Part shown: positions 1 through 64,000 of the stretch, one piece after another
Numbering within the stretch: position 1 is the first letter of the stretch
Layout: each line of letters begins with the position of its first letter
DNA from: Clostridia bacterium
GTDB taxonomy: Bacteria; Bacillota; Clostridia; Oscillospirales; CAG-272
Length of the DNA stretch: 64,000 nucleotides
Reading direction: 5' to 3'
NCBI GenBank assembly: GCA_017447775.1
Contig: JAFSMU010000004.1
Coordinates: forward strand, 1-64,000
Made by a program: the position numbers and the translations under genes
The notes under the pieces: model-generated
Database searches by the model: none
Seen by the model: only the letters and a program-made list of their open reading frames with translations
What the model was told of the DNA's origin: nothing

Positions 1-1
1 A

Positions 2-1972
2 AAAAAAGAAAAAGCGGAGCAAAATCGCCCCGAAACGAGCTACTCGACATACAACGCATACGATCCGTCGGCTCGCACCGTTGTCGTAAAGGGCGTGCAT
101 CGCACGCCGGACAGATCGGCAGATGACGCCGACACCGACTCCGACGTCTTCGGCTCGCGCAAGAGCAAGCAGGACAACATCAGCGACGCGTTCCACTTTG
201 GCGACACGACGGAGCTTGCCGTCTATGACGAAAAGCTCACCCCCGTCAACAACCCCGCAAAAACCGATCTTTCGGATATATTCGACAAACCGGACGACGA
301 AGAAATAAAGAGCGCGTATGACGAAAAGAATACCGACGACGATGACTTTGAAACGTCGGCAAGCATCGACGTAAAAGCGGCTCCGACGCTCGACGTCCGC
401 CGCACGCAGACGACAAAACGCGCGCCCGATACGGCTGTGGTGCCGAAAAAACCGGCTCCCGAAAAACAGCCGCCGAAAGAGCCTGAAAAGCCGAAATACG
501 TGTTCCCGCCGATCGACCTTCTCGGGTACAAGCCCCCGATTGACGAGGGCAACATCGAGCAGGAGCTTCGCACAAAGGCGCAGAAGCTTGTCGAAACGCT
601 TGACAGCTTCAATATCCATACAAAAGTCGTCAATATCTCACGCGGCCCCGCCGTCACGAGATACGAAATAGCGCCCGAGGCGGGCACCCGCGTTTCCGCC
701 ATAGTCAACAGGGCGGACGATATCTCCCTCGGCCTTGCGTCGAGCGTGCTTATCGAGGGTGTTATCCCCGGAAAGAGCGCGATCGGCATCGAGGTGCCGA
801 ACAAGAACGTGTCGACCGTTTATCTGCGCGAGCTTATCGACAGCGATCAGTTCCGCGAGTCGAAGAGCCGCCTTACGGCGTCGCTCGGCATCGACCTTAC
901 CGGCTCAAAGGTATTCTTCGATATAGCAAAAATGCCGCACCTGCTTATCGCAGGCGCGACGGGCATGGGTAAATCGGTCTGCATAAACTCGATACTCGTA
1001 AGCCTGCTTTATAAATCGACTCCGGACGAGGTCAAGTTCATCCTCGTCGACCCGAAGAAAGTCGAGTTCAACATCTACGACGGACTCCCGCATCTGCTTG
1101 TTCCCGTCGTGTCCGATCCGAAAAAAGCGGCGGGGGCGCTTAACTGGTGCGTCACCGAAATGGAGCGCCGCTACGACATACTCGAAGCCAAAAACAAGCG
1201 CAACTTAGCGCAGTACAACGAGGCGATAGCGGACGATCCGGAGGCTGAACGCCTGCCGCAGATAGTCATCGTCATCGACGAGCTTGCCGACCTTATGCTG
1301 ACGGCAAAGGACGTTGTTGAAACGTCTATCGCGCGCATCGCCGCAAAAGCGAGAGCCGCCGGGATGCACCTTATCATCGGTACGCAGCGCCCGTCGGTCG
1401 ACGTCATCACGGGTACGATCAAGGCAAACATCCCATCGCGTATAGCCTGCACGGTTTCATCTCAGACAGACTCGCGCACGATCCTTGACGGCGCGGGCGC
1501 GGAAAAGCTTGTCGGGCGCGGCGATATGCTGTTTGCCCCCGTCGGCGCGCGTATGCCGCTTCGAGTACAGGGCGCGTATGTGGACGAAAAGGAGATCGAG
1601 GACATCGTCGCGTTCATCAAAGAACACGCGGGCGTTTGCGCGTATGACCGCGACATCGCCGATCAGATCGAGCGCGAAGCCGAGCTTTGCGGCAAAAAGG
1701 GCAAAGCGACAGTTTCCGACGGCGGAGCGGGCGACGGCGAGGAAGAGGACGATCCGATGCTCGACGAGGCTATCAAGCTCGCCATCGAGGAAAAGAAGAT
1801 CTCCACCTCGCTCATTCAGCGCAGACTTCAGCTCGGCTACGGCCGCGCGGCAAAGCTTATCGACATTATGGAGGCGCGCGGCATAGTTTCCGCGCCAAAC
1901 GGCCAGAAACCGCGCGACGTACTTATAAGCTACGAGGACTATCTTGAAATGTCCATGCGCTCCGACGATTGA
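2..1972 (+). CDS. ftsK: DNA translocase FtsK/SpoIIIE, 5'-truncated by window edge
   Basis: Hexameric ATP-driven DNA pump that moves chromosome ends through the division or sporulation septum. The frame is open from base 2 with no stop, so the GTG at 95 is only the first start-like codon inside the window; the membrane-spanning N-terminus should lie upstream. A charged, low-complexity linker (to about nt 480) precedes the motor. The Walker A motif GATGMGKS is at nt 953-976 and the Walker B stretch IVIVIDELADLM is near nt 1265-1300. The last ~60 residues form the winged-helix gamma domain (DEAIKLAIEEKKISTS and following), which reads orienting sequences. It is followed at 27 nt by tmk on the same strand. 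I cannot tell FtsK from SpoIIIE without the N-terminus. Confidence 0.93.
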   Translation, partial: KKEKAEQNRPETSYSTYNAYDPSARTVVVKGVHRTPDRSADDADTDSDVFGSRKSKQDNISDAFHFGDTTELAVYDEKLTPVNNPAKTDLSDIFDKPDDEEIKSAYDEKNTDDDDFETSASIDVKAAPTLDVRRTQTTKRAPDTAVVPKKPAPEKQPPKEPEKPKYVFPPIDLLGYKPPIDEGNIEQELRTKAQKLVETLDSFNIHTKVVNISRGPAVTRYEIAPEAGTRVSAIVNRADDISLGLASSVLIEGVIPGKSAIGIEVPNKNVSTVYLRELIDSDQFRESKSRLTASLGIDLTGSKVFFDIAKMPHLLIAGATGMGKSVCINSILVSLLYKSTPDEVKFILVDPKKVEFNIYDGLPHLLVPVVSDPKKAAGALNWCVTEMERRYDILEAKNKRNLAQYNEAIADDPEAERLPQIVIVIDELADLMLTAKDVVETSIARIAAKARAAGMHLIIGTQRPSVDVITGTIKANIPSRIACTVSSQTDSRTILDGAGAEKLVGRGDMLFAPVGARMPLRVQGAYVDEKEIEDIVAFIKEHAGVCAYDRDIADQIEREAELCGKKGKATVSDGGAGDGEEEDDPMLDEAIKLAIEEKKISTSLIQRRLQLGYGRAAKLIDIMEARGIVSAPNGQKPRDVLISYEDYLEMSMRSDD

Positions 1973-1998
1973 TCGGACGCTGGAACGGAGGACTTATT

Positions 1999-2676
1999 AT
2001 GGGAAAACTTATAGTTATAGACGGACTTGACGGCTCGGGGAAGAGTACGCAGTGCGACCTGCTTTTTGCGGAGCTTCAGAACCAGGGCAAAAACGTGCGT
2101 CTTGTGTCGTTTCCGAGGTATGACAGCGTCGGCTCGACGTTTGTAAAGCTGTACCTTGACGGTGCGCTCGGCTCTCACCCCGACGACACAAACGCATACG
2201 CCGCGGCGACGTTTTACGCCATTGACAGATACTATTCGTTCAAGACGGAATGGGAGGAGTTCTACAACAAGCCCGATTCCGTCGTCATCGCCGCAAGATA
2301 CACAACGGCAAACGCCGTTCACCAGCTTTCAAAGCTCGACCGCGAGGAGTGGGACTCATTCCTTTCGTGGCTGTTCGACTTTGAGTATGAAAAGCTCGGC
2401 ATTCCGAAGCCCGACCTTGTGCTTTTCCTTGAAATGAAGCCGGAAATATCACTTGACCTCATCCGCCGCCGCAACGAAGAAACGGGCGCGCACAGCGACA
2501 TTCACGAGCGCGACGTCGAATACTTAAACCTTTGCTACAAGGCGGCGCTCTATTCGGCTGACAAGATGGGCTGGGAACACATAAAATGCTACGACGGCAA
2601 AGACCCGCTGACTATCGACGATATTCAGTCGGCAATAATGGAAAAGGTCGTAAAGCTTCTCGACGTAACGGAGTGA
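1999..2676 (+). CDS. tmk: Thymidylate kinase
   Basis: Phosphorylates dTMP to dTDP with ATP for DNA synthesis. The P-loop GLDGSGKST is at residues 9-17, and the dTMP-binding stretch FPRYDSVGS follows near residue 41. At 225 aa it is slightly longer than the usual ~210. An in-frame ATG exists at 1969, but the GGAGG at 1987-1991 sits 7 nt before the ATG at 1999, which also starts exactly where family proteins start. It lies in a tightly spaced + strand run between ftsK and the DJ-1 gene (4-nt gap), so co-transcription is likely. Confidence 0.9.
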   Translation: MGKLIVIDGLDGSGKSTQCDLLFAELQNQGKNVRLVSFPRYDSVGSTFVKLYLDGALGSHPDDTNAYAAATFYAIDRYYSFKTEWEEFYNKPDSVVIAARYTTANAVHQLSKLDREEWDSFLSWLFDFEYEKLGIPKPDLVLFLEMKPEISLDLIRRRNEETGAHSDIHERDVEYLNLCYKAALYSADKMGWEHIKCYDGKDPLTIDDIQSAIMEKVVKLLDVTE

Positions 2677-2680
2677 GATC

Positions 2681-3232
2681 ATGAAAAAAGTCATCATTTT
2701 TTTGGCAGACGGCACAGAGGAGGTCGAAGCTCTGACGCCGCTTGATTATCTGCGCCGCGCGGGCGCCGACGTAACGCTTGCGGGTATTTCAGGCGTTTAT
2801 CAGCGCACATCTCACGGAATAGAGATAAAGACGGACGCCAAAGTTTCCGATATAGACGAAAACACGCCGTTCGATATGGTCGTGATCCCCGGCGGTATGC
2901 CCGGAACGAACAACATCGAGGAAGATCCGCGTGCAATGGCTATAATCAAAAAAGCCGCAATGGACGGCAAATTCATCGGCGCTATCTGCGCCGCGCCGAA
3001 GATAATCGGCGCGCTCGGACTTCTTTCGGGCAAAAAGGCGACGTGCTACCCGGGATTTGAAAAATTTCTTCTCGGCGCGACGGCGGTAAACGAAAAAGCC
3101 GTAAGGGATGAAAATTTCATCACCGCGACGGGCGCAGGCGCCGCAAACGAGTTCGCGTTTGAGCTTATCGCGGCGCTGTATGGCAAAGAAGAAGCCGAAA
3201 AAACGGCAAGATCAGTCAGATTTTTGATATGA
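2681..3232 (+). CDS. DJ-1/PfpI family protein
   Basis: A 183-aa protein of the DJ-1/ThiJ/PfpI superfamily, the YajL/DJ-1-like branch often labelled thiazole monophosphate biosynthesis protein. The start is typical (KKVIIFLADGTEEVEA). The nucleophile-elbow cysteine is Cys103 in GAICAAPK, and the acidic partner is among Glu13-Glu16 in GTEEVEA. Members act as small-molecule or protein deglycases, chaperones or redox sensors; the substrate here cannot be read from sequence. The ribosome site overlaps the tmk stop, so translation is probably coupled. Confidence 0.85.
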   Translation: MKKVIIFLADGTEEVEALTPLDYLRRAGADVTLAGISGVYQRTSHGIEIKTDAKVSDIDENTPFDMVVIPGGMPGTNNIEEDPRAMAIIKKAAMDGKFIGAICAAPKIIGALGLLSGKKATCYPGFEKFLLGATAVNEKAVRDENFITATGAGAANEFAFELIAALYGKEEAEKTARSVRFLI

Positions 3233-3253
3233 CACTTATTTTCGGAGGGTGAA

Positions 3254-3844
3254 ATGTACGAAATAAGAGAGCATAAAACCGAGATCCGCGAAAACTACCT
3301 CGCCAAAAGGCGTGAGCTGACAGCGGAAAAAAAGACGGAGCTTGAAGATAAGCTCTGCCGCGTTATCCTTTCAAGCGCGACGTATCGCTACGCCGACACG
3401 ATCCTTATGTACTACGCCAAAGAGGACGAGGTCGACATCAACCGCATCGCGTGGGAGGCTGTCGCCGCGGGGAAAAAAGTCGCGTTCCCGCGCACAAACC
3501 CCGAGGACAGATCGATGGTGTTCCATTTTGTCATCGGCGAGGACGACTTTGAAGTCGGGCCGTTCGGCATTTGCGAGCCGAAAGCCGAGCTTCCGTCATT
3601 CGAGGTGACGGGCGAGCTTCAAAGGAACGTGATTTGTATAATTCCCGCCGTCGTTTACGACAAAAAGGGTTTCCGCATAGGATACGGCGGCGGATACTAC
3701 GACAGATACCTTTCCACATTCAAAGGCACGAAGGTCGGCGTTGAGTATTCGGAGTTCATCATACCCGAGGTGCCGCACGGCAGATTCGATCTCGCCGTCG
3801 ACGTGCTTATAACGGAAAAGGGCATCTACCCCAAAAAATCATAA
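3254..3844 (+). CDS. 5-formyltetrahydrofolate cyclo-ligase
   Basis: Converts 5-formyl-THF to 5,10-methenyl-THF using ATP, returning the storage folate to the one-carbon pool. The 196-aa length is normal. The signature GYGGGYYDRYL is at residues 143-153, and the basic N-terminal helix contains YLAKRRELT. The GGAGG is 7 nt before the start. It sits in the same + strand run as tmk, which also uses the folate/thymidylate pool. Confidence 0.92.
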   Translation: MYEIREHKTEIRENYLAKRRELTAEKKTELEDKLCRVILSSATYRYADTILMYYAKEDEVDINRIAWEAVAAGKKVAFPRTNPEDRSMVFHFVIGEDDFEVGPFGICEPKAELPSFEVTGELQRNVICIIPAVVYDKKGFRIGYGGGYYDRYLSTFKGTKVGVEYSEFIIPEVPHGRFDLAVDVLITEKGIYPKKS

Positions 3845-3873
3845 AATAATTTTCCCTCGGCGGCGCATAATAT
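3844..3873 (+). promoter_or_regulatory. Possible SigE-type promoter of mltG
   Basis: A -10-like CATAATAT at 3866-3873 is preceded at 15 nt by AAATAAT (3844-3850), a partial match to the SigE -35 pattern. The spacer ends in CGGCGGCG, exactly as in the stronger site before dacF (56906-56933). Inference only; the -35 match is weak. Confidence 0.35.
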
Positions 3874-3887
3874 CGTCGGAGGGAAAA

Positions 3888-4883
3888 ATGAAGAAAAACA
3901 AGATATTTCTGCTCATCTGCGGCGTGCTTGCCGCAAGCCTTGCGCTCTCGGCGCTGATCATTTTCGCCGCAAACGACGCGCTGGCGCTTGACAAAAGCGG
4001 GGATGAGGTAACGCTCGTTCTCACTGACAGAACGAGTGCGGGCGCGCTTTCAAAAAAACTTGATGACGCGGGCATAATCGATATGCCTCACGTCTTCGGG
4101 ATATACTCGGCGCTCCGAAGAAAAACGTCGTTTGAAGCGGGCGAATACACGCTCTCGCGCAGTATGAGCTATGACGAAATTTATATCGCGCTCTCGGGCA
4201 CTCGCGAGCGCGAGCAAATAAAGATAACGATCCCCGAAGGGATGACGACCGACCGCATAATATCGATTTTCACAGATGCCGGAATCGGCACGCGCGAGGG
4301 ATTTATCGACGCGCTTTCAAATGATTACGGCTACGGCTACATCCCGCAAAAGCCTGATGACAGAACGTACAGATACGACGGGTACCTTTTCCCCGACACG
4401 TACTTTTTCTATTCCGACAGCTCGGAGCGGGACGTTATTTCAAAAATGCTGAAAAACTTTGATTTGAAGTTCGGCAAAAACGCCGCGCCCGACGTTGATA
4501 TCGACAAGTGCGTAACGATTGCGTCGATAATTCAGAGGGAGGCATACTTCACCGCCGAGATGGGCGCGCTGTCGTCGGTGCTGCACAACAGACTGTCAAG
4601 CAGCACCCTGCGCCGCCTTGAATGTGACTCAACGGTAGGATACGCGTGGCAGACGGGCAAGTTTGAAGGCGATTTTCTGACCGCCGACAGCCCGTATAAC
4701 ACATATCTCTACGAGGGACTGCCGCCGGGGGCGATATGCTCGCCGGGACTTTCCGCGCTGAACGCGGCGGCAAACCCGAAAAAGACCGACTATTACTACT
4801 TTTTTTCAAAACAAGACAAGACGTTTGTATTTTCAAAAACTCACGCGCAGCATCTTTATCAGCGCAAGAAATACGGCGTTTAA
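3888..4883 (+). CDS. mltG: Endolytic transglycosylase MltG
   Basis: Membrane-anchored lytic transglycosylase that cleaves nascent glycan strands and sets their length. A single N-terminal membrane helix (residues ~6-27, rich in Leu/Ala/Ile) is followed by a LysM-like region and the YceG catalytic domain. The catalytic Glu is about Glu218 in SIIQREA. Conserved stretches LECDSTVGYAW and YNTYLYEGLPPGAICSPG are present. The 331-aa length matches the family. The start has a GGAGG 6-8 nt upstream. The gap before it carries a possible sporulation-type promoter, so part of its expression may be developmental. Confidence 0.93.
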   Translation: MKKNKIFLLICGVLAASLALSALIIFAANDALALDKSGDEVTLVLTDRTSAGALSKKLDDAGIIDMPHVFGIYSALRRKTSFEAGEYTLSRSMSYDEIYIALSGTREREQIKITIPEGMTTDRIISIFTDAGIGTREGFIDALSNDYGYGYIPQKPDDRTYRYDGYLFPDTYFFYSDSSERDVISKMLKNFDLKFGKNAAPDVDIDKCVTIASIIQREAYFTAEMGALSSVLHNRLSSSTLRRLECDSTVGYAWQTGKFEGDFLTADSPYNTYLYEGLPPGAICSPGLSALNAAANPKKTDYYYFFSKQDKTFVFSKTHAQHLYQRKKYGV

Positions 4884-4892
4884 GGAGGAAAT

Positions 4893-6122
4893 ATGACTGA
4901 ACTTTTATCTCCCGCAGGCAATCCCGAAAAGATGCGCGCCGCCCTGCTTTACGGGGCGGACGCGGTGTACCTAGCGGGCAAAATGTTCGGTATGCGCGCC
5001 GCGGCGGACAACTTTACGCTTGAGGAACTTGACGACGCGCTTGACTACGCTCACGCGCGCGGCAAAAAAATATACCTTACCGTAAATACGCTTCCGCGCG
5101 AGGACGAGCTTTCAGCCCTTTGCGAATATCTGTCGGAGCTTTCGCATCTCGGGCACGGCGGACTTGACGGGCTTATCGTCGCCGACCTCGGCGTGTTCTC
5201 CCTGTGCCGCCGCTACATAAAGGACGCGCCGGTGCATATATCGACTCAGGCGGGCGTTGTCAATTCCGAAACGGCGAAAATGTTTTACGATATGGGCGCG
5301 TCGCGCGTCGTGCTGGCGCGCGAGGTGTCGCTCGATCAGATAAAGCGTCTGCGCGAAAATCTCCCCGCGGAGCTTGAGATCGAAGCATTCGTCCACGGCT
5401 CGATGTGCGTGTCGTTCAGCGGACGGTGCCTGCTTTCAAACAATCTTATCGGGCGCGACGCAAACCGCGGCATGTGCGCTCAGCCGTGCCGCTGGAACTA
5501 TACCATCCGCGAGGAAAAGCGCCCCGATACCCCGCTTCCCGTCGAGGAATACCGCGAGGGAACGTTCATTATGAGCTCAAAAGATATGTGCATGGTAGAG
5601 TACGTTCCAGAGCTTATCGACGCGGGCATTTCCTCTTTCAAAATCGAGGGCAGGATGAAAAGCGCATACTATACCGCCGTCGTTACAAACGCATACCGCG
5701 CGGCGATAGACGGATATAAAAAATACGGCAAAGACTACAAATTCGATCCCGCGTGGCTTGACGAGCTTGACTCCGTCAGCCACCGCGAATACTGCACGGG
5801 TTACTATTTTGACGACCCGATGATAAACGCGCAGACCGTGACCCAGCCCGGCTATATGCGCGAGAAAGCGTATATCGCCGTCTGCGAAAGCTATGACGAA
5901 AAAACAGGCACGGCGCGCTTTATCCAGCGCAACCGACTGCTCGACGGCGACGCTGTCGAGATAATCTCCCCGACGATGACGGGGCGCGGCTTTACCGTCG
6001 ACGGAATATGGGACGAGCATGGCGAAAGAGTCCCGTCGGCGCCGCACCCGATGATGAAGTTTTCGGTCAAAGTTCCGTTTGAAGTAAAGCCCGGCGACAT
6101 TATGCGCGGGGCAAACAAATAA
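4893..6122 (+). CDS. Peptidase U32 family protein (TrhP/YegQ-like)
   Basis: A 409-aa U32-family protein. Despite the peptidase label, characterised bacterial relatives (TrhP, RlhA) are needed for 5-hydroxylation of tRNA or rRNA pyrimidines. It starts with the typical ELLSPAGNPEKMRAA and contains the U32 signature around EAFVHGSMCVSFSGRC, followed by GMCAQPCRW, whose cysteines fit the Fe-S/metal site expected in this family. A C-terminal beta-rich domain closes the protein. AAGGAGG is 5 nt from the start. tRNA hydroxylation is the most likely role, by family analogy. Confidence 0.88.
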   Translation: MTELLSPAGNPEKMRAALLYGADAVYLAGKMFGMRAAADNFTLEELDDALDYAHARGKKIYLTVNTLPREDELSALCEYLSELSHLGHGGLDGLIVADLGVFSLCRRYIKDAPVHISTQAGVVNSETAKMFYDMGASRVVLAREVSLDQIKRLRENLPAELEIEAFVHGSMCVSFSGRCLLSNNLIGRDANRGMCAQPCRWNYTIREEKRPDTPLPVEEYREGTFIMSSKDMCMVEYVPELIDAGISSFKIEGRMKSAYYTAVVTNAYRAAIDGYKKYGKDYKFDPAWLDELDSVSHREYCTGYYFDDPMINAQTVTQPGYMREKAYIAVCESYDEKTGTARFIQRNRLLDGDAVEIISPTMTGRGFTVDGIWDEHGERVPSAPHPMMKFSVKVPFEVKPGDIMRGANK

Positions 6123-6137
6123 ATCAAGGAGGCGCGT

Positions 6138-7223
6138 ATGCGTATTATCGAGCAGCCTAAAACGATAATCGACAACCCGGACTCGATTTTCGGGTATTTT
6201 GCGTGGCCGACGGTGGCAAGGCTTTATGACGGCACTCTCGCGGCGGTTTGTTCGGGATTCCGCCTGCGCCACATCTGCCCGTTCGGGAAAGCCGTGATAT
6301 CGTACAGCCGCGACGACGGCAAAACGTGGACTCGCCCGGCAGTCGTCATCGACACGCCCCTCGACGACCGCGACAGCGGCATCTGCGTCAACGGAAAAAG
6401 AGTCATTGTGACGTCTTTCAACAACACGCCACATAACCAGCGCGCGTGGCTTGAAGGCAACATCAAAAAGGGCGACACAAGCCCGTCGCTGAAGCTTATG
6501 GAAGCGTATTTCGGGCTTTATCCCGAAAACGTGTGCGAAAAATATCTCGGCTCGACGTATAAGATCAGCCGCGACGGAGGATATACTTTCGGAGAGGTGA
6601 AAAGATCCCCCGTTACAAGCCCCCACGGGCCGTTTACGGCAAAAGACGGGCGCGTTATATGGGTAGGTCGGGTGTTTGACGAAAATCAGGAAAATAAACC
6701 GACCGAGATCGCCCTTGCCGAGCTTGACGGTGACGAAAACTTCGTCATAAAATCGTACATCGCGCCGTGCGTTGATGAGTTCGGCGTCGGCTTTGCGTGC
6801 GAGCCGCACGCGATAGAGCTTCCCGACGGTAGGATTATCGTCGCCATCCGCGTTCAGCGATTTGACGAGCATCCGCTCTTCACCGTTTATATCTGCGAAT
6901 CGTCCGACGGAGGCGCGACGTTCACCGAGCCGAGAATGCTCATCGACAGGCTCGCCGGGGCGCCGCCGCACTTTATGCTTCACTCGTCGGGCGCGCTCGT
7001 GATGTCATACGCCTGCCGAAACGGCAATATGGGTATTCGCGCGATCATCAGCCGCGACGGCGGCAAAACCTTCGGCGATGAAATTAAGCTTACCGAGAAC
7101 GCGCCGTCAAGCGACCTCGGCTATCCCGCGACTGTCGAAAGAAACGACGGCAGCCTTCTTACCGTGTGGTATGAGCGCGGAAGCGACGTCGCCGTCATAA
7201 AGCAGACGGTCTGGGAGATATAA
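6138..7223 (+). CDS. BNR/Asp-box repeat protein (sialidase-like beta-propeller)
   Basis: A 361-aa predicted six-bladed beta-propeller of the sialidase superfamily. Four Asp-box motifs (S-x-D-x-G-x-T-F/W) are visible: SRDDGKTW, SRDGGYTF, SSDGGATF and SRDGGKTF. There is no signal peptide or membrane segment, so the protein should be cytoplasmic, unlike secreted exo-sialidases. The start is backed by AAGGAGG. It follows the U32 gene by 15 nt and is last in the + strand run. Substrate unknown; a neuraminidase, another glycoside hydrolase or a non-catalytic propeller are all possible. Confidence 0.75.
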   Translation: MRIIEQPKTIIDNPDSIFGYFAWPTVARLYDGTLAAVCSGFRLRHICPFGKAVISYSRDDGKTWTRPAVVIDTPLDDRDSGICVNGKRVIVTSFNNTPHNQRAWLEGNIKKGDTSPSLKLMEAYFGLYPENVCEKYLGSTYKISRDGGYTFGEVKRSPVTSPHGPFTAKDGRVIWVGRVFDENQENKPTEIALAELDGDENFVIKSYIAPCVDEFGVGFACEPHAIELPDGRIIVAIRVQRFDEHPLFTVYICESSDGGATFTEPRMLIDRLAGAPPHFMLHSSGALVMSYACRNGNMGIRAIISRDGGKTFGDEIKLTENAPSSDLGYPATVERNDGSLLTVWYERGSDVAVIKQTVWEI

Positions 7224-7257
7224 ACGCGAAATTTTCCCTTGATTTTGCAAAAAAATA

Positions 7258-7286
7258 TTGCAAAATCGCCTGCAAAATGTTATACT
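7258..7286 (+). promoter_or_regulatory. SigA-type promoter of pgk-tpiA
   Basis: TTGCAA (7258-7263), 17-nt spacer, TATACT (7281-7286), 46 nt before the pgk start. Confidence 0.7.
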
Positions 7287-7331
7287 TAATCGGATATAAA
7301 AAAATTTCCATATATAAAAAGGAGCTAAATT

Positions 7332-8633
7332 ATGACCTACAACAAAAAATCGATCGAAGATATCGAAGTTGCCGGCAAGAGAGTTCTTGTAAGATGCGAC
7401 TTCAACGTACCCGTTAAAGACGGCGTCATCACTTCCGACAAGAGAATCACGGAAGCACTCCCGACGATCAAGTACCTCGTATCCAAAAACTGCAAGGTAG
7501 TGCTTTGCTCCCACATGGGCAAGCCGCACAACATCTTTGACAAGGAAGTTAAGCTGAACAAAAAAGAGCTTGCAAAAATAGCGGAGCTTCCCGAGGCAGA
7601 GCAGGCGGACGCAACGGCGAAGGCGCTCAAAAAAGCAGAAGGCGACAAAGAGAAATTCTCTCTCCGCATCGTTGCAGACAGACTCAATGAGCTTCTCGGC
7701 GGCATCGTTACTTTTGCCGAGGACACAGTCGGCCCCGATGCGCAGGCGAAGGTTGCGGCTCTTGAAGGCGGCAAGGTAGTTCTTCTTGAAAATACCCGCT
7801 TTACAAAGGGCGAGGAAAAGAACGACGAGAAATTCTCGAAAGAGCTTGCAAAATTCGGCGAAATATTCGTCAACGACGCATTCGGCACGGCTCACCGCGC
7901 TCACGCGTCCACGGCAGGCGTCGCAATGTACGGCGGCCTTCCGGCAGTATGCGGTTACCTCATTCAGAAAGAGATCACAGTCATGGGCAAAGCCCTTGAC
8001 GATCCTAAGCGCCCGTTTGTAGCGGTGCTCGGCGGCGCGAAGGTTTCCGATAAGATCGGCGTTATCAACAACCTTATCGAAAAGGTCGATATGCTCATCG
8101 TCGGCGGCGGTATGGCGTACACGTTCCTCAAAGCACAGGGCAACTCCATCGGCACGTCCATCTGCGAAGACGACAAGCTCGACCTCGCAAACGAGCTTCT
8201 CGCAAAAGCGAGAGCAAAGGGCGTTGCGTTCATCCTCCCCGTTGACAACATCATCGGTAGAGAATACGACGAAAACACAGTCAATATGAGAATTTACTCC
8301 GACGCCATTCCCGACGGCTGGATGGGACTTGACATCGGCGACAAAACGCGTGAGCTGTTCTCGAAATCTCTCGTTGGAGCGGGAACGGTTGTATGGAACG
8401 GGCCTATGGGCGTATCCGAGTGGAAGAACTTTGAGGGCGGCACGTGCGCCGTTGCGGAAGCTATCGCTCAGAGCGGCGCCATTTCCATCATCGGCGGCGG
8501 CGACAGCGCGGCTGCTATCGAAAAGCTCGGCTATGCCGACAAGATGACTCACATTTCCACGGGCGGCGGCGCATCGCTTGAATTCCTTGAGGGACTTGAA
8601 CTTCCGGGCATCGCTTGCCTTGAAGACAAGTAA
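7332..8633 (+). CDS. pgk: Phosphoglycerate kinase
   Basis: Glycolytic enzyme transferring phosphate from 1,3-bisphosphoglycerate to ADP. The N-terminal substrate site RCDFNVP, the hinge/nucleotide region [11 protein letters not shown] and the C-terminal [13 protein letters not shown] are all intact. At 433 aa it is longer than the usual ~395-415; the extra residues fall in the N-terminal domain after SHMGKPHN, where a Lys/Glu/Ala-rich helical segment precedes the [13 protein letters not shown] helix. An AAGGAG ribosome site supports the ATG. tpiA follows 14 nt downstream. Confidence 0.97.
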
Positions 8634-8647
8634 TTCGGAGGCGCACA

Positions 8648-9415
8648 ATGGATAAGACAAAAAGATCCGCTGTCATCGCGGGCAACTGGAAAATGAATAT
8701 GACTCCCTCGCAGACAGGCGCGTTCATCAAAGAACTCGCGCCGAAGGTCGCGGGACTTGACGGATGCAAAGTTGTTCTTTGCGTTCCGTACGTTGATATC
8801 GCGGCGGCAGTTGAAGCTGCGAAGGGCACAAACATCGAGATCGGTGCTGAGAACGTTCACTGGGCTGAAAAGGGAGCATATACCGGCGAAATTTCGGGCG
8901 CGATGCTCTCCGAGTGCGGCGTAAAATACGTCATCGTCGGCCACAGCGAGCGCCGTCAGTATTTCGGTGAAACGGACGTAACTGTCAACGAGCGCGTTAA
9001 AGCGGGACTTTCAAACGGGCTGAAGGTCATCCTCTGCGTCGGCGAAACGCTGACGGAGCGCGAGCAGGGCGTAACGTATGAAACTGTCGCGCGTCAGACA
9101 AAGATAGCTCTCCTCGGCGTGTCCGCCGACGAGCTTAAAAACGTCATCATCGCCTATGAGCCTGTATGGGCTATCGGCACGGGCAAAACGGCGACGGCTG
9201 AGCAGGCTGAGGAAGTCTGCGCTCAGATCCGCGGCGTCATTGCCGATATCTACTGCGAGGCTTGCGCCGAGGCGACGACGATCCAGTACGGCGGCTCGAT
9301 GAACGCGAAAAACGCGGCTGAGCTTCTCTCGATGAAGAACATCGACGGCGGCCTCATCGGCGGCGCGTCGCTCAAATCCGACGACTTCACGGTAATCGTC
9401 AAAGCGGCACAGTAA
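8648..9415 (+). CDS. tpiA: Triosephosphate isomerase
   Basis: Interconverts dihydroxyacetone phosphate and glyceraldehyde 3-phosphate. Catalytic elements are present: Lys in AGNWKMN, His in IVGHSERR and Glu in YEPVWAIGTGK, with the phosphate-binding loop YGGSM and GLIGGASL. The 255-aa length is normal. It has its own CGGAGG site and is co-transcribed with pgk. A terminator follows at 9431. Confidence 0.97.
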   Translation: MDKTKRSAVIAGNWKMNMTPSQTGAFIKELAPKVAGLDGCKVVLCVPYVDIAAAVEAAKGTNIEIGAENVHWAEKGAYTGEISGAMLSECGVKYVIVGHSERRQYFGETDVTVNERVKAGLSNGLKVILCVGETLTEREQGVTYETVARQTKIALLGVSADELKNVIIAYEPVWAIGTGKTATAEQAEEVCAQIRGVIADIYCEACAEATTIQYGGSMNAKNAAELLSMKNIDGGLIGGASLKSDDFTVIVKAAQ

Positions 9416-9430
9416 TAAAGTAATACTTAA

Positions 9431-9457
9431 AAGCGCTCGAAATTCGGGCGCTTTTTT
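9431..9457 (+). terminator. Terminator of pgk-tpiA
   Basis: Hairpin AAGCGC...GCGCTT followed by six T. Confidence 0.75.
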
Positions 9458-9463
9458 GAAATT

Positions 9464-9520
9464 CAACCTTTTGTTGAGTGAAAAAACAACCTTTCGGTTA
9501 CAAAAAACAACGTCTTGTCG
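9464..9520 (+). promoter_or_regulatory. Three-copy CAAC-N5-GTTG-like dyad array upstream of XRE gene
   Basis: Dyads of the form CAAC-N5-GTTG start at 9464 (perfect), 9487 (CAAC-N5-GGTT) and 9508 (CAAC-N5-GTCG). They are spaced 23 and 21 bp apart, about two helical turns, and each is embedded in A/T tracts. A TATAAT lies at 9545-9550, so the array ends just upstream of the likely promoter. The spacing suits a dimeric HTH regulator, most simply the XRE protein encoded at 9599. Inference. Confidence 0.45.
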
Positions 9521-9598
9521 CTTAAAATCGCACGTTTTCCGATGTATAATGGGCACAGCACTTGCAAGGCTGAATAAAATTTTACGGAGGTTATTATT

Positions 9599-10090
9599 AT
9601 GGAAACATTCGGTCAAAGATTTCAAAAATTGAGAAAAGCAAAAGGACTTACCCAGGAGGACATTGCAAACAAAATAAACATCAGCGCTCAGGCGGTATCA
9701 AAATGGGAAAACGATCTCACAAGTCCCGATATATCGGTGCTTGCGGAGCTATCGGATATGCTTGGCGTTACGCTTGACGAGCTTCTCGGCAAGGACGCGC
9801 CGAAAACCGCCGAGGTATTGCCGCCCGATGAGCGGCGGGACATCTCCAAAATGATGTTCAAGATGACCGTCGACAGTTCAGACGGCGACAAGGTCAGGAT
9901 AAATTTACCGATGACACTTGTCAAAATTTTCACGGAAAGCGGAGCCGGAATGCCCGATATCAACGGCAAGAATACGCTCAAAAATATCGACTGGAATCAA
10001 GTTCTCATGCTTGTGGAGCAGGGCGTGATCGGCGAGATTATGAGCGTTGACAGCGCGGACGGCGACCGCGTGCGCATTGTGGTCGAATGA
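9599..10090 (+). CDS. XRE-family transcriptional regulator with C-terminal beta domain
   Basis: A 163-aa regulator. Residues ~5-60 are a Cro/CI-type helix-turn-helix (FGQRFQKLRKAKGLTQEDIA, then AQAVSKWEND). After a short linker, the C-terminal ~75 residues form a separate domain ending MSVDSADGDRVRIVVE, similar to the small SHOCT/DUF2089-like domain seen in LiaX/YvlB-type proteins. The neighbouring 77-aa protein ends in the same pattern. ACGGAGG precedes the ATG. The upstream three-copy dyad array suggests autoregulation. Targets unknown. Confidence 0.8.
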   Translation: METFGQRFQKLRKAKGLTQEDIANKINISAQAVSKWENDLTSPDISVLAELSDMLGVTLDELLGKDAPKTAEVLPPDERRDISKMMFKMTVDSSDGDKVRINLPMTLVKIFTESGAGMPDINGKNTLKNIDWNQVLMLVEQGVIGEIMSVDSADGDRVRIVVE

Positions 10091-10091
10091 T

Positions 10092-10325
10092 ATGAAAATA
10101 AAAATATACGATGCGGAAAGCAAGAAAAATTTGATTTTCTTCTTCCCCACGAGCGCCGTAAAATCTCGTTTTCTTTGGCGACTTGCGGGAGCGGAGTATG
10201 AAAAGTATCGTCTGCTTTCAAAGAAGATGTATAAAAACCTCAAAGCGTACATAAAAGAAAACGGACACTTTGACTTTGTCGACATCGACAGCAATGACGG
10301 TGATAAAATCAAAATCAGAATTTGA
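10092..10325 (+). CDS. Small protein with the same C-terminal domain as the upstream XRE regulator
   Basis: A 77-aa protein starting at the ATG one base after the XRE stop, so translation is probably coupled. An upstream in-frame start at 10047 would overlap the regulator and is not favoured. The sequence (start KIKIYDAESKKN, end DIDSNDGDKIKIRI) looks like a free-standing copy of the regulator's C-terminal domain: a short beta strand, a helical middle (YKNLKAYIKENGHFDFVD) and a closing DGDKIKI strand. No signal peptide or membrane helix. It may bind the regulator or share its ligand; inference only. Confidence 0.65.
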   Translation: MKIKIYDAESKKNLIFFFPTSAVKSRFLWRLAGAEYEKYRLLSKKMYKNLKAYIKENGHFDFVDIDSNDGDKIKIRI

Positions 10326-10369
10326 AAAAATACCGCATCGGGGGGCACGCCGACCGATGCGGTATTTTT
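10326..10369. terminator. Bidirectional terminator, 16-bp perfect stem
   Basis: Arms at 10326-10341 and 10354-10369 pair perfectly around a 12-nt loop, with A- and T-runs on either side. It ends the XRE operon and lies directly beyond the stop of the dpaB remnant on the other strand. Confidence 0.85.
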
Positions 10370-10371
10370 CA

Positions 10372-10496
10372 TTTATTCCATCACGGGCTGTATCTGCCGC
10401 CCTGCAAAAGCCGACATTATCGTTTCTCCCACGCGGTCAAAATCGCATACAAGCGAGTGCGGCTTGCCCCTCGGGTCGTCCTACGCCATCGGCACA
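10372..10496 (-). pseudogene. Decayed duplicate of the dpaB 3' end
   Basis: These 125 bp align without gaps to 12018-12142, the last ~40 codons of dpaB plus its stop, with 7 mismatches (94 % identity). On the - strand it reads VPMA-stop-DDPRGKPHSLVC... to the same terminal QPVME and TAA stop. A Gln codon of the intact gene has become TAG (10481-10483), and Met and Lys codons have changed conservatively. There is no start and no upstream part of dpaB, so it cannot make protein. With the intact copy it forms a direct repeat around the FAD oxidoreductase gene. Confidence 0.9.
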
Positions 10497-10510
10497 GTAA
10501 TGAAAATAAT

Positions 10511-10541
10511 AAATTCGGCGTGGATTTTCCGCGCCGAATTT
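10511..10541 (-). terminator. Terminator of the FAD oxidoreductase gene
   Basis: A 10-bp stem (10511-10520 with 10532-10541) begins right at the stop codon of the - strand gene and is followed by an A/T-rich run. Confidence 0.65.
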
Positions 10542-11921
10542 TTATATCTGTTCGGTTTTTACATCATTTCTGTCAACCATTCCGCCGTGAAATCTTACCT
10601 TGCGGCGAATTTTTTCAACGTCGGCGTATTTGAACGCTTGCCCGTATGACAACGCCTCCGTCGCGGCTATCCCCGCAGCCTCGCCCATCGCAAGACAAGG
10701 AGCCATAACGCGAACAGGCCCAAGCACCTCGCGCTCGACGCTGATACATCTGCCGGAAACGATAAGGTTGTCCGCTTCTTTAGGCAAAAGACAGCGGTAT
10801 GGTATCTGTGTGTACGGAGAGGCGGTCTCAACTCCGTTCAGCGGCTGCTTGCTCGGTTTTTTGGGATCGGGCATATCCCAATGATATGCAGAAAGCGCGA
10901 TCCCGTCGTCAAAATCTTTTCCGTTTATCAGATCATCGACACTCAGCACGTATTCGCCGCAAAGGCGGTACGTTTCGCGTATTCCGATCACGGGCGCGAT
11001 CTGCCGTATCTTTGCGTTTGAAAAACCCGGAAAATGCTCTTTCATGATTTTCAGAAGCTCAAAGCTTTCTTTTCTGCCGTCGATGATGCCTTTTGTAAGA
11101 GACTTAGCGTCTGTGCCGTCAATACTAACCTGACGGATGGTGTTTATCATAAAAACGTCGGGGCGCGTCATTTGAACGGAAATGAAAATTTCATAAGGAA
11201 ATTTCCAAACGCCGCTCTCTTTTAGCGGATTAATCAGATTTCTGAATCTGACGTCGCGCGTTTTGCGCATATATTCCGTAAGTTCATCGGCGTCAACATC
11301 TTCCACGTGCATTTCAAGCGATGCGGCCGCCATGCCTCCATCATCGTCCCCCTTTTTCATCGAACAGCCAAGCATACGGCATATATCGGCGTCGCCCGTC
11401 GCGTCGACGAAATATTTTCCGATTATCGCATACAGCCCGCTTTTGTTGTGAACGACGACTGCGGATAGGTGCCCGCCCTCGCTTATCACGTCAACGATGT
11501 CTGTCATATATAACAGCTCAACGCCGTATTCCGCCGCCATTTCTTCGAGGACGAACTTCATCTTTTCCGCGTCAAAAACAAGCCCCGCCCCGAGTAGCGG
11601 ATACCAGCCCTGCGGTGGAAGCTCGCGGTCGACAGTGTGAACGTCAACTGCGCCGCCCGCTTTAAGCAGTCTCGCTTCAAGCTCCGAATAAAGTCCGCCG
11701 ACGCAGGTGTAAAGCGTGTCGCTATCAAAACGGCGCGCGCCGAGCATATGATTTACCATCGCCTTCGTGCCTGTTCCGCCGAGGCAGCCGTCGCGCTCGA
11801 TAAGGAGCGTCCGCGCGCCCTCTCGCGCCGCTGCGCACGCCGCGCCAAAGCCGGCAAATCCGCCGCCGCACACTATGACGTCGTATGTTCCGATCCGATT
11901 TATTGCTTTTTCGTATTTCAT
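10542..11921 (-). CDS. FAD-dependent oxidoreductase (FAD_oxidored family)
   Basis: A 459-aa flavoprotein of the type found in anaerobic carbohydrate catabolism clusters (PF12831-like). The N-terminal Rossmann fold shows the dinucleotide motif VCGGGFAGFGAACAA at residues ~16-30, followed by LLIERDGCLGGTGTKAMVNHML. A second FAD contact (FVDATGDADICRMLG) is mid-protein, and the C-terminus has NLIVSGRCISVEREVLG and AMGEAAGIAA. No signal peptide. GAGG lies 9 nt before the start. Its substrate cannot be predicted. It is unrelated to dipicolinate synthesis, yet it sits exactly between the intact dpaB end and the decayed copy of that end, which suggests insertion or an unequal duplication. Confidence 0.85.
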   Translation of the reverse strand: MKYEKAINRIGTYDVIVCGGGFAGFGAACAAAREGARTLLIERDGCLGGTGTKAMVNHMLGARRFDSDTLYTCVGGLYSELEARLLKAGGAVDVHTVDRELPPQGWYPLLGAGLVFDAEKMKFVLEEMAAEYGVELLYMTDIVDVISEGGHLSAVVVHNKSGLYAIIGKYFVDATGDADICRMLGCSMKKGDDDGGMAAASLEMHVEDVDADELTEYMRKTRDVRFRNLINPLKESGVWKFPYEIFISVQMTRPDVFMINTIRQVSIDGTDAKSLTKGIIDGRKESFELLKIMKEHFPGFSNAKIRQIAPVIGIRETYRLCGEYVLSVDDLINGKDFDDGIALSAYHWDMPDPKKPSKQPLNGVETASPYTQIPYRCLLPKEADNLIVSGRCISVEREVLGPVRVMAPCLAMGEAAGIAATEALSYGQAFKYADVEKIRRKVRFHGGMVDRNDVKTEQI

Positions 11922-11993
11922 ATCCGACCTCGCAGTTTTTTCTTTCCAAATAGATTATATCACAGAATTGAAAAAAATGAAAGATGAAAATTA

Positions 11994-12015
11994 AAACCCC
12001 GCTTTCGCGGGGTTT
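11994..12015 (-). terminator. Terminator of dpaAB
   Basis: A 9-bp stem AAACCCCGC/GCGGGGTTT with a 4-nt loop, immediately after the dpaB stop on the - strand. Confidence 0.85.
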
Positions 12016-12017
12016 AT

Positions 12018-12142
12018 TTTATTCCATCACGGGCTGAATCTGCCGCCCTGCAAAGGCGGACATCATCGTTTCTCCCACGCGGTCAAAATCGCATACAAGC
12101 GAGTGCGGCTTTCCCTTCGGGTCGTCCTGCGCCATCGGCACA
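12018..12142 (-). repeat. Intact copy of the 125-bp repeat (3' end of dpaB)
   Basis: Partner of the decayed copy at 10372-10496, in the same orientation. 118 of 125 positions are identical. The similarity stops at the same base on both sides (a T/A difference just past the stop codon; the GGCACA edge inside the gene). Confidence 0.9.
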
Positions 12143-12579
12143 AAAAAGACGTTTTTGCGCTTCATCAGCGTCCCGATATTGTCAAGATTTGCCGAGAGCG
12201 CGTCGTTTGTCGCAAGCGCTATCACAAGCGGGCGATCACAGCGCAGATGCGCCTTCGCCGCCATTGTAACGGGCGTGTCGGTGATGCCCGAGGCTATTTT
12301 TGCAAGTGTATTTCCCGTGCAGGGGCATATCACAAGTATGTCAAGCGGCGACTTCGGCCCGAGCGGTTCCGCGTCGACTATCGTGTGGATTATCTTGCGC
12401 CCGCACAAATTTTCAACGGTGTTTTTGATGTCCTCGGCCTTGCCGAAGCGCGTGTCGGTGCCATATACCGCGTCGCTCATTATCGGCTGAACGGAATTGC
12501 CTTCGGCGCAAAGGCTACGAAGCACCTTCAACGAGCGCTCAACGGTGCAAAACGATCCGCAAAGTGCGTATCCTATCAT
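12019..12579 (-). CDS. dpaB: Dipicolinate synthase subunit B
   Basis: Flavoprotein-fold subunit (SpoVFB) of the enzyme making dipicolinic acid in the mother cell for export to the forespore core. The 186-aa length is typical. It starts GYALCGSFCTVERSL and contains the flavoprotein-type ICPCTGNTLAKIA and MAAKAHLR stretches. Its start overlaps the dpaA stop (ATGA), so the pair is translationally coupled. The last 40 codons recur as a pseudogene fragment 1.6 kb away. Confidence 0.95.
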   Translation of the reverse strand: MIGYALCGSFCTVERSLKVLRSLCAEGNSVQPIMSDAVYGTDTRFGKAEDIKNTVENLCGRKIIHTIVDAEPLGPKSPLDILVICPCTGNTLAKIASGITDTPVTMAAKAHLRCDRPLVIALATNDALSANLDNIGTLMKRKNVFFVPMAQDDPKGKPHSLVCDFDRVGETMMSAFAGRQIQPVME

Positions 12580-13334
12580 TTGAATATTTCTCCTTTTAGT
12601 ATGTCATATACGGCGTCCCCCAAAGCGTATCCCGCTTGGCGCGGCGCCGTCTTACCCGGAAGTCCGGGGGCGAAAATAAACTTCCCGCCGAGCAGGCGGC
12701 GATCGTCTTCGTCAAAGCCGTACGGCGCCGACGCAAGCTCGATGACGTACCCGCCGATCTTCAAAACGTTTACCGTTGGCGCGGGGACGGTATTCACAAC
12801 ACAGTCAAACCCGTCCTCAAAATCGGCAAAATCTTTTGCGCGGCAAATCTTTTCCGCTTCGGCGCGCGCCTCGGCACGCCGCGCAAAAACGGTAACGTCG
12901 CCGCCGAGAAACGTCAGCTTCTCCGACAGGCTTTTGCCTATTCTGCCAAAGCCCAAAACGGCGATTTTTGCCGACGATACAGAAAACGGCCGCTCGTTTA
13001 TCATTATCCCGACCGCTCCCTCAGCTGTCAGCTCCGCGTTCTTTTTGACGTATTCACCGTTTTTTGAATAGTCGAAAAACGGCAGCGGCACGGCATATTT
13101 TTCCGCCGCGCCCGGCCCTATCACCGCCGCGGGCGAAAGCGATTTTATAAGCTCGTTTGTGTCGATCCGCCCACGCGGCGTCGACGTTGACGCTGAGGCG
13201 TTTGGCGGCAAAACGATCACGGCGCCCGCCTTTTGTTCAAGCGTTGCATACACGCCGCGGGATAATAGTCTGATCACCGCATATTCCGAGCGAGCGTCCG
13301 CGTTTATAACTGAAACAATTGTCTTTTCGTTCAT
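12576..13334 (-). CDS. dpaA: Dipicolinate synthase subunit A
   Basis: Dehydrogenase-like subunit (SpoVFA) that oxidises the dihydrodipicolinate-derived intermediate. A Rossmann motif VLGFGRIGKSLSEKLTFLG lies in the second half, and the PGLPGKTAPRQAGYALGDAVYDIL stretch at the C-terminus is diagnostic when read in two parts. At 252 aa it is shorter than the ~295-aa Bacillus protein; the N-terminal domain is the compact part. AGGAG precedes the ATG. A GCATATAATG sequence at 13372-13381 on the - strand resembles a SigK/SigE -10, but no convincing -35 was found. Confidence 0.92.
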   Translation of the reverse strand: MNEKTIVSVINADARSEYAVIRLLSRGVYATLEQKAGAVIVLPPNASASTSTPRGRIDTNELIKSLSPAAVIGPGAAEKYAVPLPFFDYSKNGEYVKKNAELTAEGAVGIMINERPFSVSSAKIAVLGFGRIGKSLSEKLTFLGGDVTVFARRAEARAEAEKICRAKDFADFEDGFDCVVNTVPAPTVNVLKIGGYVIELASAPYGFDEDDRRLLGGKFIFAPGLPGKTAPRQAGYALGDAVYDILKGEIFK

Positions 13335-13412
13335 TATATCTCCTACCCGGCGAGCGTTTGCCCGCCTATACCATTATATGCACAAATGCGCGTTTGAGAT
13401 GATAAAATATGA

Positions 13413-13441
13413 TTGACAAAATCATATAATTTGTATATAAT
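13413..13441 (+). promoter_or_regulatory. Consensus SigA promoter of the antiporter gene
   Basis: TTGACA (13413-13418), 17-nt spacer, TATAAT (13436-13441): a perfect vegetative promoter, giving a ~105-nt untranslated leader before 13554. Confidence 0.85.
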
Positions 13442-13463
13442 ATATAAATACCGAGAATAATGC

Positions 13464-13519
13464 CGTTTTGCCAGTTGGCAAAACGCTCAAAACACGGCGA
13501 AAGCCGTGATATATTTTTT
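13464..13519 (+). promoter_or_regulatory. Two-hairpin leader of the antiporter gene, attenuator-like
   Basis: Hairpin 1: 9-bp perfect stem 13464-13472 / 13477-13485 with loop AGTT. Hairpin 2: CACGGC-GAAA-GCCGTG (13493-13508), a GNRA-capped stem followed by ATATA and six T, which resembles an intrinsic terminator placed before the gene. The 8 bases between the hairpins are A-rich. No known riboswitch family was recognised. Confidence 0.5.
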
Positions 13520-13553
13520 CAAAAAAACAAAAAACAATCGGAGTGAAATAAAA

Positions 13554-15011
13554 ATGACCGCTTTTCAGGAGTGGCTGTACGACTCGTCGCCCGCCGCATC
13601 AATAATCATTTCCGTCGCGATAATGCTTATCTGCGGCTTTTTGATGACGCGCCTGACCAAGCTTTTGCGCTTGCCAAATGTAACGGCGTACATAGTTACG
13701 GGCGTTCTTATAGGGCCGTTTGTGCTTAATCTTATACCGCAAAGCGTTATCGACGGTATGGACTTTCTTTCTGATATCGCGCTTGCGTTCATCGCGTTCA
13801 GCACGGGCGAGTTTTTCAAGTTTTCGGAATTCAAGAAAAACGGAGCCAAGGTCGTCGTTATAACGCTGCTCGAGGCATTGATGGCGTCGGTGCTTGTGTT
13901 CGTCGTCGCGCATACCATCCTCGGACTCGACCTTGCGTTCTCCGTCGTGCTTGCGGCGCTCGCTTCGGCTACCGCGCCCGCGTCGACGCTGATGACTATT
14001 CGCCAGACGGGTGCCAAAGGCGATTTTGTAAATACGCTGCTTCAAGTCGTCGCGCTTGACGACCTTGTCGGTCTTATCGCATACAGTATGGCGATAACGC
14101 TCGCCGTCGCAACGTCGACGTCGGGCAAGCCGTTCAGTTTTGGCGGCGTTATAGTGCCGCTTCTTACAAATATCGGCGTGCTTTTGCTCGGCGGTCTGTT
14201 CGGCTTTTTGATGAAGCTGATGATGCCGAAAAAGCGCTCGACGGACAACAGGCTTATAATTTCAATTGCGATGCTGTTCGCTTTTTGCGGAATATGCGCC
14301 GTGCTTGATATTTCGCCGCTGCTCGGATGTATGTCGATGGGCACGGTCTATATCAACGTATCAAAAGACGATAAGCTTTTCAAACAGCTCAACTATTTCA
14401 GCCCGCCGATACTTCTTTTGTTCTTCGTCCGCTCGGGACTTAATTTCAAGCTCGATATGCTCGGCACGTCGGGGAGCATCGGCACGGTGCCGCTTATCAT
14501 CGTCGGCATTCTTTATTTCATCGTAAGGATAGCGGGCAAGTACGTAGGCGCGTTTTTGGGGTGCCTTATCGTCAAAAAGCCGAAAGAGGTCCGCAACAAC
14601 CTCGGCCTTGCGCTTATCCCGCAGGCGGGGGTGGCTATCGGCTTGGCGGCGCTTGGCGCAAGAACGCTCGGCGGAGATACGGGGCAGGCGCTCCAAACGA
14701 TAATCCTTGCTTCAAGCGTGCTGTATGAGCTTATCGGCCCAGCTTGTGCAAAGCTTGCGCTGTATCTGTCAAAATCGTATTCAAACAAGCTGGAAGACCT
14801 TGTTCCCGAGGAAGAAATACCGGACGGGGACAAAAAATCGAACCTTGAAATACTTATCGAGCGTATAAAGAAGATCCAGGAAAAGATACCGCCGCGCACA
14901 ACGGACGCGGAAAACGAAAAAGCGTTCACGGAGGCGGCGGAAGAAAACTACCGCGCGCACATTGACGCGGAATCTCATAAAAGCTTTGCTTTACGCAGGA
15001 GGAAAAAATGA
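13554..15011 (+). CDS. Cation:proton antiporter (CPA2/KefB-type membrane domain)
   Basis: A 485-aa integral membrane protein with about 12 hydrophobic segments, Na+/H+ exchanger fold (PF00999-like). Hallmarks are LPNVTAYIVTGVLIGPFV in helix 1-2, FSTGEFF, and LASATAPASTL, where ion-binding polar residues break the helix. There is no TrkA-N nucleotide domain; instead a charged ~60-residue cytoplasmic tail ends the protein. A start at 13506 is possible, but CGGAG at 13539-13543 supports ATG 13554. The mgtC gene overlaps its stop. Expression probably depends on the structured leader. Confidence 0.88.
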   Translation: MTAFQEWLYDSSPAASIIISVAIMLICGFLMTRLTKLLRLPNVTAYIVTGVLIGPFVLNLIPQSVIDGMDFLSDIALAFIAFSTGEFFKFSEFKKNGAKVVVITLLEALMASVLVFVVAHTILGLDLAFSVVLAALASATAPASTLMTIRQTGAKGDFVNTLLQVVALDDLVGLIAYSMAITLAVATSTSGKPFSFGGVIVPLLTNIGVLLLGGLFGFLMKLMMPKKRSTDNRLIISIAMLFAFCGICAVLDISPLLGCMSMGTVYINVSKDDKLFKQLNYFSPPILLLFFVRSGLNFKLDMLGTSGSIGTVPLIIVGILYFIVRIAGKYVGAFLGCLIVKKPKEVRNNLGLALIPQAGVAIGLAALGARTLGGDTGQALQTIILASSVLYELIGPACAKLALYLSKSYSNKLEDLVPEEEIPDGDKKSNLEILIERIKKIQEKIPPRTTDAENEKAFTEAAEENYRAHIDAESHKSFALRRRKK

Positions 15012-15724
15012 ACGACTTTATAGCTGGCTTGCTTGGCGCGTGGTCAAGCGAAATCGGAATCGGCAGTGTGCTTTTCAGAATAGCCATAACGCTGCTTATG
15101 TCGGCGGCGATCGGCATGGAGCGCTCCGGCAAGCGTCATTCGGCGGGGCTGAGAACGTTTATCCTCGTCAGCTTGACCGGCTCAGTTTCGATACTGCTCG
15201 ATCTTTTCGTCGGGCAGACGACGGGGAAGGGATTTTTCATCATATCGGGCGCAACCGTCATCGGCGCGGCGATAATCACCGTAAACTCGATATTTTTCAG
15301 TGCGCGCAACCAGATAAAAGGACTTACGACGTCGGTCGGACTTTGGTCGTGCCTGATACTCGGAATGACTGTCGGCGCGGGATTTTACACGGTGTCTGTC
15401 GTAACGTTTGCGGCGCTCCTTTTGTCACTTGCCGTGTTCCCGAAATTTGAAAAATACCTCAAGGACCGCTCAAATCACTTTGAGGTGCACCTTGAGCTGA
15501 AAGAGGCGTCATATCTTCAAAACTTCGTAACGACCATCCGCGAGCTTGGCCTTACGATCGACGACATCGAGCATAACACCGCATACGAGCGCTCGGGGCT
15601 GTCTGTGTATTCGGTCGCCATTTCCATCAGCAGTGCGGAGCTTAAAAAGTACAAGACGCACGAGGAAATAATCGAGGCGCTCCGCTCGCTCGATTACGTA
15701 TATCACATTGAGGAAATGAGATAA
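15008..15724 (+). CDS. MgtC/SapB family membrane protein
   Basis: A 238-aa protein. Four to five N-terminal membrane helices carry the MgtC signature AAIGMERSGKRHSAGLRTF, followed by a cytoplasmic ACT-like domain (from about residue 155). Family members modulate Mg2+ starvation responses and ATP synthase in pathogens; in Clostridia the role is open. The start overlaps the antiporter stop (ATGA), so the two are made together, which suggests a shared role in ion homeostasis. Confidence 0.9.
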   Translation: MNDFIAGLLGAWSSEIGIGSVLFRIAITLLMSAAIGMERSGKRHSAGLRTFILVSLTGSVSILLDLFVGQTTGKGFFIISGATVIGAAIITVNSIFFSARNQIKGLTTSVGLWSCLILGMTVGAGFYTVSVVTFAALLLSLAVFPKFEKYLKDRSNHFEVHLELKEASYLQNFVTTIRELGLTIDDIEHNTAYERSGLSVYSVAISISSAELKKYKTHEEIIEALRSLDYVYHIEEMR

Positions 15725-15734
15725 AAAAGCAAAC

Positions 15735-15766
15735 AAAAAATCCGGTGCATTTGCACCGGATTTTTT
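15735..15766. terminator. Bidirectional terminator between mgtC and ftsH
   Basis: TCCGGTGCA/TGCACCGGA stem (15741-15749 with 15752-15760), flanked by six A and six T, serving both converging genes. Confidence 0.9.
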
Positions 15767-15769
15767 ATT

Positions 15770-17800
15770 TTACATTTCCCACGGGAAACGCGGTCTGTCG
15801 TCGTTTTTGTTATTTTCGTCTTTCTGACGGTTGGCGTTTTCCTCTTCTTCGCGGCGACGCGCGTCTGCTTCCTCGCGCTCGCGTTCTGCCTTCAGATGAG
15901 CCTCGCGCAGAGCGTTTTCTTCTTCGCTCTTTTTGCGGCGCTCGGCGCCCTTGGCTTCGATTTCCTCCATGCTTGCGCCGTTCATCGCCATCTCAAATTC
16001 GTCGCCGTCCATGACCTCGTGTTTTACAAGGAATTCGGTTACAAAGTCGAGTTTGTCGCGGTTGGCAAGAAGTGTGTCTATCGCTTTCTTGTAAGCCTCG
16101 TCGATTATCTTCTTTATTTCTTCGTCGATAAGCGCGGCGGTCTTTTCGGAATAGTTCTGCGTCGTGTTGAAGTCGCGCCCGAGGAATACCTCGTCGGAGG
16201 AATGCTCACCTCCGAGGTGGATGGTGCCGATAACGTCGCTCATGCCGAGCTTTGTCACCATCTGGCGCGCAACGTCCGTCGCACGCTGGATATCGTTTGA
16301 TGCTCCGCCCGAAACGTCGCCGTAGATTATTTCCTCTGCGGCGCGCCCGCCGAGAAGCATTGCTATCTCCTCTTTGAGCTGCTTTTTGTAAACGCTGTAT
16401 CTATCCTCAAGCGGTGGGTTGAGCGTATAGCCCAGCGCGCGTCCCGACGGAATTATCGAGATCTGCCTTACGGGGTCCTGCGTCGGCAAAACGTGCGCGA
16501 GTATCGCGTGTCCCGCCTCGTGATAAGCCGTCTTGCGCTTGTCTTCTTCTTTTATTCTGTTTTTCTTCTTCTGCGTGCCGACGGTTATCTTTATCATCGA
16601 TTCCTCGATGTCGATCATGCCGATAAGCGATTTGCCCTTGCGCGCCGCAAGAAGCGCCGCTTCGTTGAGCAGGTTGGCAAGATCGGCTCCCGTAAAGCCG
16701 ACGGTCGTCTGCGCTATGCGCTTGAAGTCAACGTCGTTTTCAAACGGTTTGTTTTTCGCGTGAACCGCAAGTATCTCCTCGCGCCCTTTGATGTCGGGAT
16801 AGCCGACGGTGATTTGCCTGTCAAATCTTCCGGGGCGGAGAAGTGCCGGATCGAGAATATCCGGGCGGTTGGTCGCCGCGATAACTATAACTCCGTCGCG
16901 CGTGTTAAAGCCGTCCATTTCCACAAGTATCTGGTTCAACGTCTGCTCGCGCTCGTCGTGTCCGCCGCCAAGTCCTGATCCGCGGTGACGGCCGATAGCG
17001 TCGATCTCGTCAATGAAAATAATGCTTGCCGGGGCTTTTCTCGCCGTATCGAACAAATCGCGCACGCGCGACGCGCCGACGCCGACGTAAAGTTCGATAA
17101 AGTCAGAGCCGGAGAGCGAAAGGAACGGAACGCCCGCCTCGCCCGCAACGGCCTTCGCCAAAAGCGTCTTACCCGTTCCCGGAGGGCCTACAAGCAGTAC
17201 GCCGCGCGGTATCTTCGCGCCGAGTTTAACGAATTTCTGCGGGTTTTTGAGGTATTCCACCACCTCAACAAGCTCTTCTTTTTCCTCGTCAGCTCCCGCA
17301 ACGTCAGAAAAATGAACGGCATTTTTGGTGTCTATGTTCATTTTTGCCTTCGCCTTGCCGAAGCTCTGTACGCCGCCGCCGTTCATTCGCCTCATCATAA
17401 AGATGTAGAACACAACGACGATGACTATAAGAATCAGGTAAGGAAGCATCGAAAGCAGCCACGACGTTTGCTGTGGTTCCGCGATGTCATAAGCTTTCAA
17501 TACGCGCTCAGACTCGGGCTTTTCAAGGCGTGCTTTCAGATAATCCTCTATATCGTGCTTGAAGTCGATAACGCTGCGCAGCCGCTTTGAGTATATCTCT
17601 CCGCTCGTTGTTTTCAGCGTGATGACGTCCTTGTTGCTGATCTCAAATGCTTCAACTTTGTCCTTGTAGATCATATCGATAATTTCGTCGTACGTTATTT
17701 TTTCCGCCTGACGCATATTGCCGATAAGATACGCCGCTATCGCAATGACAACGCCGATTATCAGAACGTAAAGCAAGATCGTTTTTGCGGTCGATTTCAT
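15770..17800 (-). CDS. ftsH: ATP-dependent zinc metalloprotease FtsH
   Basis: Membrane AAA+ protease that degrades unassembled membrane and regulatory proteins. Two N-terminal membrane helices ([20 protein letters not shown] and a second near residue 115-135) flank the extracytoplasmic domain. The AAA module has Walker A GPPGTGKT, Walker [12 protein letters not shown] and the SRH. The protease domain has zinc site HEAGH near residues 424-428. A Lys/Glu/Arg-rich tail of ~60 residues ends RPRFPWEM. The ATG at 17800 is 7 nt from GGAGG; the TTG one codon earlier is too close. A SigA promoter is at 17854-17882. Confidence 0.97.
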
Positions 17801-17853
17801 CAAGTATCCTCCGATAGATTTTTATTGCCGTTTCAAATAAATGAAAAACTACG

Positions 17854-17882
17854 ATTATATATTACCACAAATCAAATTACAA
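17854..17882 (-). promoter_or_regulatory. SigA-type promoter of ftsH
   Basis: On the - strand, TTGTAA (17882-17877), 17-nt spacer, TATAAT (17859-17854). Confidence 0.65.
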
Positions 17883-17933
17883 TTGTATATAATTTTTGTA
17901 AATAATTTTGAATATATGTGTAAAAACTTGATT

Positions 17934-19916
17934 TCAGGCAAGTATTTCCGTTTTTTCGCCGCGAGAGAGCGCGATTTTTTTGCCGCCGTATATAAGCGTG
18001 CCGCCGTCGCGGTTTGTCGATATGGTAAATTTTTCCCCGTCAAACGATACGTCAACGTATCCGCCGTCTTCGCCTATCGGCACGCGGCCGGAAAAATCAC
18101 CGACTCCGATGTCGCGCGGCTCGACACTGAACGTCGAATACCCAACGCCCGTCGGATAAACGCCCAGCGCGTACCTGCCGAAAAGATATATCGGCGACGC
18201 GCCCCACGCATGACAGAGGGATTTTCCGTATTTTGCGCCGTACATGGCGTAGTGATCGACGACGTTTTCGATCTTCGGATCGTACTCCTCCCATATCGTC
18301 GTCGCGCCGAGGTCGATCATTCCGCCCCAGTACGAGCGGATCATGTCGACGACGTATTTGTACTCGCCGATGCGGCACATAGCGTCAAGCTCGAAATACT
18401 CGAAATACGGCGTTGTTATCGCGGGAATTTTATCGTTTTTGATAACGCACTCCGCTATTTTTTTCACCTGTCGCCCGTCTGCAACGTCAAAGAGCAAAGC
18501 CCAGATGTTCGCGTGGCGCGTAACGACGTTCACTCTGTCGTCGCGGTCGATGCAGTCGACGTACGCGCCAAGCTCCTCGCGCCAGAAGAATCTGTTTATC
18601 AACTCGCGCAGCTTTTCAGCCTTCTTTTCGTAAACGCCGCCGTCGTGTCCGAGCGCCGCGGCGCATTTTGCCGCCGATGAGTACGCCGCGCACAGCGCGA
18701 CCTGTTCGGCGCAAACGATCCCCGATTTTGCCGTGTCCGCCCAGTCGACGAATATCCAGTCGCCGCGCCCGCCGACAAAGAAGCCTCGGCTGTCGAGCCG
18801 CTTATCGATAAGGCGGAAAATGCTCTCGAATTTATTATACACGAATTCAAGAAAATCCCTGTCGCCCGAATGAAGATAGTATTCGTAAACTCCTTTTATT
18901 ATGAGGAACGTATAGTCGGGGATAGTGTTTGTGAACTGCGTAAACGGCTCTCCGCCGAGCAGGGAAATGACGGTGCGGCGCACGGAATCGAAGTCGTTGA
19001 ACAGGTAGTAGTTCACAAAAAAGCTCTGATAAGCGTCACCGCCCCAAACCCAGCGGTCGCGCTTGATCCCGTCGAGGAAGCACTCGCGGGTGTTGAGGTG
19101 CAGCGTGTACGCGCAAACGTCGAGGATCTTGTTCAGCTTTTTGTCGGTCGTCTTGAATTGCCCACGCTTTTTCAGCGGCAGATATTCATAGTCGAGCGTG
19201 AGGGAAACGTCCTTATCCGCGACGAAAACGTATCTGCACGCGCGCGACGGATAAGTCTGCCCGATCAATGATTTATCAAAAACGTCGGTGATAACGGCGT
19301 TCTTTTTGTCAAGCGCCTCCTCGCGCGACTCGCCGTAAACGACGGGGCAGACGCCGCGCCTATCAGGTTTTTTGTTTTCAATGTGCAAAAGACCGAACGT
19401 TTCGCGTCCGAAGTCAAACAGCGTGCCGCCGCGCACATTTTCACACGCCACGGGCGATATTTTTTTGTACTTGAACGGGAAAACTTCCGGATCGTCGCTT
19501 CTTGAAACGAAGTTTTCGTTTGTGCCGACGTGGCAGTCAAGCCCGCCGTAGCTGCCGACGCTCCAGCTTTCGTCGGAGGCAAACGTGTCGCCATCGATAT
19601 ACAGCGCGGGCAGTCCCGTCGGCTTGTATGTCTGAACCTTGATAAAATTCTTGCCGACGTCAAGCGTTATCGGCTTTTTCGGATCGAAGCGCACTCCGTT
19701 GACGGTGACTGAAACGTCGCCGCCGTTTGAGTAGACGCGCATTTTTTCGGAACTTTCAAGCGTCGCTATCTTGTAGACAAACAGATTTTGCCGCACGCCG
19801 TCAACTCTCCACATCGGCGGGTAATACATTCCGCGCACCTCGCGGCGATTCATCATTTTCTGCGTGTGGTACAGCTCAAAATCGCCGTAGTTCCATATCC
19901 ATTTCGACTTTTTCAC
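17934..19916 (-). CDS. GH78-like (alpha-L-rhamnosidase family) glycoside hydrolase
   Basis: A 660-aa cytoplasmic protein with the (alpha/alpha)6-barrel signature of bacterial alpha-L-rhamnosidases: [19 protein letters not shown] near residue 285 (family pattern D-x3-RD-x3-W-x-GDA) and TTIWEEY, whose Glu fits the general base. Beta-sandwich segments precede and follow. The upstream frame is open to 19973, but GTG 19916 fits: it overlaps the uvrA stop (GTGA) and follows a GGAAAGG. No signal peptide. Being translationally coupled to uvrA is unusual for a sugar enzyme. The glycosidic substrate is not certain to be rhamnose. Confidence 0.82.
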
Positions 19917-22741
19917 TTTGCGTCCTTTCCGAGTATCTTTGATAGATACTGCCCCGTGTATGATTTTTCGCATTTTGCGACTTCTTCGGGTGTGCCCGTC
20001 GCAACGACGGTACCGCCGCCGTCGCCGCCCTCGGGACCGAGGTCGATGATGTGATCGGCTGATTTTATAACGTCGAGGTTATGCTCGATGACGATGACCG
20101 AGTTGCCGCTGTCGCAAAGGCGCGACAGAATATCGAGCAGCTTCTGCACGTCGGCTGTATGAAGTCCCGTCGTCGGCTCGTCGAGAATATATATCGTCCT
20201 TCCCGTCGCGCGCCGCGAAAGCTCCGTTGCGAGTTTGACTCGCTGTGCCTCACCGCCGGAGAGCGTCGTTGACGACTGACCTATCTTTATATAACCGAGC
20301 CCCACGTCGTCAAGCGTCTGAAGCTTGCGCGATATGGCGGGCAGGGACGAGAAGAACGACACGCCCTCCTCAACCGTCATATCGAGCACGTCATATATGC
20401 TCTTGCCTTTGTATTTGCATTCCAGCGTGTCCTTGTTGTAACGCTTGCCGTGGCAGACGTCGCACGTAACGTAAACGTCGGAAAGAAAGTGCATCTCTAT
20501 CTTTTTAACGCCGTCGCCCTCGCACGCTTCGCACCGTCCGCCCTTGATGTTGAACGAAAATCTCCCCGACGTGTACCCGCGCGCCTTGGCTTCGGGCGTT
20601 TTTGCGAACAGGTCGCGTATTTCCGTAAACAGCCCCGTGTACGTCGCGGGATTTGAGCGCGGCGTGCGTCCTATCGGGCTTTGGTCGATGGAAATAACTT
20701 TGTCAAGCGCGTCCGTGCCGAGAATTTTGTCGTGTTTTCCGGGGTGCGTGTACGCGCGGTTGAGCGTCTTTTCAAGGGATGCGCGCAGTATCGAGTTTAT
20801 CAGCGACGATTTGCCCGAACCGGAAACGCCCGTTATGCACACGAACTTGCCGAGCGGCACGTCGACGGTGATATTTTTTAAGTTGTTCTCCCTTGCACCG
20901 ACGATCGTCAGCTTGTGGCCGTTGCCGTCGCGCCTTGTTTTCGGAACGGGAATTTCGAGCTTGTGAGAGAGATACTGCCCCGTTATCGAGTTCGGGTTAT
21001 TCATTATCTCCTCCGGCGTGCCTGCGGCAACGATCTCGCCGCCGTGCACACCCGCGCCCGGGCCGATGTCGACGATATAGTCTGATGAGAGCATCGTTTC
21101 CTCGTCGTGCTCGACGACAAGCACGCTGTTGCCCACGTCGCGAAGCCTCTTCAGCGTCGCTATGAGCTTTGAATTGTCGCGCTGGTGAAGCCCGATACTC
21201 GGCTCGTCGAGGATGTACAGCACGCCGACAAGCGCCGAGCCGATCTGCGTTGCAAGGCGGATCCTCTGCGCCTCGCCGCCCGAAAGCGAGCCGGCCTTGC
21301 GTGAAAGTGTGAGATAATCAAGCCCGACGCTTTGTAAAAATCCGAGCCGCGCGCGAATTTCTTTCAGTATCTCGGCGGCGATGATCGCGTCCTTGCCGAT
21401 AAGTTTAAGACCGTTTATGAAATCGAGAATTTTTGTCACGTTCATCGAGCAAAGCTCGTGAATGTTAAGCTCGCCGACAGTTACGGAGAGCGCCTCGCGC
21501 GAAAGCCGCCTGCCGCCGCATTTAGGGCAGGGGATAAAGTCCATAAATTCCTCGTAATATTCCTTGTTCGGCATCTGCGCCATGCGCTGTTCGATTATCG
21601 GAACAATGCCGCGCCACGTCGTGTTCTGCTCAAATTCCTCGCCGCCGTAATAGCGCGTTATATGGTAATGCTCGCTTCCCGAGCCTCCGAGAAGCACGTC
21701 GAGCGCGCTCTCGGAAAACTTTTCTATCGGCGTGTCGAGCGTAAAGCCGTATTTTTCGCCGACAGCCGCGAGCAGCGGCCCCATCCACGATTCTTCTTCA
21801 AGTGTTTTGAAGCCGTTCACGACTATCGCACCGCCGCGAAGGGAAAGCGAGCGGTCGGGAATTATCTTGTCATACGAAATTATTTGAAGCTCACCGATAC
21901 CCGCGCACTTGTCGCACGCGCCGAACGGGTTGTTGAACGAGAACATCCTCGGCGCAAGCTCGCCGATGCTGACTCCATGCTCGTCGCACGCAAAATTCTG
22001 CGAAAACTGCATTTCGTCCCCGCTCTCAACAATGCTCACCGTCATAATGCCGTCGGCGAGTTTCAGCGCCGTTTCGACAGAGTCTGAAAGACGGCGGCGC
22101 ACGTCGGCCTTCATCACAAGGCGGTCGACAACGACGTCGATCGAATGTTTTATGTTCTTGTCGAGCTTCGGAAGCTCGTCTGTCGTATAAGTGCTGCCGT
22201 CGATGCGAAAGCGTACAAAGCCTGACTTTTTCGCGTCCTCAAACACCTTTTCGTGCATACCTTTTTTCCCGCGCACGACGGGCGCGAGAACGAGGAGCTT
22301 CGTCCCCTCGGGCAGCGCCATGATCTTATCGAGGATCATATCCGTCGTCTGCGCCGCTATTTCCTTGCCGCAGATGGGGCAGTGGGGCACGCCGATGCGC
22401 GCGTAAAGCAGGCGGAGGTAATCGTATATCTCCGTCACCGTTCCGACGGTGGAACGCGGGTTTTTCGACGTCGTCTTCTGATCTATCGAGATCGCGGGCG
22501 ACAGTCCATCGATGAAGTCGAGGTCCGGCTTGTCCATTTGCCCGATGAACATTCGCGCGTATGACGACAGCGACTCGACAAAGCGGCGGTGCCCCTCCGC
22601 GTATATCGTGTCAAACGCCAGCGACGATTTGCCCGAGCCTGAAAGTCCCGTAAATATCACGAGCGAGTCGCGCGGTATCGTTACGTCGACGTTTTTTAAG
22701 TTGTGTTCTCTTGCGCCTTTTATTGTGATGTATTTTGCCAT
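19913..22741 (-). CDS. uvrA: UvrABC excinuclease subunit A
   Basis: Damage-recognition ATPase of nucleotide excision repair. 942 aa with two ABC modules: Walker [13 protein letters not shown] near residue 31 and [10 protein letters not shown] near residue 640, and two LSGGEAQR signatures. Zinc modules are [17 protein letters not shown] and the CEACEGDG...CDVCHGKR module. Its start abuts the uvrB stop (TAATG) and its stop overlaps the next gene, giving a compact radC-uvrB-uvrA-GH78 run. Confidence 0.98.
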
Positions 22742-24708
22742 TATTTTATTTCCTTTTTCTTTCCCTGTATCTTCGCTATCTTGTCGCGCAGCGTTGCCGC
22801 AAGCTCAAAGTCGAGGCGCGACGCGGCCTTTTTCATTTCCGCGGTGAGCTGCGCCACGTATTCTTCCTTCTGCGCCTTTGTCATCTTGCGCGTGTCGTGC
22901 GTTTCTTTCTTCGATATCTCGATGATGTCGCGCACCTCTTTTACTATCGAGTGCGGCACGATGCCGTGCGCCTCGTTGTAGCGGAGCTGTATTTCGCGGC
23001 GGCGCGCCGTTTCATCGATCGCGCGCTTCATCGAGCCCGTAACGACGTCGGCATACATTATGACCTTGCCATGCTCGTTTCGTGCGGCGCGGCCTATCGT
23101 CTGTATCAGCGACGTATCGGAGCGAAGGAATCCCTCCTTGTCGGCGTCAAGTATCGCCACAAGCGACACCTCGGGTATATCAAGCCCCTCGCGGAGCAGA
23201 TTTATGCCGACGAGCGCGTCATATACGCCAAGGCGCAGATCGCGGATAAGCTCCTGCCGCTCCATCGTTTCGACGTTGTGGTGGATGTATCGCACCTTTA
23301 TGCCGTTTTCTTCGAGATATTCGCAAAGGTCCTCCGCCATCTTCTTTGTCAGCGTCGTAACGAGTACGCGCTCGCCGCGCGCGGCGCGCAAGCGTATCTC
23401 GCCCATAAGATCGTCGACCTGCCCGGCGACGGGACGCACGTCGACGACGGGATCCGCAAGCCCCGTTGGGCGTATTATCTGTTCGACAAGCTGCGTCGAA
23501 TGCTCGCGCTCATAGTCTCCCGGCGTTGCCGAAACGAATATGACCTGATTCAATTTGTTCTCGAATTCGTTAAAAAACAGCGGGCGGTTGTCGTATGCGC
23601 TCGGCAGACGGAAGCCGTAGTCGATAAGATTCGTCTTTCTCGCTCTGTCGCCGCCGCTCATGCCGCGCACCTGCGGAAGCGTTACGTGCGACTCGTCGAT
23701 GAACATCAAAAAGTCGTCGGGGAAGTAGTCGAGAAGCGTGTACGGCGTTGAGCCTTCGGGACGCCCCGACAGCACGCGGGAATAGTTTTCAACGCCGGAG
23801 CAAAATCCTATCTCGCGCAGCATTTCAAGGTCGTATTTTGTGCGCTCCTCGATGCGCTGAGCCTCGATAAGCTTGCCTTGCGAGCGGAAATATTCCGCCC
23901 GGGATGTCATTTCGTCGTATATGTTTCCAAGCGCCGCCTCGCGCTTTTCGGGAGACGTCGCATAGTGGGACGCGGGGTAGATCGCCGCGTATGAAAGGCG
24001 GTTTTTCACCTCGCCCGTCAATACGTCGACCTCTGTTATGCGGTCGATCTCGTCGCCGAAGAATTCAACCCTCACGGCTGATTTTCCCGACGCTGGCATA
24101 ATGTCTATAACGTCGCCGCGCACGCGGAACTTGTCGCGCGAAAGCGCCATATCGTTGCGCGAATAATTTATGGCGACAAGCTTGTCTATAACTCTTTCCG
24201 GGCGCACCTGCATACCCTCGCGGAGCGAAAGCACAAGCGCCTGATATTCGCTCGGGTCGCCGAGGGAGTATATGCACGAAACGGAAGCGACGATTATTAC
24301 GTCGCGCCGCTCGAACAGCGCCGACGTCGCGCTGTGGCGAAGCCTGTCGATCTCGTCGTTTATCAGCGCGTCCTTTTCTATATACATATCCTTGCCGGGA
24401 ATGTACGCCTCCGGCTGATAATAGTCGTAGTACGAAACGAAGTATTCCACCGCGTTTTCGGGGAAGAACTCGCGGAATTCGGAGCAGAGCTGCGCCGCCA
24501 GCGTCTTGTTGTGAGCAAGCACAAGCGTCGGACGGTTCACGTTTTTGATGACGTTTGCCATAGTGAAAGTCTTGCCCGAGCCCGTAACGCCGACAAGCGA
24601 CTGCATCCTGTCGCCGCGCAAAACCCCGTTCGTCAGCGCCTCTATCGCCTCGGGCTGATCGCCCGTCGGAGCAAACGGCGAATGAAGAATAAATTTATCT
24701 TTTATCAT
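22741..24708 (-). CDS. uvrB: UvrABC excinuclease subunit B
   Basis: Helicase-like damage verification subunit. 655 aa. Walker [15 protein letters not shown], beta-hairpin region [21 protein letters not shown] (read in two pieces), helicase motif DESHVTLPQ, motif [14 protein letters not shown], and the C-terminal UVR motif near residues 615-645 that contacts UvrA/UvrC. The start lies within the end of radC (14-nt overlap) behind an AAGGT site. Confidence 0.98.
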
Positions 24709-25408
24709 TTTTCGTTACCTTATAGATCTTTTTATTGGGATCGAGCACGTTGCTGAAGGTGTCCCCCGCAACGATTATATGTCCCAGAAAAGATATGCTT
24801 ATGCTTTCAAACGCGCTTCTGACAAGCTGCGTCGTAAGACAGTCGTCGGAGGACGGAAGCGCTTGCCCTGCCGGGTGATTATGCGAAATGATCACCGCCG
24901 ACGCCTTTTTGAGCAGTGATATCTCGACAAGTCTGCGCGGCGAAAGCAAAGCCGAATTGACGCTCCCCTCGTGAACTTTGACGCATTCGATAACGTCCAT
25001 CTTGTTGTCGAACATAAGCAAAAACACCGTTTCGTTCAAGACGCCGATATACCGTTGGGCAAGATAATTTCCCGCATCTTCAATAGATGAAATGTGAACG
25101 CGCCCTCGATTTTGGCTGATGATATACCTGCGCGAAAGCTCGGGCATGAGTTTAAGCAGCGTCGCCGTGTGTTCGCTCACCCCGTCAACTTCGATCAACG
25201 CCTCGTACGGCGCGTCAAATACTCCGCTGATCGAACCGAATTTATCGATAAGGCGGTGGGCGATCACGTTTGTGTCTTTTCTGGGAATAGAGTAAAACAA
25301 CAACAGCTCAAGCACGTTGTGCTCGGCCATACCGTCAAGTCCCTCGCGCAAAAAGCGGTCTTTCGCCCGCACACGATGGTCTTTGTGAATGTTCTTTTCT
25401 TTATCCAT
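24695..25408 (-). CDS. radC: RadC/YsxA-family JAB-domain protein
   Basis: A 237-aa UPF0758 protein: an N-terminal helix-hairpin-helix-like region ([27 protein letters not shown]) and a C-terminal MPN/JAB metalloprotease-like domain with the zinc signature [15 protein letters not shown]. The historic DNA-repair label is not well supported experimentally, though here it heads the uvrBA run. CGGAGG precedes the ATG. Function uncertain. Confidence 0.92.
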
Positions 25409-25525
25409 AACGCCCTCCGTGAAATCTTGTCAGAATATTTTACCATATTTTCGCCGCTTTTTCAATACTTGATTTATAATTTATTATATTAAATGTATAT
25501 AGTTATTCTACACAGTAAAAAATAC

Positions 25526-25554
25526 TTGAAAAATTATTAAAAGTATGATATTAT
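25526..25554 (+). promoter_or_regulatory. SigA-type promoter of the DUF3810 gene
   Basis: TTGAAA (25526-25531), 17-nt spacer, TATTAT (25549-25554), in a strongly A/T-rich divergent intergenic region. Confidence 0.65.
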
Positions 25555-25593
25555 TAAATTGGTAAAATGTTTATTGCGGTGAGGAAAAGCTTT

Positions 25594-26715
25594 ATGGATG
25601 AAACAAAAACAAGTAATAAAAGAGGAATAAGCAAGTATATCCCGATAGCGTTCTGGGTATTTCTCGCGCTTGCCGCGGTATCGCTTGTGATGCTGTTTGT
25701 CATAAGACAAAACACAAACGTCGCCGAGTTTTTCAACCGCACGACAGGCAGGGCGATACGCGTTTGTCTTACGACGGTGTTCAATATTTTCCCGTTTTCT
25801 TTCCTTGAGCTTATCATCGTTTCATCTCCGATATTGATTTTTGTCCTCGTTTTCGTCGCCGTAAAAAAGGCAAAGCGCGGAGCGGGACCGGTATGGCGTT
25901 ACGTCTGCACGCTTGCGTGCGTCGCGTTCACCGTTTTCTCTCTGTTCGTTTTCGGATACGAGGCGTCGTATTACGGCTCAAAGATCGAGGACAACACCGG
26001 CTTTGAGCGCAACGACCTTTCCGCCGAGGAGCTTTACGACGCCGCCGAGATATTGCTCGACAGGATAAATTCCGACATCGAAGAAATAGATTTCCTTGAA
26101 AACGGCGAGTCCGTTATGCCATATTCGTTTTCGGAAATGAACAAAAAGCTGAACGCCGCATACAAAAAGTTCAACGAAAAGTACCCCGCGTACCAGAGTA
26201 TGTACTCAAATATAAAGCCGGTCGTGCTCAGCGAGCCGTGGACGTATACGCATACCTCGGGGCTGTATTCATTCTTCACCGGGGAAGCAAACGTAAATAT
26301 GAACTACCCCGACTTCATCATCGTTTCCTCATCGGCGCACGAAATGTCGCATCAGCGCGGCGTGGGCAAGGAGGACGAGGCCGATTTTGCGTCGTTCCTC
26401 GTAACGTCGCTCTCCGACGATCCGTATATCCGTTACAGCGGCAACCTTGAAATATACCGCAATATCGTAGACAGGCTTTATAGCGCCGACAAAACGCTGT
26501 GGACAAAGATACGCACGGAGGAGGATGCTCGCATCCGCCTTGAACTTACGGCTTTCTCGGTGTTCTTCGATCAATACCGCGAAAACACCGTTGCCAAAAT
26601 ATCAAACGCAGTCAACGACGCATACATTCAATCGCACAATCAGCCCGCGGGCATCAAGAGCTACGGCCTTGTTGTCGATCTTGCGGTGAATTATCTTCTT
26701 TATTCGGAGCAGTAA
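25594..26715 (+). CDS. DUF3810 domain membrane metalloprotease-like protein
   Basis: A 373-aa protein with three N-terminal membrane helices (residues ~16-38, ~62-88, ~98-118) and an extracytoplasmic or cytoplasmic domain carrying HEMSHQRGVGKEDEADFAS, a gluzincin-like HExxH variant (H-E-M-S-H) with a downstream Glu/Asp pair. This matches DUF3810. ATG 25567 is in frame upstream, but GAGG at 25581 favours ATG 25594. The next gene starts one base after its stop. Confidence 0.82.
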   Translation: MDETKTSNKRGISKYIPIAFWVFLALAAVSLVMLFVIRQNTNVAEFFNRTTGRAIRVCLTTVFNIFPFSFLELIIVSSPILIFVLVFVAVKKAKRGAGPVWRYVCTLACVAFTVFSLFVFGYEASYYGSKIEDNTGFERNDLSAEELYDAAEILLDRINSDIEEIDFLENGESVMPYSFSEMNKKLNAAYKKFNEKYPAYQSMYSNIKPVVLSEPWTYTHTSGLYSFFTGEANVNMNYPDFIIVSSSAHEMSHQRGVGKEDEADFASFLVTSLSDDPYIRYSGNLEIYRNIVDRLYSADKTLWTKIRTEEDARIRLELTAFSVFFDQYRENTVAKISNAVNDAYIQSHNQPAGIKSYGLVVDLAVNYLLYSEQ

Positions 26716-26716
26716 A

Positions 26717-27331
26717 ATGAAAAAAATAACGGCTTTTGTGCTTGTCGCCGTCATCATCGCGGCGGCGGCGCTCATACCGGGGACGGCTGCAAACGAGAAA
26801 AAAACCGAGGTGCGTATGGCGCTTATCTTCGACGGTGACTCGGTAAAGGGCAGTGCCGAAAACGTTTCCCTGTTCGACCGCGTCCTTGACGCCGTCGTCG
26901 CTTCGGGGCAGAGCTGCGCGTTCTTCTTCGACTTGCGCGTCGGGCAAAGCGGTGATTGCGCGTCGGCGCTTATGAAGACGTTTTGCTCAAATCTCCCATG
27001 GGGCGTCTACGACTCGACGAACGGCGGCGATATGACGAGCGTCGGCGATATGCTCTCGTTCCAGAAATACGTCGTCAAGACGACGTCGCGCCTTGTGCTG
27101 ACGGGCGCGGGTGCGCTCAGAAGGTACGACGGCTCGTTTGCCGCGTTCTCGTCGGGACTTGTCGTTCCGCCGTCGTTTGCGCTGACGGGCGAAAACCTTG
27201 CAAACTACGCCGAGGCGACGGTATCAGTCACCGTATCGGCGCAGAACGCGAATGCGATAGTGGCGTTCTTTGAATCGCTCGCCGATGAAAACATTAAAAT
27301 AATAACGCCTACCGAAACGGGTTACAGATAA
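26717..27331 (+). CDS. Secreted protein of unknown function
   Basis: A 204-aa protein with a clear Sec signal peptide (KKITAFVLVAVIIAAAALIP, likely cleavage after GTAA near residue 25). The mature part starts with a RMALIFDGDS strand and has alternating strands and helices; two Cys pairs (CAFFFDLRVGQSGDCAS) could form a disulfide. I do not recognise the family. Coupled to the DUF3810 gene (TAA-A-ATG) and 19 nt before walR, it may belong to the envelope-stress functions of this cluster. Confidence 0.7.
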   Translation: MKKITAFVLVAVIIAAAALIPGTAANEKKTEVRMALIFDGDSVKGSAENVSLFDRVLDAVVASGQSCAFFFDLRVGQSGDCASALMKTFCSNLPWGVYDSTNGGDMTSVGDMLSFQKYVVKTTSRLVLTGAGALRRYDGSFAAFSSGLVVPPSFALTGENLANYAEATVSVTVSAQNANAIVAFFESLADENIKIITPTETGYR

Positions 27332-27350
27332 ATTTGAAAAGGGGCAGTTT

Positions 27351-28058
27351 ATGGATACACAAAAAAAGATACTCATAGTTGAGGACGAAAAAAAGATCTC
27401 GCAGGTGCTTGCGGTAAATCTTATGATGGCGGGATACGCGTGCGACGCCGCCTACGACGGCGAGCAGGGACTCAAAATGGCGCTTGAAGGCGACTACGAC
27501 CTGATTTTGCTCGATATAATGCTGCCGAAAATGGATGGCTTTGAGGTCTGCCGCGCCGTCCGCAAAACGCTTGCCACACCGATAATAATGGTGACGGCGC
27601 GCGAGGACGAAACAGACAAGATAATGGGGCTTGATCTCGGCGCCGACGACTACGTCACAAAGCCGTTCTCGGTAAAGGTTCTGCTGGCGCGCGTCAAGGC
27701 GAACATACGCCGATACTCCGGCGAAACGGTGGAGCTTAAATCGATGCCTGAGTCAAACGATATCATAACCATACGCGAGCTTGTGATCGACGAAAAGACG
27801 TTCACCGCCAAAAAATCGGGGCGTGAGATCGAGCTGTCGCGCAAGGAATACGAGGTCCTGCTGTTTTTGGCAAAAAACCGCGGGGAGGTGTTCTCCCGCG
27901 AGGAGCTGCTTGAAAAGGTATGGGGTTACGACGGCTTTTTGGGCGATATGCGCACAGTCGACGTTACAATGGCTCGCCTGCGCTCCAAGATCGAGGACAA
28001 CCCCGCCGATCCGCAGTACATCATTACAAAGCGCACAAAGGGTTACTACATCGCATAA
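27351..28058 (+). CDS. walR: Response regulator WalR (OmpR/PhoB family)
   Basis: A 235-aa regulator of cell-wall hydrolase genes. Receiver domain with acidic pocket (VEDEKK), phospho-acceptor Asp55 in LILLDIMLPKMDGFEV and Lys in YVTKPFSV, then a winged-helix domain (REIELSRKEYEVLLFLAKN, RTVDVTMARLRSKIED). It is followed 12 nt later by its kinase, with YycH/YycI-like genes after that. This context picks WalR out among OmpR-type regulators. Confidence 0.9.
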   Translation: MDTQKKILIVEDEKKISQVLAVNLMMAGYACDAAYDGEQGLKMALEGDYDLILLDIMLPKMDGFEVCRAVRKTLATPIIMVTAREDETDKIMGLDLGADDYVTKPFSVKVLLARVKANIRRYSGETVELKSMPESNDIITIRELVIDEKTFTAKKSGREIELSRKEYEVLLFLAKNRGEVFSREELLEKVWGYDGFLGDMRTVDVTMARLRSKIEDNPADPQYIITKRTKGYYIA

Positions 28059-28070
28059 GGAGGGGACGGC

Positions 28071-29891
28071 GTGTATCGCGGACTTCATTTTAAGATCATT
28101 CTGATCTTCGTTATCTTCACCGTCGTGCTTATGTCGGCGCTCAGCATCGTAATGCTTGTCGGCGCGTCAAACTACTACAACGACGGATTTACCTCGCAGA
28201 TGAACTCTGCTTTCGCACAGGGAAGCGAGCTTCGCGGGGAGCTTACGGCGTCGCTTGCAGACGACGATTTTTACGCGCGCCAAAAAGAGATCCTCCGCGC
28301 GTACTCGACGCAGCTCGGCATCGGCAGATACCGCAACTTCTACATAATCGACGAAAACGGCGAGGTGCTTGACGGCTCAGACACCGGCGCCGCCGAAAAT
28401 CTTGAAATGACGCCGAATATCCTGTCCGCTATGTCCGGCAAAACCGGATCGGAGAAAAAGCTGTTTTCAAGCTATATCGACTACGCCGTGCCGTTTGAAG
28501 CGCACGGCAAAAGGTGCATAATTTACGTCATCGACACGCAGGAAGAGGCGCGCGAGTTCTCGCTTATGATCATTCGCCTGACGGCGCAGACGCTTCTTGT
28601 CGTCATCGTTGTCGCCGTCGTGCTTGCGTATTTTCTTTCAAAGGCTATCGCGTCGCCGATAAAGAAGCTGACGGGCGTCGCTCAAAAAATATCAGACGGC
28701 GACTACGGGGAAAACGCCGACGTCGAAGCGTCGGACGAGATCGGCACGCTGTCCGATACGATCAACAACATGAAAAACGTCATCAAGGACACTATCGACC
28801 AAAAGACGAGCGAGCAGCGCAAATTTGAAACGCTCTTCGTCTACCTCAACGACGCCGTCGTCGTTTTCGACAGGCACGGCGAGATGCTTCACGTCAACCG
28901 CATGGCGAGAAAGATGTTCGGTCTGCCAAAGCCCGACGAGGACGACGGCACCCATTCTTTCAGCCTCGCTAAAATGATAAAGACGCTCGGCATCGACTAC
29001 GAGGGCGTGTCGCGCGAATACGTCGAAAAGAAAAACGCCATGTTCCGCGACGTCATCTACGGCGAGAAAGCATACGATATCACCTTCGCCGAGTTCCGCT
29101 ATTCCGAGGAAAAGGACAACCGCGGCGTTATGTGCGTCATTCACGACAACACCGGGCGATACGAGCTTGATAAGTCGCGCCGCGAGTTCGTTTCCGACGT
29201 TTCTCACGAGCTTCGCACGCCGCTGACCGCGATAAAAGGCGCGCTTGAAACGATAATGGAATACCCGGACCTCGATCCCGAGATACGAAAGAGCTTTCTC
29301 GATATGGCGGTCGAGGAGTGCGACAGAATGACGCGCATCGTCGGCGACCTTCTCGTTCTTTCCCGCCTTGACAACAAGCGCACTGCGTGGAAAGTCGAAA
29401 CGTTTGAAGTTCCAGCGTTTCTCGATCATCTGCGCGACGTTATGAGCGTCGACGCAAAGGCGCACTCGCATACGCTCACCTGCTCCTACGAGCCGTTTAT
29501 GCCAAAGCTTACCGGCGACAAGGAAAAGCTCCAGCAGGTGCTTGTCAATATCGTTTCAAACTCGATAAAATACACCGACGACGGCGGACACATCGACATT
29601 AGTGCAACAAAGAGCGACGGTGGGCTGCTTGTATGCGTCAGCGACAACGGCATGGGAATACCGAAGGATGATCTTCCGCGCCTGTTTGAAAGATTTTACA
29701 GAGTCGAAAAAGCACGCACGTCAAACGCGGGCGGCTCGGGACTCGGTCTTGCGATCGCAAAAGAGATAATCGACGCGCACGGCGGCTATATCCGCGTTGA
29801 GAGCGAAGTCGGAAAAGGAACCAAGATGTTCGTTTGGATGCCGTTTGTCACAAAAGTGGCAAATACGAATATTGCCGAAACACAGTATTGA
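28071..29891 (+). CDS. walK: Sensor histidine kinase WalK
   Basis: A 606-aa membrane kinase: two membrane helices (residues ~5-30 and ~165-190) flank an extracytoplasmic sensor domain, followed by HAMP (AIASPIKKLTGVAQKISDGDY), PAS (FVYLNDAVVVFDRHGEML), dimerisation domain with phospho-His379 in FVSDVSHELRTPLTA, and the ATPase with N-box NIVSNSIKYT, G1 DNGMGIP and G2 GSGLGLAIAKEI. The start is GTG at 28071 behind AAGGAGG. It works with the adjacent regulator. Confidence 0.9.
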   Translation: MYRGLHFKIILIFVIFTVVLMSALSIVMLVGASNYYNDGFTSQMNSAFAQGSELRGELTASLADDDFYARQKEILRAYSTQLGIGRYRNFYIIDENGEVLDGSDTGAAENLEMTPNILSAMSGKTGSEKKLFSSYIDYAVPFEAHGKRCIIYVIDTQEEAREFSLMIIRLTAQTLLVVIVVAVVLAYFLSKAIASPIKKLTGVAQKISDGDYGENADVEASDEIGTLSDTINNMKNVIKDTIDQKTSEQRKFETLFVYLNDAVVVFDRHGEMLHVNRMARKMFGLPKPDEDDGTHSFSLAKMIKTLGIDYEGVSREYVEKKNAMFRDVIYGEKAYDITFAEFRYSEEKDNRGVMCVIHDNTGRYELDKSRREFVSDVSHELRTPLTAIKGALETIMEYPDLDPEIRKSFLDMAVEECDRMTRIVGDLLVLSRLDNKRTAWKVETFEVPAFLDHLRDVMSVDAKAHSHTLTCSYEPFMPKLTGDKEKLQQVLVNIVSNSIKYTDDGGHIDISATKSDGGLLVCVSDNGMGIPKDDLPRLFERFYRVEKARTSNAGGSGLGLAIAKEIIDAHGGYIRVESEVGKGTKMFVWMPFVTKVANTNIAETQY

Positions 29892-29935
29892 AATATATAA
29901 ATATTTGAATTTTTGAATGATAGGAGGGATAAGCG

Positions 29936-31285
29936 ATGAAAAAGGCGGCCGATACTGTAAAAATGGCGCTGATCTTTGTGCTTGTGGCGTCGCTTGTCTG
30001 CCTGTCATTGTTTTATATCAACCTATTCGGCGGCGACGGCGGATACACGTTTACGCCGCAGATGGACGAGGCGGTAAGGGAACAGCTTTATAAAGCGTCG
30101 TATGCCGGAAAGCTTGGCGGCGAGCTTGTAAGTCCATATTTTATCGGGCTTGTTGGCGGCTCGGGCAAAAGCGGATACGTCAGCCGCGCCGCGCTTGTTT
30201 ATTCCCTCGGGATAAGCGAGGCGGTCACCGAACTTATGGGGCCTGACGCCGATTTTTCCGCAAATGACGAAGCACCCGACTTTATCGACTACGACGGCGC
30301 GTATATCTACGTGCGCTTCCGCACGGAGCTTCCGCGAAAAGTCATTTACTACTGCCAAAAGCCCGACTCGATCATGGACGACGTCGGCGACGAGTACGTT
30401 TACGATATGTTCATCGTCCCGTCCGAGCGCGGCACAACGGCGTATATGCGAGACCTTCGCGGGAACAACTTTACGTCATTTACCGAATATCGCATTAACG
30501 AAAACAGATTTTCGGCATACACTGAAAGCGGCGGAGATTTTAAGTTTGAATTTGCCCACGCGCTGACTGTCGACGCGGCAAAAACTCTCGCCGGATTCTA
30601 TGAAAAGATAGATAAATACGAAATTATTCCCGAAAAAGAACTTTCCGCGATGTCGGCTGTCGTCGCAAACGGGGACGAAATAGCGCCGGAAACGGTGCTT
30701 CGCGTTTTCGGGCAGAACCCCGAAAAAGTAACGGTTTACGAGGGCGACGACGGCACAACGTTCTTTGACGAGGGCATCAACGTCAAAATTTCAAAAGACG
30801 GCTCGATCACGTATTCAGCCCTCTCCGAGCAGTACGGCATCGGCATTTCCGACGTCATAGGATATGACTTTGATGAGGGCGACTACACCGTCACCGACTT
30901 TGTCGGCGCGGCGCTCGTTTTGGGCGAGCGGCTCGGCGTGTTCGACTCAGGTGCCTTCGGCACGGCGATAACGTGCTGCGAGGAGGACGGAAACCGCGCT
31001 TTTGTTGCGATATCGTACGTCTACGACGGATTTTCCATATTGTCGGGCGGGCGGTGCGCGCTTGAAGCGGAGTTCGGCGGCGGCAATATCATATCGGTGA
31101 AATGCATTGCGCTTAAAGCGCAGGAATATGACGGCAAAACCGAGATAGATGAGCTTGACTGGCGCATCCGCGCCGCGCTTGCCGAAAAACAGGCGCCGTT
31201 TTATATCGACTTCATTCAGTCGGAACTGAACGACAGACTTTATCTTATGCCTGTTTTGCGCGCGGAAAGCGAGGCGGAAAAATGA
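29936..31285 (+). CDS. YycH-like WalK accessory protein
   Basis: A 449-aa protein with one N-terminal membrane helix (KMALIFVLVASLVCLSLFYI) and a large extracytoplasmic region. Position directly after walK, size and topology match YycH (WalH), which restrains or adjusts the kinase from outside. Sequence similarity as read by eye is weak, so the name rests largely on gene order. AGGAGG supports the start. Confidence 0.68.
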   Translation: MKKAADTVKMALIFVLVASLVCLSLFYINLFGGDGGYTFTPQMDEAVREQLYKASYAGKLGGELVSPYFIGLVGGSGKSGYVSRAALVYSLGISEAVTELMGPDADFSANDEAPDFIDYDGAYIYVRFRTELPRKVIYYCQKPDSIMDDVGDEYVYDMFIVPSERGTTAYMRDLRGNNFTSFTEYRINENRFSAYTESGGDFKFEFAHALTVDAAKTLAGFYEKIDKYEIIPEKELSAMSAVVANGDEIAPETVLRVFGQNPEKVTVYEGDDGTTFFDEGINVKISKDGSITYSALSEQYGIGISDVIGYDFDEGDYTVTDFVGAALVLGERLGVFDSGAFGTAITCCEEDGNRAFVAISYVYDGFSILSGGRCALEAEFGGGNIISVKCIALKAQEYDGKTEIDELDWRIRAALAEKQAPFYIDFIQSELNDRLYLMPVLRAESEAEK

Positions 31286-32151
31286 ACAAAAAGAACATCA
31301 CCGTGTTCGCTTTGGCGGCTCTTGCGATACTGAACGTCATTATCGTAATTATGATCATTTCAAACCGCGTCGACAGCACGTACCATTCCGAAAGAGAAAC
31401 GGCGGAGCTTTCCGCAATACTCGATCAAGGCGGTATTTCAGCCGACGTTTCCGTTTTGCCGCGTCAAAAACCGGGATACCACGTATATTCTGAAAAAGTA
31501 AGCGACGACGGGTTTTTGTCGGCGATGACGGGGATCTTCGGAGAGGGAAGCGTTGATGACGGCGCGTTCATACAAGAAAAGGACGGCCGCACACTTAAAA
31601 TCGGGCGCGATTTTGCGTTTGAGATGTCGGCAAGCGGTTACAGCGCGCCATACGGCGATATGACGACGGTAAAAAACGAAACGCGCTCCCGTCTTGAAAA
31701 GAAGGTGCTTTCATTCCTCGGGCTTGACCGCTCCGTCGCGACGCCCGCGGCAATATCGTATAAAACGGAGTCGGCATTTGAATACGGCAGCGGGCAAACG
31801 CAGATCACCGTGCGCGAATACGTAGGCGGCATAATGACGGAAAACGTCATAACGGCCGTATTTTCGGGAGATGAGCTTGAACACGCAAACGGGCGCGCAC
31901 TGCTTATTCGCCCGACGGAAGACTACACGGCAAAGCTTTGCGACTGCTTTGATATAATGATAAAAGAGAAAAAATATTTCAGCATAAACGGCGCCGCAAG
32001 AATGACGGCTGAAAAAATAGAGTACATTTACGACACGTGCTTCGACGTGCTCGGCGTGGTGTACCTTATTCCCGCCTGCTCGGTGCAATATACAGACGGA
32101 ACAGTGCATATCTATGACCTTGTTTCCGGTAACCTTATACAATCGAACTGA
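31282..32151 (+). CDS. YycI-like WalK accessory protein
   Basis: A 289-aa protein: a single N-terminal helix (FALAALAILNVIIVIMIIS), then an extracytoplasmic YycFG-regulatory-type domain beginning with the typical LSAILDQGGISADVSVLP. The start overlaps the YycH-like stop (ATGA). In Bacillus, YycH and YycI form a membrane complex with WalK; the same is expected here. Confidence 0.75.
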   Translation: MNKKNITVFALAALAILNVIIVIMIISNRVDSTYHSERETAELSAILDQGGISADVSVLPRQKPGYHVYSEKVSDDGFLSAMTGIFGEGSVDDGAFIQEKDGRTLKIGRDFAFEMSASGYSAPYGDMTTVKNETRSRLEKKVLSFLGLDRSVATPAAISYKTESAFEYGSGQTQITVREYVGGIMTENVITAVFSGDELEHANGRALLIRPTEDYTAKLCDCFDIMIKEKKYFSINGAARMTAEKIEYIYDTCFDVLGVVYLIPACSVQYTDGTVHIYDLVSGNLIQSN

Positions 32152-32162
32152 AAGGCAGATAA

Positions 32163-33428
32163 ATGGAGAAGATCATCATCGGCGGCGGCGTGCCGCTTTA
32201 TGGACGTGTAAAGGTTGACGGAATGAAAAACGCGGCCGGCGCGGTGCTTTATGCGGGCATCGTAACGGGCGGAAAATACACGATCTCAAACCTGCCGCAA
32301 ATCAGCGAGGTGCAGACAACACTCGATATTCTCAAATCGCTTGGGGCAAACGTCACATTTTCCGACGGCACGGCGTTTATCGACGCGTCGGGTATTAAAA
32401 ACGTTCGCCCGCCGGACGAACTTGTGAAAAAACTGCGCGCCTCGTACTACCTTGCGGGCGCGATGCTTGCAAGATTCGGCAAGGCGGAAATGGCGTTTCC
32501 CGGCGGGTGCGACCTCGGAGCGAGGCCGATCGACCAGCATATAAAAGCGTTCCGCGCGCTCGGCGCCGACGCTTACAGCGACGAGAACACGATACGCCTC
32601 TCGGCGCCCGACGGACTTCACGGCGCGGAAATATTTTTCGACTGCGTAACCGTCGGCGGAACGATGAACGCAATGATCGCGGCGCTTGGCGCCGACGGCA
32701 CAACGATAATCAACAACGCCGCGCGCGAGCCGCACGTTGTCGATCTTGCAAACTTTCTGAATACCTGCGGCGCCAAAATATCGGGCGCGGGCACGGGCGT
32801 TATCAAGGTGCGCGGCGGTATGCTTCACGGCTGCGCGTATGATATAATCCCGGATATGCTTGAAGCCGGTACATATATGGTCGCCGCCGCGGCAACGCGC
32901 GGGGACGTTTACGTTGACGGGATAATCCCGCGGCACATAGAAACGATAAGCGCAAAACTTGTCGAAATGGGAGCCGAGATTACCGAATACGACGACGGCG
33001 TGCGGGTGCGCGTTCCGGGCGGGAAAATGAGATGCACCACCGTCAAAACAATGCCGTACCCGGGCTTCCCGACTGATATGCAGCCGCTTATGGCGGCGCT
33101 TATGTGCGCGTCGTCGGGCGTCGGAATGATAAACGAAACCGTCTACGACAACCGCTTCCGCTACGTCGACGAGCTTCGCCGTATGGGTGCGAAAATAAGC
33201 GCCGAAGGCAGACGGGCGGAGATAATCGGCGTCGATAAACTGACGCCGGCGTCTGTGCGCGCTGTCGACCTGCGCGCCGGAGCGGCTATGATAATAGCGG
33301 CTCTCGAAACGCCGGGAAAGACGGAGATCGACGACATTTACCACATAGAACGCGGCTATTCAAATATAGTCGAAAAGCTGAAAAACCTTGGCGCAGACAT
33401 AAAAAAGGTAAATTATACAAGCGTATAA
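32163..33428 (+). CDS. murA: UDP-N-acetylglucosamine 1-carboxyvinyltransferase MurA
   Basis: First committed step of peptidoglycan precursor synthesis: transfers enolpyruvate from PEP to UDP-GlcNAc. The 421-aa EPSP-synthase fold includes the N-terminal GMKNAAGAVLYA and the catalytic-loop Cys in FPGGCDLGARPIDQHIKAF, the site fosfomycin alkylates in Cys-type MurA. Unusually it closes the wal cluster, tying precursor supply to WalRK. The last codons contain a perfect TATAC-N4-GTATA dyad (33414-33427). Confidence 0.95.
   Translation: MEKIIIGGGVPLYGRVKVDGMKNAAGAVLYAGIVTGGKYTISNLPQISEVQTTLDILKSLGANVTFSDGTAFIDASGIKNVRPPDELVKKLRASYYLAGAMLARFGKAEMAFPGGCDLGARPIDQHIKAFRALGADAYSDENTIRLSAPDGLHGAEIFFDCVTVGGTMNAMIAALGADGTTIINNAAREPHVVDLANFLNTCGAKISGAGTGVIKVRGGMLHGCAYDIIPDMLEAGTYMVAAAATRGDVYVDGIIPRHIETISAKLVEMGAEITEYDDGVRVRVPGGKMRCTTVKTMPYPGFPTDMQPLMAALMCASSGVGMINETVYDNRFRYVDELRRMGAKISAEGRRAEIIGVDKLTPASVRAVDLRAGAAMIIAALETPGKTEIDDIYHIERGYSNIVEKLKNLGADIKKVNYTSV
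33414..33427. repeat. TATAC-N4-GTATA dyad, perfect, at murA 3' end
   Basis: TATACAAGCGTATA; it contains the last murA codons and its stop. Confidence 0.6.
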
Positions 33429-33435
33429 TATAAAC

Positions 33436-33449
33436 AATACAGATGTATA
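33436..33449. repeat. TATAC-N4-GTATA dyad, one mismatch, intergenic
   Basis: AATACAGATGTATA, identical to 41791-41804 (identity extends over 16 bp). Confidence 0.6.
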
Positions 33450-33464
33450 AAACAGAGGAAGAAA

Positions 33465-34130
33465 ATGAGAGAACTCAGTGCATTTGACATCATCGGTCCG
33501 GTCATGGTCGGGCCGTCAAGCTCGCATACGGCGGGCGCGCTCAAAATCGCGCGGATAGCGCGCAGGCTTGCGGGAGGGAAGATCACGGCCGTTCATTTTA
33601 TACTGTACGGCTCGTTTGCAAAGACGTACCGCGGTCACGGGACTGACCGCGCACTGCTCGGCGGCATACTCGGAATGGAAACGGACGATCTGAACATCAA
33701 AAACTCGTTTGAGATCGCCCGCGCCCGCGGGATAAACTTTATGTTCGACACCGAAGACTCGGAAAACCCGTACCACCCCAACACCGTTGAAATAACGGTA
33801 TTCTTCGAGGGCGGGGAGCTTACGCTTCGCGGCTCGTCCGTCGGCGGCGGGGAGATCGAGATAACAAACATCAACGGAACCGACATCAGCTTCTCAGGCC
33901 AGTACGACGCGCTGATAATCAGGCAAAAGGATGCGCCGGGCGTCATCGCGCGCATCGCGGGCGTATTTGAAAAGCACAACGTAAATATCGCGTTCATGCG
34001 CGTGTACCGCGACGGGAAAAACGCATATTCGATCGTCGAAATAGACGGCTCCGTCAGCGATGAATTTATGGAAGAAATAAAAAAACTGCCGCAGATCGAT
34101 TCCGTCAGCTACTTCGATTTTGCGGACTAG
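33465..34130 (+). CDS. sdaAB: L-serine dehydratase, iron-sulfur-dependent, beta subunit
   Basis: With the alpha subunit converts L-serine to pyruvate and ammonia. 221 aa: the N-terminal domain has the signature GPVMVGPSSSHTAGA, and the C-terminal ACT domain (APGVIARIAGVFEKHNVNIAFM) probably senses serine. AGAGGAAG precedes the start. The alpha gene follows 15 nt downstream. Confidence 0.95.
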   Translation: MRELSAFDIIGPVMVGPSSSHTAGALKIARIARRLAGGKITAVHFILYGSFAKTYRGHGTDRALLGGILGMETDDLNIKNSFEIARARGINFMFDTEDSENPYHPNTVEITVFFEGGELTLRGSSVGGGEIEITNINGTDISFSGQYDALIIRQKDAPGVIARIAGVFEKHNVNIAFMRVYRDGKNAYSIVEIDGSVSDEFMEEIKKLPQIDSVSYFDFAD

Positions 34131-34145
34131 GGACGAGGGATTATT

Positions 34146-35021
34146 ATGGACTTCAAAAGCGGAAAGGCGCTGATCGGCGTTTGCAGAGAAGAGGGCATTT
34201 CGATATCGGAGGCGATGATACGGCGCGAGTCGGAAGTTTTCGGCGCCCCGAGAGATGAAACTATCAAAAAAATGACTCACGCGCTTGTCGTTATGCGCGA
34301 GAGCGTGGAAACGGCAAAGGCGGGAAACGTCGGGGTGCTCGGCGGATACATCGGCGGTGAGAGCCGCGCGCACCTTTGCTATATAGAAAAAAACGGGGCG
34401 CTTGGCGGGATGATCTCGCGCGCGTCCGCGTATGCAATGGGCGTAATTGAGGTAAACGCGTCGATGGGGCGCATCGTTGCCGCTCCGACGGCGGGATCGT
34501 CGGGCGTGCTTGCCGGCACGCTTATTGCGGCCGGGGAAGAGTACGGCTTTGACGACGAAAAACTCGTGCGCGCGCTGTTCAACGCGGCGGCGGTCGGATA
34601 TCTTATAACGCTCGGCTCAACGGTTGCGGGAGCCGAGGGCGGATGTCAGGCGGAGGTCGGCGCGGCGTCGGCAATGGCGGCGTCGGCTTTGTGCGAGCTT
34701 TTCGGCGGCGAACCCGAGGTTTGCCTCGGCGCCGCGGGGGACGCTATATCGAACATCCTCGGCCTTGTCTGCGATCCCATCGGCGGTCTTGTCGAAGCGC
34801 CGTGCCAGAAAAGAAACGCCATGGGCGTTGCCAACGCCGTCATATCGGCGGAGATAGCCCTTGCCACAAGGCGCACGCTTATCCAGTTCGATGACGTTGT
34901 GAAAACGATGAAAAAAGTCGGCGCGGCGATGCCGGCGGAGCTGCGCGAAACGGCGCTCGGCGGACTTGCGGCCGTTCCCAACGTCAAAAAATTCTGCCGC
35001 GACTGCGACCTGTGCAAATAA
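34146..35021 (+). CDS. sdaAA: L-serine dehydratase, iron-sulfur-dependent, alpha subunit
   Basis: Catalytic 4Fe-4S subunit, 291 aa. Cluster-ligand cysteines occur in GGCQAEVG, EAPCQKRN and the C-terminal KFCRDCDLCK. The substrate-site loop APTAGSSGVLAG is intact. The oxygen-labile cluster fits an anaerobe. It is followed directly by a bidirectional terminator. Confidence 0.96.
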   Translation: MDFKSGKALIGVCREEGISISEAMIRRESEVFGAPRDETIKKMTHALVVMRESVETAKAGNVGVLGGYIGGESRAHLCYIEKNGALGGMISRASAYAMGVIEVNASMGRIVAAPTAGSSGVLAGTLIAAGEEYGFDDEKLVRALFNAAAVGYLITLGSTVAGAEGGCQAEVGAASAMAASALCELFGGEPEVCLGAAGDAISNILGLVCDPIGGLVEAPCQKRNAMGVANAVISAEIALATRRTLIQFDDVVKTMKKVGAAMPAELRETALGGLAAVPNVKKFCRDCDLCK

Positions 35022-35050
35022 AAAAATCCCCGCGTAAGCGGGGAATTTTT
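35021..35050. terminator. Bidirectional terminator between sdaAA and hpf
   Basis: TCCCCGC-GTAA-GCGGGGA stem flanked by A- and T-runs. Confidence 0.9.
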
Positions 35051-35053
35051 ATA

Positions 35054-35581
35054 TCATTCGTTTGTAACGATAAGTCCGTAGCTGTTTTCGTGCCTCTTGT
35101 AAACAACGCTTACAAGGCCGGAGTCCGCGTCTTTGAATACGAAGAAGCTGTGTTCAAGCAGGTTCATCTGCAAAATGGCTTCGTCAACGCTCATCGGGGA
35201 GAGCGTGAAGTCCTTGCGGCGCACGTCGAATTCGCCCTCTTCTTTGACGTCATCAAAAGCATCGCCCGCGTCTTTTATGAACGCTCCCTCGCGCAGGCTC
35301 TTTTCCAGGCGCGTCTTGTTCTTCCTTATCTGCCGCTCAACAGTGTCAACGGCTTCGTCAATGGCGTGGCTTGCGTCCTCTGCGATAACTTCACTGCGGA
35401 AGAAACGCCCGCGGTGAGAGATCGTCAGCTCCAGCTTTTCATTGTCGCGCAGTTTTGACACCGTAACGGAGGCCGCCGTTTCATTTTTGAAGAATTTGTC
35501 AAGCTTTGCGACCTTCTTTTCGATGATAGCGCGCGTTTTGTCGTCAAGCGTTACGCCTCTTAAAAGGATGTTGGTTTTCAT
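35054..35581 (-). CDS. hpf: Ribosome hibernation promoting factor, long form
   Basis: Binds 30S subunits and dimerises 70S ribosomes to 100S in stationary phase. 175 aa: an N-terminal S30AE domain (ILLRGVTLDDKTRAIIEKKV) and the C-terminal dimerisation domain (FTLSPMSVDEAILQMNLLEH, then FFVFKDADSGLVSVVYKR) that marks the long form. The upstream region contains an AAGGA-GAAA-TCCTT hairpin near the ribosome site and a TATAAT on the - strand near 35625; no good -35 was seen. Confidence 0.95.
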   Translation of the reverse strand: MKTNILLRGVTLDDKTRAIIEKKVAKLDKFFKNETAASVTVSKLRDNEKLELTISHRGRFFRSEVIAEDASHAIDEAVDTVERQIRKNKTRLEKSLREGAFIKDAGDAFDDVKEEGEFDVRRKDFTLSPMSVDEAILQMNLLEHSFFVFKDADSGLVSVVYKRHENSYGLIVTNE

Positions 35582-35700
35582 AATACTGACCGCCTTTCAC
35601 ATATATTAAGGATTTCTCCTTACGCTTTAATTATAGCACATATTTGCAAAATAATAAAGGGTTATTTGTAAAAAAATTGTTTATTTTTACCACTGTGAAA

Positions 35701-35724
35701 AAAGTCGGTCATACGACCGACTTT
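35701..35724 (-). terminator. Terminator of the lipoprotein gene
   Basis: A 10-bp perfect stem AAAGTCGGTC/GACCGACTTT with loop ATAC, then T-rich on the - strand. Confidence 0.85.
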
Positions 35725-35737
35725 ATGTTTTATAATG

Positions 35738-37249
35738 TTACCAGTCAACTCCGGGGATGATCGGATGATCGGGTTCTTCGACCTCTTCAAACTGCGCGTG
35801 GTGGAAGTCTTCAAGTTTGCCGTCAACAAGTTTTCCGATATATATATTATTCGATGTTGCACCGAAGGTTCCGTCGGTATACTTTTTATATTGTGTCGCT
35901 AATGAAATAAACTCTCCCGTTTCTTCGTTTACATATAAAATCCTATTGCAATGGAGTAGGTCGTCTTGAAAAAGCAATTCTTCCTCGCCTGTTTTTCTGT
36001 TGTATCTGACTATCCCGTTTGCTGAATTTATGATTTTTTCCGCTTCGCCCGTTACAATCGATACATAGCTGCCGTATCCGAGAAATACCGATTCTCCACC
36101 CGGATAGTATAAATAATTATTCGTTGCGTATGATGCGTTTCTTTCTATGTCAATTAATTTGTATTCTCCGTTTGGAAAAACTTCAATCTTCTCTCTTGAA
36201 ATACGATTACCTTTCTCGTTACGACGACCAATTGTACAAAGTTGTCCGTTTGCTGTATTGCGTATTATGGAAAGAGTGTCATTTTCTCCGAGAAACGGAA
36301 TACTTGTTATATTCAGATTTTGATCGGTAACTACATACTCTGTCTTTTTTGTGTTTGGATTAATTCCGCCAAAACGTATGTATTTTCCTACCGCGTATTG
36401 AAACACAAGACTTTCAAGTCCGAGGTCTTTTGCAAGAGCTTCCATTTCTTCCGAAAGATCGTGAAGTTTTCTTGTTTCAGTGTCAAGCCTGTAATTTCTT
36501 ACAACTCCGTCAGCGTCAAGATGTTCTAAATAAATAGAATTGCCGCCGGAAATAAAAATGGGAAAATAAGTGATATTTCCGTTTACGCGTTTTCTCGCGT
36601 CTGTTCTTGTAAAATCACTCGGAAGCTTCGAGAAAGATACGTCTATCCGGATATCCGTTGCATATTCGTTGCAAGACCATATTTCATCAAAAAATGTAAA
36701 ATAAATTCTTCCGTTGATATAAAGGGGCGGATTTAATGTGTCAGTTCTTGCCCCATTAATTACTTCCAGCATTCTTGCAACGCACGTCGTCCCTACGTAT
36801 TTTTCCCCGTCCCAGATACGTTGATGCTGACAAAGCGGGTCAAAGCAGAACGGGTAAAACTCCCCATCCGCCTTGCTGTAGTAATATACGCCTGCTTTGT
36901 TACCGGCCACTGAATATACACCTAAAAAAATAATTTTCGAGTTCGTTTCAACAAATGTGGTCATGCCTGTATCCGGAGAAAATGAATACCCCGTAGGCAC
37001 AAACTCTTTCGGATCATCTATGTTCGTTCCGCCTGTTGTTTCCGTCGGCTCGGTTGTTGCCGATTCGGATGGAGCAGGCTCGCCCGTCGGCTCGCTCGAG
37101 GAGGACGCACCATCAGACGTTGCCGCTTCCGTCGGCGCAGATTCGCTCGGCACGGTGACGCTCGCGCTCGGCGCAGCCTGCTGCCCGCAGGATGAAAGCG
37201 CGAGGATAAGCATTGAAAGAGCGATAAAGAGAGAAATTAGTTTTTTCAT
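35738..37249 (-). CDS. Lipoprotein with C-x4-C-x-H motif, unknown function
   Basis: A 503-aa exported lipoprotein: signal peptide with lipobox LALSSC (lipidated Cys21), then a ~55-residue Ser/Thr/Glu/Pro-rich linker (residues ~25-75), then a large beta-rich domain that looks like a propeller, with repeated short strands around Tyr/Gly. Residues 135-156 carry C-x4-C-x-H and a further Cys (FCFDPLCQH, TTCVARM), a pattern I have seen in other clostridial lipoproteins and that may bind metal or form disulfides. Codon use is visibly AT-richer than in neighbouring genes. The 176-aa secreted-protein gene lies 25 nt upstream, so both may be co-expressed. Confidence 0.72.
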   Translation of the reverse strand: MKKLISLFIALSMLILALSSCGQQAAPSASVTVPSESAPTEAATSDGASSSSEPTGEPAPSESATTEPTETTGGTNIDDPKEFVPTGYSFSPDTGMTTFVETNSKIIFLGVYSVAGNKAGVYYYSKADGEFYPFCFDPLCQHQRIWDGEKYVGTTCVARMLEVINGARTDTLNPPLYINGRIYFTFFDEIWSCNEYATDIRIDVSFSKLPSDFTRTDARKRVNGNITYFPIFISGGNSIYLEHLDADGVVRNYRLDTETRKLHDLSEEMEALAKDLGLESLVFQYAVGKYIRFGGINPNTKKTEYVVTDQNLNITSIPFLGENDTLSIIRNTANGQLCTIGRRNEKGNRISREKIEVFPNGEYKLIDIERNASYATNNYLYYPGGESVFLGYGSYVSIVTGEAEKIINSANGIVRYNRKTGEEELLFQDDLLHCNRILYVNEETGEFISLATQYKKYTDGTFGATSNNIYIGKLVDGKLEDFHHAQFEEVEEPDHPIIPGVDW

Positions 37250-37274
37250 AAAATGGATCCTTGCTTAAACTTTT

Positions 37275-37805
37275 TTAGGTCCAAAATTGTGCTATACCGT
37301 TCGAAAGCACTTCATACGTTGCGCCCGTTGAGCTTGTAATGACAATAAAGTTTTCTGTTGACACATATTGATATGGAACATTGCTTTGGAGTTGATGTAT
37401 ATTACTGGCTAAAACAGGATGAACGCTTGATAACGTTCCGCTTCCATAAGTCCACTCTGTTGTCATTTGTTCACTGTAAATTTGAAAAACGGTCATAACA
37501 GATAAATTAATTGAATAGGACTCTCCAGTGGGCACATAATCCGGATATGGATTTTCTTCATACGGAAATTCATCTTCAAAAAGCTCCTGATCAAAGAAAG
37601 AAACATTTAGTCCCACGTAAAGCGAACCGTCTGTATAAACAACCATTTCTGATTTGCAATCAAATATGTCGTTATTAAATAAAACATATTTGTGCGCAGT
37701 TTGTGTGTACCGTATGTCATCCCTCGCGAACGCACTTACACTCAGCACCGAGAATAAAATTGCTGCTGCCAGCACTACTGTTAAAATTTTTGTGGTTTTT
37801 TTCAT
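37275..37805 (-). CDS. Small secreted protein, unknown function
   Basis: A 176-aa protein with an unambiguous Sec signal peptide (TKILTVVLAAAILFSVLSVS, cleavage likely after AFA near residue 26). The mature part is acidic, Tyr- and beta-rich, ending in NGIAQFWT. Family not recognised. CAGGAG lies upstream of the ATG. It lies in the same AT-rich patch as the following lipoprotein gene. Confidence 0.68.
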   Translation of the reverse strand: MKKTTKILTVVLAAAILFSVLSVSAFARDDIRYTQTAHKYVLFNNDIFDCKSEMVVYTDGSLYVGLNVSFFDQELFEDEFPYEENPYPDYVPTGESYSINLSVMTVFQIYSEQMTTEWTYGSGTLSSVHPVLASNIHQLQSNVPYQYVSTENFIVITSSTGATYEVLSNGIAQFWT

Positions 37806-37976
37806 TGGTTTTTTCTCCTGAATTTTTTTTAATTTTTTTGAGAGATTTTTCCTCTCTATATAAATAACCCCCTTTTTGGCAAAAATACGACAAAAAAATC
37901 AAAAAAAGTCAAAATTTTTTTCTCTCATGTTATAGAGCCGGAGGAAAACGGTGTTTTTCTTCAAAAATCTAACTTT

Positions 37977-40292
37977 TTATATCGTAAAATACGTATATTC
38001 ACCGATGGTTTTCATCAGTTTTTCTTCTCTGCCGTGGCAGGTGAAGAGCAGGCTTTGCGTGCCGTGCTCGCCGAACTCGCACAAAAGTTTGAGCGATCTT
38101 GTCATTCTGTCGTTGTCCATTCGCATAAAGCTTTCGTCGAAGATAAACGGCGGTATCGCCTTTTTATACAGCACGTCGATAAGCGCCACGCGCAGACTTA
38201 TGTACGCAATGTCCGACGTGCCTGCGCTGAGATATTCAACGCTGTGCGTCGCGGCGTCGGAAACAAACGTCATGCCAAGCTCTGAATTTACGCCGAGCGA
38301 CTCATATTTTCCGCCGGAAAGCTCCGCCATTATCGCGCTCGCGCCTTTGGCTATCTTCGGCGCAAGGCCGCGGCGAAGATTTGACGACGCATTTGTCATC
38401 GCGTCGATCGCAAGCGCGATCGCGTCGTATTTTTCGGTAAGATCGGCAAGCTCGCCGTCGATCTCCGTCTTTTTGGCGGCGATATCGGCAGGGCGGATGT
38501 TCACCGCGGTGAGCGCGGCAAGCTGTTTTTCCATTCCGTGTATTTTTTCGGTGATCGACTCTATCGAGGCGCTCGCGTAATCGTAATCGCGGCGGCGGGA
38601 TTTGAAGTCGTAAGACTCCATCGCCTCCTCGTCGAATTCCGTCGTGCAGGCGCTCTTTATAAAGCTTTCTTCATACGGCCCGAGAGCCTTTTCTATCTCG
38701 ACGCAGCGAGCTTCGCTCTCGCTTTTTTTCATTTCAAGCTCGCCGAGGGCGCGCTGCTGTTCGCGGCATATCTCAAGCGCCGCGTCGACAGACGCAACGG
38801 TGTTTTTTTCTATGGTGAAGTTTGCCGCTTCAAGCTCCGTTATTATCTCGCGGTTGACAAGATCAAGCGAATCTGACGCCGACTTGAACGCGCCGTCTGC
38901 CGCATCTCTTTCGTCGGCGATATATGAAAGTACCGTTTCGTCTTTTGACGCCGCGCGTTTCAGCTCGTCAAGCTCGGGGTACGTTTCGCACCCAAACGTG
39001 CGGCAGATCTGTTTCAGCTCCGTTTTGGGATCGCCGCTTTTTGCTATCGAAACGGCGAACACAACGAACCCCGCTATGCAAAGCGCGCCGCAAACAATGG
39101 CTATCGGCACCGAGGAGGGAAGCACCCCCGTCGCTCCGAGGAACACGGCGACTATCGCGAGAATTGCGAACAGCGCCGCCGAAACCGCGGATATCTTCTT
39201 CATCAGCGAATACTTTCTCACCTTTGCGTCAAGCTCCGCCGCAGATGAGATCATCGCGTCGCGCTCGCTGTCGTCGCGCCCGAATTTTTCGTAAATATCG
39301 AGCTTTTCGCTCATATCAAGCACGCGCTGTTTTGCCGCGTCGTAGCGTTTTTTCGCCTCGCTGAGCCTTGCTTCCGCGACGGAAAGGGAAGACTTCAACC
39401 CTTCAAGATGCGATATGTACTCATCCGAATAAACGGGCGCGTTGCCGAATCCCTCGGCGAAGCGCAGCTCTTCTATCTCCTTGCCGAGCTGCTTTTGGAT
39501 CCCGAGCTCTTCCTTGTAGCGCAGGTACGACTTTTTGACGGTGTACGCCTCGTATTTGTCAAGCTCAGCTTTTATGACGTCGGCGGACTGCTTTGCCGTT
39601 TCGAGCTTTTTGCCGAGCTGACGCACGGTGCCTTCAAGATAAATTACTTCGCCGCCCGCCTGCTGAGCCTGTTCGAGCGCCTCGCCGAGCTGAGCCGACT
39701 GTGCGCCAAGCTCGTATATCTTGCCGCCCTTTTTGTTTGCGTGAAGCAGGTAAATGCGCGGACGGCTGAGCTTTTCAAGCGCCTTTTTGGTATTCAAACT
39801 CTCACTTCCGGAGAAAAGAATATTCTCCGCCGCCTCCGCAAGCGACTTGTCGCCCGTTTTCGTGCCGTCGATCTGGCGGATATAAACCGTGCTGTCAAAC
39901 ACCTCGGCGGGAACGCCGAAAAATATCTCGCCCGGGCACTCGTTTTTGCGGAGAAGCTCGCCCGACAGCGCGTCAAAAACGCCCACCTTGTCGGTGAACT
40001 TCGGCTTTCCGTCGGCGCCGCTTGAAAGTATCGACTCGCGCTCAACGCGGTACCGCTTGCCGCCCTCCGTGAATACGATCGCTCCGCGCGCGATAGACGT
40101 GCGCCAGCTTATGTATCTGTACCTTTCGTCAAGGCTTTTCGGCAGCCCGTAAAATACGAATTTGATAAAGTTGCATATCGTCGTCTTGCCCGATTCGTTG
40201 CCCCCGCGGATGATGTTCACTCCGTCGGATAGGTCGAGCGTCATATTGTCGAGTTTGCCAAACGAGGCAATTTCAAGTTTTTCAAGCTTCAT
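37977..40292 (-). CDS. SMC/Rad50-like AAA ATPase (YhaN family)
   Basis: A 771-aa protein built like YhaN/SbcC: an N-terminal ATPase half with Walker A GGNESGKTTICNF at residues ~35-47, long coiled-coil segments (to ~360 and 450-600) around a two-helix membrane-like insertion (SAVSAALFAILAIVAVFLGATG and a second helix near residues 395-420), and a C-terminal half with an ABC-like signature (EYLSAGTSDIAYISLRVALI) and Walker B PPFIFDESFMRMD. ATG 40292 has GGAGG in place; the in-frame start at 40313 is disfavoured. It overlaps the yqeG end. The usual phosphoesterase partner (YhaO/SbcD-like) is not in this window. Confidence 0.82.
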   Translation of the reverse strand: MKLEKLEIASFGKLDNMTLDLSDGVNIIRGGNESGKTTICNFIKFVFYGLPKSLDERYRYISWRTSIARGAIVFTEGGKRYRVERESILSSGADGKPKFTDKVGVFDALSGELLRKNECPGEIFFGVPAEVFDSTVYIRQIDGTKTGDKSLAEAAENILFSGSESLNTKKALEKLSRPRIYLLHANKKGGKIYELGAQSAQLGEALEQAQQAGGEVIYLEGTVRQLGKKLETAKQSADVIKAELDKYEAYTVKKSYLRYKEELGIQKQLGKEIEELRFAEGFGNAPVYSDEYISHLEGLKSSLSVAEARLSEAKKRYDAAKQRVLDMSEKLDIYEKFGRDDSERDAMISSAAELDAKVRKYSLMKKISAVSAALFAILAIVAVFLGATGVLPSSVPIAIVCGALCIAGFVVFAVSIAKSGDPKTELKQICRTFGCETYPELDELKRAASKDETVLSYIADERDAADGAFKSASDSLDLVNREIITELEAANFTIEKNTVASVDAALEICREQQRALGELEMKKSESEARCVEIEKALGPYEESFIKSACTTEFDEEAMESYDFKSRRRDYDYASASIESITEKIHGMEKQLAALTAVNIRPADIAAKKTEIDGELADLTEKYDAIALAIDAMTNASSNLRRGLAPKIAKGASAIMAELSGGKYESLGVNSELGMTFVSDAATHSVEYLSAGTSDIAYISLRVALIDVLYKKAIPPFIFDESFMRMDNDRMTRSLKLLCEFGEHGTQSLLFTCHGREEKLMKTIGEYTYFTI

Positions 40293-40809
40293 TTTTGTCC
40301 TCCGAAAATTCATCTGGATGATGCTTTTTGTATGATCTTATTATCGGTTTTTCAAGCAAACGCTTGAATTTTATAAACGCGTTCTCCCGCCCGCCGAGCG
40401 AGTCTACAAGGTACGAAACGGCGCCGCCGAGGTTGGCGCATAAAACGTCGGTGAATATCTGATCTCCGACGACGGCGACCTCTCTCGGCAAAATTCCCCA
40501 CCGCTTGCACGATAGCTTTATGCATTTCGAGCCGGGCTTTCCGCTTTTGTAAGTGAAGAACACGTCAAGCCCGCGGCAGAACTCCTCAACGCGCGCGCGG
40601 TCGTTGTTTGAGGCGATCGTGACCCCCACCCCGTGCGAGCGCATAAGGTTTATCCACTCGACGACCTTGTCCGTCGGGCGCGGCGTTTGATACGTTACAA
40701 GCGTGTTGTCAATATCAAGCACGAGCGCGCGCACGCCGACTGTGTGGAGAAACTCCGGCGTTATGTCGTATATCGAGTGAAAGTGCTTTTTCGGCGAAAA
40801 TAATGCCAT
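40282..40809 (-). CDS. YqeG family HAD-IIIA phosphatase
   Basis: A 175-aa HAD hydrolase. Motif I LVLDIDNTLVTY (nucleophile and acid Asp), motif II Ser/Asn in TIASNNDRARV, and motif III/IV AVVGDQIFTDVLCAN. Members lie near mitochondrial-type phosphatidylglycerophosphate phosphatases, but the bacterial substrate is not settled. AGGAGG precedes the start. The stop overlaps the start region of the YhaN-like gene. Confidence 0.9.
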   Translation of the reverse strand: MALFSPKKHFHSIYDITPEFLHTVGVRALVLDIDNTLVTYQTPRPTDKVVEWINLMRSHGVGVTIASNNDRARVEEFCRGLDVFFTYKSGKPGSKCIKLSCKRWGILPREVAVVGDQIFTDVLCANLGGAVSYLVDSLGGRENAFIKFKRLLEKPIIRSYKKHHPDEFSEDKNEA

Positions 40810-40925
40810 AACGCCCTCCTAAATAATGTATATATTTATTTTATCATAAAAGATAAAATCTTACAAGGGCAAAATGAAAATCATTTGCGCTTTTCTTTTC
40901 TTCGCGCAAATGATTTTGTAGGCCA

Positions 40926-42389
40926 TTATGGAAATTCATACCGTATCACCGTGTCGTTTGGCAAGCCGTACGCTGATTTGAACCAGTACTGGTGATACGC
41001 GTTGTCATACGGTAAAACGTATCGGCAATCTTCAACAGGCATAAAGTAGTAAACGAGCTCGCCTCCGTTTTCCTTGCAGATGCTCACATTTTGCATATTA
41101 TACGTTTGTATATTACGGTTTTTCGCATATCCTATTATCCACGGCGCGCAAAGTCCCGCAACGGCGACAAGCGCCGCTATGACGCACACCGACGCCAAAG
41201 CCGGAACGCGCTGGTTTAACCGGCGCAAAAGGAACACCCCGTCCCGCGCCGCCGGAATGAATATCAGCACAACGGAGCAAAGCACCGTCCGCGCGCCGTA
41301 AAGCGGGGAGATCAGCATCGCCCCTTGAAGCACCGCCGGAACAAGCGTAAAGAACACGCCGTCGGCGTCGCCCGCGCGCAAAGCGGGAAGCGATAGAATT
41401 ATGTCAAACGCAAAGCAAATTGCGCTCACTGCCGCCGCCGCGACGGCTATCGCCATAACCCCGCCGATATGAACGTGGATCATCACAAGTATCGCCGCTA
41501 AAATATCCGCCGCGCCGAGAAATACCGCCGCGCGCTTTTTTGATATCAGCCGCCGCACGCCGCCGAATACGAAGTACGCCGCAAGCACGTCGGCAGAGCC
41601 GCGCCGCGACAAAATCGTCGACGCAAGAGGCTTTATGTTCGATATTATACGTTTGTATAACGGCATTTGATAGAATTCGGGGTAGTAAGTCGTCCTCACG
41701 GAATTGCCGGGCGCAAGGAACAAAAACGCAAATCCCGCAAGCGAGAATAAAACGCATAAAATCAAGGCGGCGCGCGGCTTTATCTTGTTTAATACAGATG
41801 TATAAATTATCAGTCCCGTGATTATCAGCGCCGCAAACGCGCACTGCTCTATCATCGACGAAGCGAAAAACGCAAGCACAAACGCGCCTGCGGGCAGTCT
41901 TTTCGTTTTTGTGAATTTTTTATATACAAGATAGTACCAAAGCAGTATCGGCAAGGGAAGAACGTAGTTCATCGCGCCCGTCACCCACAAAAACGTTTCG
42001 TTTGCCATACGCACGTCGATCAGCGCAAAAAGCAGGGAGCTTAAAACAAGCGCCGCGGGGAACTTTTCAGACTTTCTCTCCCCGCCGACAGATACAAGCG
42101 CCGTCAGCCAGACGATGGAGCCGATAAGAGCGACGCCGACAAATTTCCACACCGTAAGGCTTCTGTCGAAAAGGATAAGCTCATCTATCAGGTGAACGAT
42201 GGCGCGCCCGTTCACCTCAAGATAATGCGAAGCGTTCAGCTTTACAAAGTTGCTGAAACCGCCCGAGAGGAACGTCATATAATAGTAATCGTCGCCAAAC
42301 GGAACAACGCAGAAAACGAGCGCCGCCTCAAGCGCAAGAAACGCCGCAAAAAACAAAAAATGATAGTTTTTCTTTATAAACGCGCCCAT
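40926..42389 (-). CDS. DUF6056-like polytopic membrane protein
   Basis: A 487-aa protein with about 11-12 hydrophobic helices. The first extracytoplasmic loop carries PFGDDYYYMTFLSGG and ASHYLEVNGRAIVHL, the pattern I associate with DUF6056; these resemble GT-C glycosyltransferase-like membrane proteins, but the activity is unknown. The open frame runs to 42563, through the arsR promoter, but GAGGAGG before ATG 42389 fixes the start. Three TATAC-N4-GTATA dyads lie inside the gene. Confidence 0.72.
   Translation of the reverse strand: MGAFIKKNYHFLFFAAFLALEAALVFCVVPFGDDYYYMTFLSGGFSNFVKLNASHYLEVNGRAIVHLIDELILFDRSLTVWKFVGVALIGSIVWLTALVSVGGERKSEKFPAALVLSSLLFALIDVRMANETFLWVTGAMNYVLPLPILLWYYLVYKKFTKTKRLPAGAFVLAFFASSMIEQCAFAALIITGLIIYTSVLNKIKPRAALILCVLFSLAGFAFLFLAPGNSVRTTYYPEFYQMPLYKRIISNIKPLASTILSRRGSADVLAAYFVFGGVRRLISKKRAAVFLGAADILAAILVMIHVHIGGVMAIAVAAAAVSAICFAFDIILSLPALRAGDADGVFFTLVPAVLQGAMLISPLYGARTVLCSVVLIFIPAARDGVFLLRRLNQRVPALASVCVIAALVAVAGLCAPWIIGYAKNRNIQTYNMQNVSICKENGGELVYYFMPVEDCRYVLPYDNAYHQYWFKSAYGLPNDTVIRYEFP
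41099..41112. repeat. TATAC-N4-GTATA dyad, perfect
   Basis: TATACGTTTGTATA; with four flanking bases it shares an 18-bp identity with 41642-41659. Confidence 0.65.
41646..41659. repeat. TATAC-N4-GTATA dyad, perfect
   Basis: TATACGTTTGTATA. The gene reads it in a different codon frame from the copy at 41099, so the identity is at DNA level. Confidence 0.65.
41791..41804. repeat. TATAC-N4-GTATA dyad, one mismatch
   Basis: AATACAGATGTATA, identical to 33436-33449. Confidence 0.6.
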
Positions 42390-42411
42390 TTTCCCGCCTC
42401 CTCTCGCTGTT

Positions 42412-42440
42412 ACTATACCATATTTTAGCGCGTATTGCAA
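42412..42440 (-). promoter_or_regulatory. SigA-type promoter of the DUF6056-like gene
   Basis: On the - strand TTGCAA (42440-42435), 17-nt spacer, TATAGT (42417-42412). Confidence 0.65.
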
Positions 42441-42480
42441 ATATTTATTTTCTATATTATAAAAAAATCGCAAAAATATA

Positions 42481-42509
42481 TTGACAAATGCCCGACGCTT
42501 GCATATAAT
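42481..42509 (+). promoter_or_regulatory. Consensus SigA promoter of the metal-efflux operon
   Basis: TTGACA (42481-42486), 17-nt spacer, TATAAT (42504-42509). Confidence 0.85.
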
Positions 42510-42514
42510 AACAA

Positions 42515-42530
42515 TTGAACAATTATTCAA
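42515..42530 (+). promoter_or_regulatory. ArsR/SmtB-type operator
   Basis: The near-palindrome TTGAACAATTATTCAA lies 6-21 nt downstream of the -10, over the transcription start. It fits the TGAA-N6-TTCA core bound by CadC/SmtB/CzrA regulators, so the adjacent regulator probably blocks its own promoter. Confidence 0.7.
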
Positions 42531-42552
42531 TCGTTTCAAAGGAGGGCAGAAA

Positions 42553-42915
42553 ATGAAAGACATCCCGCACTGCGAGGAGCATCACGAGCATAGCGTAAAA
42601 ATAAGCGCCGTCGAAAAAATACTTCCACGCGAGGATGAGCTGTACGACCTTGCCGAGCTGTTCGGCATATTCGGCGACACGACGCGCATCCGCATACTGT
42701 ACGTTCTGTTTGAAGCCGAGGCGTGCGTTTGCGACATCGCGCAGATACTCGGCATGACCGATTCGGCTATTTCGCACCAGCTTCGCATACTCAAAGGCGC
42801 GCGCCTTGTAAAATTCCGCCGCGAAGGGAAGACAGTTTACTACTCTCTCGCGGACGATCACGTAAAAACGATACTCGGAATGGGTATGGAACACATAAAG
42901 GAGAAAAAACAATGA
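42553..42915 (+). CDS. ArsR/SmtB-family metal-responsive repressor
   Basis: A 120-aa winged-helix repressor. The N-terminus is His/Cys-rich (HCEEHHEH), the recognition region contains ACVCDIAQILGMTDSAISHQL, whose CVC matches the alpha3 metal-binding Cys pair of CadC/ArsR, and the C-terminus GMGMEHIKEKK carries a further His. Zn, Cd or Pb sensing is likely. AAGGAGG supports ATG 42553 over the in-frame start at 42481, which lies inside the promoter. The stop overlaps the next start (ATGA). Confidence 0.92.
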   Translation: MKDIPHCEEHHEHSVKISAVEKILPREDELYDLAELFGIFGDTTRIRILYVLFEAEACVCDIAQILGMTDSAISHQLRILKGARLVKFRREGKTVYYSLADDHVKTILGMGMEHIKEKKQ

Positions 42916-43130
42916 AAAAAACTTTTGAACTCGAAGACCTTGACTGCGCCGTATGCGCGGCAAAAATGGAAGACGCGATAAAGAAGATCGACGGAGTTAA
43001 CGACGCCACCGTCAGCTTTATGGCGCAGAAAATGACAGTTGACGCTGATGACGACAAGTTTGACGATATTATGAAAAAGGTAGTCAAAGCATGCAAAAAG
43101 GTAGAGCCTGACTGCCGCATCAAGATCTGA
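42912..43130 (+). CDS. Free-standing HMA metal-binding domain protein
   Basis: A 72-aa ferredoxin-like heavy-metal-associated domain with the metal site DCAVCAAKMEDAI (C-x2-C). The Asp just before the first Cys resembles the zinc-preferring variants seen in ZntA/CadA domains rather than copper MxCxxC sites. The following P-type ATPase lacks an N-terminal HMA domain, so this protein probably supplies it in trans. Coupled to the repressor by ATGA overlap; the ATPase begins one base after its stop. Confidence 0.88.
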   Translation: MKKTFELEDLDCAVCAAKMEDAIKKIDGVNDATVSFMAQKMTVDADDDKFDDIMKKVVKACKKVEPDCRIKI

Positions 43131-43131
43131 T

Positions 43132-44967
43132 ATGACAAGAAAGCAGAAAAAATCGCTTATCCGCATCATCGTATCCGCGGTGCTTCTCGGAGCGGCGTTC
43201 CTTATTCAAAAAACGGTCGACGCGCCGTTTTGGGTATATCTTTTGATATATCTTGTGCCGTATTTCACCGTCGGGTATGACGTACTTATAAAATCGGCGC
43301 GCAATATCGCGCACGGCGACGTCTTTGACGAAAACTTTCTTATGTCACTTGCGACTATCGGCGCGTTTTTCACGGGCGAGTACGTTGAGGCGGTGTTCGT
43401 CATGCTGTTTTATCAGGTCGGCGAGCTATTCCAAAGCATCGCCGTCGGCAAGAGCCGTAAATCGATCTCGGCGCTTATGGATATCCGTCCCGACAGCGCG
43501 TGCGTTGTGCGCGGCGGAGAGGAGTGCGTCGTTTCTCCCGATGAGGTCGAGGTCGGCGAGATAATTCTCGTGCGCCCGGGCGAAAAAGTGGCTATCGACG
43601 GCGTTGTCGTCGAGGGCAAAAGCTCGCTCGATACGTCGGCACTGACGGGCGAGAGCGTTCCAGTAAACGTTTTGACAGGGGACGCCGTCATCAGCGGCAG
43701 TATAAACAAAACCGGCGTTATTAAGATCAGAACGACAAAGCCTTTCGGCGAGTCGACAGTATCAAAGATACTCGAGCTTGTCGAGAACGCAAGCTCCAAA
43801 AAGGCGCGCACGGAAAACTTCATCACGCGCTTTTCAAAAATATACACCCCCGCCGTCGTCGGCGCGGCGGTGCTTATCGCGCTTGTCCCGTCGCTCATAA
43901 CGGGACAGTGGAGCGAGTGGATACACCGCGCTCTTATATTCCTCGTCGTGTCTTGCCCGTGTGCGCTTGTGATCTCCGTCCCGCTTGCATACTTTGCGGG
44001 CATCGGCGGCGCGTCATCTCAGGGAATACTTATAAAAGGCTCGAACTATCTTGAAGCACTCGCAAAAACGGGATGCGTCGTGTTCGATAAAACGGGAACG
44101 CTTACAAAGGGCGTGTTCCGCGTAACGAGCGTTTCGCCTGTCGGCGTGTCGGATGACGAACTGCTTTACCTTGCCGCGTCGGCGGAGAAGTACAGCACGC
44201 ACCCGATCGCACTTTCGCTGCGCGAAAAATGCGAAAAGACCGCCGAACCTACCGACGTGCGCGAGGTATCGGGCGAGGGAGTCGAGGCGAGCGTTGACGG
44301 CGCCGCCGTCGCTTGCGGCAACGCAAGAATGATGAAACGGCTCGGCGTAAACGCACCCGAGGTCGACGCTGCCGGCACTGTCGTTTACGTTGCGGCAGAC
44401 GGCAAATTCATCGGTCATATCGTCATTTCCGACGAGATCAAGCCCGACAGCGCCGAGGCTGTCCGCGCTTTGCGCGATGGCGGCATCGGTACGGTCATAC
44501 TCAGCGGGGACAAAAAGAGCGCCGTTGACAAGGCCGCGTGTGAGATCGGAGTCGACGCATCGTATTCGGAGCTTTTGCCCGAGGGTAAGGTCGATATGAT
44601 GGAAAAGATAATATCCGAGTCGGCGGGCAAGGTCGCGTTTGTCGGGGACGGCATCAACGACGCGCCTGTGCTTATGCGTGCCGACGTCGGTATCGCCATG
44701 GGCGCGCTCGGAAGCGACGCCGCGATAGAAGCGGCTGACGTCGTTCTGACGGACGACCGCCCGTCAAAAATACCGAAGGCGATAAAGATATCCCGCAAAA
44801 CGACGGCGATAGTAAAGCAGAACATCATCTTCTCGCTTATCGTCAAGGGCGCGGTGCTTGTGCTCGGCGCGCTCGGGATAGCTCCGATGTGGGCGGCGGT
44901 GTTCGCCGACGTCGGCGTTGCCGTGATAGCGATACTGAACTCCATCCGCGCGATGAAAATAAAATAA
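43132..44967 (+). CDS. Zn2+/Cd2+/Pb2+-type P1B ATPase (CadA/ZntA-like)
   Basis: A 611-aa heavy-metal efflux pump. About eight membrane helices; transport motif SCPCALVIS near residue 273, phosphorylation site FDKTGTLT near residue 317, HP motif STHPIALSL, and hinge VGDGINDAPVL near residue 503. The C-terminal helix has MWAAVFADVGVAVIAILN, where the membrane Asp is typical of the Zn/Cd subgroup. It starts directly at the membrane domain, without fused HMA. Regulated by the upstream ArsR-type repressor. Confidence 0.94.
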   Translation: MTRKQKKSLIRIIVSAVLLGAAFLIQKTVDAPFWVYLLIYLVPYFTVGYDVLIKSARNIAHGDVFDENFLMSLATIGAFFTGEYVEAVFVMLFYQVGELFQSIAVGKSRKSISALMDIRPDSACVVRGGEECVVSPDEVEVGEIILVRPGEKVAIDGVVVEGKSSLDTSALTGESVPVNVLTGDAVISGSINKTGVIKIRTTKPFGESTVSKILELVENASSKKARTENFITRFSKIYTPAVVGAAVLIALVPSLITGQWSEWIHRALIFLVVSCPCALVISVPLAYFAGIGGASSQGILIKGSNYLEALAKTGCVVFDKTGTLTKGVFRVTSVSPVGVSDDELLYLAASAEKYSTHPIALSLREKCEKTAEPTDVREVSGEGVEASVDGAAVACGNARMMKRLGVNAPEVDAAGTVVYVAADGKFIGHIVISDEIKPDSAEAVRALRDGGIGTVILSGDKKSAVDKAACEIGVDASYSELLPEGKVDMMEKIISESAGKVAFVGDGINDAPVLMRADVGIAMGALGSDAAIEAADVVLTDDRPSKIPKAIKISRKTTAIVKQNIIFSLIVKGAVLVLGALGIAPMWAAVFADVGVAVIAILNSIRAMKIK

Positions 44968-44970
44968 AAA

Positions 44971-44999
44971 ACCGCCTGCTTTTGCAGGCGGTTTTTTTG
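44971..44999 (+). terminator. Terminator of the metal-efflux operon
   Basis: ACCGCCTGC-TTTT-GCAGGCGGT stem followed by seven T; A-run on the other side serves the converging gene. Confidence 0.9.
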
Positions 45000-45003
45000 T
45001 AAC

Positions 45004-45834
45004 TCAAAGTTTTTTCAAGAAAGTCACCGCGTCCTCAAACCAGCGAGCGACGTACGGCTCCTCGCGGCGAACTCCTGTGCAAACAATGTCGTTTGCAAGG
45101 GAAAGTCCGTGCCCGCCCTCTGGATAAACGTGAAGCTCAAACGGTATCTTGTTGTCTGCAAGATTCTGGCAGAGCATAAGCGAGTTCTGCACGGGTACGG
45201 TGGTGTCCGGCGTTGTGTGCCACACAAACATCGGGCAGGTACGCTCGTCAACGTGCTTGTGTACCGAAACGGCGTCAAGCACGACGCTATCGGCGTTTTC
45301 CGAATTTTTCATACCGACGATGTTGTCGATCGATCCGCGGTGTGCATATTTGCCCGCGTCGATAACGGGGTACGCAAGAACGGCGCCGTTTACTTTGTTG
45401 TATCCGTACGGCATATCTATCGCGTCGTAAACGTAGCTTTCGTGCCACATCGTCGCAAGCGCTCCCGCAAGATGGCCGCCGGCGGAAAAGCCTATGGTGA
45501 ATAATTTATCGGCGTCTATTTTGAATTTTTCCGCGTTGTCGCGAATGAACTTGACAGCCAGCGACGCGTCGATAAGCGGCGACGGCCACTTAGCTTTCTC
45601 ACCGAGAGAATAGAACAAAACAAACGCGTTGAACCCGCGCGCCGCAAACGCCAGCGCCATCGGATCGCCCTCGCGGTCAGAGCAGAACGAATACCCGCCG
45701 CCGGGGATTATAAGTATCGCGCGGCGCTTTTCGTTGAACGGTATCTCGCGCGACTGCGGCGCGATGTAGCTCACAAGGCGCACTCCGTCATTGTCGGGAC
45801 GAATTGCAAATTCTTCTGTTTTTAAGTAGTTCAT
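45004..45834 (-). CDS. Alpha/beta hydrolase, acetyl-esterase-like
   Basis: A 276-aa cytoplasmic esterase of the BD-FAE/acetylxylan-esterase-like group. Oxyanion loop LIIPGGGYSFCSDREGDP, nucleophile elbow IGFSAGGHLAGAL, Asp in HTTPDTTVPVQ and His in YPEGGHGLSL. No signal peptide, so it may deacetylate imported oligosaccharides or small esters. AGAAAGGA precedes the start. Confidence 0.85.
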   Translation of the reverse strand: MNYLKTEEFAIRPDNDGVRLVSYIAPQSREIPFNEKRRAILIIPGGGYSFCSDREGDPMALAFAARGFNAFVLFYSLGEKAKWPSPLIDASLAVKFIRDNAEKFKIDADKLFTIGFSAGGHLAGALATMWHESYVYDAIDMPYGYNKVNGAVLAYPVIDAGKYAHRGSIDNIVGMKNSENADSVVLDAVSVHKHVDERTCPMFVWHTTPDTTVPVQNSLMLCQNLADNKIPFELHVYPEGGHGLSLANDIVCTGVRREEPYVARWFEDAVTFLKKL

Positions 45835-45850
45835 ATATTTTTCCTTTCTG

Positions 45851-46543
45851 TCAGTTTGATATCGTAATAAATCCGCCGTAATCGTAAAGCGCGCCGTCGC
45901 CCTCTATTATACAAACGCCCCTCTCGCGTAAAAATCTGCGTATCAAATCTCCGCTCGGGTGAGTGTCGAGCGAGCCGAAGAAAAACACCGTTGACTCGTC
46001 GATATTGCCGCACGCGCCGCCGATAAATCCGTACTCGTACGGCGGCAGCATAACGTGCCCCTGCGAAATTTGAAGCGTCGCTATATGGCGCGCCGACGTT
46101 TGACGGCAAATTCCCGCGTCGGCGCTGATAACGCCCCCGCCCGCAACGGCACACGCACAATGCGCGTAACCTTGATTTACGTTTACGATTTTGTATCCGT
46201 GCTTTTCGGCGTATTCGCGAACACAGGACGAAAGCGACGCCTCACGGCAGAACAGATACTCGCCCGCGCAAAAAAAGTTCAGCGCGCAGTCAAGCGGGTA
46301 TTTCTCCCCCGATGCGTCAAACGACGTGCGAAATGAAACGCCTGCTTTTTCAAGTGCCTCCGCTGTTTTTGTGTCTTTGTCGGAAATGAATATTTCATCC
46401 TCGACCTGCCCGATGATAGTGTCGGGATGCGCGCCGACGGGCAGGGGAATAACGCTTGACGCGGGCAGCCTTACGCACCGCCCGAAGCGCGCAAGCACGC
46501 GCTCGTACTTATCCGGGAAGGAGCCGTTTATAAGATAAAGCAT
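45851..46543 (-). CDS. DUF6873-like protein (GME fold)
   Basis: A 230-aa protein with repeated beta/alpha units (DTIIGQVEDEIFISDKDT, GGGVISADAGICRQ, FIGGACGNIDESTVFFFGSL), reminiscent of the guanidino-modifying-enzyme-like fold called DUF6873. A PYEYGFIGGACG stretch is the most conserved-looking part. Function unknown. It precedes the esterase by 16 nt on the same strand. Confidence 0.65.
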   Translation of the reverse strand: MLYLINGSFPDKYERVLARFGRCVRLPASSVIPLPVGAHPDTIIGQVEDEIFISDKDTKTAEALEKAGVSFRTSFDASGEKYPLDCALNFFCAGEYLFCREASLSSCVREYAEKHGYKIVNVNQGYAHCACAVAGGGVISADAGICRQTSARHIATLQISQGHVMLPPYEYGFIGGACGNIDESTVFFFGSLDTHPSGDLIRRFLRERGVCIIEGDGALYDYGGFITISN

Positions 46544-46632
46544 AATGCGCTCTCTTTTCTGTTTTTGCTGTTATATTATAACAAATGAAGAACGATAAGT
46601 CAATATCGCGCCAGCGTTTTTTGCATCCTCTC

Positions 46633-46661
46633 TTGACTTTGGGGCGTTTTTATGGTAAACT
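46633..46661 (+). promoter_or_regulatory. Promoter of tRNA-Leu
   Basis: TTGACT (46633-46638), 17-nt spacer, TAAACT (46656-46661), 10 nt before the tRNA. Confidence 0.6.
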
Positions 46662-46671
46662 TACACTGCAC

Positions 46672-46755
46672 GCGGGCGTGGCGGAATTGGCAGACGCGCC
46701 GGACTTAGGATCCGGTGGCTTACCCGTGCAGGTTCAACTCCTGTCGCCCGCACCA
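46672..46755 (+). tRNA. tRNA-Leu (UAG anticodon)
   Basis: 84 nt including an encoded CCA end. The acceptor stem GCGGGCG/CGCCCGC pairs perfectly. The anticodon arm CCGGA-CTTAGGA-TCCGG presents TAG, reading CUN leucine codons. A long variable arm (TGGCTTACCCGTG) and T-arm CAG-GTTCAACTC-CTG confirm a class II tRNA. Confidence 0.97.
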
Positions 46756-46756
46756 G

Positions 46757-46784
46757 AAAAATCCACGCAAAAGCGTGGATTTTT
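46757..46784 (+). terminator. Terminator of tRNA-Leu
   Basis: AAAAATCCACGC-AAAA-GCGTGGATTTTT, 12-bp perfect stem. Confidence 0.9.
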
Positions 46785-46916
46785 CAGTTAGGATATTGCG
46801 CTTTGCGCAGTTAGGCGAATATAATTTGACTGTCCCAAATGGACGATTTAACTTGAAAAAATTGCAATTTTCATGTATAATGTATCAAACCGAAAACAGA
46901 ATTAAGGATGATGGCG

Positions 46917-47396
46917 ATGATCAGATTTGATGAAATTACAAACAAAAATATTTGGAAAGTTTGCACACTTGAGCCTTTTGAACAGCAAAAGGATTTCGTT
47001 GCCGAAAACTTGCAAAGTCTTGCCGAGGCGTATGCTACGAGAAATGAAGGGAATAACGCTTTGCCTTTGGCGGTATATAACGACGATGTGCTTATCGGAT
47101 TTGTAATGATCGGCAAAGGAACCGTCGGAAACGAAGACGAGAGCGATCTCATTAAGGAAAACTATTGCTTATGGAGACTAATGATCGATAAAAAATATCA
47201 AGGACAGGGATTTGGGAAACAGACGATAGACGCCGCAATAGCTTTGATCCGCACATTCCCGTTTGGCAAAGCAAAAAAAGTATGGCTGTCTTACGAGCCT
47301 GAAAATACCCGTGCAAAAGCCATATATCAAAAGTACGGTTTTGTTGAAAACGGCGAAATGTGCGGCAACGAGATCATAGCGGTGTATGATTTATAA
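46917..47396 (+). CDS. GNAT N-acetyltransferase (PaiA/BltD-like)
   Basis: A 159-aa GNAT enzyme. The acetyl-CoA site is LMIDKKYQGQGFGKQTIDAA (R/Q-x-x-G-x-G/A pattern) and the C-terminal motif is NTRAKAIYQKYGFVENGE. Overall it resembles diamine/spermidine acetyltransferases. In-frame ATGs at 46908 and 46911 overlap the AAGGA site, so 46917 is chosen. Composition is AT-richer than surrounding core genes. Confidence 0.82.
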   Translation: MIRFDEITNKNIWKVCTLEPFEQQKDFVAENLQSLAEAYATRNEGNNALPLAVYNDDVLIGFVMIGKGTVGNEDESDLIKENYCLWRLMIDKKYQGQGFGKQTIDAAIALIRTFPFGKAKKVWLSYEPENTRAKAIYQKYGFVENGEMCGNEIIAVYDL

Positions 47397-47419
47397 ATTT
47401 CTGATTTTTTTGCGTAATG

Positions 47420-47450
47420 AACCCGGTTTGCTTTGCAAATCGGGTTTTTT
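47420..47450 (+). terminator. Terminator of the GNAT gene
   Basis: Long stem AACCCGGTTTGC-TTT-GCAAATCGGGTT followed by T-run. Confidence 0.9.
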
Positions 47451-47496
47451 CTGTTATGTTAGTTTTGAAAGTTACATCCGCAAAGCACGATTCCGA

Positions 47497-47525
47497 TTTA
47501 CTATCACTCATTTTTGTGCTATAAT
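47497..47525 (+). promoter_or_regulatory. Promoter upstream of the membrane XRE gene
   Basis: TTTACT (47497-47502), 17-nt spacer, TATAAT (47520-47525). The ~130-nt stretch to the gene holds an ATG-initiated 35-codon frame at 47534 without ribosome site, which I do not call a gene. Confidence 0.55.
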
Positions 47526-47661
47526 TGTTTTTATGAAGCCGAAATGTAGGCGTTTACCCGCATTTCACCCAACCGACGATTGTTTTTCCCCAACTCAACC
47601 GTCAGTTCGTGTTATTTTTTGTCTTGTTCGGCTACAATGAAAGCGTAAGGAGGGCGGAAAA

Positions 47662-48282
47662 ATGGATCAGATCAAAATCGGAAAATTCATCGCGTCAAAA
47701 AGAAAAGAGCAAAATCTGACTCAGGCTCAGCTTGCGGAAAAGCTTGGGATCACAGACCGCGCGGTGTCAAAATGGGAAACGGGCAAATCATTGCCTGACG
47801 CATCCATAATGCTTGAGCTGTGCGAGATGCTCGGCATCACCGTAAACGATTTACTATGTGGGGAGGTAGTATCAATGGAAAACTATAATGAACAAATGGA
47901 AAAAAGCATGATCGAAATGGTCAGGCAGAAAGAGCAATCCGACAAAAGACTTTTGATAATGGAGATAGTCGTCGGCCTGACTTCAACGATATTCTTATTT
48001 GCCATGCTTGCCGTGGGCACAATATTCATGATACTTGAAAAGCCAATCTGGGCGTTCATCCTGCCGGCCGGCGTTGGATTTATACAGTTCATTATTTGTA
48101 TGGCTTTCGCGATCCGCATCGAGCAGAAGGCGGGGTATTACGAATGCGGTCATTGCGGGTACAGATACGTTCCGAAATATTCAAGCGTATTATTTGCGAT
48201 GCACGTTAATAGAACGCGCTATATGAAATGCCCGAAATGCGGCAAATCGTCATGGCAGAAGAAAAAAACGAGCATGGAATAA
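47662..48282 (+). CDS. XRE-family regulator with membrane helices and zinc ribbon
   Basis: A 206-aa protein: helix-turn-helix (residues ~5-60; IGKFIASKRKEQNLTQAQLA, RAVSKWETGKS), linker, two membrane helices (residues ~95-120 and ~126-150), then a four-Cys zinc ribbon (CGHCGYRY ... CPKCGKSSW). This is a membrane-tethered one-component regulator; the ribbon could sense metal or redox or bind a partner. AAGGAGG supports the start. Separate terminator downstream. Confidence 0.82.
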   Translation: MDQIKIGKFIASKRKEQNLTQAQLAEKLGITDRAVSKWETGKSLPDASIMLELCEMLGITVNDLLCGEVVSMENYNEQMEKSMIEMVRQKEQSDKRLLIMEIVVGLTSTIFLFAMLAVGTIFMILEKPIWAFILPAGVGFIQFIICMAFAIRIEQKAGYYECGHCGYRYVPKYSSVLFAMHVNRTRYMKCPKCGKSSWQKKKTSME

Positions 48283-48332
48283 AAGACGTTCCCGTCATCT
48301 ATTGCTTTGATCCGCCGTATCTTAACTAAAAT

Positions 48333-48362
48333 AAAAAACCTCGCATATGCGAGGTTTTTTTT
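48333..48362 (+). terminator. Terminator of the membrane XRE gene
   Basis: CCTCGCATATGCGAGG palindrome with flanking A- and T-runs. Confidence 0.85.
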
Positions 48363-48398
48363 ATTTATCCGAAAAATGCCGTTTTGTTCCAATAGATA

Positions 48399-48427
48399 TT
48401 GACATTTTTATCCAAGGGCTGTATAAT
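48399..48427 (+). promoter_or_regulatory. Consensus SigA promoter of the MATE gene
   Basis: TTGACA (48399-48404), 17-nt spacer, TATAAT (48422-48427). Transcription would start near 48434, leaving a ~160-nt leader. Confidence 0.85.
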
Positions 48428-48445
48428 GAATAACAACAAAACATT

Positions 48446-48568
48446 GGCGGGGAGTGAATTATTCCGCCGATTTTTCAGATGAACGGCTATGGATAATTGC
48501 GTTGTCGCTATGAAAATGCAAGCGTTTTTGCCGCAAGTCGCAACGCTTCGCATTATGCGAGGCAAAAA
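48446..48568 (+). promoter_or_regulatory. Structured leader of the MATE gene with competing helices
   Basis: GGCGG (48446-48450) pairs with CCGCC (48464-48468), followed by GATTTTT, resembling a weak early terminator. Further on, AAGCGTT (48520-48526) pairs with AACGCTT (48542-48548), while TTTTTGCC (48525-48532) pairs with GGCAAAAA (48561-48568). The two helices share bases and cross, so they cannot coexist as simple stems. This is the architecture of a switch. No known riboswitch consensus was recognised. Confidence 0.5.
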
Positions 48569-48592
48569 TAGTTTTAAGAGAGGGAAACTGTT

Positions 48593-50005
48593 ATGGACGA
48601 AAAAACAAATGCCCAGCCAATTGACGAGAAAACAAGCGCGCTGACGCAAAATTTCTCGACAGGCAAGTTATTCAGGTACGTAATGCCCACGATCCTTGCG
48701 GTGCTGCTTGCGTCGCTTTACTCGATCGTTGACGGTATTTTCGTATCCAATTTCGGCGGAACGACGGCCTTTGCCGCGATCAACCAGGTTTCGCCGATTT
48801 TCATGATCATCGCCGCTATCGGCTTTATGTTCGGTACGGGCGGAAGTGCCCTTGTCGGCAAGATACTCGGCGAAGGCGATGAAAAGCGCGCAAAAGGTCT
48901 GTTTTCATTCTTTGCGTATGCGCTGATCGCCATCGGCGTCATTGCGTCGATTATTCTGTGGTTCACGATCGAACCGATCCTCAAAGCGCTCGGCGTTACT
49001 GAAACGATGATGCCGTTCTGCATTGCGTACAGCCACATCATAATTCCCGCGATAACGCTCTTCATGCTTCAATTCTTTTTCCAGAGCTTTCTTGCAACGG
49101 CAAAGAAGCCCGGACTCGGACTCCTCTTCACCGTTCTTGCAGGTATAACAAACGTCATAGGTGACGCTATCCTTGTCGGCGTCGTCGCAAAAGGCGATCC
49201 CATCAAAGCCGTTCAGGGCGCTGCGATCGCAACGACGTGCGGCCTGTTTATCGGCGGCGTTGTTCCTCTTATTTATTTTGCTTTCAAAAATAAGAGCCTG
49301 CTTCGCCTCGGAAAACCCGAAATGGACGGAAAAGCACTCGGCAAAGCCTGCGGCAACGGCTCATCCGAATTCTTCACAAATATTTCAGGCTCCATTATCA
49401 ACGTTGTATATAACAGCTTGTTCCTTTACATGATCGGCGATGTCGGCGTTGCCGCTTTCGGTACGGTCGGCTACGTAAACTCGATTTTCACCGCCATAGC
49501 TTCGGGATTTGTGCTCGGCGTAACGCCGCTTATCTCATATAACTACGGCGCGGGCAATAAGGAAAACCTCAAAAACCTTTACACCAAGAGCTTAACGATC
49601 GTGTTCCTGTTCAGCGCGGTGGCGACTGTCGTTATCGAAGCGCTGGCGCATCCGCTGGCAAGCGCGTTCTCGCACGGCGATGAGCAGCTTATGCAGATCA
49701 CCATCGACGGCTTGTCGATATTCACGCTGTCGTTCTTGTTCAAAGGCATCCCGACGTTCGGTTCGGGACTGTTTACGGCGTTCAACAACGGGCGCGTTTC
49801 CGCGATCATTTCAATCGTAAGAACGCTTGTATTCAACCTGATCACAATCGTGGCGGTACCGCTTTTATTCTTCTTCATATTCGGAAAGAGCTACGAAGCG
49901 GCATTCTACGGCGTATGGTATTCAGTCGTATTCTCCGAGCTGCTTGCGACGATCATGACGTTCATGTTCCTCCGCAAATACAGGAGCAAATACAACTACG
50001 CGTAA
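48593..50005 (+). CDS. MATE family efflux transporter
   Basis: A 470-aa multidrug/toxin extrusion carrier with twelve hydrophobic helices in two homologous halves. Typical features are the N-terminal FSTGKLFRYVMPTILAVLL, the SIVDGIFVSNFGGTTAFAAI substrate-cavity stretch and GTGGSALVGKILGEGD. Na+ or H+ is the probable driving ion. Preceded by an exact SigA promoter and a structured leader, so expression is probably controlled at RNA level. Confidence 0.92.
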   Translation: MDEKTNAQPIDEKTSALTQNFSTGKLFRYVMPTILAVLLASLYSIVDGIFVSNFGGTTAFAAINQVSPIFMIIAAIGFMFGTGGSALVGKILGEGDEKRAKGLFSFFAYALIAIGVIASIILWFTIEPILKALGVTETMMPFCIAYSHIIIPAITLFMLQFFFQSFLATAKKPGLGLLFTVLAGITNVIGDAILVGVVAKGDPIKAVQGAAIATTCGLFIGGVVPLIYFAFKNKSLLRLGKPEMDGKALGKACGNGSSEFFTNISGSIINVVYNSLFLYMIGDVGVAAFGTVGYVNSIFTAIASGFVLGVTPLISYNYGAGNKENLKNLYTKSLTIVFLFSAVATVVIEALAHPLASAFSHGDEQLMQITIDGLSIFTLSFLFKGIPTFGSGLFTAFNNGRVSAIISIVRTLVFNLITIVAVPLLFFFIFGKSYEAAFYGVWYSVVFSELLATIMTFMFLRKYRSKYNYA

Positions 50006-50018
50006 AACAAAAGCATTC

Positions 50019-50052
50019 AAGGCAGAACACCGCAAGGCGTTCTGCCTTTTTA
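50019..50052 (+). terminator. Terminator of the MATE gene
   Basis: GGCAGAAC/GTTCTGCC stem with a secondary inner CC..GG pair, followed by TTTTTATT. Confidence 0.85.
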
Positions 50053-50068
50053 TTATCCGACAAAACGA

Positions 50069-50097
50069 TTGACTTGTCTTGATTTATATGCTATACT
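50069..50097 (+). promoter_or_regulatory. SigA-type promoter of the hydrolase gene
   Basis: TTGACT (50069-50074), 17-nt spacer, TATACT (50092-50097). Confidence 0.7.
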
Positions 50098-50129
50098 CAG
50101 ATAAGATCACGCTCGGAAAGGTTTGAGAT

Positions 50130-50732
50130 ATGGACGCTGTAATTTATATTCACGGGCAAAACGGAAGCGCGTCTGAGGCGGAGCATTATAAACCGCTGTT
50201 TGAAAACGCGCACATTTTCGGCGTCGAGTACTGCGGCGTCACCCCGTGGGAAGCGGGAGAAGAAATACATAGATACGTTGCGGATATTGCGTCGGAATAT
50301 GACAGAATTATACTTATTGCAAACAGCATCGGCGCATATTATTCAATGTGCGCCGATATTGAAAAGTTCATATCCCGCGCCTATTTTATCTCGCCTATCG
50401 TCGATATGGAAAAGCTTATCACCGATATGATGACGCGCGCCGACGTAACCGAGCGGGAGCTTTGCGAAAAGGGAAAGATCGTTACGGCGTCGGGCGACGT
50501 TTTGTCATGGAAATACCTGTGCTACGCGCGAAAAAATCACACGTCTTGGAGCGTTCCGACCGATATACTATACGCAGGCAAAGACAGCTTTACGTCAAGA
50601 GAAACGATCGCGTCTTTTGCAAAAGAACATCGCGCAAGCCTTACGGTTATGGATAATGGCGAGCATTGGTTCCATACTGACGCGCAGATGAAATTCCTTG
50701 ACGGCTGGATCAGGGAAAAATCGGATAGTTAA
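50130..50732 (+). CDS. Small alpha/beta hydrolase
   Basis: A 200-aa hydrolase: oxyanion turn IYIHGQNGSASEAEHY, nucleophile Ser in ILIANSIGAYYS, acidic residue after DILYAGKDSFT, and catalytic His in NGEHWFHTD. A lid is nearly absent. No signal peptide. Substrate unknown; it could be an esterase or thioesterase. It has its own promoter. Composition is slightly AT-rich. Confidence 0.82.
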   Translation: MDAVIYIHGQNGSASEAEHYKPLFENAHIFGVEYCGVTPWEAGEEIHRYVADIASEYDRIILIANSIGAYYSMCADIEKFISRAYFISPIVDMEKLITDMMTRADVTERELCEKGKIVTASGDVLSWKYLCYARKNHTSWSVPTDILYAGKDSFTSRETIASFAKEHRASLTVMDNGEHWFHTDAQMKFLDGWIREKSDS

Positions 50733-50767
50733 GCCCACGGGCTTGATTATAATAAATTATCAGGAGA

Positions 50768-50845
50768 GTACTGTTTGAAAAAGTACAACACATCGGAGAT
50801 TGTCGGCTGACCGGGAGGTTTGCAGACAACCGAACAAACCTCCCG
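50768..50845 (+). promoter_or_regulatory. Structured leader before the second GNAT gene
   Basis: An 11-bp perfect stem CGGGAGGTTTG/CAAACCTCCCG (50812-50822 with 50835-50845) encloses a 12-nt loop. A competing pairing is possible between TTGTC (50800-50804) and GACAA (50825-50829). GTAC (50768-50771) can pair with GTAC (50783-50786). No T-run follows, so it is not a simple terminator. No RNA family was recognised. Confidence 0.45.
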
Positions 50846-50887
50846 CCGAGTGGCAGTTGCAGTCAACAATTTACAGGAGGAAAAACA

Positions 50888-51514
50888 ATGGATAAAAATG
50901 ACTACATAATTCGTTCTGAAGAGAAAAAAGACTACCGCGAGGTAGAAAAGCTTGTGCGCGAATCGTTTTGGAACGTATATCGCCCGGGCTGCCTTGAACA
51001 TTACGTTATTCACAAGCTGAGGGATGACGCGGCTTTTGTAAAAGAGCTTGACTTTGTAATGGAGTATGGCGGCGTTCTTATCGGGCAGAATATGTTTATG
51101 AAAACGGTCATCGAAGCCGACGACGGCAGAACCGTACCCGTTCTCACAATGGGGCCGATCTGCATTTTGCCGGAGGTAAAACGACGCGGGTACGGAAAGA
51201 TCCTGCTCGACTATTCTATAAAAAAGGCGACGGAAATGGGTTTTGGAGCCGTGCTTTTTGAAGGCAACATCGGTTTTTACGGCAAGTGCGGATTTGACTA
51301 TGCCCGAAATTTCGGCATAAGGTATCACGATTTGCCCGATGGCGCCGACGACTCTTTCTTTTTGTGCAAAGAGCTGATACCGGGGTATCTCGACGGCGTC
51401 ACGGGAGTTTATCAGACTCCGCGCGGCTATTACGTCGACGAGGCTGACGTTTATGAATTTGACAAAAGCTTTGCCCCAAAGCAAAAGTTGAAGCTCCCCG
51501 GGCAGATATTCTGA
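50888..51514 (+). CDS. GNAT N-acetyltransferase
   Basis: A 208-aa acetyltransferase. Motif A is MGPICILPEVKRRGYGKILL, giving the acetyl-CoA pyrophosphate loop RRGYGK, followed by FGAVLFEGNIGFYGKCGFDY. The C-terminal ~60 residues (from RYHDLPDGAD) extend beyond the core and look like a substrate domain. CAGGAGG precedes the ATG, and a structured leader lies upstream. Substrate unknown. Confidence 0.88.
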   Translation: MDKNDYIIRSEEKKDYREVEKLVRESFWNVYRPGCLEHYVIHKLRDDAAFVKELDFVMEYGGVLIGQNMFMKTVIEADDGRTVPVLTMGPICILPEVKRRGYGKILLDYSIKKATEMGFGAVLFEGNIGFYGKCGFDYARNFGIRYHDLPDGADDSFFLCKELIPGYLDGVTGVYQTPRGYYVDEADVYEFDKSFAPKQKLKLPGQIF

Positions 51515-51523
51515 ACGAACAAC

Positions 51524-51553
51524 AAAAAATCCTCCCTTTCGGGAGGATTTTTT
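51524..51553. terminator. Bidirectional terminator between GNAT and pilT
   Basis: AAAAAATCCTCCC-TTTC-GGGAGGATTTTTT. Confidence 0.92.
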
Positions 51554-52587
51554 CATACTATCTGGTAGTTTTCAAAATCGCTTTTTGAGATCTGGTGCAG
51601 TGCGTAGAGCTGTTCAAGCGACTTTTTCATCGTGTGCATCCCGTCGCCCGAGGAATTATCAAGCGTCGAGTTTATCATGTGGATCTTTTGCTGGCGGATA
51701 AGGCTTTGTATCGGCACGGTGCCGATCATTATCTCCGTCGCAAGAACGCGCCCCGGAACGTCGCACCTCGGGATAAGCTGCTGGGAAATAACGCCCACAA
51801 GACTGAGGGAAAGCTGCATACGCACCTGGTCTTGCTGCTCGGGCGGGAACACGTCGACGATCCTTGTGATCGTGTTTGCCGCACCTTTTGTGTGAAGCGT
51901 CGAAAGGACAAGATGTCCCGTTTCCGCGGCGCGCAAAGCTCCGGCGATGCTTTCTTTGTCGAGCATTTCCCCGATAAACACAATGTCGGGGTCCTCGCGC
52001 AGCGCCTCAACTATCGCGTCCGTGTAATTTACCGACGTTATCCCGATCTCGCGCTGAGAGATCAGGCATTTTTTGGAATGGTGGACGAATTCTATCGGGT
52101 CCTCAAGCGTTATTATATGCGATGATCGGGTGGAGTTGATGTAATCGATAAGACAGGTAAGCGTCGTCGTTTTGCCCGAACCCGTCGGCCCTGTTACAAG
52201 GATCAACCCGCTTTTGCGCTCGACGAGCTTTTTCAGAATTTCGGGAATTCCCAGTACCTTGAAGTCTGTCGACGGAATTGTAAGCAGCCGCATTGAAATG
52301 CAATAACCCAAGCTGTCGCAAAACAGATTGCAGCGGAAGCGGGTGCCGTTATATTCCCACGAAAAGTCGACTGCGCGAAGATCGTCCTTGTCGATGCAAA
52401 CGTCGCCGCAGGCGCTATCTGCAAACGCGAGTATCTCGTCGTTTTTGAGCTTGTCCATATCAAGCAGTACTATCTCGCCGTTTATGCGTACGGCGGGGGA
52501 GTTAGCTGTTTTAAGGTGAAGATCGGACGCGCCGCTCTCTATCGCATATCGGATGGCCGCCTGTATTGTCGGGCTGATATTTTCCAT
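51553..52587 (-). CDS. pilT: PilT-family twitching/retraction ATPase
   Basis: A 344-aa secretion-type hexameric ATPase of the PilT/VirB11 class. Walker A GPTGSGKTTTL, Asp box TLEDPIEFVH, Walker B LREDPDIVFIGEM and His box LSTLHTKGAANTITRIVD. The N-terminal PAS-like domain has SGASDLHLKTANSPAVRI. The open frame extends to 52680, but the ATG at 52587 follows AAGGAAG and matches family N-termini. No other type IV pilus gene is in the window, so its machine must lie elsewhere or it acts alone. Confidence 0.92.
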   Translation of the reverse strand: MENISPTIQAAIRYAIESGASDLHLKTANSPAVRINGEIVLLDMDKLKNDEILAFADSACGDVCIDKDDLRAVDFSWEYNGTRFRCNLFCDSLGYCISMRLLTIPSTDFKVLGIPEILKKLVERKSGLILVTGPTGSGKTTTLTCLIDYINSTRSSHIITLEDPIEFVHHSKKCLISQREIGITSVNYTDAIVEALREDPDIVFIGEMLDKESIAGALRAAETGHLVLSTLHTKGAANTITRIVDVFPPEQQDQVRMQLSLSLVGVISQQLIPRCDVPGRVLATEIMIGTVPIQSLIRQQKIHMINSTLDNSSGDGMHTMKKSLEQLYALHQISKSDFENYQIV

Positions 52588-52664
52588 TTTATATCTTCCT
52601 TTCGTCCCTTTTGTAGTATTGTACCATATCCCAAAAACAAAATCAACATTTTTCGCCGCATAAA

Positions 52665-52690
52665 CAAAAAACTCCGCCAAAGCGGAGCTT
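52665..52690 (-). terminator. Terminator of rpmB
   Basis: CTCCGC-CAAA-GCGGAG stem; on the - strand it is followed by TTTTTTG. Confidence 0.85.
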
Positions 52691-52703
52691 TCGTATTAAA
52701 TCA

Positions 52704-52889
52704 TCAGTTTCTTTCGACCTTGCCCTCACGAAGGCAACGGGAGCATATAGCAACGGTCTTGTGCGTGCCGTTTTCAACGATGCTGACCTTTCTTATGTTG
52801 GGTTTCCAGGTCCTGCTTGTTTTGCGGTTGGAGTGGGAAACGTTGTGACCGAACGTAACGCCCTTGCCGCAGTACATACATTTTGCCAT
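52704..52889 (-). CDS. rpmB: 50S ribosomal protein L28
   Basis: 61 aa, zinc-binding (C+) form: CMYCGKG near the N-terminus and CSRCLREG near the C-terminus. The core FGHNVSHSNRKTSRTWKPN is typical. AGGAGG supports ATG 52889 over the in-frame start at 52898. A monocistronic gene with its own terminator. Confidence 0.97.
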   Translation of the reverse strand: MAKCMYCGKGVTFGHNVSHSNRKTSRTWKPNIRKVSIVENGTHKTVAICSRCLREGKVERN

Positions 52890-53042
52890 TTTGCGCACCT
52901 CCTACTTCAGACTAATATCGCATAAGCCTTGCGGCTTTTCGCATTCAAACATAACGTGCATCGCATATTGTATCATACATTTGACAAAAAATCAATACTT
53001 TTTTTGAAATTGTGTAAAAAAAATATTTTTCTTCCGAAAATA

Positions 53043-53690
53043 TCATTTTTTCGTGGCTACAAGCCTGTTTATCGGCACTCCGCGCTCCGAAAAATTCTTT
53101 TCGTACTCGGTCATCACGTTCCCCACGGCGTAAACGCTTTTGTGAAGATCAAACGTCACGCACGAAACGTCAAATCCCGCCGCCTCAAACTCGGGCAGGG
53201 AAAAGTCGAAAAGCGGGCGGTTGTCCGTCTTGAACTCGATGCGCCCGCCGGCGCGCAGCAGCGCGCGGAACTTTTCAAGAAAAGCGCGGTAGGTAAGCCT
53301 GCGCTTTGCGTGGCGCGCCTTCGGCCACGGATCGCAGAAGTTTATGTAGATCACGTCAAACGTTTCCGGCGGGAAAATATTTTCTATCAAGGCGGCGTCG
53401 GCGCAGACAAAGCGCAGATTTGAAAGAGCAGCCGCCTTTGCTTTTTCGGCGGCAAAGATTATAACGTCCTTGACCACCTCCATTGCGACAAATCCCACGT
53501 CGCCCTCGTTTTGCGCCGTCTGCACGGCGAATGCGCCCTTGCCGCAGCCGACTTCAAGCCTGTATTCGCGCCGCTCGCCGAGCATCTCTTTTACGTCGAG
53601 CATTTCGGGCGCGTCCTTTTTTATTTCGGTTATAACGTCAAGCGCGGCTTCAAACCTTGCCGCGCCGTTTTTCTTTTTGCGTACTCTCAT
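53043..53690 (-). CDS. trmB: tRNA (guanine-N7-)-methyltransferase TrmB
   Basis: Methylates G46 in the tRNA variable loop. 215 aa. SAM motif I RLEVGCGKGAFAVQ, motif with FVAMEVVKDV, and the catalytic/tRNA region INFCDPWPKARHAKRRL. The C-terminal part (TDNRPLFDFSLPEFEAAGF) is typical. The ribosome site (GGGGAC) is weak. Confidence 0.95.
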   Translation of the reverse strand: MRVRKKKNGAARFEAALDVITEIKKDAPEMLDVKEMLGERREYRLEVGCGKGAFAVQTAQNEGDVGFVAMEVVKDVIIFAAEKAKAAALSNLRFVCADAALIENIFPPETFDVIYINFCDPWPKARHAKRRLTYRAFLEKFRALLRAGGRIEFKTDNRPLFDFSLPEFEAAGFDVSCVTFDLHKSVYAVGNVMTEYEKNFSERGVPINRLVATKK

Positions 53691-53771
53691 ATAAAGTCCC
53701 CGTTAAAATTCATCGTTTTAATTCTATCATAAAAGCGCCGTTTTTTCAACAAAAATTTTCTCAAAAGTGCG

Positions 53772-53800
53772 GTATATTTTCCTGCCTTGGTGTAAACAAT
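53772..53800 (+). promoter_or_regulatory. Possible SigE-type promoter of the DUF378 gene
   Basis: GTATATT (53772-53778), 14-nt spacer, TAAACAAT (53793-53800), 44 nt before the ATG. Confidence 0.4.
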
Positions 53801-53844
53801 AGCGTTGTCGGAAGATAATGAAGACAAAAAAAGGAGAAAATATC

Positions 53845-54081
53845 ATGCTTGATAAAATTTCACTCGTGCTGACTATCGTCGGCGCGCTTAACTGGGGCGC
53901 GATCGGACTTTTCAAATTCGACGTCGTCGCGTGGATCTTCGGCGGACAGGATTCCGTCGGCGCGCGCATCGTTTATACGATAGTCGCCCTCGCGGGCATC
54001 TGGTGCATCTCGCTTCTTTTCCGCGAGAGAGCAACGGACGACGTAACCGAAAGAAGCACGTCAACGACAACCCGTTCATAA
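53845..54081 (+). CDS. DUF378 domain membrane protein
   Basis: A 78-aa protein with two membrane helices (residues ~5-30 and ~43-62) and the DUF378 signature LVLTIVGALNWGAIGLF. A short polar Ser/Thr-rich tail follows. Function unknown. AAGGAG supports ATG 53845 rather than the in-frame start at 53818. The upstream SigE-like site hints at mother-cell expression. Confidence 0.88.
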   Translation: MLDKISLVLTIVGALNWGAIGLFKFDVVAWIFGGQDSVGARIVYTIVALAGIWCISLLFRERATDDVTERSTSTTTRS

Positions 54082-54090
54082 AACCGCACT

Positions 54091-54114
54091 GCGGCGCCAA
54101 ACGGCGCCGCTTTT
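54091..54114 (+). terminator. Terminator of the DUF378 gene
   Basis: GCGGCGCC-AAAC-GGCGCCGC followed by TTTT, immediately before the next promoter. Confidence 0.8.
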
Positions 54115-54142
54115 CATATTTTAAGCCTTCGCGTCATATATT
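54115..54142 (+). promoter_or_regulatory. Possible SigE-type promoter of the TspO-like gene
   Basis: CATATT (54115-54120), 14-nt spacer, CATATATT (54135-54142). Confidence 0.45.
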
Positions 54143-54177
54143 TTTTTCCAAGTGAGCAATAAACAAAAGGAAAAAAT

Positions 54178-54696
54178 ATGGGTTCATTTTTTCGCAGTCT
54201 GAAAAGAAAAGCGGCGTATGAGTTTTCGTGCGTCGACATAAAACTTGCGGCGATCCTTTCCGCCGTGTACGCGGCGATCTGTATTCTGACGTCGATCATA
54301 AACGTCAAAAGCGCCGTATATAAAAAGTTCGTTATGCCAAAGCTCGCAATGCCGCCGTTTTTCATCATACTGTTCTGGATAATCGCGTCGGCGCTGCTCG
54401 GCGCGGTGCTTGCCATTGTCATTTCGTCGCCGGTCAGAAACACAAAGCTCCGCCTGCAAGCGATTTTTTCAAACGTCTGCGCTTTTGTGCTGTCGTGCGC
54501 GTGGATCGCGCTTGTATACTCGGCGAAAAGCTTTGTCCTCGGCGCGCTTGTATGCGCCGTCATCGTCGTCTGCCTGTGGGTACAGTACCTTGCCGTCGTC
54601 AAAATCAACGGCGCGGCGTCGCTTGCGCTGATACTGTGCGCTGTTTGGTTGATATACGTGTTTTATTTTTCCGTTTCGCTTGCGTTTGTTTCATAA
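54178..54696 (+). CDS. TspO/MBR-like membrane protein
   Basis: A 172-aa protein with five hydrophobic helices. After helix 1, AVYKKFVMPKLAMPPFFIIL parallels the TspO loop (Y-x-x-L-x-K-P-x-W-x-PP), and the last helix ILCAVWLIYVFYFSVSLAF matches the TspO C-terminal W-x-x-Y/F-x2-A/Y-x-N-like pattern. Tryptophan content is lower than in classical TspO, so this is a divergent member; tetrapyrrole or lipid ligands are possible. AAAAGGA precedes the start. Confidence 0.68.
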   Translation: MGSFFRSLKRKAAYEFSCVDIKLAAILSAVYAAICILTSIINVKSAVYKKFVMPKLAMPPFFIILFWIIASALLGAVLAIVISSPVRNTKLRLQAIFSNVCAFVLSCAWIALVYSAKSFVLGALVCAVIVVCLWVQYLAVVKINGAASLALILCAVWLIYVFYFSVSLAFVS

Positions 54697-54777
54697 AAAT
54701 TGCGCCGTCATCTTGACATTTTTGCCGTTTTCTGTTATTATTTAACTGTAAAAATAACAATATCGGAGGTTTATGAA

Positions 54778-55008
54778 ATGAAAACTGCAAAAATCAAGCT
54801 TTCCTCGATCGAAGCCGTTCGTAAATTCGTTGACGTTGTGCGCGAATATGACTGCGAAATAGACCTTTCAAGCGGCAGATACCTTGTCGACGCAAAATCA
54901 ATTATGGGTATATTCAGCCTTGATCTTATGAAACCGATCGACCTCACCGTTCATTCGGACGACTGCGACAAGCTGTTTGAGGACATTAAGGACTACATAG
55001 TTGAATAA
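54778..55008 (+). CDS. HPr-like protein lacking the phospho-histidine
   Basis: A 76-aa protein with the HPr open-faced beta-sandwich pattern: DLSSGRYLVDAKSIMGIFSLDL corresponds (read in parts) to the regulatory Ser46 region, and the final helix is CDKLFEDIKDYIVE. The position of the active His15 (normally G-L-H-A-R-P) is LSSIEAVRKF here, with no His, so it cannot be a PTS phosphocarrier. A regulatory or sporulation-related (Crh-like) role is possible. ATCGGAGG supports the start. Confidence 0.72.
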   Translation: MKTAKIKLSSIEAVRKFVDVVREYDCEIDLSSGRYLVDAKSIMGIFSLDLMKPIDLTVHSDDCDKLFEDIKDYIVE

Positions 55009-55057
55009 AGACTGGCGGCGAAATCATTTCGGCGGCCGTCAATAATGCGATGCCACA

Positions 55058-55090
55058 AAAGCCGCAGGACAAGGTGTCTTGCGGTTTTTA
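55058..55090 (+). terminator. Terminator of the HPr-like gene
   Basis: CCGCAGGACA-AGG-TGTCTTGCGG followed by TTTTT; it insulates the next gene pair. Confidence 0.85.
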
Positions 55091-55124
55091 TCAACAATAC
55101 AATTCGAAACACGGAGAAAAAGAT

Positions 55125-55913
55125 ATGTCAGAAGAACTGAAATGCCCGATTTGCGGGCAGCCGACAAGAGTTTATATGGGAAACGCCCGCAGAGACAGAC
55201 TTTGCGCCAAGCACGCAGACGAACTTAAAAGCGGGAGAATAGTCATAAACGAGGACGGACTTTACGTAGAGCCGAAAACCGGAACAGTCCTTAACCCAAA
55301 AAGCAAGCCGACCTATCAGAAGCCGCACTATGTAAAACCCGAAGCGGAAAATCAAAGCGGCGAGGAAACCGCGGCGGACGCCGTTGTGGTAAAATGTATC
55401 GCCTGCGGCAAGGAAACAAAGAACGGAAATCTTTTCTGCATTTCATGCTATCTTAAATACAAAGATAAGCAGCTGCTTGTAAAAGTCACAAAATGCAAAG
55501 AGATAGAAATAATGGACGAGTCCTATGAGGGCGTTTATAAATGCAAGGACGGACATATTGTCAAAAGTAAATCGGAGCGCGAAATAGACAATTATCTGTT
55601 TGACCATGGCATACCGCACGCATACGAAAAGGCAATATCGATTGACGCGGACAGGGAACACGACCTTCACCCCGATTTTTATTTGCCGAACTATCTCAAC
55701 AACGGAAAAGACGTATATATAGAGCATTGGGGATTCAATTCAAACAACAGAAATTATACAAAATCGAAGAAATATAAAATCGATATTTACAAAGAAAAAG
55801 GATTGACTATAATATCCACAAACGAAAAGGATATGAACGACCCTGAAGCTTCTTTGGACAGAAAACTCAACCATTTCAAATATGACACTATAAATTTTGC
55901 GGAAGAGGAATAA
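55125..55913 (+). CDS. Zinc-ribbon protein with restriction-endonuclease-like C-terminal domain
   Basis: A 262-aa protein. The N-terminal zinc site is Cys7/Cys10/Cys27/His30 (KCPICGQP, LCAKHADEL); a second ribbon at Cys91/94/105/108 (CIACGKET, FCISC) follows a polar linker. The C-terminal ~125 residues fit a PD-(D/E)xK-like fold: helix with Glu151 (KSEREIDNYLFDHGI), Asp184 in LHPDFYLPNY, and Glu200 in VYIEHWG, the E-x-W variant seen in helicase-associated nucleases. CGGAG precedes ATG 55125. Composition is AT-rich relative to flanks. Target unknown. Confidence 0.65.
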   Translation: MSEELKCPICGQPTRVYMGNARRDRLCAKHADELKSGRIVINEDGLYVEPKTGTVLNPKSKPTYQKPHYVKPEAENQSGEETAADAVVVKCIACGKETKNGNLFCISCYLKYKDKQLLVKVTKCKEIEIMDESYEGVYKCKDGHIVKSKSEREIDNYLFDHGIPHAYEKAISIDADREHDLHPDFYLPNYLNNGKDVYIEHWGFNSNNRNYTKSKKYKIDIYKEKGLTIISTNEKDMNDPEASLDRKLNHFKYDTINFAEEE

Positions 55914-55919
55914 AGGGTT

Positions 55920-56858
55920 ATGAAATGTCAGGTATGCGGCGCAGAAAGCGGAAAATACCCGTTGTGCCGGGCGTGCAATATGAAAAAAGAGCAGGGAGAG
56001 GTAATTAAATGTTCTTATTGCGGACGGTGGCATTATGCAGATCAGAGCTGCAAAAGCACGCCAAACAATGATGCTGAAAAAAGCGGATATTTGTATGACA
56101 AGAAACCTGTTCTTATGACAAAAATTGAGCAGAACTATTATTATGCCGTAAAATACAGCTTGCCCGAGGGATATTTGGTCTTTCCGCAAATAAATCTTGC
56201 CGCTTTTATCAAACGCACGGATAATGTGCCTTATCATAACGAATTGTTCAGAAACGTAGATTTTCTTATTACGGATAAATACTATTCGCCGAAAATCGTT
56301 GTTGAAATAAATGACAGCACGCACCTGAATTCAGACAGAAAAGAACGCGACGAAAAAGTAACGAATATTCTTGAAGAAGCCGGCATCCCGCTTTTGAAGT
56401 TGTGGACTTCTTATGGCATAAATCAAGACTATATCAAAGAGAAAATAGAAGAAACACTTAATGCCCCGATTGTCAGAAAGCATCACGTAATTGAAAATAA
56501 AGCGGCACAGCAAAGCAATCAAGCCGCATACAGCTTCAGTAATTTACCGAGCGGCAATAATTCACAATACAACAACCAACAAGACACAAGAAAAAAAGGC
56601 TGCTATATCGCAACGTGTGTATATGGATCGTATGATTGTCCGCATGTATGGGTTTTACGCAGATACAGAGATAATAAGCTGGCTCGGACGTTTTTCGGCA
56701 GACTGTTCATAAAAGTATATTATAAGATCAGTCCGGAGCTTGTCCGCCGTTTCGGAAAATCGTCTTGGTTCTGCAAATTCTGGAAATCTTTTTTGGATAA
56801 AAAGGTCAGAAAATTGTATGAGAAAGGATATCTTGATACGCCGTATTACGATATTTGA
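55920..56858 (+). CDS. Double zinc-ribbon DUF2726 protein with CFI-box C-terminal tail
   Basis: A 312-aa protein starting 6 nt after the previous gene. Two zinc ribbons (MKCQVCGAE, LCRACN; then KCSYCGRWHYADQSC) lead into a DUF2726-type nuclease-like domain: TKIEQNYYYAVKYSL, Asp in RNVDFLITDK, VVEINDSTHLNSDRKERDEKV, then EAGIPLLKLW. After a Gln/Asn/Ser-rich linker (residues ~195-222) comes a CFI-box-type tail, GCYIATCVYGSYDCPHVWVL, followed by RRYRDNKLARTFFGR and YYKISPELV. Pairing with the preceding zinc-ribbon/nuclease-like gene suggests joint function on nucleic acid. Not a recognised system. Confidence 0.68.
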   Translation: MKCQVCGAESGKYPLCRACNMKKEQGEVIKCSYCGRWHYADQSCKSTPNNDAEKSGYLYDKKPVLMTKIEQNYYYAVKYSLPEGYLVFPQINLAAFIKRTDNVPYHNELFRNVDFLITDKYYSPKIVVEINDSTHLNSDRKERDEKVTNILEEAGIPLLKLWTSYGINQDYIKEKIEETLNAPIVRKHHVIENKAAQQSNQAAYSFSNLPSGNNSQYNNQQDTRKKGCYIATCVYGSYDCPHVWVLRRYRDNKLARTFFGRLFIKVYYKISPELVRRFGKSSWFCKFWKSFLDKKVRKLYEKGYLDTPYYDI

Positions 56859-56877
56859 TGTAATACCGTTTTAAATT

Positions 56878-56904
56878 AAAGCCCCGCGTTTTGCGGGGCT
56901 TTTG
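56878..56904 (+). terminator. Terminator of the zinc-ribbon gene pair
   Basis: AAAGCCCCGC/GCGGGGCTTTT hairpin directly before the dacF promoter. Confidence 0.88.
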
Positions 56905-56905
56905 T

Positions 56906-56933
56906 CATATTATCCCGCGGCGGCGCATAGTAT
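56906..56933 (+). promoter_or_regulatory. SigE-type promoter of dacF
   Basis: CATATT (56906-56911), 14-nt spacer, CATAGTAT (56926-56933), 29 nt before the ATG. It is the best SigE-like match in the window together with spoIIP, and fits a sporulation carboxypeptidase. Confidence 0.55.
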
Positions 56934-56962
56934 CTACCGAACACATAAATTCGGAGGATAAA

Positions 56963-58153
56963 ATGAAACGGATAACGGTATTTTTGCTTGCCATGGCTAT
57001 GTTTTTGGTGCTTGTCCTGCCCGTGTTTGCGACGAATACGCCGCCGGATGACAATGCTTACGTCTTGACGTCTGCAAGCTTTTCGGCGGAGGGGATCGAC
57101 GCCACGTCGGCAATTCTTATAGAGCAGGGCACGGGGCGCGTGCTGTTTGAATACAACGCCGACGCGCCGCTCCCGCCCGCGTCTGTTACGAAAACGATGA
57201 CGATGCTGCTTGTGCTTGAAGCTATCGACGACGGCAGGATAAAGCTCGACGATATGGTAAGCGTCAGCCGGAACGCCGCGTCGATGGGCGGCTCGCAGGT
57301 GTTTCTGGAAGCCGGCGAGCAGATGAGCGTCGACACGCTGCTCAAATGTATGGTCGTGGCGTCCGCCAACGACGCCGCCGTCGCGCTGGCGGAGCATATT
57401 TCGGGGAGCGAGGCGTCGTTTGTCGCCCGTATGAACGAGCGCGCGCGGGAGCTTGGCTGCACCGCGTCGAATTTTGAAAACGCCACCGGCCTTGACGACA
57501 CGGTGCAAAATCACGTTATGTCGGCGCGCGATATCGCAAAAATAAGCGCGGAAATAATGAAGCATCCGAAGATAAAGGACTACACGACGATCTGGATGGA
57601 CACCATCCGCGACGGCGCATTCGGCCTGACGAACACAAACCGCCTTATCCGCTTTTACGACGGCGCGACGGGGCTTAAAACAGGCTCCACCGCCAAGGCG
57701 AAATTCTGCATTTCCGCAACGGCTGAGCGCGGCGGGCTTTCGCTTATCGCCGTGATAATGGGCTCCTCCACGCGCGACTCGCGAAACGAACTTGCCAAAA
57801 ACCTGCTCGACTTCGGCTTTGCAAACTTTGCCGCAGTAAGCTACGGCGGAGCTGACGCGGGGAGCGTCGCCGTCAAGGGCGGAGTGTACCCGAGCGTTGC
57901 GGCAAAGCGGCTGCCGTTTTCGGCGATAGTCGATAAAGCGGACGCGGGCAAGGTCGAGGAGAGCGTGGAGATGGCGCAGTCGGTAACGGCGCCCGTCAAG
58001 GCGGGAGATAAGCTCGGCACGGTCACGTACCGCGTCGGCGATAAGATCGTCGGCACGTCGGATATCGTCGCCGCCGAGGACGACGCGAAGATAAGCTATT
58101 TTACGCTTCTGCCGAAGATCTTCCGCTGGTTTATCATCGCGCCCGAAAGTTGA
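56963..58153 (+). CDS. dacF: D-alanyl-D-alanine carboxypeptidase (DacF/PBP5 family)
   Basis: A 396-aa exported low-molecular-mass penicillin-binding protein that trims the terminal D-Ala of stem peptides. A signal peptide (ITVFLLAMAMFLVLVLPVFA) is followed by the catalytic S-x-x-K in PPASVTKTMTM, S-x-N in VASANDAAVAL and K-T-G in GLKTGSTAKAKFC. The C-terminal beta domain (from about residue 275) and amphipathic end (KIFRWFIIAPES) anchor it to the membrane. GGAGG supports ATG 56963. The promoter type suggests a role in spore cortex. Confidence 0.93.
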   Translation: MKRITVFLLAMAMFLVLVLPVFATNTPPDDNAYVLTSASFSAEGIDATSAILIEQGTGRVLFEYNADAPLPPASVTKTMTMLLVLEAIDDGRIKLDDMVSVSRNAASMGGSQVFLEAGEQMSVDTLLKCMVVASANDAAVALAEHISGSEASFVARMNERARELGCTASNFENATGLDDTVQNHVMSARDIAKISAEIMKHPKIKDYTTIWMDTIRDGAFGLTNTNRLIRFYDGATGLKTGSTAKAKFCISATAERGGLSLIAVIMGSSTRDSRNELAKNLLDFGFANFAAVSYGGADAGSVAVKGGVYPSVAAKRLPFSAIVDKADAGKVEESVEMAQSVTAPVKAGDKLGTVTYRVGDKIVGTSDIVAAEDDAKISYFTLLPKIFRWFIIAPES

Positions 58154-58155
58154 TG

Positions 58156-58184
58156 TTGAAAAAATAAAATAAATATGATATAAT
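58156..58184 (+). promoter_or_regulatory. SigA-type promoter of mtaB
   Basis: TTGAAA (58156-58161), 17-nt spacer, TATAAT (58179-58184). The start would fall near 58191, inside the 5' arm of the next hairpin. Confidence 0.75.
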
Positions 58185-58185
58185 T

Positions 58186-58212
58186 GTGGCGGGCTACCCG
58201 CCACTTTGTTTT
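58186..58212 (+). terminator. Terminator of dacF overlapping the mtaB start site
   Basis: GTGGCGGG-CTA-CCCGCCAC (58186-58204), an 8-bp stem followed by TTTGTTTT. Only read-through RNA from dacF contains the complete 5' arm. Confidence 0.65.
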
Positions 58213-58224
58213 ATGGAGCACACC

Positions 58225-59532
58225 ATGCAAAACTCACGTCCGCGCGCCGCGATCTATACCCTCGGCTGCCGCGTAAATCAATATGAATCACAAGCCGTTG
58301 CGGACGAGCTATGCTCGCTCGGCTTTGACGTGCGCGATTTTGACGACGTCTGCGACGTTTATATAATCAACACCTGCGCCGTAACGGGCGAGAGCGAGCG
58401 CAAATCTCGCCAGATCATACGCCGTGCCCACGCGCAAAATCCGTCAGCCCGCGTTATCGTAATGGGGTGCTATTCTCAGCTTCACGCCGAGGCGGCGGCG
58501 AAAATCCCGGGCGTTTCTTACGTCTGCGGCAACCGCAATAAGCTCGGCGCGGCGGACGCGGCATATCGCCTTGTGCGCGGCGATCATCCCTTGGGAGAAA
58601 TACTCGACGTTGAGCGCGCCCCGCTTGAAAAAATGACCATTTCCCGCTCCGACCGCACGCGCGCATACGTCAAGATCGAGGACGGCTGCGACAATAACTG
58701 CACGTATTGCATCATTAAACGCGCGCGCGGAGCCGTCGTTTCGCGCTCTGTTTCCGATATATGCGCCGAGGTCGGCGCGCTCGCTGACGCGGGATACCGC
58801 GAGGTCGTACTTACGGGGATCGAGGTCGCGTCATTCGGCAAGGACACGGGCGAAAGCCTCGCCGACCTTATCCACAGCGTCGCCCAAAACGAAAAAATAA
58901 AGCGCATCCGCCTTGCTTCTCTTGAACCTACCGTGCTTAAACGCGAGTTTGTCGACGCGCTCGCCGCCGAGCCGAAATTTATGCCGAGCTTCCACCTCTC
59001 GCTTCAGTCAGGCTCCTCGCGCGTGCTTGCGCTGATGCGCCGCAAATACAACGCCGCGCAGGTCGTTTCCGCTGTGCGCTATATAAAGCAAAAGATCCCT
59101 GTCGCCACATTCACCGCCGACATCATCGTCGGCTTCCCGCAGGAGAGCGAGGACGATTTTATACAAACGTGTAATATTGCCCGCGAGATCGGTTTTCTTC
59201 ATATGCACATATTCCCGTTCTCCGCGCGCGAGGGCACCGTCGCCGCGTCAATGGACGGGCAGATACCGGAAAATATCAAGCGCGAGCGCGCCGCAAGACT
59301 TAAAGAGATAGGGCAGCAGATCAGCGCCTCGGTTTACGAAAGCTCGCTTGACGGGCGGGCAAGGGACGTGCTGTTTGAAACGCCGCACGGCGCGTATCAG
59401 GTAGGGCACACGCCCGAAATGCTTGAAATATACGTAAGATCGCAAAGAGGGCTCCAGGGTGAAATACTCGCCGCCGTCCCGACGTCATACCGCGGCGGAA
59501 AGCTTTACGGAGAGCTCGCGGAGGAAATATGA
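58225..59532 (+). CDS. mtaB: tRNA (t6A37) methylthiotransferase MtaB
   Basis: Radical-SAM enzyme adding the methylthio group to t6A37 of tRNAs. 435 aa: an N-terminal UPF0004 domain with its cluster cysteines (YTLGCRVNQYES, INTCAVTGESERKSR, VMGCYSQ), the radical SAM site CDNNCTYCIIKRARG, and a C-terminal TRAM domain. The GCRVNQYES and no-CxxxC-spacing pattern marks MtaB rather than MiaB. GGAG at 58215 supports ATG 58225 over 58186 and 58213. The RluA gene overlaps its stop. Confidence 0.94.
   Translation: MQNSRPRAAIYTLGCRVNQYESQAVADELCSLGFDVRDFDDVCDVYIINTCAVTGESERKSRQIIRRAHAQNPSARVIVMGCYSQLHAEAAAKIPGVSYVCGNRNKLGAADAAYRLVRGDHPLGEILDVERAPLEKMTISRSDRTRAYVKIEDGCDNNCTYCIIKRARGAVVSRSVSDICAEVGALADAGYREVVLTGIEVASFGKDTGESLADLIHSVAQNEKIKRIRLASLEPTVLKREFVDALAAEPKFMPSFHLSLQSGSSRVLALMRRKYNAAQVVSAVRYIKQKIPVATFTADIIVGFPQESEDDFIQTCNIAREIGFLHMHIFPFSAREGTVAASMDGQIPENIKRERAARLKEIGQQISASVYESSLDGRARDVLFETPHGAYQVGHTPEMLEIYVRSQRGLQGEILAAVPTSYRGGKLYGELAEEI
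59160..59173. repeat. TATAC-N4-GTATA dyad, one mismatch, inside mtaB
   Basis: TATACAAACGTGTA; one change from a perfect dyad. Confidence 0.5.
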
Positions 59533-60497
59533 AAGAGGTAATTATCGGAAAAAACGACGCCGGCCAGCGCCTTGATAAATTTCTGCAAAAGGCTTTCCCC
59601 TCGCTCCCACCGTCGGAGATGTATAAAGCCATCCGCACAAAAAAGATAAAGGTCAACCGCCGCCGCGCCGAAATATCGCAAAAGCTTTGCTGCGGGGACG
59701 TGTTGCTGCTGTTTTTGCGCGAGGAATTTCTCGCTTCCGAAACAAACGAGCTGTTCAAAAACATAAAGCCCGCTTTTTCCGTTGTTTACGAGGACGAAAA
59801 TATCATCATCTGCGATAAACCCGCGGGACTCCTCTCTCACAGCGACGAGGCGGGCGAGCAGAACACGCTTATCGAGCAGGTAAAGGCGTATCTGTGGCAA
59901 AAGGGCGAGTTTTCGCCCGAGGACGAAAACTCATTTGCCCCCGCGCTTTGCAACCGCATAGACCGCAACACCGCGGGCCTTGTCATCGCGGCGAAAAACG
60001 CGGAAGCTCTCCGCGAGATGAACAGAAAAATCAAAGAGCGCAAAATATCAAAATACTACGTCTGCTACGCCCACGGCAAGTTTGAAAAAAATGCCGACAC
60101 GCTTGAGGGCTACCTTTATAAAGACGCAAAGACGAACACCGTGACCGTTTCCCGCGCGCCGCAGCGCGGGCACGAAAGGGAAGCGATGAAGATCGTGACA
60201 AAATACCGCGTTATCCGCTTCGACGGGCGCGACAGCGTGCTTGTTGTCGAGCTTGTAACGGGTAGAACGCACCAGATCCGCGCGCACATGGCGTCGATAG
60301 GCCACGCGCTTGTCGGCGACGGCAAATACGCCGAAAACAAGGCTGACCGCGCCCGCGGTTATTCTCATCAGGCGCTTTATTCGTATAAGGTCGTGTTTGA
60401 GCCTGACGAAAAATGCCTGCTTTCCTACCTTGACGGCAAGGCGTTTTCGCTCCCGACGGGAAGAGTCCCGTTTTTGTCGGGCGACGAAAATATTTGA
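59529..60497 (+). CDS. RluA-family pseudouridine synthase
   Basis: Isomerises uridine to pseudouridine in rRNA (RluC/RluD-like). 322 aa: an N-terminal S4 domain (GQRLDKFLQKAFPSL), then the catalytic domain with the Asp in CNRIDRNTAGLVIAAKN, KYYVCYAHG, and GRTHQIRAHMASIGHALVGD. A Thr-Ala-Gly replaces the more usual Thr-Ser-Gly after the catalytic Asp, which is common in the family. It overlaps the mtaB stop (ATGA). Confidence 0.93.
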   Translation: MKEVIIGKNDAGQRLDKFLQKAFPSLPPSEMYKAIRTKKIKVNRRRAEISQKLCCGDVLLLFLREEFLASETNELFKNIKPAFSVVYEDENIIICDKPAGLLSHSDEAGEQNTLIEQVKAYLWQKGEFSPEDENSFAPALCNRIDRNTAGLVIAAKNAEALREMNRKIKERKISKYYVCYAHGKFEKNADTLEGYLYKDAKTNTVTVSRAPQRGHEREAMKIVTKYRVIRFDGRDSVLVVELVTGRTHQIRAHMASIGHALVGDGKYAENKADRARGYSHQALYSYKVVFEPDEKCLLSYLDGKAFSLPTGRVPFLSGDENI

Positions 60498-60523
60498 AAA
60501 ATTGACAAATTCATTCTATTATC

Positions 60524-60552
60524 TTGAAAACGGAAAAATTATGTAGTATAAT
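60524..60552 (+). promoter_or_regulatory. SigA-type promoter of upp
   Basis: TTGAAA (60524-60529), 17-nt spacer, TATAAT (60547-60552). Confidence 0.75.
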
Positions 60553-60599
60553 ACATACGAAAAAAATAAACCGCTCCGATGGGGCAAAAGGAGATAAAA

Positions 60600-61229
60600 A
60601 TGGGCGAACTTCACGTAATCAATCATCCGCTTATCCAGCACAAACTCACACAGATGAGACAGAAAGACACCGGCTCCAAAGACTTCCGCGAGCTGCTTGA
60701 AGAGGTTTCTCTGCTTATGGGTTACGAGGTAACGCGCGACCTTCCGACAGACGATATCGAGATCGAAACTCCGATCACGAAAATGATAGGCAAGCGCATC
60801 GCGGGCAAAAAGCTCGCTGTCGTGCCGATACTCCGTGCGGGACTTGGAATGATGGACGGAATACTTGAACTTGTCCCCGTTGCAAAGGTCGGCCATATCG
60901 GTCTTTACCGCGACCCCGTAACGCATGAGCCTGTCGAGTATTACTGCAAGCTCCCCGAGGATATAGATAAGAGGATCGTCATCGTTGTCGACCCGATGCT
61001 TGCGACGGGCGGCTCCGCGCGCGACGCTATCACGATGCTCAAAAAGCGCGGCTGCACAAACGTAAGACTTATGTGCCTTGTCGGCGTGCCGGAGGGCGTT
61101 GAGGTCATACAGAAAGCTCACCCCGACGTAGATATCTACCTTGCGGCGCTTGACGAAAAGCTCAACGAAAACAAATACATCGTGCCGGGCCTTGGCGACG
61201 CGGGCGACAGAATTTTCGGAACAAAATAA
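60600..61229 (+). CDS. upp: Uracil phosphoribosyltransferase
   Basis: Salvages uracil to UMP with PRPP. 209 aa. PRPP loop [16 protein letters not shown] and the uracil-binding C-terminus [17 protein letters not shown] are typical; the N-terminal [19 protein letters not shown] is diagnostic. AAAAGGAG supports ATG 60600 (an in-frame ATG at 60579 lacks a site). Own promoter. Confidence 0.97.
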
Positions 61230-61278
61230 TATCACACCGACCGCAGATGAAAATTTGCGGTCGTTTTTGAGGAAAAAT

Positions 61279-61899
61279 ATGACTGAAAAAGAAAAAATGT
61301 TCCTAAGCAAGATATACGACCCGTTTTCCGACGGAATGCCGGAAGAACGCCGCCGCGCGCACCTTTTGTGCCAAAGGTACAACGCGCTCGGCGAGGACGA
61401 AACGGAGGCGCGCGAGGCGATTTTGCGCGAGCTTATGCCCGATCACGGCGAGGGTGTGTATCTTCAAGGGCCGATACAGTTTGACTTCGGCACGCATATA
61501 AAAATGGGCAAAGGCTCATACGCGAACTTCAACTTCACCGTGCTTGACGAAAATAAAGTCGAGATAGGCGACAACGTTTTCATCGGGCCGAACTGCTCGA
61601 TACTGACGCCGATCCACCCGCTGTGCTTTGAGGACAGAAACACGTTTTTCAATGAAAAAACGGGCGTTTACACAAACATCGAGTACAGCAAGCCCGTAAA
61701 GATCGGCGACAACTGCTGGCTTGGCGGCGGCGTCACCGTTTTGCCAGGCGTTACCGTCGGGGAGGGCAGCGTCATCGGCGCGGGATCAGTCGTTACAAAG
61801 GATATCCCGCCGCACTCGCTTGCATACGGCAACCCGTGCCGCGTTGTGCGAAAAATCACCGAGGGTGACCGTCTTTCAAACCATCCCGAACTGTTTTGA
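61279..61899 (+). CDS. Maltose/galactoside O-acetyltransferase-like protein
   Basis: A 206-aa left-handed beta-helix acetyltransferase (LacA/Maa/NodL group). The N-terminal Mac domain is KIYDPFSDGMPEERRRAHLL, hexapeptide repeats run from about residue 65 to 185 (VEIGDNVFIGPNC, VKIGDNCWLGGGV, VGEGSVIGAGSVV), and the catalytic His is in TPIHPLCFEDR. Substrate sugar unknown. GAGGAAAA precedes ATG 61279; a terminator follows. Confidence 0.92.
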   Translation: MTEKEKMFLSKIYDPFSDGMPEERRRAHLLCQRYNALGEDETEAREAILRELMPDHGEGVYLQGPIQFDFGTHIKMGKGSYANFNFTVLDENKVEIGDNVFIGPNCSILTPIHPLCFEDRNTFFNEKTGVYTNIEYSKPVKIGDNCWLGGGVTVLPGVTVGEGSVIGAGSVVTKDIPPHSLAYGNPCRVVRKITEGDRLSNHPELF

Positions 61900-61901
61900 T
61901 A

Positions 61902-61931
61902 AAAAATCGGAAGGATAACCTTCCGATTTTT
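61902..61931 (+). terminator. Terminator of upp-acetyltransferase
   Basis: AAAAATCGGAAGG-ATAA-CCTTCCGATTTTT. Confidence 0.9.
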
Positions 61932-61977
61932 GTTTTTATCGCTTGATCCGTGGCAAAAATAAGCGCGAGGTGATTTT

Positions 61978-62877
61978 ATGCAGATAAGAACTGACCTTGC
62001 GGCGGAGCTGCGCGAGGCAAAAATGAAGGAGCGCGCCGAGCGCGACGCGGGCGAGCTTGACGGGGTAAAATACAGCGAGCGCACCGACGGCGATATATCC
62101 GTCAGCATGATCGACATTATAAGCGACGCGGGGGCGGAGAAGCTCGGCCGTCCGTGCGGGCGGTACGTTACCGTTTCGTTTTCCGACGTTGTTTCAATGG
62201 GATACGACGAGTACGAGCGCGTCTGCCGTACCGTTTCGGAAAATATTGCGTCCCTTTGCCGCGCCGCGTGCCCCGATATGAACAGCGTCCTTGTTTGCGG
62301 GCTTGGCAACAGGCATCTTGCGGCGGACGCCGTCGGAGTCATAACGGCGGAGCGCACCGTCGTTACGCGCCACATAAAAAACAGCGACGAGGACGTGTTC
62401 AACGCGGCGGGATTTTTCAACGTCAGCGCGCTGACGCCGGGAGTTTCGGCGCAGACGGGCATCGAAACGCTTGAGCTTATCAAGGGCGCGATAAATGAGG
62501 CAAAGCCCGACGTGCTGATCGTCGTCGACGCGCTTGCCGCGCGAATGACGGAGCGCCTTGCGCGCACCGTTCAGCTTTGCGATACGGGCATCTCCCCCGG
62601 CTCGGGCGTTGGCAATCACCGCGCGGCGATAAACCGCGAAAGCGTCGGCATACCGGTGATATCAGTCGGCGTTCCGACGGTGATAGACTGTGCAACGCTC
62701 GTTTTTGACGCACTCGCGGCGGCGGGAGCTAATGGCAACGTCGACGTGCCGCGCGGAATGTTCGTCTGCCCAAAGGACATCGACGCGCGCGCCGAGCTTG
62801 TCGGCGGCATCATCGGCTACGCTATAAACCTCGCCTTTCACAAAAATTTGACAGTGCCTGAAATGATGATAATGTAA
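61978..62877 (+). CDS. gpr: Germination protease GPR
   Basis: Aspartic-like protease that degrades small acid-soluble spore proteins during germination. 299 aa. It opens with MQIRTDLAAEL, the propeptide that is removed to activate the zymogen. Core stretches VLVCGLGNRHLAADAVG and VVDALAARMTERLARTVQLCDTGISPGSGVGNHR (read in parts) are diagnostic, as is IPVISVGVPTVIDCAT. Shorter than the ~370-aa Bacillus enzyme. GCGAGGTG precedes the start. spoIIP follows, as in Bacillus. Confidence 0.95.
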   Translation: MQIRTDLAAELREAKMKERAERDAGELDGVKYSERTDGDISVSMIDIISDAGAEKLGRPCGRYVTVSFSDVVSMGYDEYERVCRTVSENIASLCRAACPDMNSVLVCGLGNRHLAADAVGVITAERTVVTRHIKNSDEDVFNAAGFFNVSALTPGVSAQTGIETLELIKGAINEAKPDVLIVVDALAARMTERLARTVQLCDTGISPGSGVGNHRAAINRESVGIPVISVGVPTVIDCATLVFDALAAAGANGNVDVPRGMFVCPKDIDARAELVGGIIGYAINLAFHKNLTVPEMMIM

Positions 62878-62903
62878 TATTTTCGCGCGCCGCTTCATAT
62901 CTA
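62875..62903 (+). promoter_or_regulatory. SigE-type promoter of spoIIP
   Basis: TAATATT (62875-62881, overlapping the gpr stop), 14-nt spacer, CATATCTA (62896-62903). The -35 matches the consensus at every position; the -10 matches only its first four bases. Confidence 0.5.
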
Positions 62904-62935
62904 TTTACAAAAAACGATAGATACGGAGCAAAAAA

Positions 62936-63841
62936 ATGAACGAAAATCTGCCTGTTGCGCTCGATGCCGAGCCTCACCTGCGAAAAGCAAAGCGAACTGC
63001 ACGCACACGCGCCGTCATTGCGGCGGTATGCGTCGTCCTTGTATGCGCCGCCGCGGCGACGGTGCTTGGCATGACGGGGACTTTTTCAAAATTGTTCGGC
63101 GGCGCCGCGACGAAAACAGAGCAAAATACCGCGGCGAATGGCGGCATTTACGCGTTTGACAGATCCGCTGTCCCGGGCGGAGCATACGCCGTCGTGCCGA
63201 CTGATATTTCAGGAAAGTCAACAAAGGCGGCGGCGCTCGCTTTGCCGAAAAAGGATGGAAAAGTCGTCGTCATCGCCACGCATCCATACGAGGCTTATCT
63301 TGACAGCGAGCGCGCATATATTATGCCCGATTCGCCCGCAGGCGAGCATACAACTGCAAATATCGCCGAATACGTAGCTTCGGCGCTCGCCCTTTCGGGC
63401 GTCGACGCCGAATATCTCCCGCTCGATATAACGTCGGCGCGCGGCTCGTATGATGTCGCAAAAGCCGAGCTTGATAAGTACAAGGCGGAGCACGACGTCG
63501 CGCTTGTGATCGACGTTCACCGCGCGTCAAACGTCATAAACGGCGACGTTGTCAGAATGATCGCCGAGCGCGGCGGCGAAACGCTGGCGCAGACGGAATT
63601 TATCGTCGCCGCCGACGCCGACGGCGCCGAAACGGCTGCGGGATACGCCGTAACCGTTTGCGGCGCGATGAACGAGCTGTGCAAAAATTCCGCGGCGGTA
63701 TCTACGCGCGACGGCGTGCTTAATCAAAACGAGTGCGACGTGTTCTTCACCGTTAATATCGGCTCGGCGGGCAACTCATACGCCGAGGCTGTGCGCGGAG
63801 CGGGCGTATTTGCCGAAGCCGTGGCAAAATGCATAAAATAA
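62936..63841 (+). CDS. spoIIP: Stage II sporulation protein P
   Basis: Peptidoglycan amidase/endopeptidase that works with SpoIID and SpoIIM in engulfment. 301 aa. An N-terminal membrane helix (residues ~25-46), a polar linker, then the catalytic domain: VVIATHPYEAYLDS corresponds to the H-T-H-x-x-E-A-Y site, VALVIDVHRASNVI to the second His motif, and FTVNIGSAGNSYAEA to the closing motif. The substitution of the first His pair (ATHPYE) leaves one His and the Glu. Adjacent to gpr, as in Bacillus. Shorter than the usual ~380 aa. Confidence 0.85.
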   Translation: MNENLPVALDAEPHLRKAKRTARTRAVIAAVCVVLVCAAAATVLGMTGTFSKLFGGAATKTEQNTAANGGIYAFDRSAVPGGAYAVVPTDISGKSTKAAALALPKKDGKVVVIATHPYEAYLDSERAYIMPDSPAGEHTTANIAEYVASALALSGVDAEYLPLDITSARGSYDVAKAELDKYKAEHDVALVIDVHRASNVINGDVVRMIAERGGETLAQTEFIVAADADGAETAAGYAVTVCGAMNELCKNSAAVSTRDGVLNQNECDVFFTVNIGSAGNSYAEAVRGAGVFAEAVAKCIK

Positions 63842-63848
63842 CAAAAAA

Positions 63849-63871
63849 CCTCGGCATAGCCGAGGCTTTTT
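63849..63871. terminator. Bidirectional terminator after spoIIP
   Basis: CCTCGGC-ATA-GCCGAGG with flanking A- and T-runs. Confidence 0.85.
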
Positions 63872-63875
63872 GTTT

Positions 63876-63889
63876 TATACATTTGTATT
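63876..63889. repeat. TATAC-N4-GTATA dyad, one mismatch
   Basis: TATACATTTGTATT; overlaps the stop of the last - strand gene. Confidence 0.5.
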
Positions 63890-64000
63890 ATTCGCTTTTT
63901 TCGTTTGCGCGTCTGACCGCCGAAACGTATGCTCCGCGTATCGCCAGCGCCACGACGTCGACGATGAAGAACACCACCGAAACGATAAACGCCGTGCTGC
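63888..64000 (-). CDS. C-terminal end of a membrane protein, 5' part beyond window
   Basis: The - strand frame entering at 63998 reads STAFIVSVVFFIVDVVALAI then RGAYVSAVRRANEKSE and TAA at 63890-63888. It is one hydrophobic helix followed by a short basic tail, as at the end of an integral membrane protein. It faces spoIIP across a bidirectional terminator. Too short to assign a family. Confidence 0.55.
   Translation of the reverse strand, partial: STAFIVSVVFFIVDVVALAIRGAYVSAVRRANEKSE

Follow-up and report, generated by a model that had tools for sequence, protein, structure and literature searches.

The window (the whole stretch of 64,000 nucleotides from a Clostridia bacterium that was analyzed here) contains dpaB on its minus strand. 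Along this strand, a dpaA-like gene is followed by dpaB, a hairpin, a gene for an FAD-dependent oxidoreductase (FAD gene), a further hairpin, a second dpaB 3’-end, and another hairpin. A small convergent gene on the plus strand (10092-10325) closes the series after the hairpin at 10326-10369. The features and their positions are:

12576-13334, minus strand: dpaA-like gene (dipicolinate synthase subunit A), the upstream partner of dpaB; matches to NCBIfam DpsA and spore_dpaA, below the cut-offs
12019-12579, minus strand: intact dpaB, 186 aa; NCBIfam PRK08305 (260 bits, cut-off 156) and spore_dpaB (230.7, cut-off 229)
12018-12142, minus strand: proximal repeat copy, the 3’-end of the live dpaB, which putatively arrived with the insert; gap-free alignment with 7 mismatches, both changes derived in this copy being synonymous
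10497-12142, minus strand: putative inserted segment of 1,646 bp, from the repeat spacing and the empty site in the congener G001
11994-12015, minus strand: terminator-like hairpin 3’ of the live dpaB, unrelated to the hairpin 3’ of the decayed copy
10542-11921, minus strand: FAD-dependent oxidoreductase gene (PF12831, Pfam E 1.1e-96), 459 aa, the putative cargo of the insert
10511-10541, minus strand: symmetrical terminator-like hairpin 3’ of the FAD gene
10372-10496, minus strand: distal repeat copy, the putatively displaced, decaying ancestral dpaB 3’-end, from the third base of codon 146 to the stop codon plus 1 nt
10481-10483, minus strand: in-frame TAG (codon 151) of the displaced end
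10326-10369, no strand: hairpin directly 3’ of the displaced end (inverted repeat), placed like the hairpin after dpaB in the G001 alignment
10092-10325, plus strand: small convergent gene, the putative ancestral downstream neighbor of dpaB, with a homologue directly 3’ of dpaB in G001

The protein encoded by the convergent gene ends ...DSNDGDKIKIRI; a longer ORF of this gene, 10047-10325, had no Pfam match.

An FAD gene between two copies of the dpaB 3’-end

The initial annotation had reported that 10372-10496 and 12018-12142 align without gaps and with seven mismatches. This was reproduced: at a spacing of 1646, the copies differ at exactly 7 positions over 125 bp and their alignment has no gaps. 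The same pair was retrieved as the longest direct family in a repeat search (137 nt, 91%). Against the 124-nt dpaB end, 117 of 124 positions were identical in the observed ungapped match, and no more than 53 of 124 in the best match from 200 mononucleotide shuffles of 10301-12000. The repeat block starts at the third base of codon 146 and stops about 1 nt beyond the dpaB stop codon, and on either side of it only scattered matches were found. The terminators 3’ of the two dpaB stop codons differ from each other.

The stop codon noticed earlier in the distal copy was located at codon 151, where the displaced copy has TAG, dpaB has CAG, and the congeners G001 and G003 have CAA or CAG. The designation as a decayed partial duplicate is appropriate for 10372-10496, but not for 12018-12142, which is the end of the live dpaB. 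This gene is full-length, lacks an internal stop codon, and scores above the NCBIfam cut-offs with an end that the insert appears to have supplied. A search of the window’s own genome yielded two dpaB matches only, dpaB itself and the displaced end, and no second dpaB 5’-part. As annotated, the FAD gene lies with its own terminator between the copies (gene 10542-11921, hairpins at 10511-10541 and 11994-12015), and 45 nt separate its stop codon from the junction 10496/10497. The putative insert would thus contain, in this order, the new dpaB 3’-end, a terminator, the FAD gene, a second terminator, and 14 bp.

Fourteen ORFs of at least 60 aa overlapped the interval by more than one base. Pfam matches were obtained for the FAD gene and dpaB, while the 12 other ORFs had no match at E 0.01; at this threshold, the earlier statement that no integrase or transposase is visible holds for the interval, and a recombinase was not found either. 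Attachment arms at the insert were not recognizable by eye, and the insert does not stand out in base composition. Elsewhere in the window, the translation of 6138-7223 resembles, by eye, a sialidase or BNR-repeat family protein.

An empty site in a congener

A comparison of the dpaAB 3’-flank in close relatives had been suggested in the initial annotation, and it revealed an empty site. The congener G001, the DpaB of which is 84% identical, has a hairpin behind dpaB and, behind this, a convergent homologue of the window gene 10092-10325. When the 5’-part of the window dpaB and the displaced end were joined, they aligned with G001 through dpaB into the convergent gene; the G001 contig ends just past the start of this gene. 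Because of this alignment, we regard 10372-10496 as the ancestral place of the dpaB end, and therefore the insert would be 10497-12142, including the end that dpaB now uses. The displaced end lies in direct orientation at the far border of the insert and adjoins the ancestral flank. Three congeners were compared (G001, G002, and G003), and the empty site was found in G001 alone: G002, with a genome that is 63% complete, had no dpaB match, and in G003 other genes lie 3’ of dpaB, a transporter by eye.

The comparison with G001 shows that dpaB contains about 1.65 kb of additional sequence at codon 146, which supplies the last 40 codons and the stop codon. This insertion with replacement of the gene end, which is based on one empty site in one congener, is well supported, and the native dpaB end appears to be displaced beyond the FAD gene as a pseudogene fragment.

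The seven differences between the copies were polarized with G001 and G003. Two arose in the live copy, both synonymous. Of the four that arose in the displaced copy, one is nonsense, two are missense, and one is synonymous; the polarity of the remaining difference is ambiguous. The coding block is 94% identical between the copies, and the longest identical run is 47 nt. An alignment of the two copies had also been proposed for estimating their age; over 124 sites it gave 7 differences between the copies, compared with 20 and 23 between the copies and G001. From these distances, the two ends were nearly identical at the time of the event and belonged to one lineage. The counts of polarized changes are small, but they are in line with a live gene kept by selection next to a fragment that drifts.

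Distribution of the FAD-dependent oxidoreductase

The FAD protein had a match at E <= 1e-40 in 138 of 395 genomes of the family, the window’s own included, with at most four candidates scored per genome. Close relatives were found, among the matches listed, in 5 of the 394 other family genomes (identities of 78, 61, 60, 58, and 58%). The next match by E-value was 36% identical, and none of the further matches listed exceeded 39%. No match at E <= 1e-40 was obtained in the congeners G001, G002, and G003. The nearest relative (78%) belongs to G485 (MAG Tb.RUG.188, contig JAEEKG010000031.1), where the gene lies downstream of a GDSL-type hydrolase gene; no dpaB match was found in this draft genome. 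G727, G684, G633, and G737, which also carry FAD relatives, have one dpaB match each, in G727 and G684 on a contig different from that of the FAD gene. Among the matches listed, no close FAD orthologue was seen beside dpaB elsewhere in the family, and a donor with the FAD gene directly after the dpaB stop codon was not seen.

A viral contig collection contained no relative of the FAD protein, and a genome contig collection contained two, the G485 contig (78%) and a Lentisphaerae contig (45%). A tblastn search with DpaB matched five phage and four plasmid records, once each, with 97-99% of dpaB covered.

Other interruptions of dpaB in the class

Four dpaB scans were performed with overlapping samples of 97, 394, 395, and 393 genomes, of which 79, 338, 327, and 311, respectively, had a dpaB match, single paralogue matches included. 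Weak second matches were visible only in the genomes that were re-queried (63, 22, and 20, plus 3); in the family scan, these were the listed genomes that had at least two matches or whose best match did not reach 1e-60. Among the two-match genomes that were opened, none had another full dpaB, element, and displaced end on one contig; many two-match genomes of the order and class scans were outside the re-query, such that another displaced end may be missed. Many of the re-queried second matches comprised dpaB codons ~68-131 in frames of about 400 aa, which we take to be CoaBC-type paralogues.

Several candidates for dpaB insertions were rejected. The pieces lay at contig ends in G522, G619, G657, G581, G623, G667, G443, G272, and G776, at contig positions 2-3 in G515, G587, and G591, and at contig positions 1-2 in G108, G284, and for one of two pieces in G101. 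In G500, dpaB contains a run of N, and in G328 it has a frameshift. In addition, G903 has stop codons inside dpaB, G179, G227, G586, G538, and G499 have partial matches, G542 has two full matches with equal scores, and G635 has three full matches on three contigs.

The survey indicates repeated hits of serine-recombinase elements on dpaB, with breaks at about six positions across the class, about five of them in addition to the break in G086. The recombinases were retrieved with a profile based on four of their sequences, and the 12 that were scanned, counting one beside the 3’-piece of G1096 and two in G086 (see below), have the Resolvase and Recombinase domains in Pfam. The drafts of G105, G1108, G1096, G913, G860, and G879 have 4-7% estimated contamination, which makes single cases less certain.

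In G105, dpaB is present in three pieces on two contigs (L068 5438-5527, L069 3409-3597, and L070 4202-4504), with breaks near codons 103 and 126 and a serine-recombinase gene adjoining each piece. Codons 1-3 are missing from the first piece, which begins directly behind a recombinase gene. Perhaps three elements have entered this one gene of 186 codons, in a draft with 7% estimated contamination. In G919 and G1108, dpaB is broken near codons 107-112 with a serine-recombinase gene adjoining; the two G1108 pieces are on different contigs. Four genomes of one family, G913, G860, G817, and G879 (L106-L109), have a break near codons 88-92, with a serine recombinase adjoining. In G913, G860, and G817, the two halves are separated by 2.9-4.0 kb, and in G879 only the 5’-half was found; the intervening element is perhaps shared and old. 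In G1096, dpaB is full-length, and a different contig carries an additional dpaB 3’-part of different sequence (codons 107-184) beside a serine recombinase (L101 7639-7872 and L102 3185-3733; 5% estimated contamination).

A 92-kb provirus contig (IMGVR_UViG_2775506840_000002, L119 10001-10333) has only dpaB codons 2-112 in the 20-kb stretch examined and is a candidate prophage in dpaB. A weak, decayed match to dpaB codons 139-171 was also found outside dpaB in G523 (L078 110-208, E 5.9e-4), a genome of the same genus as the nearest FAD relative; this match may be due to chance.

An element at codons 145-146 of dpaB

G086 belongs to the same order but to a different family; its dpaB is split at codons 145-146 by an element of about 8.8 kb (L031 5159-16842). 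This element carries genes for a large serine recombinase with Resolvase, Recombinase, and zinc-ribbon domains, for MobA/MobL, and for a TraG-like protein. Both halves of dpaB meet the element in the T run of codons 145-146, where the left one ends and the right one starts again. The border in the window is within about 3 nt of this exchange point. The two are not base-identical: the G086 exchange must lie within three bases, one of which is retained in the displaced copy. If junction positions are assumed to be uniform, which is crude, the chance of lying within 3 nt is 1.2% for the G086 site and about 7.5% for any of the six break sites. The G086 dpaB also lacks codons 1-3, and another serine-recombinase gene lies upstream. 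The window’s own genome has two neighboring serine-recombinase matches (G000:C26 23845-27322), which are about 30% identical to that of G086.

Several dpaB 3’-ends in one genome

In G835, the dpaB 5’-part runs, at codon 152, into a sequence arm. Three different dpaB 3’-ends were found at three places, each behind an identical 29-nt arm, and two further copies of this arm run straight into the other arm (L097, L098, L099, L100, L113, and L115). The three ends differ pairwise by 33-36 bases over 39 codons, three of which belong to the arm. Of these differences, 18-19 are at third positions, which are thus in excess; 9-12 codons differ non-synonymously, and the reading frames are open. No serine recombinase was found in the first four of these stretches with the profile search. 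The arrangement suggests that one attachment site received more than one insertion and that several dpaB ends coexist, and it looks like island accretion at about codon 152 of dpaB. By eye, genes around one of the ends have a CBASS-type defense look.

Discussion

The window insert can be compared with several known systems. The borders of the G086 element (codons 145-146) and of the window insert lie no more than about 3 nt apart, but the G086 element is about 8.8 kb in size, encodes a serine recombinase, MobA/MobL, and a TraG-like protein, and splits dpaB, whereas the window insert restores the gene. Cis-mobilizable elements (CIMEs) are att-flanked remnants without a recombinase that are mobilized by the recombinase of a related element. 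The window insert resembles them in that cargo without recombination genes is flanked by direct repeats at the end of a target gene; the repeats would be putative att sites.

The closest layout is that of prophage e14 in icd of E. coli. According to excerpts of PMC11148124, the incoming DNA provides the last 54 codons of icd, and the native end is displaced as icdC, with a duplication of 165 bp, 12 exchanges, and an intact frame upstream; an excerpt of PMC6379469 gives 163 bp for this duplication. As far as these excerpts describe it, the two cases share insertion into the 3’-part of a host gene, an incoming in-frame end, and a native end displaced as a partial copy. The displaced ends are also similar in length and divergence, with 12 exchanges over 165 bp in icdC versus 7 mismatches over 125 bp in the dpaB end. 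In contrast to e14, for which the excerpt of PMC11148124 names the putative integrase gene intE, the dpaB insert has only 1.65 kb, one cargo gene, and no recombinase, and its target is a sporulation gene.

The same target gene is used by the vfbin element, which lies in spoVFB (dpaB) of Bacillus weihenstephanensis (excerpts of PMC10747680, PMC6957869, PMC4191935, and PMC5595907), and elements of the skin, gin, and SPbeta type have the same class of target, sporulation genes. As these excerpts present them, such elements split their gene and are excised during sporulation by serine recombinases, whereas dpaB of the window is uninterrupted and no recombinase is present. In the open-licence literature, we found no report of a gene-end-restoring insertion in dpaB, vfbin in Bacillus spoVFB as the only dpaB-interrupting element, and, for dipicolinate synthase together with a serine recombinase, only a study of Clostridium difficile sigK.

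We tentatively favor, with a little less than even confidence, a site-specific integration that restored the gene end, the recombinase having been lost later or having acted from elsewhere. A circular mobile DNA carrying a dpaB 3’-end would have recombined at the codon-146 site of dpaB. The gene would have stayed intact because the incoming end replaced the native end, as with e14 in icd. That the FAD gene is the sole cargo would be due to later loss of the recombinase and the other element genes, or to a recombinase acting from elsewhere, and selection would have kept the live end while the displaced end drifted. We prefer this reading because of the empty site in G001, the block bounded by codon 146 and the stop codon, the different terminators, the polarized changes, and the patchy occurrence of the FAD gene. 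Further reasons are the G086 element within about 3 nt of the border, the other serine-recombinase breaks in dpaB, the G835 ends, and the shared layout with e14 in icd; by this analogy, one event would explain both borders.

Site-specific entry is weakened by the lack of a recombinase gene and of recognizable arms, with only 45 nt between the FAD stop codon and the junction, by the G086 junction not being base-perfect, by the roughly 7.5% of positions that lie within 3 nt of one of the six break sites, and by the serine recombinases of the window’s own genome being only about 30% identical to that of G086. A second full dpaB with an element and a displaced end on one contig was also not seen among the genomes opened. 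As the ends were nearly identical at the event and much closer to each other than to G001, the reading also needs an element adapted to the window’s lineage. The initial annotation had considered an event that copied the 3’-end of its target, possibly by an integrating element. The first part is supported by the empty site, the block ending at the stop codon, the different terminators, and the patchy FAD gene; for the agency of an integrating element, the border close to a serine-recombinase site speaks in favor and the missing recombinase against.

The chief rival, which we consider serious and quite possible though less probable, is homologous entry, in which a dpaB-FAD fragment or circle of the same lineage recombined in dpaB. 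This could have been a single-crossover (Campbell) integration of a circle with the 125-bp dpaB end, or a homology-facilitated illegitimate recombination that joined the far end at codon 146; the latter process is described, in an excerpt of PMC3240628, for three competent species and for conjugation in E. coli. Neither a recombinase nor a later deletion would be required, which suits the minimal insert, and near-identical ends are what a donor of the same lineage would be expected to bring. However, the donor must have had the FAD gene directly after the dpaB stop codon, and none was seen; the nearest FAD relative, in G485, has its GDSL-type hydrolase context and no dpaB match. Homologous entry also leaves the near-coincidence with the G086 site to chance.

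The initial annotation had also offered a tandem duplication of a segment with the dpaB end, the intervening part of which was later replaced by the FAD gene. Near-identical ends at the start would follow from such a duplication, but the sequences past the two stop codons have no relationship to each other, in contrast to 94% identity in the coding block, a second dpaB 5’-part was not found in the window’s own genome, and at least two events are required; we consider this course improbable. A misassembly is still less probable: the window’s own genome is a draft of 35 contigs, but the copies differ at 7 sites with no identical run above 47 nt, the junction 10496/10497 joins sequences without overlap, and the decayed copy shows plausible drift. 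That the FAD gene was ancestrally beside dpaB and was lost in the relatives, with the repeat being incidental, is hardly credible, as dpaB of G001 directly adjoins the convergent anchor gene, G001, G002, and G003 have no match at E <= 1e-40, and only 5 of 394 genomes have close relatives of the gene among the matches listed.

With regard to the favored site-specific integration, the insert fits a reduced remnant or cargo moved in trans; because the recombinase is missing, it cannot be filed in any integrating family. The kind of event is already known. For its enzymology, the site-specific route is our tentative choice, and we judge the homologous one somewhat less probable.

A more far-reaching idea, which we regard as speculative and rather doubtful, is that the 3’-half of dpaB is a standing acquisition site in Clostridia, with recombinases recognizing codons ~146-152 and cargo coming with a spare dpaB end. 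If this were true, genes or islands could accumulate there and sporulation would survive; the window would represent a minimal example, with one gene and the recombinase in trans, and G835 a larger one. With the repeated hits of serine recombinases on dpaB, the choice of attachment sites in a developmental gene can be tested in many species. For the window insert itself, it can be asked in a natural setting whether cargo that lacks a recombinase is able to use sites belonging to resident elements. In this locus, a sporulation gene would have gained foreign cargo without being lost, its own end having been replaced.

Follow-up and report, generated by a model that had tools for sequence, protein, structure and literature searches.

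The PD-(D/E)xK nuclease fold is common to enzymes such as Vsr, I-Bth0305I (EDxHD) and T7 endonuclease I, the third motif of which is E-x-K. DUF2726 (PF10881), a domain with the motif D...E-x-N/D-D-x-x-H, has already been described as a DNase of the restriction-endonuclease fold (PMC3710099), and transposon insertions in a DUF2726 gene raised biofilm formation in Avibacterium paragallinarum (PMC13119452). This phenotype is the only functional information in the DUF2726 literature that we searched, in which no biochemical function is given. The C-terminal domain family CFI_box_CTERM (NCBIfam NF041770) was not mentioned in any paper found by a literature search. All of these elements meet in a locus of the Clostridia contig analysed here, of which a stretch of 64,000 nucleotides (the window) was available. 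Two co-directional genes, A and B, separated by 6 nt as originally predicted, encode proteins in which zinc ribbons precede nuclease-fold domains, and B ends in a CFI box (Table 1). The component parts are known, and a ribbon joined to a Vsr-type nuclease and a ribbon joined to DUF2726 and a CFI box are new architectures. What would be new in the tail is a functional reading of the uncharacterised CFI box. We propose that the locus is an insertion with two nuclease genes that travel separately, A coding for a soluble protein and B for one held at the membrane by a CFI box that replaces a transmembrane helix, a reading that we consider about evenly poised between right and wrong.

Table 1. Features of the A-B locus and its flanks (positions in the window).
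Feature	Position	Strand	Remarks
HPr-like protein gene	54772..55008	+	left flank; conserved in the genus; PTS-HPr E=4.5e-7
Inserted segment	~55012..56874		absent from two congeners; joined flanks aligned with intergenic DNA of G004 and G072
Intrinsic-terminator-like hairpin upstream of A	55055..55092	+	MFE -20.8 kcal/mol, z -6.8; T-run
Gene A	55125..55913	+	262 aa; two zinc ribbons and a Vsr/T7-endonuclease-I-like PD-(D/E)xK nuclease domain
A first zinc knuckle	55125..55244	+	residues 1-40; C7, C10, C27; from alignment with L002 and L021
A second zinc ribbon	55386..55469	+	residues 88-115; C91, C94, C105, C108, invariant in the alignment
A nuclease domain	55530..55880	+	residues 136-252; from 17-row alignment and fold match
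Gene B	55920..56858	+	312 aa; zinc ribbon, DUF2726 nuclease-fold domain, linker and CFI-box tail
B zinc ribbon	55920..56063	+	residues 1-48; homologue of the first A-family ribbon
B DUF2726 domain	56112..56465	+	residues 65-182; motif D114 ... E129-I-N-D-S-T-H135
B CFI-box tail	56598..56855	+	residues 227-312; all-helical; net charge +11
Terminator-like hairpin 3' of B	56874..56906	+	MFE -18.8 kcal/mol, z -4.6; T-run; matches the post-HPr terminator of G004 in alignment
D-alanyl-D-alanine carboxypeptidase-type gene (DacA, named from sequence)	56963..58153	+	right flank; adjoins the HPr-like gene in G004 and G072

The two genes are held in a segment of about 1.9 kb, the ends of which are placed to within 10-15 nt. 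In two congeners, G004 and G072, the HPr-like gene adjoins DacA, with a terminator but no further gene in the DNA between them, and in a third genome, G119, an MtaB-like gene comes directly after HPr. Judged from these sequence comparisons, the segment is an accessory insertion; its loss in the other congeners may be an alternative, as the genus comparison comprises four genomes. Neither a target duplication nor terminal or flanking inverted repeats were found around the insert, and the idea of transposon-like ends was rejected. The accessory, mobile character suggested by the original prediction agrees with the empty site in the two congeners and with the presence of relatives of A on Rep-type elements, as described below. 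Terminators on either side of the pair had been predicted as well, and a hairpin with a T-run is present at both. An alternative in-frame ATG for A lies at 55050, and the relatives in L002 and L021 start at the position aligned with 55125. The lower GC content ascribed to the pair (0.42 in A and 0.40 in B) holds against the window (0.52) and DacA (0.59) but not against the HPr-like gene immediately 5' of A (0.42). Since that gene and two further stretches of the window (35.5-38.5 kb and 46.5-48.5 kb) are as GC-poor as A and B, low GC by itself is weak evidence of mobility. Positions 35738-37805 (GC 0.37-0.43) contain two secreted or lipoprotein-type genes without firm Pfam match.

Protein A contains CxxC knuckles in its N-terminal part, as predicted, in a region modelled with only fair confidence (pLDDT ~65-85). 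The second half of its first ribbon is degenerate, though it is present in the relatives L002 and L021. A search with the single sequence gave no firm match in Pfam or the PDB. A profile of the A family reaches T7 endonuclease I (E=3.5e-5), and the nuclease domain is predicted to form a PD-(D/E)xK core (pLDDT ~90) that resembles Vsr (Z 10.0, 2.7 Å, 108 residues), I-Bth0305I (Z 10.3, 96 residues) and TnsA (Z 8.6). The top row of the fold search is a mitoribosomal protein. For a domain of this size, Z values of 8-10 indicate a shared fold and say nothing on function. Across 17 aligned relatives, S148, E151, Y167, E168, D184, E200 and Y211 are invariant and K218 is nearly so. The E...D...E-x-W arrangement on which a nuclease-fold domain had been predicted in A is thereby located at E151, D184 and E200-H-W202, in company with the Vsr-type predicted fold. 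The third motif departs from that of a T7 endonuclease I-like resolvase, E-H-W standing in place of E-x-K and the conserved lysine, K218, lying further downstream. Most of the aligned relatives are nuclease domains that form insertions within UvrD-like helicases from this order; they share the signature E...PDF...E-x-[HY/F] with A, which itself has no helicase. Among PADLOC models, A matches the candidates PDC-S69 (2.9e-23), PDC-S68 (2.9e-13) and HEAT_CxxC_PDDEXK (5.7e-10) in their nuclease part only, the PDC-S69 match covering model positions 166-285 of 289 rather than its full length. The nuclease domains of PDC-S69 and HEAT_CxxC_PDDEXK are homologous to that of A, and the N-terminal half of these models is unmatched.

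For protein B, the profile searches that had been suggested place both DUF2726 (E=6.5e-17; score 61.9 bits, cut-off 24.7; residues 65-177) and CFI_box_CTERM (E=1.4e-20; score 72.8 bits, cut-off 40; residues 228-294 of 312, at the C-terminus) above their cut-offs, in line with the DUF2726-like and CFI-box-type domains recognised at the outset. D114, E129 and H135 are kept among aligned relatives. The model has a mean pLDDT of 84, with the domains at ~90-98, the N-terminal ribbon, which like those of A has CxxC knuckles, confidently placed at ~95 and a poorly ordered linker; the CFI tail is built of helices only (pLDDT ~97). The predicted fold has a PD-(D/E)xK core and resembles ngo0050 (Z 9.3), I-Bth0305I (Z 8.9) and Vsr (Z 8.5), so that structure prediction yields a nuclease fold for both proteins. 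These fold matches are taken up by the nuclease domain, and a sequence search with the CFI tail against solved structures gave no credible match. Unlike Vsr, I-Bth0305I and T7 endonuclease I, both A and B carry zinc ribbons. Most stand-alone DUF2726 members in our comparison have an N-terminal transmembrane helix; B has no transmembrane segment and instead a zinc ribbon in front of the domain and a CFI box behind it.

The ribbons of A and B are related to each other, a point that goes beyond the original prediction: a profile of A and its two closest relatives detects the N-terminus of B in the same genome (E=1.8e-4) and that of a B relative in G059 (E=4.5e-4). In 394 genomes of the order, no A-B adjacency was seen elsewhere among relatives of either gene, and none of the loci found holds both, so the two genes either came together by chance in this insertion or were combined only recently. 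The idea of a conserved two-gene module is rejected on this ground, as A and B occur independently in unrelated contexts, an outcome that the original prediction had itself named as counting against it. Full-length relatives of A were found in G139, in G460 and in a Ruminococcus MAG (L021). In two of the three, G139 and G460, the gene lies on elements that resemble each other and encode a Rep_OBD/helicase replication protein (1.1e-10) as well as mutually related membrane proteins. On these elements (L093 of G139, 12127-13203; L094 of G460, 8781-9857), the A-type nuclease gene stands at one side, and there are several large membrane proteins, those scanned being without Pfam match; they possibly represent an undescribed family of Rep-type mobile elements of the order. 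In L021, the relative of A adjoins a gene on the minus strand (2069-4900) for a 943-aa protein that carries the motif DFDSD, matches no Pfam family significantly and is possibly RNA-polymerase-like.

Relatives of B are found in G424 and G488, in a form lacking the ribbon in G403 and in a form with a transmembrane tail in G440, and three further ones are broken, by in-frame stops in G059 and G470 and by breaking off in G185. They occur singly amid ordinary chromosomal housekeeping genes, no defence island being seen around them. Near the broken copy of G059 (L092, 955-6884), small unknown genes, several of which have leader sequences that are almost the same, form a series interspersed with other unknown proteins; the arrangement resembles an array in which secreted factors are accompanied by partners. 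In phage records, A has no match and B has only partial ones, to small Vibrio phages and to one CFI-tailed protein of a Clostridioides phage. Phage cargo was rejected as a description of the genes on this basis, and no close relatives of B were found in viral contigs.

These contexts bear on what the genes may do. The defence role that had been held possible draws on the likeness of A's nuclease domain to the PADLOC candidates and finds nothing on the side of B, which has no PADLOC match and no island around its relatives; such a role is possible. A more specific reading is that A and B form a dedicated anti-phage or anti-plasmid system in which the ribbon-nucleases are subunits acting on one target. 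The 6-nt gap, the common insertion, the homologous ribbons and the PADLOC matches would all suit it, but those matches are limited to the nuclease part of the models and the relatives stand alone in the 394 genomes of the order, and we regard this reading as unlikely. An equally unlikely reading holds A and B to be decaying leftovers of a mobile element with no present role. The first ribbon of A, which has lost half its cysteines compared with its relatives, and the frequent breakage of B relatives would fit decay, whereas both frames are intact in the window, with the nuclease residues preserved and the CFI motif complete.

NF041770 domains occur in 54 of the 394 genomes (about one in seven), mostly once per genome, and are mostly 50-60% identical to the tail of B, on proteins that are otherwise unrelated. 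Their partners include zinc ribbon plus TPR-like domains, BspA LRR, ankyrin, bacterial Ig-like domains, PGFFGGY repeats, acidic stubs and DUF2726, and almost none of these proteins has a credible transmembrane segment. The core has a mean net charge of +7.8 and 19% F/W/Y, and its helices are moderately amphipathic; its hydrophobicity is too low for membrane spanning. Across the unrelated N-termini, GCY-[IV]-A-T-x-V-Y-G and RRxRD are very strongly conserved and the cysteine is invariant.

In two unrelated families, the CFI box and transmembrane helices replace one another. The DUF2726 protein of G440 shares 49% identity with B over 176 residues, and its C-terminus is a transmembrane helix (Kyte-Doolittle 3.05) at the place of B's CFI box; in a tree, it groups with the CFI-tailed protein of G403 (83/85), and two changes of state are needed. 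More broadly, transmembrane segments are present in 28 of 32 stand-alone DUF2726 proteins lacking a CFI box and in none of the four that have one (Fisher p=0.001, relatedness ignored). As the segment is N-terminal in most of them, only G440 represents a like-for-like exchange within this family. Four DUF2726 proteins encoded on proteobacterial plasmids have an N-terminal hydrophobic stretch, judged by eye. In the zinc-ribbon/TPR family, G233 encodes a CFI-tailed copy and one that is 77% identical in the N-terminal part and ends in two transmembrane helices, G147 encodes one CFI-tailed and one transmembrane-bearing copy, and a copy in G003 (76%) ends in a single transmembrane helix; two changes of tail state are again needed in the tree. 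A third CFI family, with PGFFGGY repeats, has no relative with a transmembrane tail, and its sole non-CFI relative is distant and without evident transmembrane segment. On two conjugative plasmids, of Microbulbifer and Marinobacter (L159, 2923-3847; L162, 2905-3838), a gene for a small CFI-tailed protein overlaps a PD-(D/E)xK (PDDEXK_1) gene whose product has an N-terminal hydrophobic stretch, and a fused MFS/spermidine synthase gene lies upstream. The front of the CFI-tailed protein resembles the start of a Cas4-like nuclease, and the pair may encode a membrane-held split nuclease.

From the exchange with transmembrane helices in two unrelated families and the arrangement on the two plasmids, we read the CFI box as a stand-in for a membrane anchor. 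The charge and aromatic content suit a peripheral domain that binds anionic lipids; binding of nucleic acid or a partner also fits, and tethering by way of a protein partner instead of lipid is equally compatible. To judge from the sequences, conservation of the core exceeds the needs of a plain anchor. This conservation has its place in another reading, in which the CFI box serves as an effector or binds protein, nucleic acid or, through the invariant cysteine, a ligand, and has changed places with transmembrane helices only incidentally. The many N-terminal parts that consist of repeats or recognition modules (LRR, ankyrin, TPR-like, Ig-like) would suit that reading, as would the high positive charge in the case of nucleic acid. 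It would leave the exchange at one C-terminal place in two families, including paralogues in one genome, to coincidence, and we hold it to be possible but rather doubtful. That the CFI box is instead an unrecognised peripheral membrane-anchoring domain, grafted onto many unrelated cytoplasmic proteins, with B as a membrane-tethered nuclease, seems to us as plausible as its opposite.

Under the reading proposed here, A would be a soluble, cytosolic Vsr/T7-endonuclease-I-like nuclease of a type borne by mobile elements, and B a DUF2726 nuclease in which the usual transmembrane helix has been swapped for a CFI-box domain, the basic, aromatic, amphipathic helices of which would hold it at the cytoplasmic membrane. 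The zinc ribbons of both would bind nucleic acid, and DNA would be the substrate that both proteins cleave or process, in the case of B at the membrane as the entry site of foreign DNA. Their targets may be plasmids or phage genomes entering the cell; alternatively, the two may be in the service of a mobile element. Beyond this locus, the exchange with transmembrane helices offers an idea of the role of CFI tails, which roughly one in seven genomes of the order encode on very different fusion partners, and it suggests that DUF2726 nucleases, often plasmid-borne, act at the membrane.
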